A DNA stretch of 20,785 bases from positions 1 through 20,785 of IMG/VR virus record IMGVR_UViG_3300044695_003912, one strand, 5' to 3'. A program made the position numbers and the translations under genes. Positions 1-20,785 of this stretch are shown here, one piece after another. The stretch is from a virus. The stretch's first letter is position 1. The number at the start of each line of letters is the position of its first letter. A model generated the notes under the pieces. That model made no database searches and had not been told where the DNA came from. It saw only the letters and a list, made by a program, of their open reading frames with translations.

Positions 1-96
1 ATATGCAGAACCAAATTCGATGGTTAGTGTTGGCTCATATGCTGCTCCCATAATCTCTGGACAGAATAGAGTAAGGAACGGGTTCTTATTTCTCAT
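1..96 (-). CDS. Hypothetical protein, N-terminal fragment (cut by window edge)
   Basis: An open frame of 32 codons starts with ATG at 96 and runs off the left edge without a stop. The visible start reads MRNKNPFLTLFCPEIM. A GAGG-like ribosome site lies about 7 bases upstream of the ATG, and the start follows the stop of the previous leftward gene by one base, the same tight spacing as the rest of this operon. Too little is visible to assign a function. It is listed because reading frame, spacing and ribosome site agree. Confidence 0.6.
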   Translation of the reverse strand, partial: MRNKNPFLTLFCPEIMGAAYEPTLTIEFGSAY

Positions 97-97
97 C

Positions 98-544
98 TTA
101 AACCTCGCTCACAAGATTGCGCTTCGCTGCTGCTAGTGACAGGGCTTCGCGAAAATCTGCGGTAGGAGCACGGATACCGGATGGAAATTCATGTCTATAC
201 ATAACTAGCTTAGGAACTAGTAGTGTAACAGGCTTACGCTTCTTCTTACGGATCATGCGAACCTTCACAATGTCACCGACTGCATACGCAATAGGAGCAT
301 TGGATTTGTGCTCGAACTTAGCGAAGCACATGGTTCCGTGTGAGTTGATCCAGCCAGCATGGAAGGACTTGATCTTTCCGTGCTTTTGTACAGTCTTCAC
401 TGGCTTGGATGAGGTGGGAGTGTAGAGATCAATAAGCATTTTCGGTGCTTTCTGTAGCGCAATTGCTACCTTGGTGCGCTCTAATGGCGCTGGGTGGGTG
501 ATTATTTCTGTGCAGATTAAACTGAAAACTCTTCTGACTGCCAC
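98..544 (-). CDS. Hypothetical basic protein, early operon
   Basis: A 148-residue frame from a GTG start. The centre holds a short beta-rich stretch (about residues 60-95) followed by the basic run RKKKRKP near residue 100, so binding to nucleic acid is possible but not shown. The GTG start overlaps the end of the upstream 55-residue gene by 28 bases and has a weak ribosome site. An ATG at 439 would give a 113-residue protein and leave a 77-base gap; neither start is clearly better. A frame on the opposite strand (117-425) is open, but all neighbouring genes run leftward. No family is recognised. Confidence 0.6.
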   Translation of the reverse strand: MAVRRVFSLICTEIITHPAPLERTKVAIALQKAPKMLIDLYTPTSSKPVKTVQKHGKIKSFHAGWINSHGTMCFAKFEHKSNAPIAYAVGDIVKVRMIRKKKRKPVTLLVPKLVMYRHEFPSGIRAPTADFREALSLAAAKRNLVSEV

Positions 545-684
545 GATCCATCTAATGATACTAGAACGTAGGTCTTATATCCTGCATCAATAGCATTTAG
601 ACGTGCATAGTAACGAGTGGTGGCGAAGCTTCTTTCATCGAAGCGATTCTTGAACTCAGTGGGGGAGATGGTGTGTTCGTACAT
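517..684 (-). CDS. Hypothetical 55-residue protein
   Basis: A short gene starting MYEHTISPTEFKNRF and ending EEFSV. The ATG at 684 comes two bases after the stop of the preceding gene (TAA at 689-687) and has an AAAGG ribosome site six bases upstream, which makes it a credible gene despite its length. It fills what would otherwise be a gap in a packed operon. It has no membrane segment and no recognised motif. It overlaps the GTG-start version of the next gene by 28 bases. Confidence 0.65.
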   Translation of the reverse strand: MYEHTISPTEFKNRFDERSFATTRYYARLNAIDAGYKTYVLVSLDGSWQSEEFSV

Positions 685-686
685 GA

Positions 687-1136
687 TTAGCCTTTGGCTT
701 GGTGTGTCTTCTTGAATCGTGCATTATATGCACCAATAGCATCTTTATATAGTTCTACGTCTAATGGTAGCTTGGTATGTAGGTAATCTTTGAAGACATG
801 CCATTCCCTGCCTGTGGTTACATCGGTCACTGGCACTAACTCATATGGGACATATCCATTACTTCTGAGAACGGAAGAGATAGCCATGTAGTTACTCGAC
901 CATAGATCCTTCCATTCTTGCTCAACTACTTCACCATTTACGGCTACCTTGATAGATACTCTAATGGCACCTTGCGATAGTGTATCCCAATAATAGAATT
1001 CTACATATGGATAGGTGATTGCTATTAGGAATGTTCCTTTAGCTGTGTTGCGTAGTTTCGTATAAACTACGTCAGTTGGTGGGGTTAGTTCAAAGATAAG
1101 CTTTTTATCTTTGATTCCTATGAAGTTATGTAGCAT
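687..1136 (-). CDS. Hypothetical protein, 149 residues
   Basis: The frame is open as far as 1190, but the ATG at 1136 is chosen because GGAG lies seven bases upstream and the gene then overlaps the previous stop by only 11 bases. The protein starts MLHNFIGIKDKKLIFEL. Alternating hydrophobic stretches (residues about 35-55 and 58-70) suggest a beta-rich fold. The C-terminal third is charged and helical-looking. No catalytic motif or known family is recognised. It is the fourth gene from the left edge of the leftward operon and likely depends on the common promoter near 3870. Confidence 0.75.
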   Translation of the reverse strand: MLHNFIGIKDKKLIFELTPPTDVVYTKLRNTAKGTFLIAITYPYVEFYYWDTLSQGAIRVSIKVAVNGEVVEQEWKDLWSSNYMAISSVLRSNGYVPYELVPVTDVTTGREWHVFKDYLHTKLPLDVELYKDAIGAYNARFKKTHQAKG

Positions 1137-1443
1137 ATTCGTACTCCAGGTCAATGCCGTCATCGTAACAGAACCTAAATCCTTTGTCATCTAGGCGCTT
1201 CAGTTCGTGACGCTTAGGGAATTGTAAGAAACTACCTTCAGATGCATCTTTGCTAACGTGTAACTCTACACCAGTAGCTTTCTTGGCTACTATATACCTG
1301 TCTAAACCTATAAAGCTATTTTTAAGCTCGGTCCATTCACCATCTATCAAGGCACGAAAGCTGATTAGACGGATCAGCTTGTGCTTAGATAAGCACTTCC
1401 GTAGTTCGGACCTATGTAAACTATTCTTTCTATCTGCCTTCAT
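1126..1443 (-). CDS. Hypothetical protein, 105 residues
   Basis: The start is placed at ATG 1443 (MKADRKNSLHRSELRK), which overlaps the TGA of the upstream gene in an ATGA junction, a sign of translational coupling. An upstream ATG at 1476 in the same frame would overlap the previous gene by 37 bases and is less likely. The N-terminus is strongly basic. The rest alternates hydrophobic and polar residues, and the tail is acidic (DDGIDLEYEYAT). No known domain is recognised. Confidence 0.72.
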   Translation of the reverse strand: MKADRKNSLHRSELRKCLSKHKLIRLISFRALIDGEWTELKNSFIGLDRYIVAKKATGVELHVSKDASEGSFLQFPKRHELKRLDDKGFRFCYDDGIDLEYEYAT

Positions 1444-1628
1444 AGCTCGATTACCTTGTGAATGTGATAAGAGCAATCAGCAGCCTTTCGACAGGCGGAT
1501 AGAACTAGCTTCGCATCTTCTTCGGATTCGTACTCTAAGGCACCATGAAGATTTACAACCCACTCACCTTTTGGGTCGCGATAGAAGGTATCGTTTGAGT
1601 GTTCGTTAAATTGAATTATGAGGAACAT
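1440..1628 (-). CDS. Hypothetical small protein, 62 residues
   Basis: It starts MFLIIQFNEHSNDTFY and has GGAGG four bases before the ATG, one of the better ribosome sites in the operon. It overlaps the upstream gene by 13 bases and the downstream gene by four. A beta-hairpin-like start is followed by a helix rich in E, D, A and K (about residues 33-50). Function unknown; size and layout are typical of phage early proteins that may interact with the host. Confidence 0.72.
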   Translation of the reverse strand: MFLIIQFNEHSNDTFYRDPKGEWVVNLHGALEYESEEDAKLVLSACRKAADCSYHIHKVIEL

Positions 1629-1879
1629 GATACCTCCTCTACATGGCAGCTATCACGGTACTCTAGACACTCTTTATAGGTAGGATATTTAACTTCTAAA
1701 GCTAAAGACTTTGTATTAGAATAGTCTGCTTCTTTATAACGTGCCTGCATATCAGCAAAAAGAGCTTCGTTGATTTCTTTGCAGCGTTCTTCTGCGGCTT
1801 CTTTATCTAGGAAGAAATCAATAGTTGTAGAACTTTCATACTCTGTTCTTATTACAAGTAAATAGAGTGTTTTAGGCAT
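1616..1879 (-). CDS. Hypothetical small protein, 87 residues
   Basis: It starts MPKTLYLLVIRTEYESS with an AAAAGGA ribosome site six bases upstream of the ATG, located inside the end of the preceding 55-residue gene (8-base overlap). Predicted layout is a beta strand, an acidic and basic helix (about residues 25-50, rich in E, K and A), then a Tyr- and Cys-containing C-terminus. The beginning resembles the next small protein (MFLIIQFNEHSND) in length and hydrophobic pattern, so the two could be distant paralogues. No family is recognised. Confidence 0.72.
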   Translation of the reverse strand: MPKTLYLLVIRTEYESSTTIDFFLDKEAAEERCKEINEALFADMQARYKEADYSNTKSLALEVKYPTYKECLEYRDSCHVEEVSCSS

Positions 1880-2039
1880 ATCGTTTCCTTTTAGGAATAG
1901 AGTAGTCGTTCGATCCGCTTTTATTAAGTGGTGCTATTGTTACACCTTTATGGAAGGATTTTACGACTGGTTTGCTTGTTTGCTGGGCTAGAAGCTTTTC
2001 TGCGATTGCTTTATCTTCTGCTACGGATCGTTCATTCAT
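1872..2039 (-). CDS. Hypothetical basic 55-residue protein
   Basis: It starts MNERSVAEDKAIAEKLL and ends IPKRKRYA. The ATG at 2039 overlaps the TGA of the upstream gene (ATGA), and GAGG lies ten bases before the start. The stop overlaps the next gene by eight bases. The N-terminal third looks helical, the C-terminus is basic (KRKR). It is shorter than most gene-finder cut-offs, but overlaps on both sides match the operon pattern. Function unknown. Confidence 0.68.
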   Translation of the reverse strand: MNERSVAEDKAIAEKLLAQQTSKPVVKSFHKGVTIAPLNKSGSNDYSIPKRKRYA

Positions 2040-2317
2040 AGTTTAGTTACCTCAATCTTGTGGGTGTCCCTGTTTAAACCGCGACCGTAGATCGTGCCAA
2101 TATAGTGCCACGTCTCTCCTTCTTCTGGTTCAGCGAAGCAGGAATCATCTGTCCATCTATTAGCTGTCTCAAGACTGATTAAGCGGAAGGTTTTCCTGGA
2201 AGTCTGTACTACTATGTGTGTTTCTATATCACCATTAGCATAGTGTAACTCCCATATCTGTCCGTTAGTGATTGTACGGGAGTCTGGGGCGAGTTCTTCA
2301 AAATTTTCTTCACTCAT
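2036..2317 (-). CDS. Small protein with a GQ-[VI]-W module
   Basis: A 93-residue protein. From residue 15 it reads TITNGQIWELHYANGD, then VVQTSRKTFRLISLE. This pattern (Gly-Gln-hydrophobic-aromatic, a turn with Gly, a V-rich strand, then K-x-F and a further strand) recurs twice in the neighbouring 213-residue protein, so the three copies look like one small beta-barrel-like module (SH3-like by inference only). The ATG overlaps the upstream TGA (ATGA) and has no strong ribosome site, so translation is probably coupled. A role as a peptide- or nucleic-acid-binding adaptor is possible but unsupported. Confidence 0.72.
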   Translation of the reverse strand: MSEENFEELAPDSRTITNGQIWELHYANGDIETHIVVQTSRKTFRLISLETANRWTDDSCFAEPEEGETWHYIGTIYGRGLNRDTHKIEVTKL

Positions 2318-2955
2318 TTGTCACTCACGAAGATAAAGTCGTTATCATGTCCATCGAAATCCTTATCTCCGGCGTATGTAGCAAATGAGTCCATATTTAC
2401 TAGTACGAATTTAAATCCTACTGCAACAACCTTATACATACTGCCCAGTTCGCGATGTTTCCACACCTGTCCGTGCTTCAATGACGGACGGTCTTCTACC
2501 TTTACTTCTTTATGATCAGTGACGTAGACATTGAACGTCTTGAGATTACGGTGATACTGTACTTCAATGTTATTTTTTAATACGGAAGTAACTTCTCGTG
2601 GACCATGCTCACTGATACAATCAAAACATTCTTTAATGGTGTTGTAGAATTCTTCTGTTTCTTTACGTGTCATTACAAACCATGCTGAATATAATGCAGT
2701 GTGGTCTTGTGCTTTCCACTTGTTGTATGCGTTCTTGAAGTCGTTGGACATGGTTTGTTCTTTCTTTAGAGTTGTGCAGAGTTTTAGTCCGCTGTTTATG
2801 AAGTCGTCTATACTAAAGTTTTTTGGACCACAACATTTATCTTTATATGTAAAAGTGAATATTTTGGACTCCGTTATAAGACATACAAGATACTCTTCAC
2901 CAGTAGGACCTTTATACACCTGTCCTGATTTAATTTCTTCTGGAATGTAGATCAT
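2314..2955 (-). CDS. Protein with two GQ-V-[WY] modules flanking a helical middle
   Basis: A 213-residue protein with an apparent duplicated module. Residues 8-40 contain SGQVYKGPTGEEYLV followed by ESKIFTF. Residues 159-187 contain LKHGQVWKHRELGSMYKVV followed by GFKFVLV. The middle (about 70-125) looks helical and charged. An in-frame ATG at residue 69 (position 2751) with a weak AAAG-rich upstream stretch could start a separate 145-residue product, so this may be a fusion of two originally separate genes. The start at 2955 overlaps the deaminase-like gene stop in an ATGA junction. Function unknown. Confidence 0.75.
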   Translation of the reverse strand: MIYIPEEIKSGQVYKGPTGEEYLVCLITESKIFTFTYKDKCCGPKNFSIDDFINSGLKLCTTLKKEQTMSNDFKNAYNKWKAQDHTALYSAWFVMTRKETEEFYNTIKECFDCISEHGPREVTSVLKNNIEVQYHRNLKTFNVYVTDHKEVKVEDRPSLKHGQVWKHRELGSMYKVVAVGFKFVLVNMDSFATYAGDKDFDGHDNDFIFVSDK

Positions 2956-3332
2956 AGATGTATCGTTTCTGGACCGTAGTCCGTGTAGTTAGTGGTATAG
3001 ATGACTTTTCCGCACCCGATGGCACGGAGGAATTTCTGGCACTTTACACATGGCTTCGCTAGTGCGATTGTGTAGTCTATATGTAATCTCACATTAACCA
3101 TGTACCAATAGCGGTACTCTCTTAATTCTTTTGCACGGCGATATGCGTGCCATTCGCTATGGATAGTTCCTCTGTCGCGATAGATAGGCGGAGGATCATC
3201 ATGGCGATGATTCCATCCATGAGCGATGATATTATCATCTTGAACCACGAATGACACGTGTCTGAATTGCGTGAAATCGTGATGCTTAGAGCGGGAGATT
3301 AGTTCCGCTGCTTTACGGATGAATTTGTTCAT
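2952..3332 (-). CDS. CMP/dCMP deaminase-like zinc protein
   Basis: A 126-residue protein with the signature of the cytidine/deoxycytidylate deaminase superfamily: H58-S59-E60 (the zinc-binding His and proton-shuttling Glu of the usual H-x-E motif) and P94-C95-x-x-C98 (the two zinc Cys). These enzymes hydrolyse the cytosine amino group; the phage dCMP form supplies dUMP for thymidylate synthesis. The protein is shorter than typical phage dCMP deaminases and has Ser instead of Ala in the HxE motif. It also carries a HNHRHDDPPP stretch before the motif, as in enzymes that act on free nucleotides. The substrate cannot be decided from sequence. It is coupled by ATGA overlaps on both sides. Confidence 0.8.
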   Translation of the reverse strand: MNKFIRKAAELISRSKHHDFTQFRHVSFVVQDDNIIAHGWNHRHDDPPPIYRDRGTIHSEWHAYRRAKELREYRYWYMVNVRLHIDYTIALAKPCVKCQKFLRAIGCGKVIYTTNYTDYGPETIHL

Positions 3333-3496
3333 TCTGTGCGTGTCACAGAAATCTCTGGCGTCTTATATGTACGGATGGCTTCTTCGTACGATTTCTTACC
3401 GATATACTTAGAATATTCTTCTGCTGCTATCAATGCTGCCATGAACAGTGATAGAAGTGCTAGAGAATAGAGGATCTTTTCTGTGCGTGTGAACAT
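3329..3496 (-). CDS. Small single-pass membrane protein
   Basis: A 55-residue gene starting MFTRTEKILYSLALLSLF. One hydrophobic segment (about residues 8-25, rich in L and A) is followed by a charged, helical C-terminus. The positively charged N-terminus suggests the tail faces the periplasm, although orientation is only inferred. The TGA overlaps the deaminase-like start in an ATGA junction. The ribosome site is an A-rich GAAAG. It could be an inner-membrane effector acting early in infection; no family is recognised. Confidence 0.7.
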   Translation of the reverse strand: MFTRTEKILYSLALLSLFMAALIAAEEYSKYIGKKSYEEAIRTYKTPEISVTRTE

Positions 3497-3525
3497 GGTT
3501 TCTTTCTAATGGTTTCTTTGTGTGT

Positions 3526-3843
3526 TCATGGGCTTAGTCTGGCTATAGCTAATAGGTTATGTAGATCTGCACGAAGAATAATGTACATATCTTTTAGAGC
3601 GGTATTTATCTCATGCTCAATCAATACATCCAATCTATTTTCTACACCTACCAAAAACGGAGCACACCTTTTCTGTTTTAGCTTATTTTTCATACGTACA
3701 CCAGTTGTAAGTGTGGATAGAAAATATCCATTTTTGAGTGAGGCTGTGATTACTGTGTCACAGATTTCATTATCTGGATTGTTAGGTAGAGGGAAGTTTG
3801 TTAGAATACACTGTAGGATGTTCTTAGCGGAAGGTGTTGTCAT
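3526..3843 (-). CDS. Hypothetical protein, first gene of the leftward operon
   Basis: A 105-residue protein starting MTTPSAKNILQCILTNF. It has the best ribosome site of the operon, AGGAG eight bases before the ATG, and a promoter-like element immediately upstream (3863-3889). It is followed by a 29-base gap and then the small membrane protein. The C-terminal half is predicted helical (RLDVLIEHEINTALKDMYII). A frame on the opposite strand (3509-3910) is judged a shadow because it has no ribosome site. Promoter-proximal position suggests early, strong expression. Function unknown. Confidence 0.72.
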   Translation of the reverse strand: MTTPSAKNILQCILTNFPLPNNPDNEICDTVITASLKNGYFLSTLTTGVRMKNKLKQKRCAPFLVGVENRLDVLIEHEINTALKDMYIILRADLHNLLAIARLSP

Positions 3844-3862
3844 TTTAATGCTCCTGTTTAGT

Positions 3863-3889
3863 ATTATACTACTGATTATTGGTCGTCAA
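3863..3889 (-). promoter_or_regulatory. Promoter-like element of leftward early operon
   Basis: On the minus strand, TTGACG (3889-3884) and TATAAT (3868-3863) are separated by 15 bases. The -10 hexamer is perfect and the -35 matches five of six of the sigma-70 consensus. The spacer is two bases shorter than the usual 17. Predicted transcription would begin near 3856, leaving a short leader with AGGAG before the first gene. Assignment is by sequence only. Confidence 0.65.
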
Positions 3890-3926
3890 TATAAAATTTT
3901 ATCTGACTGAAGTAAATTACAAATTA

Positions 3927-4077
3927 TTTCGCTTTAACGTCTTTATACCTTCAAATACCGCAAAACTAGATATTTATGTGTGTCTAGGATACCATGTGTC
4001 TTTTCTAGTACGTTTGTTGGGTCGTATTGTACTAGGAGTGTGATTTATTGCCCGAATTTTTAAATTAATTCAAGAAT
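3927..4077. repeat. Tandem direct repeat, copy 1 (about 151 bp)
   Basis: It begins TTTCGCTTTAAC and ends TTAATTCAAGAAT, matching copy 2 (4084-4224) along its whole length apart from scattered substitutions and one 10-base insertion near 3949. Internal dyads: CTAGA...TCTAG around a TATGTGTG-containing loop, then CTAGTAC (4004-4011 region)...GTACTAG (4029-4035 region), then an AT-rich palindromic block GAATTTTTAAATTAATTC. No coding frame is supported. It could be a replication-origin iteron, a regulatory site or a structured RNA. Confidence 0.85.
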
Positions 4078-4083
4078 TGATTC

Positions 4084-4224
4084 TTTCGCTTTAACATCTT
4101 TATACCGCAAAACTAGATTTTTATGTGTGTCTAGTATGCTTTGTGTCTTTTCTAGTATGATTAAGGGTCTACAATGTACTAGCAATGAGATTTATTGCCC
4201 GAATTTTTAAATTAATTCAAGAAT
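4084..4224. repeat. Tandem direct repeat, copy 2 (about 141 bp)
   Basis: Second copy of the unit at 3927-4077, six bases after it. It keeps both internal dyads. In the second dyad, CTAGTAT replaces CTAGTAC opposite an unchanged GTACTAG, which would still pair as a U-G wobble in RNA. The end block (TTTATTGCCCGAATTTTT, then AAATTAATTCAAGAAT) is identical between copies, so this part is under the strongest constraint or was duplicated most recently. Confidence 0.85.
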
Positions 4225-4239
4225 AAATAAATCGTCGAT

Positions 4240-4291
4240 AAGCCCCTAATAGTGTGACTTTTTGAGCTTTTTGAACTAGGAATAGGGGTTT
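4240..4291. other. Inverted repeat AAGCCCCTA / TAGGGGTTT
   Basis: Arms at 4240-4248 and 4283-4291 pair over nine positions with one G-T wobble around a 34-base T-rich loop. No clear run of T follows on either strand, so it is not a convincing terminator. The surrounding non-coding stretch (4225-4400) also holds a direct repeat of GGTTGCAT at 4311-4326. No gene is supported here. Confidence 0.4.
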
Positions 4292-4397
4292 AGAGGGGTA
4301 ATTGTAACAGGGTTGCATGGTTGCATGGTTCCTGTTTTGCTATTTGTCGTTCTGATTGGGTAAGGTAACTAAATTATATTGAGAAATCGCTATACCC

Positions 4398-4470
4398 CCC
4401 TCTCTACATACCCATATATACAAAAAAATATGTAAAATAATTTTGCTTATATACTATATATGAGAGAGAT
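4398..4470. other. AT-rich block flanked by CCCTCTCT and GAGAGAG
   Basis: A run of about 60 bases made almost entirely of A and T (CATATATA at 4413-4420, A-runs, TATATATG at 4455-4462) is bordered by a pyrimidine tract ending near 4405 and GAGAGA at 4462-4467. CATATATA and TATATATG form an 8-bp inverted repeat. Such a block next to tandem repeats is the usual look of a DNA-unwinding element, but no replication protein gene or known iteron confirms an origin. Confidence 0.35.
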
Positions 4471-4570
4471 TCGACAGACTATACAACTTCTATATTCAAT
4501 TTAATAAGCCTTCTGGACGAAAACCGCCACTATCAAAACAGCCTTCCATTCCATACCCCATGCTACAATG

Positions 4571-4681
4571 ACACCATGAACCATGTAACAAAGCCTAATC
4601 AATTCCTTCCACTACGGCACATGGCCCTAAAAGTGTTAGAAGGGAAAGGTTGAGGCTACAATGTTACATGGTTCATGGTGT
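4571..4681. repeat. Perfect 20-bp inverted repeat in non-coding DNA
   Basis: ACACCATGAACCATGTAACA (4571-4590) is the exact reverse complement of 4662-4681, with 71 bases between. Both arms are preceded by GCTACAATG-type words (4562 and 4655), so direct and inverted repetition overlap. A related CCATGAACC follows at 4693. The loop holds no supported gene. It could be a large hairpin, a pair of protein-binding sites that loop DNA, or the ends of a small non-autonomous element; no target duplication was recognised. Confidence 0.75.
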
Positions 4682-4817
4682 AAAAGTACATTCCATGAAC
4701 CACGATTATACCAATTAAGGACACAAAGGTCCTGATTTACCAGCCAGACCATTCCCATGGTCTCATCGGCCCGTGGCGGCCATTTTTCTCCCGATCCACG
4801 GACCTTGATACCGGGGT

Positions 4818-4842
4818 GGACTCCCAATGCATCGGGGAGTCC
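4818..4842. other. Hairpin GGACTCCC / GGGAGTCC
   Basis: An 8-bp perfect stem (4818-4825 with 4835-4842) around a nine-base loop, in a locally GC-rich stretch just past the stop of the leftward gene that ends at 4867. No T-run follows on the minus strand, so it is at best a weak or factor-dependent terminator or an RNA-stabilising 3' hairpin. Confidence 0.4.
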
Positions 4843-4866
4843 TTGAGGCTGAATCTGCCTTGTTTT

Positions 4867-5073
4867 CTAGGTCATCTTCGCACGGAAGAATGAGACAACG
4901 CAGATAGAATCATCAACCAATTCAACAATCCAATCATCTGTGAGACTATTAACAAACTGATTATAAGAAACCATGAACATATAACCTTTTACAACAATCA
5001 TGAAACTAGGATCAGACTGTACCGCTACAAGGTTGTCCAATTCTGATTTAGTCTTGATGAGAGTAGTACCCAT
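4867..5073 (-). CDS. Hypothetical protein, 68 residues, with structured leader
   Basis: It starts MGTTLIKTKSELDNLV. GGAG lies about seven bases before the ATG, a strong ribosome site, which is the main reason to accept this isolated gene. The protein is mostly beta-strand-like with alternating hydrophobic residues (FMIVVKGYMFMVS, then WIVELVDDSICVVSFF). Size and acidic/hydrophobic pattern recall small phage inhibitors or immunity proteins, but nothing specific is recognised. It stands alone in a hairpin-rich region, and its upstream 150 bases can fold into several stems, so post-transcriptional control is plausible. Confidence 0.65.
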   Translation of the reverse strand: MGTTLIKTKSELDNLVAVQSDPSFMIVVKGYMFMVSYNQFVNSLTDDWIVELVDDSICVVSFFRAKMT

Positions 5074-5095
5074 GATTTTCTCCAGAAACGATGTT

Positions 5096-5212
5096 ACCCT
5101 GGACCGGACTGGCCCAGGGTGATTAGGTCACAGGATGATCCTGTGGTAAAACAACGTGTCACACTGTTAAGGCATAACAATGTGACATGGCACGTTGAAC
5201 CATGTCACATTG
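5096..5212 (-). promoter_or_regulatory. Hairpin cluster, possible structured leader of the 68-residue gene
   Basis: Three structures lie upstream of the gene starting at 5073. ACCCTGG/CCAGGGT pairs at 5096-5102 with 5114-5120. CACAGGAT/ATCCTGTG pairs at 5129-5136 with 5138-5145 around one central base, so it fits a protein-binding palindrome better than an RNA hairpin. A third segment folds in two mutually exclusive ways: 5157-5169 with 5175-5187, or a perfect 13-bp stem of 5178-5190 with 5200-5212. The strand is assigned only from the position before a leftward gene. Confidence 0.5.
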
Positions 5213-5230
5213 AACCTACGGACTTATGCA

Positions 5231-5712
5231 CTAGTTCCCACAGTGTGAGAAGGAACTAGGATGACCGTAACGTGTACAATAAGAGCTGGAAACCATGCAT
5301 CAGGATAAGATGCAACAATGGATTACCGATTCCACGGTAAAGCCTTCCGCTTCCTTAATGTAGCGTTGCTGTCTCTGATTATATTTTGTCAGAACGTTCT
5401 AGATGGATTCAAAGCAATTCCGATTCATGGACTACGATTAGGGACCTTCCCATAATCCACGAATGATGAAATTGTCGCTCAGAGTAGCGAACCCGACTAG
5501 TTACACCGTAACACTTGATACCTGCTTTGACACAAGGACCGAATCAGGATCCAAGGACAGGGTTCACCATGCTACGATGATTCATACAACGACAAAAACC
5601 ATGCAACCGATTGGCTGCATGGTTCATTTAGACTTCTCACCCCGTCACATGCTACATGGTAGCACGCTTGTGGTGAGGGATTATTCCTAGGGCTTTGATG
5701 GACGCTGCCCTA
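5231..5712. other. Hairpin-rich non-coding region
   Basis: No gene is supported here. Perfect short stems seen: 5231-5238/5252-5259 (CTAGTTCC), 5296-5301/5309-5314 (TGCATC), 5436-5444/5448-5457 (GATTA-GGGA with one bulge), 5597-5605/5616-5624 (AACCATGCA), 5650-5655/5659-5664 (TGCTAC) inside 5636-5641/5672-5677 (CTCACC), and 5688-5693/5707-5712 (TAGGGC). A 10-bp palindrome AGAACGTTCT lies at 5391-5400 next to a minus-strand TATAAT at 5383-5378 that lacks a good -35. A 75-codon frame at 5463-5690 has no ribosome site. Confidence 0.6.
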
Positions 5713-5721
5713 AGATATATC

Positions 5722-5754
5722 CCCCTGCCCTTTATGCCGGGCAGGGGCTTTATT
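5722..5754. terminator. Strong GC hairpin terminator, possibly bidirectional
   Basis: CCCCTGCCC (5722-5730) pairs perfectly with GGGCAGGGG (5739-5747) around an eight-base loop, followed on the plus strand by CTTTATT. On the minus strand the hairpin follows the stop of the leftward gene ending at 5768 by about 20 bases and is followed by GATATATCTT, a poorer U-tract. It probably ends that gene and may also end a rightward transcript from the hairpin-rich region, where no protein gene was found. Confidence 0.7.
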
Positions 5755-5767
5755 GATTGTGTGACCG

Positions 5768-6139
5768 TTAGCGACTAAACTTGTTGGCCAGCTTACGGGC
5801 AGCGAAGGCAAGCTGGTGGCGCTCCAATTTGGTCACAGTGTCGAGCCTCATAGCCTGAGCCTGAGCCTTGAGCGCAGCGCGGGCAGCATCACGGCGCTCA
5901 CCAATCGTGTCGTCACGGACCGCGAGCTCTGTATCATAGGTCTCAGTGTCCCCAGAACGATGGGCACGGGCCGCAGCAGTCACGGCCGCGACGCCATACG
6001 TTGCGATTTCGACCGTAGAAGCATCGACTCCGACAAGCCTAACACTGCGCTTGATCGTGTCGCCAAGGCCCGACTTGAACGAGACGGACAGGTTGATGGA
6101 GGTGATAGGAGCAAGGGCAGGCTGGGAAGAGGCAGACAT
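5768..6139 (-). CDS. Hypothetical GC-rich gene, 123-residue basic helical protein
   Basis: It starts MSASSQPALAPITSINLSVS with AAAGGA about eight bases before the ATG. The first half looks beta-rich (LSVSFKSGLGDTIKRSVRLVG, residues 16-36), the second half is a long Ala/Arg helix (about 53-123) with a basic end (ARKLANKFSR). Codons end mostly in G or C, unlike every neighbouring gene, which favour ATA, CTA, AGA and GTA. Frames also stay open on the opposite strand, as expected in GC-rich DNA, but lack ribosome sites. It stands alone between a terminator and an operator-like region, the layout of a transferred moron. Function unknown; a DNA-binding role is possible from charge only. Confidence 0.65.
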   Translation of the reverse strand: MSASSQPALAPITSINLSVSFKSGLGDTIKRSVRLVGVDASTVEIATYGVAAVTAAARAHRSGDTETYDTELAVRDDTIGERRDAARAALKAQAQAMRLDTVTKLERHQLAFAARKLANKFSR

Positions 6140-6286
6140 GGCAGGTTCCTTTCGTGGTACCTAGGTTATGGCTGCATTAGATCACCAGGGAACCACGCTA
6201 CCATGACAACATGCGACATAACCTGTATACACTGGACGCATGAGCTAGCAACGATCGTGCCAATGTGTAACAGTGTTACACGGCAC
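6140..6286 (-). promoter_or_regulatory. Upstream control region of the GC-rich gene
   Basis: On the minus strand TTGCTA and TATACA, 16 bases apart (about 6253-6226), form a weak promoter candidate. The predicted leader contains AGGTTATG/CATAACCT (6163-6170 with 6217-6224) and CGTGGT/ACCACG (6153-6158 with 6192-6197), the latter close to the ribosome site. Upstream is a dyad: GTGTAACA-g-TGTTACAC at 6265-6281, enclosed by GTGCC (6257-6261) and GGCAC (6282-6286), which looks like a repressor operator. Confidence 0.45.
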
Positions 6287-6301
6287 CATGCAACCTAGTA
6301 C

Positions 6302-6315
6302 GTCAAGCCCTTGAC
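6302..6315. promoter_or_regulatory. Dyad GTCAAG-CC-CTTGAC
   Basis: A perfect 14-bp palindrome-like site that also presents a TTGAC word on each strand. No matching -10 hexamer was found at normal spacing on either strand, so an operator or other protein-binding site is more likely than a pair of promoters. The stretch 6316-6436 contains TGTCACA at 6336 but no gene. Confidence 0.4.
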
Positions 6316-6436
6316 ACCGGGGGAGGGTGCGCCTGTGTCACACAGCTAGAGGCAGTATGCGATGTTGAAATAAAATATACACCAAGTTACCATGCACCCA
6401 CTCTACCTCGCGTATAGTCCCATCGTATCCTAGTAA

Positions 6437-6476
6437 CACAAAAACAAAAAGACCACGCAGCAAAGCCACGTGGTCT
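6437..6476 (-). terminator. Rho-independent terminator of the second leftward operon
   Basis: On the minus strand AGACCACG (6476-6469) pairs with CGTGGTCT (6457-6450) around an 11-base loop and is followed by TTTTTGTTTTTGTG (6449-6436). It lies about 25 bases past the last gene of the 8801-6500 group and has all features of an intrinsic terminator. Confidence 0.85.
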
Positions 6477-6499
6477 CCTAAAAATTTTTCACAAAAATT

Positions 6500-6928
6500 T
6501 TACACAGACGCAAGATCCACAAAAGCACTATCACAATGCTCTCTAAACAAATCAACAAGGACAAGACAAATCTCCCACTTCCATCTCATAGCAGCACGTT
6601 TATGCCCTCTAATAAAATCCCTCCACTCCTTAAACGTGCCAGAAACATAAAGAGTATTTCTATCATCGTAGGATACATTCTTAACGTATTTAAGAATACC
6701 ACAGACACTTGCAGTCAACTCAAGGGCTGCGAAAGCATGAAGATCCATCCGTACAGTAGCGGACGCTGAGTGTAGAAACTCATCGTCACCTAAACTAATA
6801 AGGTGACGAATGCGTACATCAAGGTCGTGCTGCTGATTACCCTTTCCGTTATAGATAATAGATTCAAACACGCTGCGAGGATATTTTGTGACGTCCACTA
6901 TGGTTATTGTGTCTGTAGGTGTTAGCAT
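6500..6928 (-). CDS. Hypothetical protein with faint ThyX-like pattern
   Basis: A 142-residue protein, last of the second leftward operon. Residues 50-60 (EFLHSASATVR) and 91-120 (NTLYVSGTFKEWRDFIRG, then KRAAMRWKWEI) recall the order of elements in flavin-dependent thymidylate synthase ThyX: an E-x-x-x-H segment before a strand, then the N-x-x-x-x-x-x-x-x-x-x-F helix and the A-x-W-E-I helix. The ThyX signature RHR-x7-S is absent and the protein is much shorter than ThyX, so an active enzyme is not claimed. It may be a decayed or repurposed relative, or the likeness may be chance. The ATG at 6928 overlaps the upstream stop by one base. Confidence 0.65.
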   Translation of the reverse strand: MLTPTDTITIVDVTKYPRSVFESIIYNGKGNQQHDLDVRIRHLISLGDDEFLHSASATVRMDLHAFAALELTASVCGILKYVKNVSYDDRNTLYVSGTFKEWRDFIRGHKRAAMRWKWEICLVLVDLFREHCDSAFVDLASV

Positions 6929-7188
6929 TACCAGTGTCTCCCCTGTATCTGTTGATCAAGTGGTTCGTACCAGCGGAAGAACTTATCATTCTCGTATTTA
7001 ATAGAAATCTTCTCTGCTGCTTCTTGAACATCACCAGTGAACCATATCTGATGGCGACTGACTGTAGCAACACCATTCACTACTGACTCAGTTCTGTAGA
7101 AGCGCAGAAACTTCTTAACTTTTGAATTAGTTTTATCGTATAGTTTTGTGGTCATAGAGACTCTCTGGTGTAGCAAATGATTTCTCAT
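6928..7188 (-). CDS. Hypothetical protein, 86 residues
   Basis: The ATG at 7188 overlaps the upstream TGA in an ATGA junction, so coupled translation is likely. A second ATG at 7155 (residue 12, MTTKLYDKTNSKVKKF) follows a GAGAG stretch and would give 75 residues. The protein contains an amphipathic helix (GDVQEAAEKISIKYE) and several aromatic residues (RFYRTES, FFRWYEP). No family is recognised. Its stop overlaps the next gene by one base (TAATG-type junction). Confidence 0.68.
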   Translation of the reverse strand: MRNHLLHQRVSMTTKLYDKTNSKVKKFLRFYRTESVVNGVATVSRHQIWFTGDVQEAAEKISIKYENDKFFRWYEPLDQQIQGRHW

Positions 7189-8417
7189 TCACTCTGGTTG
7201 GCTGACATCCGAATTGATCCGTTACGCATATCTAGGCACCACTGTCCGATGCCTCCGAACATATCTTCTACGAAGAACTCTTTCTCCGTGAAGAGGTTTC
7301 TATATTGACGCTCTACAGCTTTAGTGTAGAGAACTTTACCTCTGCCTTTCTCTGAGTTGATAGTATTCTCTAGTTTAGCTCTCCTAGATAAATTGTTAGT
7401 CTCGATAGCCTTAGCATAGTACTTAGAGAATCGGGACTCGATGCGATAGGCACCTATATCCATACCGTACAAGCGTGCAAGTATTCGCTTAAGACTGATA
7501 GTAGAAGTCTCTGTAACAGGGGAGATAATCTCTATACCGTCTGTTACAGACTTATATGACCACTCATATTCTCCATCTAGAATCTTCTGTAACACACAGG
7601 AGTCGAAGCAGATATAAATAGCGCGCTCATCCGACAAAGGATTCTCACAGATCATGTGACGATTCTGTACGAACCATGGACTAATCGGATCATAAAACAC
7701 TATTTCAAGTACACTAACAGCACCGAACGTATAATACTTGGTTTTATTGATGTTGCAAGACATCCATCGCATGTCAGAAGGATCTATTCTATAGTCAAGT
7801 CTATCCTTCCTATGCTGCTTTGCACCTGACTTAGGCAGGCTTAAAGAGTCCATAATGTGTGCAGAAAGAGCCTTTCCGTACGGTCTATCCTCTCTTTGGG
7901 ACCGTAAATATAGCCCATTTCTCATCAAAATAGCGTACTTTGGTATCAAATATTGAAAGAAAACGTTGCATTTTATGGTAATTACCTCATCATTTTGAAT
8001 AATAATAGGTAATTCTACAATATCTTCCTTACTCTTCCATTTTTGACGTGGATGGAAGTTCTTAGCATATATCTCACGCTTCTTAGCAGCAATGGCTCTA
8101 GTAACCTCGTTAGCCTTAGTAAGCATACCTTCTGTTATACTACGTTTCGTGTAGTTAGCAGACGTATAATCCTCATTATCCTCTATACGAAGACTCAAAC
8201 CAACTTTAGTAGATATAAACTTAGAAAAATTGATACCGTCGTTAGAGAAAGGAATACCAGAGCGCACAACCCAGCTTCTTTTCTGGATCTCATCCGTGTG
8301 AGCAACATCAAACATATATACATCAACTCTACCGTCCCTACGAGGATCGGTAGTAGAAATAGTAAGAGTAGAAAAGTCGTCATACTGTTGTACTTTTGAT
8401 GTGGTTACTGATGGCAT
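7185..8417 (-). CDS. Large hypothetical protein, 410 residues
   Basis: The ATG at 8417 (MPSVTTSKVQQYDD) is chosen; the frame is open to a TTG at 8453, but that codon lies inside the -35 of a promoter-like element. It has no Shine-Dalgarno sequence, and the -10 hexamer ends only nine bases before the ATG, suggesting a leaderless or nearly leaderless message. The N-terminal half is beta-rich, the centre has a basic segment (about 115-130, RAIAAKKREIYAKNF), and the C-terminal region is basic and helical (ISLKRILARLYG, then SRRAKLENTINSEKGRGK). Many Tyr, Trp and Cys residues are present, but no CxxC or HNH pattern. Function not recognised. Confidence 0.75.
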   Translation of the reverse strand: MPSVTTSKVQQYDDFSTLTISTTDPRRDGRVDVYMFDVAHTDEIQKRSWVVRSGIPFSNDGINFSKFISTKVGLSLRIEDNEDYTSANYTKRSITEGMLTKANEVTRAIAAKKREIYAKNFHPRQKWKSKEDIVELPIIIQNDEVITIKCNVFFQYLIPKYAILMRNGLYLRSQREDRPYGKALSAHIMDSLSLPKSGAKQHRKDRLDYRIDPSDMRWMSCNINKTKYYTFGAVSVLEIVFYDPISPWFVQNRHMICENPLSDERAIYICFDSCVLQKILDGEYEWSYKSVTDGIEIISPVTETSTISLKRILARLYGMDIGAYRIESRFSKYYAKAIETNNLSRRAKLENTINSEKGRGKVLYTKAVERQYRNLFTEKEFFVEDMFGGIGQWCLDMRNGSIRMSANQSE

Positions 8418-8426
8418 GATGGTTAT

Positions 8427-8453
8427 ATTATACCGGTCAGGAATAGAAGTCAA
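8427..8453 (-). promoter_or_regulatory. Promoter-like element of the 410-residue gene
   Basis: Minus strand TTGACT (8453-8448) and TATAAT (8432-8427) separated by 15 bases, the same geometry as at 3863-3889 and 11354-11380. The start codon lies nine bases after the -10 and no ribosome site is present between them. It lies in the 54-base gap between two leftward genes, so it may be an internal operon promoter. Confidence 0.6.
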
Positions 8454-8471
8454 GTATAATGTTACAGAGGC

Positions 8472-8801
8472 TTACAACTGTACCATTCTACCATGTGCCA
8501 CGCGGTAATCCCACTTGTGCTTACGTAGCCACACAACCTTGTTGTTACCTGTCTCAAGCCAAGCTACATACTTCTGTAAGTAGAACTTAGGGCCAGCACA
8601 GCCTAGCATGGTAGCTGTCTTCATAGTAAGGTCCATTGTATAAAGGACACCTTTACTAGTTTCGTAGCACCAGTTAAATTCTTTTAACTTGTCTTCGTAC
8701 TTAAAGTCGAAAACAGATACCACGTTATTATATACAGTGGACTCCACTCGTATGGTAGAGTACTCATCACATCTACCATATACGTTGATGATCTTCTTCA
8801 T
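8472..8801 (-). CDS. Hypothetical protein, 109 residues
   Basis: First gene left of the divergent promoter region. It starts MKKIINVYGRCDEYSTIRV; the ATG is preceded by AGAAAG and directly by TATAAT, so the ribosome site is weak. It is beta-rich in the first half, with aromatic residues and a C-terminal Trp/Lys stretch (VVWLRKHKWDYRV). No motif or family is recognised. It faces the terminase operon across about 96 bases, a position that phages often use for regulators, but no helix-turn-helix is evident. Confidence 0.7.
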   Translation of the reverse strand: MKKIINVYGRCDEYSTIRVESTVYNNVVSVFDFKYEDKLKEFNWCYETSKGVLYTMDLTMKTATMLGCAGPKFYLQKYVAWLETGNNKVVWLRKHKWDYRVAHGRMVQL

Positions 8802-8823
8802 ATTATACTTTCTAATATAACTA

Positions 8824-8857
8824 TATTATACTTGGGAGGGTCAGTCCTGGTATAATA
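8824..8857. promoter_or_regulatory. Divergent promoter region with symmetric -10 elements
   Basis: TATTATAC (8824-8831) and GTATAATA (8850-8857) are perfect inverted copies, placing a TATAAT on each strand. The rightward one reads TGGTATAAT (8848-8856), an extended -10, with a poor -35 near 8827. Rightward transcription would start near 8863 and include the GAGG ribosome site at 8891-8894. The leftward one (8830-8825) has a poor -35. A second leftward TATAATAT copy occurs just before the 8801 start. Confidence 0.6.
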
Positions 8858-8861
8858 ACAC

Positions 8862-8889
8862 TTGACGAACGTAAAGCAAGTGTTATATT
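8862..8889 (+). promoter_or_regulatory. Second rightward promoter candidate
   Basis: TTGACG (8862-8867) is followed after 16 bases by TATATT (8884-8889), five of six matches in each hexamer. The start codon is only eight bases past the -10, so a transcript from here would be leaderless and skip the ribosome site. It may therefore act weakly or not at all. Confidence 0.4.
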
Positions 8890-8897
8890 TGAGGTGT

Positions 8898-9686
8898 ATG
8901 CTGTCCACTAAACTACTGGCCGATGATTGGATAAATATACTTGGTGACCTTATAACAGGCACGCAAGCATCTAAGATAGAAGCTCTACCAAAGACTCCTC
9001 TATTAAGTGGTATCAAGCTCAAATACGCATTCGGAGAGAATGTAGCTAAGAGGCTTATCCGCAAATGCGGTGTATTACCAGAGATAGATATAGAGGGTAG
9101 CAGACGATGTGTTTATATAAAAGATGGAGTAAGATGTGAAAACTACTCCTCCACCCCATGTTGCGACGAACATTTTGAAGAGGCACAAATGCTAAGTAAT
9201 CACTTTAGATCTAATACATTGCGTAAGCAATATGAAGAACTGATGGGATCGAAACATAAGCTACAGCTAGATAGTGAAGTATCTATGATGAGACTTATGT
9301 TAGGAATACTTGTTAGCAAACTGAATGATAATGCTATCACAATAGAGCATATAGTAGCTGTAACTCAGCTATGCGAAAAGATAACAGGCGTAGTAGACAA
9401 GATGTCTAAGATGAACTCTGTTACACCTGAGACAGTAGACATAATGATGTCGAAAGTAGTAGACATCATAGCTCTATACGTAGAGCCAGATAAACTAGCT
9501 ATCATAGCAGATGCTATAAGTAAAGTAGTACCTACCTATAACGTATGTGACATACAGGTAATGCCTGGAGACACGTATATAGAAGGTGGTCAAGAAATAG
9601 AACCAATAAGCATCCATAAGCGTGCTCTGATAGAGATAGCTGCACAGATGAAAGTAACTGGAGATGAAGCAGATGCAACAATGTAA
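8898..9686 (+). CDS. Putative terminase small subunit with Cys-rich motif
   Basis: A 262-residue protein starting MLSTKLLADDWINIL. The start is chosen because GAGG lies four to five bases upstream; an upstream ATG at 8862 overlaps the promoter candidate. It precedes the large terminase by eight bases, the usual place of the small subunit, which recognises phage DNA and regulates packaging. Residues 71-92 hold C-x8-C-x7-C-C-x2-H, a likely zinc site that is not usual in small terminases. The remainder is helical (about 98-210), as expected for an oligomerising core. Assignment rests on position and helical content, not on a recognised family, so a DNA-binding accessory protein is the alternative. 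Confidence 0.65.
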   Translation: MLSTKLLADDWINILGDLITGTQASKIEALPKTPLLSGIKLKYAFGENVAKRLIRKCGVLPEIDIEGSRRCVYIKDGVRCENYSSTPCCDEHFEEAQMLSNHFRSNTLRKQYEELMGSKHKLQLDSEVSMMRLMLGILVSKLNDNAITIEHIVAVTQLCEKITGVVDKMSKMNSVTPETVDIMMSKVVDIIALYVEPDKLAIIADAISKVVPTYNVCDIQVMPGDTYIEGGQEIEPISIHKRALIEIAAQMKVTGDEADATM

Positions 9687-9694
9687 GGTACTAT

Positions 9695-11347
9695 ATGCAA
9701 CTAGAGTTTGATATTGCTAAGATGCTTGGTGACAAGCTTAAAGCAGCAGCCGCAGCTAAGAATACACTTACCTATCCTACTCTGAAAGAGTGGGGATTAA
9801 AATTCACTCCGCACTATCTGTTTAGAGGAATGTGTCCTCTACATGAAACCTTGAGCGATGTAGGCGATGAACTAAAGAAAGACAGACAGAGTGCAGGAGC
9901 AGGTGGAAAGCGCATACTAGTTATCGCACCTAGAGGTAATGCTAAATCAACTTGGTCTACACTACTCATTCCGCTAAGAGCCATCTGTGAAGGAACTGAG
10001 AAGTACATTATGCTTATCGCTGACACGGCGATTCAAGCAGAAGCGTACCTTAAAAGCATAGCTACAGAGCTAGAAAGTAATGAAGCTCTAAGAGAAGCCT
10101 ATCCACTTGCGTGTGAGCAAGGTGAGACATGGAAGGTATCGCGTATTGAAACCAAGAGCGGCGTATGCATTGAAGCATTGGGTAAGGGTGCTAATCCTAG
10201 AGGTAGAAAGTTCAGACAATACCGTCCATCGCTCATTATCGTAGATGATCCGCAATCTGGTGAAGATATGCTATCACCAACAGGGAGACAGAAAGACATC
10301 GAGTGGTTCGATAAAGACCTATCTTCCGCTGGTGATACAGAGACAAACATATTCGTAGTAGGAACGATGCTACATAGAGAGTGTATCGTAGGAAGCATCG
10401 CTGGTCGTCCATCATACAGAGTTATTAAGTTCGCTGCTATAAGAGAATGGCCCACGCACCTAGATACACATTGGAAAGAGTGGAGTAGACTATTCCACTT
10501 CGACGCAGAAGGTTGCAAAGATTACTACATCAAGCATAAAGACGAAATGCATGAGGGCGCTGTTGTATTGTGGCCAGAGAAAGAAGACCTCCATACACTC
10601 ATGACCATGCGTGAGGAAATAGGGTACCAAGCCTTCGCTTCTGAAAAGCAGAATGATCCTAGAGATCCTAGTAAGTGTGAGTTTCCCGAAGAGTACTTTG
10701 AAGACTGCTACTATAAAGAACCCCCTACTTATAATAAGATTGTTACAGTAGGTTATCTAGATCCAGCCAAGGGAGCAGATACAAAGCGGCACGATTACCC
10801 TGCTATAATTATTCTACACTATCTACCAGAATACAACAAGGTACTAGTCGAATGTGATATGCGAAAACGCCCTATAAACGAGAGAATAGACGATATAAAG
10901 CAGTGGCACTCAGTGGTAAAGTTCTCAGCATTTGGTGTAGAATCCGTAGGTATGCAGTATCTCGTTGGTGAAGAATTACAGGCGAAGGTTCCTAATCTGA
11001 ATGTATTACCTATAGATAACACAGGGCAGAATAAGAACATCCGTATATCTAGACTAGGTTTCTGGTTAAATAGAAAGTTCTTTCTATTTAAACAAGGTTG
11101 CCCTTTCACTAAGATAGTACTGCAACAACTAAAAGATCACCCACACTCTGATCACGACGATGGGCCTGACGGACTAGAAGGTGCATTAAGAGTACTATCT
11201 TCTGTTACAGACTTTGCTAGTGTAGATAGTACAGATATAGGTGATATAGCAGATGACTCTCTAGGGGACAATCTTCTATTTGGAACACGTGATAGGACTC
11301 TTGAGGGTATATCTAATATGTTTGACGCATACCACTATATGCAATAA
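9695..11347 (+). CDS. terL: Terminase large subunit (packaging ATPase and nuclease)
   Basis: A 550-residue protein. The N-terminal ATPase domain has a Walker A-like APRGNAKST at residues 78-86, Walker B LIIVDDPQ at 180-187 with D184-D185, and a coupling motif VVGTMLH at 221-227. The C-terminal RNase H-like nuclease shows GYLDPAKG with D356, a candidate second acidic residue in FGVESVG (E416), and DHDDGPDGLEGALR with D489/D492. It docks on the portal, pumps DNA into the prohead and cuts concatemers. The start follows an AAGG ribosome site that overlaps the stop of the preceding gene. Length and motif order are normal for the family; the gene is intact. Confidence 0.96.
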   Translation: MQLEFDIAKMLGDKLKAAAAAKNTLTYPTLKEWGLKFTPHYLFRGMCPLHETLSDVGDELKKDRQSAGAGGKRILVIAPRGNAKSTWSTLLIPLRAICEGTEKYIMLIADTAIQAEAYLKSIATELESNEALREAYPLACEQGETWKVSRIETKSGVCIEALGKGANPRGRKFRQYRPSLIIVDDPQSGEDMLSPTGRQKDIEWFDKDLSSAGDTETNIFVVGTMLHRECIVGSIAGRPSYRVIKFAAIREWPTHLDTHWKEWSRLFHFDAEGCKDYYIKHKDEMHEGAVVLWPEKEDLHTLMTMREEIGYQAFASEKQNDPRDPSKCEFPEEYFEDCYYKEPPTYNKIVTVGYLDPAKGADTKRHDYPAIIILHYLPEYNKVLVECDMRKRPINERIDDIKQWHSVVKFSAFGVESVGMQYLVGEELQAKVPNLNVLPIDNTGQNKNIRISRLGFWLNRKFFLFKQGCPFTKIVLQQLKDHPHSDHDDGPDGLEGALRVLSSVTDFASVDSTDIGDIADDSLGDNLLFGTRDRTLEGISNMFDAYHYMQ

Positions 11348-11353
11348 GATACA

Positions 11354-11380
11354 TTGACAAACTAGTTGTCGGTGTATAAT
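11354..11380 (+). promoter_or_regulatory. Near-consensus promoter before the lipoprotein gene
   Basis: TTGACA (11354-11359) and TATAAT (11375-11380) both match the sigma-70 consensus exactly, separated by 15 bases. The start codon of the next gene is seven bases after the -10, so transcription would begin at or one to two bases before the ATG. It lies in the 40-base gap after the large terminase and could express the lipoprotein independently of the virion operon. Confidence 0.7.
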
Positions 11381-11387
11381 AAGACCC

Positions 11388-12014
11388 ATGAGACTAGCAG
11401 CACTTCTAGTTGTATGTATGCTATTTTATGGTTGTGGAGCAAGAGTACTTGCACCAGCAAGCGTAGAAAGACTACGCACAGACATCGCTAATGTTAAGCA
11501 AGCCTCAGAAGCAGTAGCATCCTCATATAGTCAAGAAGCTATAAACCGCCTATCTATAGATATGGCTACCACACTAGGTATATCGCTTAGTGACTTAGAT
11601 AGTTATGCTACAGTGAAAGCAGCGGAATGGAACAATGCTCCACACGAAGCATTACCTAAGATAGAAGATAGTATTAAAAATCCTGTGTCTCCATCCGGTG
11701 CATGGTGGGGTTTAGCTGCTGTAGTCGGTACTGGTCTAGCTGTAACAGCACTAAGAGCGCTAGCATCTAGTGGTACTGGTGGACTACCTCAGATAGCAGG
11801 ATTAATAGGATCGCTATTGGGATGGACTCTAGATCCTAAAGAGAAGCTTATACGCGATAAGCTACAAGCAGCAATAAACATTGCTAGCCAAGAACCAGGA
11901 TTTGACAACACTTCTGTCGGTAAAGAGCTGTCTAAAGTTATGACACCAGAAGAAAAACTTTTAATTAAACGTAAGAAAGCTAAGAAGCACTATGAAAACG
12001 CAAGACGCGCTTAG
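11388..12014 (+). CDS. Putative phage lipoprotein with hydrophobic central segment
   Basis: A 208-residue protein starting MRLAALLVVCMLFYGC. The short basic N-terminus, hydrophobic stretch and Gly-Cys at 15-16 resemble a lipoprotein signal peptide with Cys16 as the lipidated residue; Phe at -3 makes the lipobox imperfect. A second hydrophobic region (about residues 104-150, WWGLAAVVGTGLAVTALRAL and then GLPQIAGLIGSLLGW) could be one or two membrane helices. The C-terminus is highly basic. Possible roles are superinfection exclusion, lysis (spanin- or holin-like) or virion entry; none is proven. No good ribosome site is present, and a consensus promoter ends seven bases upstream. It overlaps the portal gene by 23 bases. 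Confidence 0.7.
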   Translation: MRLAALLVVCMLFYGCGARVLAPASVERLRTDIANVKQASEAVASSYSQEAINRLSIDMATTLGISLSDLDSYATVKAAEWNNAPHEALPKIEDSIKNPVSPSGAWWGLAAVVGTGLAVTALRALASSGTGGLPQIAGLIGSLLGWTLDPKEKLIRDKLQAAINIASQEPGFDNTSVGKELSKVMTPEEKLLIKRKKAKKHYENARRA

Positions 12015-13515
12015 ACAATCTGAGGAAGAGTTACAACAGAAGTTTATGAACATCCTTAATGGGATGTTCTCTCCTATTTCTGAATCGTTCGCTTCAGTTA
12101 GTGAAGCCACTCTAGCTAAAAGACAAGAAATATCAGGTGAGAACTTTGATGGCTGGCTTCCACTAACTTATGCTGTAACAGCATTCTACGATTTCACATT
12201 ACAAGAACTAAAAACGATTCGTGATGTAAGTAGAAACTTAAGTCTATCGAATGAAATTTACAAGAACTGTCTATATCATTACCGTAACAACATCATAGGT
12301 TCCGGTCTTAGTATTGATATATACAGCGAAGATTTAGATGAAGATCCCGCTAAACTAGCTACCAACAAAGACTCTACTGTAGCTACTATGAAGGAGAACT
12401 GGAAACTATTCTGCATGCGAAATAGTATGCATAATAGAACAGTTGATTGGCTTAATAGATATAAGCGAGACGGTGAAGCATTTGTAAGACTTTTCCGTAC
12501 TGGCGATGTACCTACAATTCGCTTTGTAGATCCTGGATTTATACAGTCTGATAAGACAGAAGCACCTTACGGAATACAGTTCGATAAGAACGATAATGAG
12601 ACAATTAAGAAATACTACATTCTAAATCCTACTAATAATACATATAAAGCAGTACCTCCAGAGGACATAATCCACACTAAAGATGTTGTGGATATTGATG
12701 CGCCTAGAGGATTCTTGCAAGGCTACTCTATATTTACGAACCTTCGTAGAGTTGAGAAGCTCCTAGTAAACATTTCTGTACTGGCACAGATTCAATCTGC
12801 GATAGCACTCATCCGTAAGCACAAAGGTGCTAAGTCCGCTAAGGTTCAGTCATTCCTAGATAAAACAGCTACTGGTTCTAGAACTAACACAGCAGGCGCT
12901 ACCGTAAGAACTAGACAGTACGACCCTGGAACTATTATAGATGCTCCAGAAGGTACAGAGTACGACTTCCCAGCACACAATATAAAAGTAGATGGTCTAG
13001 TAGCTGTAGCAGATAAAGATCTAGGTATGATCGCAGCTAACTTCGTACTTCCAGTTGAATGGTTGTTAAGTAAAGAAGCACCGGAGCCTTTACCTCCTAG
13101 CTCACCTGTAATAGCAAACTTCCGCTCAGAACAAACAAAATTCTATACTTCGTATATAGAGCTATTTTGGCGAGTTCAAGAAGCTATGGGTGTAGATAGA
13201 GAGGCTAATGAACTTAAGTATAATATATCTGTAAATGGTCCCAGACTTGCTATTGCTAAAGCTATTGATGAAGCTAGATCAGATGAAATCTATATGCGTC
13301 TAGGATCAACTTCACCACAAGAAGTAGCCGCTAAGAATGGTAACAACTGGACTGTGTCTAGAGCAAACATGATTAGGCATCGTAACACAGCACAACCTGG
13401 GGAACAGATGCCAGGAGATGCAGGTAATACTAATACAGGTGGTGGCGACGGAACTAGTAAGGCAGGCGGTGGACAAAAAACAGATAGTGGTACAGGAGGC
13501 AACAATGGGGTTTGA
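11992..13515 (+). CDS. Portal protein
   Basis: A 507-residue protein, the size and position (after terminase, before protease) of a portal, the dodecameric ring at the capsid vertex through which DNA passes. Portal-type features include the wing segment with RTVDWLNRYKRDGEAFVRLF, an ILNPTNNTYKAVPPEDIIHTK-like stretch (split here as ILNPTN and PPEDIIH), the QGYSIFTNLRRVEKLL helix and the late DKDLGMIAANFVLPVEWLL region. The C-terminus is a low-complexity Gly/Thr/Asn tail (about 465-507). The start overlaps the lipoprotein gene; an ATG at 12046 is an alternative. An 8-bp hairpin (12048-12069) lies just inside the gene. Confidence 0.88.
   Translation: MKTQDALRQSEEELQQKFMNILNGMFSPISESFASVSEATLAKRQEISGENFDGWLPLTYAVTAFYDFTLQELKTIRDVSRNLSLSNEIYKNCLYHYRNNIIGSGLSIDIYSEDLDEDPAKLATNKDSTVATMKENWKLFCMRNSMHNRTVDWLNRYKRDGEAFVRLFRTGDVPTIRFVDPGFIQSDKTEAPYGIQFDKNDNETIKKYYILNPTNNTYKAVPPEDIIHTKDVVDIDAPRGFLQGYSIFTNLRRVEKLLVNISVLAQIQSAIALIRKHKGAKSAKVQSFLDKTATGSRTNTAGATVRTRQYDPGTIIDAPEGTEYDFPAHNIKVDGLVAVADKDLGMIAANFVLPVEWLLSKEAPEPLPPSSPVIANFRSEQTKFYTSYIELFWRVQEAMGVDREANELKYNISVNGPRLAIAKAIDEARSDEIYMRLGSTSPQEVAAKNGNNWTVSRANMIRHRNTAQPGEQMPGDAGNTNTGGGDGTSKAGGGQKTDSGTGGNNGV
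12048..12069 (+). other. Hairpin inside the portal gene start
   Basis: GAACATCC (12048-12055) pairs perfectly with GGATGTTC (12062-12069) around a six-base loop, about 35 bases after the lipoprotein stop. It is followed by TCTCCTATTTC, too poor a U-tract for a sure terminator. It could weaken read-through, protect an upstream message, or be chance coding sequence. Confidence 0.35.
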
Positions 13516-13915
13516 TACTATTGTAACAGCGATTGAAAAACTAGGGTTTTTAGTGGCTATGGTAGGCTTTTTCCTTTACAGAGACTACAAGAGGGAAATT
13601 GATAATGCAAAGGTACTAGCAGTTAAAGATAGTAAGATAGATAAGAACGTAGATGATACACATAAACTTAACTTGAAGTTTAACGAAGCCAGTATAAGAT
13701 ATGAAAATGTGTGCAAGGCTGTAGTCGAAAGTCTCAACGAACAAACAAAAGTACTTAAGAAAGTTGCTGAGGTAGTAGGAGGTTGTAAAGAAGCACAGCA
13801 TCGAAAACCACGTGTTGTTGAAGATGACAGCAGTGATGCAATACTACACTTTCACCCTACTCCTATGCAACTAGATCAAACAAAAATAGAAACCGTAACA
13901 ATAAGGAAAGGCTAA
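13505..13915 (+). CDS. Single-pass membrane coiled-coil protein (holin-like candidate)
   Basis: A 136-residue protein starting MGFDTIVTAIEKLGF. AGGAGG lies five bases before the ATG, the strongest ribosome site in the window, so this start is preferred over an in-frame ATG 87 bases upstream. Residues 11-25 form one hydrophobic segment followed by RDYKREIDN and a long charged helix (about 30-92). This layout resembles the BhlA/UviB group of one-pass holin-like proteins, which are usually shorter; a spanin or a capsid-associated membrane protein is also possible. The last 40 residues look disordered. It overlaps the portal by 11 bases and ends one base before the protease gene. Confidence 0.7.
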   Translation: MGFDTIVTAIEKLGFLVAMVGFFLYRDYKREIDNAKVLAVKDSKIDKNVDDTHKLNLKFNEASIRYENVCKAVVESLNEQTKVLKKVAEVVGGCKEAQHRKPRVVEDDSSDAILHFHPTPMQLDQTKIETVTIRKG

Positions 13916-13916
13916 C

Positions 13917-14948
13917 ATGTTCCAGAATATATTAGAAAGCGTCAAGCTAGGTACAGCTAGAACTATAAGTGAAACAGGTCTTCTGACAGGTGTACACCTT
14001 CTTGGGCTAGAATCCAAGAATGGTTATAAGTATGCTATGGAAGCCATCACTGACGCACACAAACTGTACGAAGGCTTAGACATCTACTTAAACCACTCCG
14101 ATCCTACTGAGACAGGTGATAGAGACGTAACCACTAAGATAGGGTTCATCACTTCTACCTCTGTTAAAGAGTCAGTTGGTATGCTTGGTGATGTGCAATT
14201 CAACACTAAGCATCCTCACTATGAGGCTATGAAGTGGTGGGTAGAGAACCAGCCTAATAAGATTGGCTTCTCACACATAGCAGAAGCTAAACTAGATAAT
14301 GCTACAAAGACTATGGTTGCTATTCGTAAACCTAAGTCAGTAGATATTGTTTCACGTCCTGCTACTACAAATGGTATCTTTAAGGAATCATTCTCTTCCG
14401 TATCAGAAGGTATTGTTGAGGATAAAGTACAAGAGAGAAGAGTATCTCTACTAGTATCAGCATTCAACAACTTATATTATGAGTCAGAGTACAACCAGGG
14501 AAAGCCATTGACACAAGACGAACTGGCTGTAAAATTGACACCAGTGGTACAAGATTTACTACAAGAACTTTCTAAAAACGAACTCACAAAGGAATCAACA
14601 ATGGATTGGAAAGACATTACTATAGAAGGGTTTAAAGAGCATCGCTCAGACCTAGTAACTGTTATTGCTTCAGAAGCTGTAAAGGCGGAGAAGGATATAG
14701 ATGCTAAGGTTATCGAAGCTACTAAGGATCTGGATGCTAAAGCAAAAAGCAAGCTATTCATGACTCAGGTTAGAGAATCAATAGTGGCAGGTAAAGATGT
14801 CGCTGAATTGATTGCTGATCGTAAGGAAGTCTTCGCTACTGTAGTGGAGTCTTTCGCTCCTCAAGGTAAGACTCCTGAGAAGCAAGAGCCTGTAGTTAGT
14901 AAGTTTGCTGATGTCGATACTGTTCTCTCACTAATAAAGAAGAAGTAA
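13917..14948 (+). CDS. Prohead maturation protease fused to scaffold domain
   Basis: A 343-residue protein. The N-terminal domain (about 1-160) has the order of a phage prohead serine protease: H60 in IYLNHSDPTETG, S119 in KIGFSHIAEA, and D143 in SVDIVSRPATTNGIF, a likely His-Ser-Asp triad. Such proteases cleave scaffold and capsid delta domains after shell assembly. From about 165 the protein becomes helical and charged, as scaffolds do (residues 229-343 rich in K, E, A and D). An in-frame ATG at residue 229 has its own strong ribosome site, so a separate scaffold product is probable. The start has AAGGAAAGG upstream. Confidence 0.88.
   Translation: MFQNILESVKLGTARTISETGLLTGVHLLGLESKNGYKYAMEAITDAHKLYEGLDIYLNHSDPTETGDRDVTTKIGFITSTSVKESVGMLGDVQFNTKHPHYEAMKWWVENQPNKIGFSHIAEAKLDNATKTMVAIRKPKSVDIVSRPATTNGIFKESFSSVSEGIVEDKVQERRVSLLVSAFNNLYYESEYNQGKPLTQDELAVKLTPVVQDLLQELSKNELTKESTMDWKDITIEGFKEHRSDLVTVIASEAVKAEKDIDAKVIEATKDLDAKAKSKLFMTQVRESIVAGKDVAELIADRKEVFATVVESFAPQGKTPEKQEPVVSKFADVDTVLSLIKKK
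14601..14948 (+). CDS. Nested scaffold protein from internal start
   Basis: In frame with the protease gene, an ATG at 14601 (MDWKDITIEGFKEHRSD) follows AAAGGAAT with seven bases between AAAGGA and the start. The same AAAGGAAT word precedes the major capsid, connector and tail-tube genes, so it looks like a true ribosome site. The product would be 115 residues, helical and highly charged, matching the scaffold-like C-terminus of the protease. Lambda makes its scaffold Nu3 in the same way inside gene C. Evidence here is sequence only. Confidence 0.7.
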   Translation: MDWKDITIEGFKEHRSDLVTVIASEAVKAEKDIDAKVIEATKDLDAKAKSKLFMTQVRESIVAGKDVAELIADRKEVFATVVESFAPQGKTPEKQEPVVSKFADVDTVLSLIKKK

Positions 14949-14961
14949 AGGATTATAAATC

Positions 14962-15432
14962 ATGCCTCACATTCATAGAATGGGTAACACTGACCTAGTT
15001 TTCGCTCCAGTAAAGCTTACTAGCTCAGTTCCTACCAATACAATCAATCTCGGTGATCTTGTTGCTCTAGAAAGCAACAAAGCAGTGCCTGTTACTGTTT
15101 TTACCTGGACTACCGATCTAGCTACTACTCAGACCAACTTCGCTACTGCCTTCCTAGGCATGTCAACTGGTCGTAGCCGTGCAGCTACTACTGATCCTCG
15201 CGATCTTGAAGTTCCTGTACAGATGGATGGTACTATTGAAATGGATTGCTCTTCTGGAACCTATACCATCGGTCAGTATGTCGGTCCTATCAAGGCTGCT
15301 GGTAACGCACTACTTAACACTGTCGCTGGCGTAGCGACTAAGGCTCTTGCCGTTGGTGTTGTAGTTAGAGATAGTGGTGCTAGTGCCACTAGAGTTATGG
15401 TTAGACTGCTAAACACCCCTGTCAAGAGATAA
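14962..15432 (+). CDS. Capsid decoration or head-stabilising protein
   Basis: A 156-residue protein starting MPHIHRMGNTDLVFAP, with AAAGGA before the start. The sequence is beta-rich with many Ala, Thr and Val and few charged residues. It lies between protease/scaffold and major capsid genes, the standard place of decoration proteins that bind the shell after expansion (as lambda gpD does). Its codons shift to CGT, ATC and GGT relative to the terminase and portal, in step with the major capsid gene, which suggests high expression. Family assignment is by context. Confidence 0.75.
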   Translation: MPHIHRMGNTDLVFAPVKLTSSVPTNTINLGDLVALESNKAVPVTVFTWTTDLATTQTNFATAFLGMSTGRSRAATTDPRDLEVPVQMDGTIEMDCSSGTYTIGQYVGPIKAAGNALLNTVAGVATKALAVGVVVRDSGASATRVMVRLLNTPVKR

Positions 15433-15450
15433 TAGAAAAGGAATACTAAA

Positions 15451-16617
15451 ATGTTTCACCACGTTTTTGAATCATGCAAGACTCCAGCTGATGTCCGTGA
15501 GGCAGAAGCTAAAGTCGTACAACTAATAACTGAGAAGAAGATCAAGGTCGAAGATATTTCGATTCTTGATGTAGCCGAGAGCACTCTTGGCAGAGAAGGT
15601 ATGCGCGCTCTGCGTAATGCTAACTCTGACAACGCTTTCGTAGGTGTTAAGGAAGCGGTTGATCCTGTCAACCTCTCTGCCTTCACCAATATCACTGGTA
15701 ATATGATATTTGAAGCTGCTCTTGCTTCGTACACTGCTCCTGAGTTCATCGGTAATGAGCTAGTAACTGAAGAGAAGTCCACCCGTGATGGTGGGTTCGA
15801 TACTGGTCTAGCTCCTATAGACGATGATGCTATGATTGTTAAGGAAGGCGAGGAGTTCCCCAGCGTTAAGTTCGGCGAAGATTACATCAAGATTCCTACC
15901 TCGGTAAAGCGCGGTCTTAAGATCGGTATAACCAGAGAACTAGTATTCTTTGATCAGACTGGTAAGATCATCGAACAGGCACAGACCATCGGCGGTAGAC
16001 TAGGCACGAACAAAGAGAAGCGTATTCTCCGTACCGTACTAGGTATCGACAACGGGTTTGAGCGTAAGGGTGTTGCTCGCAATACCTACGTCCTAACTGG
16101 TGGGGGTGATCCTCGTGTAAACGCTAAGGCCAGCACTACTCTCACTGACTACACTTCGATAGACACCGCTATGCAGCTGTTTGCTGATATGAATGACGAT
16201 CGTGCCGTAGGGGAACCTATCAGTGTTATGCCTGATACCATGCTTATTCCTTGGGGCTTACAGTGGACTGCAAAGCGCATTCTTAATGCTACAGAGCTAA
16301 GAGTCGTTACCAACACCACCAACACCGCTATTACTCCTAATATCGTTCCTGGTATGAGAGTTATTAGCTCACCTTGGATTGGTAACCTTCTAGTTGCAGC
16401 CGGTTCTACCGCTGCCAACGCTGCTAAGTACTGGTATCTAGGCCAATTCAAGAAGGCATTCAAGTATCGTACTCTGTTCCCCTTCCAGGTAAAGGCTGCA
16501 CAGCACGATAAGGATGACTTCGAGCGCGATGTTATCGCACAGTTCCGTGCTGATGAACGCGGTGTGCCTCGGATCGTTGCACCTTGGTACGCAGCTAAGT
16601 TCTACGACGTAGCCTAA
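15451..16617 (+). CDS. Major capsid protein
   Basis: A 388-residue protein starting MFHHVFESCKTPADVRE after AAAAGGAAT. It follows the scaffold and decoration genes. The first ~70 residues are helical and charged and may be a delta-like domain removed by the prohead protease; this is inferred. The middle has features of HK97-fold capsid proteins: an extended-arm-like segment (PSVKFGEDYIKIPTSVKRG), then GITRELVFFDQTGKIIEQAQ, and late WYLGQFKKAFKYRTLFP followed by DDFERDVIAQFRADERGVP. I recall similar capsid proteins from unclassified phages and environmental bacterial genomes but cannot verify this here. It uses many C-ending codons, fitting abundant expression. Confidence 0.9.
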   Translation: MFHHVFESCKTPADVREAEAKVVQLITEKKIKVEDISILDVAESTLGREGMRALRNANSDNAFVGVKEAVDPVNLSAFTNITGNMIFEAALASYTAPEFIGNELVTEEKSTRDGGFDTGLAPIDDDAMIVKEGEEFPSVKFGEDYIKIPTSVKRGLKIGITRELVFFDQTGKIIEQAQTIGGRLGTNKEKRILRTVLGIDNGFERKGVARNTYVLTGGGDPRVNAKASTTLTDYTSIDTAMQLFADMNDDRAVGEPISVMPDTMLIPWGLQWTAKRILNATELRVVTNTTNTAITPNIVPGMRVISSPWIGNLLVAAGSTAANAAKYWYLGQFKKAFKYRTLFPFQVKAAQHDKDDFERDVIAQFRADERGVPRIVAPWYAAKFYDVA

Positions 16618-16618
16618 T

Positions 16619-16653
16619 CTACGGTAGACTGATGCACACTCAACCCACCGTAG
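16619..16653 (+). promoter_or_regulatory. Competing upstream hairpin (antiterminator-like)
   Basis: CTACGGT (16619-16625), directly after the capsid stop codon, can pair over seven bases with ACCGTAG (16647-16653). That second segment is part of the left arm of the terminator at 16641-16670, so the two structures exclude each other. This three-segment order is like an attenuator, although the upstream hairpin is weaker than the terminator stem and no regulator is known. Confidence 0.5.
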
Positions 16654-16677
16654 TAAAATACGGTGGGTTGTTTTAAT
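16641..16677 (+). terminator. Strong intrinsic terminator after the major capsid gene
   Basis: CAACCCACCGTA (16641-16652) pairs perfectly with TACGGTGGGTTG (16659-16670) around GTAAAA, a 12-bp stem, followed by TTTTAAT. Some polymerases must read through because connector and tail genes continue in the same direction after 14 bases. It would make the decoration and capsid messages more abundant than those of neck and tail genes. Confidence 0.85.
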
Positions 16678-16690
16678 AAAGGAATACCTA

Positions 16691-16927
16691 ATGGCTTATA
16701 CTGATGAGCAGATTTTAGCTAAACTCTATAGCACACGTGATCAAATGATCGACGTGCGTTTAAAGATTACGCTTCATCCTAAGCCTAGCTATAACATAGA
16801 TGGGCAGGAAATTAAGTGGGCAGAGTATTTAAAGCAATTAGATACTTCTATATCTAGACTATCAGAACAGATTTCAGCAGAGGAAGGTCCATATGAAGAA
16901 GTAACTGTAGGTTACGCAGGACCGTAA
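16691..16927 (+). CDS. Small head-tail connector candidate, 78 residues
   Basis: It starts MAYTDEQILAKLYSTRDQM with AAAGGAAT before the ATG. It is helical at both ends around a short beta turn (PSYNIDGQEIKWAEYLKQLD). Small proteins with an SYxIDGxxxxWxEYL-type motif are common after capsid genes of tailed phages and are thought to serve at the head-tail interface; this likeness is from memory. It is the first gene after the capsid terminator and ends one base before the next start. Confidence 0.65.
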   Translation: MAYTDEQILAKLYSTRDQMIDVRLKITLHPKPSYNIDGQEIKWAEYLKQLDTSISRLSEQISAEEGPYEEVTVGYAGP

Positions 16928-16928
16928 T

Positions 16929-17327
16929 ATGGATAACTTACTGCGAGACGGTCTAGTCGACGACTACGAAGTGTTCGATAACTCTTTTACAGGTAAAGTA
17001 CTCCATAACAATGGAAGTACTAATCCTGACTTTGCTACAGGCCAGATAGCACCTACTATAACAGAGTATGAAGTAGATGGTTGCATCTTCCGTAACTCCG
17101 CCGTAAGAAACTCATCTAGTCAGAGACAGATAGGTGCTAGAGACATTGCTATTACTAATGATGAATTTAACATGGCAGATAAGGTAGTAGAGGTTCCAAG
17201 AGAAGGAGTTATCGTAAGGGAAGGTGATACTTTCGTAGACGAGGATGAAAACAAGTGGCATATAACTGCCGTAGATATTTGCACATTAGACACTCGTTAT
17301 AGACTAGCACTTAAAGCATTTGCATAA
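16929..17327 (+). CDS. Head-closure/neck protein candidate, 132 residues
   Basis: It starts MDNLLRDGLVDDYEVFDNS; AGGA lies seven to eight bases upstream inside the previous gene. The N-terminus is acidic. The rest is beta-rich (KVVEVPREGVIVREGDTFV, then ENKWHITAVDICTL), as in head-tail stopper proteins, which have a small beta barrel. Position between connector and the HK97 gp10-like gene supports a neck role. No specific family is recognised. Its TAA overlaps the next ATG by one base. Confidence 0.62.
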   Translation: MDNLLRDGLVDDYEVFDNSFTGKVLHNNGSTNPDFATGQIAPTITEYEVDGCIFRNSAVRNSSSQRQIGARDIAITNDEFNMADKVVEVPREGVIVREGDTFVDEDENKWHITAVDICTLDTRYRLALKAFA

Positions 17328-17746
17328 TGGGAGTCGTACTTCGCTTTGGTAATCAAAGAGAGTTTCAAAAGGCTATCTTAGCAATGTCTAAGAGGCATCA
17401 TAAACGATATACAGATAAATACAGACAGAAGATATTTCAGTTACATAGAAACCTTATTGCAGCTACTCCTGTTGATACAGGTGCCGCTAAAGGCGATTCT
17501 AGTGGTGCTAGCAGAGATTTGTACAAGTCTCACCCTGCTGCCTATGTTCCGTACTTAATAGGTAACGAACCTGGGGAGTCTGGATGGCAGGTTATAGAGA
17601 CTATTAAAGATGGTAATATTGTATTTAGTATAGCTAATCCTATGTGGGACTATTATTTAAAGTATGTCGAATTTGGACAAGGTCGTAGTTCAAAACATCA
17701 AGGATTCATTCGAGCAATTTGGCAGGACTTTAAGGAATCGCTATGA
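17327..17746 (+). CDS. HK97 gp10-like neck/tail-completion protein
   Basis: A 139-residue protein starting MGVVLRFGNQREFQKAIL. A long basic N-terminal helix leads into AATPVDTGAAKGDS (the T-P-V-D-T-G motif of HK97 gp10-like and related tail-completion proteins), then a beta region ending in YYLKYVEFGQGRSSKHQGFI, where E-x-G precedes a C-terminal helix, as in this family. These proteins join the neck to the tail tube. The start overlaps the previous stop by one base (TAATG) and its own stop overlaps the next ATG (ATGA). Confidence 0.8.
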   Translation: MGVVLRFGNQREFQKAILAMSKRHHKRYTDKYRQKIFQLHRNLIAATPVDTGAAKGDSSGASRDLYKSHPAAYVPYLIGNEPGESGWQVIETIKDGNIVFSIANPMWDYYLKYVEFGQGRSSKHQGFIRAIWQDFKESL

Positions 17747-18201
17747 CACTTCCGACATATTCAGAATTGTATTTAGGACTAGCTAAGATAGTTTCTAAAG
17801 TAGATACTTCCATACCTATACTGCTAAAGGGTATGCCATTCCCTAATCTAGACGAAGTACCTGACTTTATTGCATTCGATCTACTAAATGAAGTAGAGAG
17901 AAGAACCCAAAGTCTAGAGGGCGACAGAATATATTCTGTTCAGTTGTCCTGTCATTCATTACACGCAGAATACAGAACAGATAAGAAATTCTCCGCTCCG
18001 TATGATTTGGCTTATAAATATAAACCATTTCTACACAGAGCTACCCATATCATAAAAAGTAGTTGCTTCCGTACATTAGATGCTAAAATAACCTATCTAG
18101 ACCTTAGGTCGACAGGCGATTACTCTAAGCAGATATATCAAACGTCACCTAGTTTAAAGATTCACACTTGTGTAATTCATACAACCGCACAAATATCATA
18201 A
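17743..18201 (+). CDS. Tail terminator-like protein
   Basis: A 152-residue protein starting MTLPTYSELYLGLAKIV, coupled to the previous gene by ATGA. Mixed alpha/beta: N-terminal helix, IPILLKGMPFPNLDEVPDFIAF, then strand and helix pairs including YSVQLSCHSLHAEYRT. Size and position directly before the tail-tube gene match tail terminators (such as lambda gpU), which cap the tube and set its joining to the head. The family match is by context and fold pattern, not by a sequence signature. Confidence 0.7.
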   Translation: MTLPTYSELYLGLAKIVSKVDTSIPILLKGMPFPNLDEVPDFIAFDLLNEVERRTQSLEGDRIYSVQLSCHSLHAEYRTDKKFSAPYDLAYKYKPFLHRATHIIKSSCFRTLDAKITYLDLRSTGDYSKQIYQTSPSLKIHTCVIHTTAQIS

Positions 18202-18211
18202 GGAATAACCA

Positions 18212-18709
18212 ATGGCTACTGTTCGTACACTCAGAGACGGCTCAATCATAATCAAAGATGGTTCCGGCACTCCTAAGACTCTTACCATTCCAATCAGCGA
18301 CGGCGACCTTTCATTCGAGAGAATGCGTAACGCCTTTCTCATAATGAATAGAGGCGTTATCGACTCACGCAGAGCAGGCGATCAGACTGCTATGAGTCTA
18401 GACTTCTCTATCAAGTTTGAGCAATGGAACTATAGCTCCGGCGCTTCGACTGGCCTATCAGTTCAAGACGTTCTAGCTGGTGACACTCCTGCTGTTACTG
18501 CTGGTTGGGTATCTACTGATACTTGCGGTCCCTATGCAGTTACTATCGAGTTCCGTATTGCAGATCCTTGCAATGTCGGTCACTACGAAGCGCTAACTTT
18601 CACTAAGTTTATGGCAGAGAAGTTCAGCTTTAAGGAAGGCTCAGAAGCCAACACTCTAAGCATCAGCGGCACAGCACTAATGGATAAACCCACCAGAACC
18701 TACGTCTAA
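18212..18709 (+). CDS. Major tail (tube) protein
   Basis: A 165-residue protein starting MATVRTLRDGSIIIKDG after AAGGAAT. It is beta-rich with an N-terminal GTPKTLTIPISDGDLSFE pair and ends with FTKFMAEKFSFKEGSEANTL, then SGTALMDKP, the kind of pattern seen in tail-tube proteins (a strand with F-K-E-G-E-x-N-T/L). It lies between the tail terminator and the chaperone pair, the standard place. Codon choice resembles the capsid gene, fitting high expression. The 34 bases to the next gene hold only a ribosome site. Confidence 0.82.
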   Translation: MATVRTLRDGSIIIKDGSGTPKTLTIPISDGDLSFERMRNAFLIMNRGVIDSRRAGDQTAMSLDFSIKFEQWNYSSGASTGLSVQDVLAGDTPAVTAGWVSTDTCGPYAVTIEFRIADPCNVGHYEALTFTKFMAEKFSFKEGSEANTLSISGTALMDKPTRTYV

Positions 18710-18743
18710 TAAATAGCGTAGTTTCAACAACATAAGGTAGAAC

Positions 18744-19202
18744 ATGAAGTTTAATGGCAACGCATTAAAGATTCGTGAGACGATTAAGGTAACTCTTCCA
18801 AGATATGGCTCTAAAATTGAGCTAACAGTTTCTTCTCTCCCTATGGGATTGAAGAAGATGTATGAAGAAACCATTCCTAGACCTAGACCACCATTCGATA
18901 TGGTTAACAAGGTAGGTAAGGCACCAGAGCGTGTAGAGAACTACGAAGACCCAACCTTTATACGCGAGTATGATGAGTGGCGCTTCCTACAAAATGTCTA
19001 TGCGTTCTGGTCTGTACTTGCTGGCGATCCTAACCTAACCTTCGACAATACTCCTACTGATATTGTCAGTATGCGTAAGCTAGAACAAGAGATTAGAGAC
19101 GCTGGTATTAGTGATGGTGACATGAGTATTGTTCTAGAGAAGGCTGCGCAAGCAGCTAATATCTCTGATAGAGAACTAGAGACGGCTAAAGAAAGTTTAT
19201 AG
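18744..19202 (+). CDS. Tail assembly chaperone, G-like
   Basis: A 152-residue protein starting MKFNGNALKIRETIKV with AAGG before the ATG. Beta start, Pro-rich loop (PRPRPPF near residue 50), then helical end. It sits between tail tube and tape measure, where tailed phages encode chaperone G and the frameshifted GT, which coat the tape measure during tail assembly. It ends AAA GAA AGT TTA TAG, and a 68-codon frame in the -1 register continues from 19190 without a start codon, so a second product from frameshifting is likely. Confidence 0.8.
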   Translation: MKFNGNALKIRETIKVTLPRYGSKIELTVSSLPMGLKKMYEETIPRPRPPFDMVNKVGKAPERVENYEDPTFIREYDEWRFLQNVYAFWSVLAGDPNLTFDNTPTDIVSMRKLEQEIRDAGISDGDMSIVLEKAAQAANISDRELETAKESL

Positions 19203-19396
19203 TAGCTCTTGACGAAACAGTACTAAAGATCAGTAAAGCTAAGCAGGATGAGCTACCGGCTGGCCGAACATTGCGATACCAGATTCTACGAATCTGTGAG
19301 CGGTTCGGCCAGCCGCCTTCTTGGGCTGATACCTTAGACCGTCAAGATATTTGTGAATTAGTAGCCTACAACCAGATTAGAGATAGAGAAGGATAA
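19202..19396 (+). CDS. Tail assembly chaperone T-like extension (-1 frameshift)
   Basis: In the -1 frame relative to the G-like gene, 64 codons (VALDETVLKISKAK at the start, DICELVAYNQIRDREG at the end) run to TAA at 19394. The frame opens at 19190 after a stop at 19187 and has no ATG, GTG or TTG near its beginning (the first TTG is at 19271). The C-terminal pattern RFGQPPSWAD followed by a helix ending in NQIRDRE is typical of T-type extensions. The slip must occur between 19190 and 19202. No canonical X-XXY-YYZ site was found; T-TTA-TAG at 19196-19202 is the best candidate. Confidence 0.75.
   Translation, partial: VALDETVLKISKAKQDELPAGRTLRYQILRICERFGQPPSWADTLDRQDICELVAYNQIRDREG
19257..19315 (+). 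repeat. 13-bp perfect inverted repeat inside the T-like gene
   Basis: CGGCTGGCCGAAC (19257-19269) and GTTCGGCCAGCCG (19303-19315) are exact reverse complements, enclosing a second hairpin AGATTC/GAATCT (19281-19286 with 19290-19295). The stem is GC-rich in an otherwise AT-rich gene. It begins 57 bases after the probable frameshift site, farther than usual stimulators, but could still stall ribosomes or control the tape-measure start downstream. Confidence 0.75.
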
Positions 19397-19399
19397 ACT

Positions 19400-20785
19400 A
19401 TGCCTACGGATACAGCTGTATTAAAGTTTATATTAGATACTGATGCAGCTGATAAACAGCTTAATCGTTGGTTAACTGCTAATAGCAGACTGATGCAGAA
19501 TGCTCTACAAGCTAGAGGCATATTTGTAGGATTACAAGAAACCGAATCTAGAATGCTAGCGGCTAGGAAAAAGCTGCTTGCAGAGGAAGCTAGACAAGCG
19601 ATAAGCCTAGGCAAGTTAGGTCGTGTAGGCGCTGGTTTAGCTACAATGACTGGTAACTACCAAGCAGCAGGTGGACTATACGCTACCGCTAATATACTAG
19701 ATACCGTAGGTGTAAAACTTTCTTCAGCTACAGCAGGTTTTATAGGACTAAGTGCTGCTGTACCTATCGCTATGGGTGGTGTACTTATGTACGGTCGTGA
19801 GCTTAATAAAGAGCTTGCGAATATGGCTACACTACTATTAGATTCTTCTGCTAGTAGCGCGTCTTTAAGAGAGGAAATGGACAAGGCCGCTCTATCTGCT
19901 GGTAGACTAGCTACTACATTTAATGTAGATGTAGTAGACGTAGTCAAGGCTTATAAAGCCGCACTATCATCCGGTGTAGAAAGTTCTGACCTAGAACGAT
20001 TTATATATCAAGGCGGTGTACTATCTACCGCACTAGGAGAAGATTTAGGAAGTTCTGTAGGTATCCTAACCACATTTAAAGATACATACGGAATAACAAT
20101 AGGAGAGATTGGTAAGGTAAACGATGTCCTATTCAACATAGTAGATAAAGGTAAGGTAAATACAAAAGAAATGATTTCGCAGCTAGGAAGAGTCCTAGCA
20201 CCGGCTGCGGAAGCGGGACTATCTATAGAGCAGTTAGGCGGTGCTTATGCTGCACTAACCAGAGGTATGAAAAACACTCAGGCTGTTACAGGTATAGGTC
20301 GCCTAATAACTGATATTATATCTCCTGGAAAACAAGCGGCAGACACATTTGATAGTTTAGGACTAGCTTTTGGTAGAGCCGCTTTTGAGTCTAACGGTAT
20401 TATAGGGTTTCTAGATGAACTACAAGCTAAGACTCAGGGAGCGCCTGAAGTCATAGCAAAGCTATTCCCGCAAATCCAAACTCAGAGAACTATAGCATTT
20501 TTGCTGCGTACGCGAGAACTTGTCGGTGATTTAACTGAAGCAATGTTCAAAGAAGGTACAGCCACAAATGCAATGCTCATACAACAGAATACTCTGTGGT
20601 ACAACATCGGATCTTCCATAGAGAGTGTAACCAGCAAACTCAAGTATGGAGGAAGCGTTCTAGGTGACTGGTTAAATAAAGTAGGAGAAGCTGCTAATTT
20701 ATGGGCGTCTATGGATGAACGCAAAGCTGCTATGGTAGGTACCGGCGGGCAGAGAGCTTTGTTTGAGAAGCTATACGCAGCAGGT
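19400..20785 (+). CDS. Tail tape measure protein, N-terminal part (cut by window edge)
   Basis: An open frame of 462 codons starts MPTDTAVLKFILDTDAADKQ after AAGGA, three bases past the T-like stop, and runs off the right edge. The N-terminus has a charged helix with coiled-coil tendency (residues 15-75), a Gly/Ala-rich hydrophobic region (about 110-135) and then a repeated S/A-x-A pattern typical of the tape-measure core: SAGRLATTFNVDVVDVVKAY, LSTALGEDLGSS and QLGGAYAALTRGMKNT. The protein sets tail length and is threaded into the tube. The order G, T, tape measure confirms the call. Full length cannot be judged. Confidence 0.9.
   Translation, partial: MPTDTAVLKFILDTDAADKQLNRWLTANSRLMQNALQARGIFVGLQETESRMLAARKKLLAEEARQAISLGKLGRVGAGLATMTGNYQAAGGLYATANILDTVGVKLSSATAGFIGLSAAVPIAMGGVLMYGRELNKELANMATLLLDSSASSASLREEMDKAALSAGRLATTFNVDVVDVVKAYKAALSSGVESSDLERFIYQGGVLSTALGEDLGSSVGILTTFKDTYGITIGEIGKVNDVLFNIVDKGKVNTKEMISQLGRVLAPAAEAGLSIEQLGGAYAALTRGMKNTQAVTGIGRLITDIISPGKQAADTFDSLGLAFGRAAFESNGIIGFLDELQAKTQGAPEVIAKLFPQIQTQRTIAFLLRTRELVGDLTEAMFKEGTATNAMLIQQNTLWYNIGSSIESVTSKLKYGGSVLGDWLNKVGEAANLWASMDERKAAMVGTGGQRALFEKLYAAG

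Follow-up and report, generated by a model that had tools for sequence, protein, structure and literature searches.

Promoters read by the primary sigma factor of bacteria (sigma-70 or sigma-A) combine two hexamers, TTGACA and TATAAT, with a spacer whose textbook length is 17 bp, at which Escherichia coli promoters are reported to peak; transcripts begin about 7 nt past TATAAT, the -10 element. The length of the spacer is generally attributed to how far apart two fixed sigma domains lie. MerR-type promoters have long spacers of 19-20 bp together with a regulator gene. In phage lambda, PR and PRM are overlapping divergent (back-to-back) promoters, two outward units that should exclude each other. 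Consensus sigma-70 hexamers with random spacers of 15-19 bp are strongly active in E. coli (PMC8695583). In leaderless genes, as described in Actinobacteria and Deinococcus-Thermus, a -10 element about 10-12 bp upstream of the start codon is the mark of the class (PMC3160421; PMC12340547); most such genes of D. radiodurans have no -35 element, and an added one helped at 17 bp, not at 22 bp (PMC12340547).

The promoters examined here resemble those of sigma-70/sigma-A in their hexamers and in their position relative to genes, but their spacers are of 15-16 bp, with 17 and 18 bp at background, and a G precedes TATAAT instead of the TGn of an extended -10. With MerR-type promoters they share an unusual spacing with good hexamers, although their spacers are short and no regulator of this kind turned up. 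Like PR and PRM, some of them form pairs of outward promoters expected to exclude each other, but the clearest pair, in relative L143, lies on a perfect 13-nt inverted repeat with both -35 boxes inside, a symmetry that is degraded in the window. As in leaderless genes with an ORF-adjacent -10 (PMC3160421; PMC12340547), TATAAT often ends 6-9 bases before the ATG with no Shine-Dalgarno (SD) sequence, but the phage promoters also have a strong -35.

Promoters of the window

The window, the whole stretch of DNA analysed, is an entire IMG/VR record, a viral contig of 20,785 b. Its genes include those for a large terminase, a portal of the lambda family and a capsid protein, as identified in Pfam and PHROG profile searches. 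It is a fragment of a phage belonging to a group of little-known bacterial viruses; terminase relatives in a phage annotation collection all showed less than 60% identity.

A first-pass annotation had described three TTGAC[AGT]-N15-TATAAT elements, and all three are present letter for letter, each upstream of a gene (Table 1). Scanning the window at every spacing from 10 to 24 bp revealed no further exact TTGAC/TATAAT pair. The annotation had missed a fourth promoter, with one mismatch and a 16-bp spacer, so that both spacings, 15 and 16 bp, already occur inside the window.

Table 1. Promoter elements, symmetrical sequences and adjoining genes in the window
Feature	Position	Strand	Description
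105-aa ORF	3526..3843	-	Downstream of site 1; first of the leftward gene cluster
Site 1	3863..3889	-	TTGACG-N15-TATAAT; 19 nt from ATG 3843; short leader with CAGGAG
410-aa gene	7185..8417	-	Driven by site 2 (predicted); N-terminal MP conserved
Site 2	8427..8453	-	TTGACT-N15-TATAAT; putative 410-aa gene promoter; 9 nt between -10 and ATG 8417, without SD
Conserved TATAAT	8825..8830	-	Upstream of the leftward 109-aa gene (8472-8801); no recognisable -35 in the window
Perfect 10-bp dyad	8855..8886		ATAACACTTG-N12-CAAGTGTTAT; overlaps -35 and -10 of the fourth promoter; within a stretch identical in L004
Fourth promoter	8862..8889	+	TTGACG-N16-TATATT; 8 nt before ATG 8898; identical in L004
First gene of the rightward (structural) cluster	8898..9686	+	Upstream of the large terminase; homologues in the group
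Imperfect 12-bp inverted repeat	11349..11377		ATACATTGACAA / TTGTCGGTGTAT; covers site 3 from the -35 through the spacer into the -10
Site 3	11354..11380	+	TTGACA-N15-TATAAT; 7 nt before ATG 11388, without SD
Lipoprotein-like ORF	11388..12014	+	Driven by site 3 (predicted); signal-like N-terminus, then GCG

Dinucleotide-preserving shuffles of the window yielded on average 0.03 such sites and never three. Chance matches in an AT-rich stretch, for which nothing speaks except the simplicity of the hexamers, are thus a highly improbable explanation, already refuted for site 2 by its retention in eight contigs; for sites 1 and 3 the case against chance is one of statistics and position. Shuffles and conservation together support the earlier view that the three sites are promoters. 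Their hexamers are near the sigma-70-type consensus, but the spacer, 15 bp in three of the four promoters and 16 bp in the fourth, is not the 16-18 bp, mostly 17, of that type, which lowers the case for calling them typical promoters, not that for their working as promoters. Re-registration to 17 bp, using TAATAC, TAATAT or TAATAA 2 bp downstream or bases upstream of TTGAC, gave poorer fits, and the TGn of an extended -10 is missing at sites 1, 2 and 3.

Site 1 lies in a stretch covered by none of the relatives. It is followed by ACTAAACAGGAGCATTAAAATG, a short leader carrying an SD, and is not of the leaderless type. The 105-aa ORF downstream matched no Pfam or PHROG family.

Conservation of site 2 and spacer length in the phage group

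Contig L004, a near-duplicate of the window (87% and 81% DNA identity in two main blocks), spans sites 2 and 3, and further members of the group were recognised from capsid and terminase alignments: L095, L012, L140 (51 kb), L143 (52 kb), L144, L145 (52 kb) and L146. The terminases of the relatives are 46-92% identical to that of the window.

The site-2 promoter is present in all eight group contigs that cover the start of the 410-aa gene. In their alignment, TTGACT is invariant and TATAAT is found in seven, L145 having TATATT. The spacer is 15 bp in the window, L004 and L144 and 16 bp in L095, L140, L143, L145 and L146, never 17. In L004 the hexamers are unchanged while the spacer carries two changes, and across the alignment the spacers match poorly around (near-)invariant hexamers, a pattern that marks a promoter rather than a single long binding site. 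The hexamers have been kept even though most of the 410-aa proteins are only about 25% identical to that of the window. An N-terminal 'MP' shared with six homologues indicates that ATG 8417 is the right start codon. The protein itself had no Pfam or PHROG match, and its structural model (mean pLDDT 64, low confidence) no PDB match below E 0.1.

Across 260 kb of group sequence, scanned at all spacings from 10 to 24 bp and omitting the near-duplicate L004, exact matches numbered five at 15 bp, 11 at 16, one at 17, none at 18 and one at 19, with none at the remaining spacings; shuffling predicted about 0.07 matches per spacer in approximately 97 kb. Allowing up to one mismatch outside genes, we counted 10 sites at 15 bp, 22 at 16, one at 17 and one at 18, a tally that includes L004 and a few sites counted twice at different spacings. 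A G directly precedes TATAAT in 14 of the 16 exact sites. Short spacers truly characterise the phage group, which leans to 16 bp with 15 bp as the short variant, although these statistics were gathered after the pattern had already been seen. The expectation of a spacing below 17 was therefore borne out, and the check that the first-pass annotation had itself proposed, equal numbers of 17-bp spacers elsewhere, came out in its favour when run on the group (17 at background, one exact match versus 16 at 15-16 bp). Conversely, its 'constant 15-bp spacer' does not hold, since the site-2 orthologues have 15 or 16 bp and the fourth promoter has 16, and its statement that 15 bp is a poor spacer for sigma-70 was too strong, because spacers of 15-19 bp support high expression with consensus hexamers in E. 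coli (PMC8695583). What we have found is more aptly described as a class of promoters, with spacers of 15-16 bp, that belongs to the phage group.

More distant terminase relatives (1.09 Mb) showed no excess at 15 bp and a weak rise at 16 and 17 bp, and near-consensus matches in a 250-kb calibration segment of E. coli K-12 were too few for any peak. In 149 genomes of Planctomycetota, the one phylum sampled and the only one for which there is a hint that it includes the phage host, totals added by hand from tables, compared with a reversed-pattern control, were 150 versus 133 at 15 bp, 1302 versus 118 at 16 bp and 951 versus 128 at 17 bp. Since 15 bp is at background there and 16 bp is enriched, the 15-bp phage sites are unusual even against a bacterial group that often uses 16. 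Exact pairs in this phylum are commoner at 16 than at 17 bp, and several genomes have almost only 16. In the planctomycete sites listed, the base before TATAAT, read by eye, was mixed and not mainly G.

Start codons and the divergent region

The suggestion that two of the sites give rise to leaderless messages fits what we found at sites 2 and 3, whose -10 elements end 9 and 7 nt before the ATG with no SD in the gap. The same arrangement recurs in site-2 orthologues, at 9 nt in L004, 6 in L095, 6 in L140, 7 in L144 and 9 in L146. With a gap of mostly 6-9 bases between -10 and ATG, transcripts would start at the AUG or within about 3 nt of it and be translated leaderless. Conversely, the orthologues in L143 (20 nt, GGAG) and L145 (18 nt, AGGAG) carry an SD, with a predicted leader of about 12 nt instead. 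Judged from these distances, predicted leaderless starts at sites 2 and 3, recurring in relatives, are well supported, and the starts of the 410-aa gene appear as a natural switch between a predicted leaderless and an SD-led version.

Site 3 has no counterpart in L004, L012 or L095; in these contigs the terminase gene runs up to or into the lipoprotein-like gene. Among the phages compared, the site is thus particular to that of the window; in L004 the lipoprotein-like gene has an SD-like GGAGAAGGG in its place. The inverted repeat at site 3 would form, as RNA, a 12-bp stem (z -3.05). The start region of the site, TATAATAAGACCCATG, is identical to the start region of the 410-aa gene in L144; a promoter cassette may have been transferred, or the match may be a coincidence. 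Elsewhere, TTGACT-N15-TATACT is conserved within the 3' end of the terminase gene in L012 (2176-2202, about 70 nt before the next gene) and L144 (7232-7258), where it may represent coding conservation or an internal promoter. An intergenic copy in L012 (8205-8231) and a similar intergenic site in L144 (15462-15488) are further 15-bp promoter candidates.

At the place orthologous to the fourth promoter, L095, L140, L143, L144 and L146 all have a rightward promoter with a 16-bp spacer. The inverted repeat of L143, ATTATACTTGACA-N9-TGTCAAGTATAAT, carries two interlocked back-to-back promoters, each of 16 bp, and L144 and L146 show TTGAC palindromes at this place. In the window the symmetry of the divergent region is degraded, yet the perfect dyad at 8855..8886, a possible operator, covers the rightward promoter. 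Two polymerases would be unable to sit together on a pair of the L143 type, and leftward and rightward transcription are therefore likely to be mutually exclusive, as far as the arrangement of the sites can tell. A further TATAAT lies against, or almost against, the ATG of the 109-aa gene in the window (8802-8807, minus strand), L004 (4626-4631, minus) and L095 (approximately 1753-1758, minus); it is too close for a -10 element and more probably represents AT-rich sequence separating the SD from the start.

The polymerase reading the promoters

We consider it probable that the sites are sigma-70-type phage promoters, in all likelihood read by the host polymerase, with a group-typical spacer of 15-16 bp and a G before the -10. 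They would constitute a group-wide class, (C)TTGAC(T)-N15/16-TATAAT, usually with G right before TATAAT, that drives the 410-aa gene, the leftward cluster, the rightward terminase and structural cluster and, in the window's phage only, the lipoprotein-like gene. The most likely reader would be the host primary holoenzyme, accepting 15-16 bp when both hexamers are near consensus. Sigma-70 region 2 and region 4 domains were found in none of 10 group records (three of 51-52 kb; the records may be fragments), whereas control genomes were positive, and among the best-matched Pfam and PHROG families listed for 101 further proteins, up to 25 in each list, were those of replication, nucleotide metabolism and structure; the two results together make the host polymerase the default.

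A more specific form of this reading, in which the host primary sigma favours 16 bp and accepts 15, the phage promoters being host-like, is possible but doubtful. It agrees with 16 bp being the most enriched spacing in Planctomycetota (1302 versus 951 at 17) and with a whole-collection genome scan that found capsid relatives only in that phylum (three of three, at 30-33% identity), more being found in the Planctomycetota sample, the sole phylum sampled. However, capsid relatives so distant, with sampling from one phylum, make a weak host link, 15 bp is not enriched in Planctomycetota, and their base before TATAAT, by eye, is not mainly G. The group-wide shift in spacing and the G before the -10 suggest a reader with a preference of its own. 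One tentative proposal is that the promoter class has a geometry of its own, with spacers of 15-16 bp, a C ahead of the -35 and a G ahead of the -10, and that the form of polymerase reading it has a matching preference, conferred by a phage factor or by a host sigma as yet uncharacterised; the phage of the window would have drifted to 15 bp at three of four sites.

That a phage factor, be it a small RNA-polymerase-binding protein, a co-activator or a very divergent sigma, reshapes the host polymerase to favour 15-16 bp spacers with a G ahead of TATAAT seems unlikely, despite the shifted spacing throughout the group with 17 at background, the G in 14 of 16 sites and the lack of enrichment at 15 bp in the Planctomycetota control. 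The phage sigma or sigma-replacing factor was searched for and not found in the 10 records, which hold no sigma-70 domain 2 or 4; no polymerase-modifying family figures among the best-matched families listed for the 101 proteins, and the motif is common to both orientations and to different gene clusters, which does not suggest a switch of reader. The untwisting by a MerR-type activator envisaged earlier has no support either, because it applies to spacers of 19-20 bp with a regulator dyad inside, and here they are of 15-16 bp. Less likely still, the sites would be operators first, dyads for a phage regulator, with spacing dictated by the packing of interlocked divergent promoters or by a repressor palindrome. 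The L143 repeat with its two back-to-back promoters, the palindromes of L144 and L146, the inverted repeat at site 3 and the perfect 10-bp dyad at the fourth promoter are consistent with this, but the promoters of the 410-aa gene have the same spacing with little spacer sequence in common (alignment of eight), no regulator was found, and a palindrome could equally fit 17 bp.

The natural series of near-consensus promoter orthologues at 15 and 16 bp offers a ready-made test of what sets sigma spacing, and the predicted leaderless and SD-led versions of the 410-aa gene offer a test of switching between start types. The short-spacer pattern would also help to trace the machinery, bacterial or viral, that reads these promoters.

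The AT-rich non-coding DNA at 3955-4224 of the window contains two 123-nt direct repeats, 85% identical, and a 27-nt inverted repeat occurs at 4564-4688. The poorly coding, locally GC-richer region at approximately 4500-6480 holds many short hairpins; Rfam returned no match there or in the rest of the window. Blocks of this region also occur in L004, with different small ORFs in between. Finally, the window and record L007 are 99.8% identical up to positions 19395 and 7468, respectively, and about 67% identical beyond, a sharp, recombination-like breakpoint near the start of the tape-measure gene.
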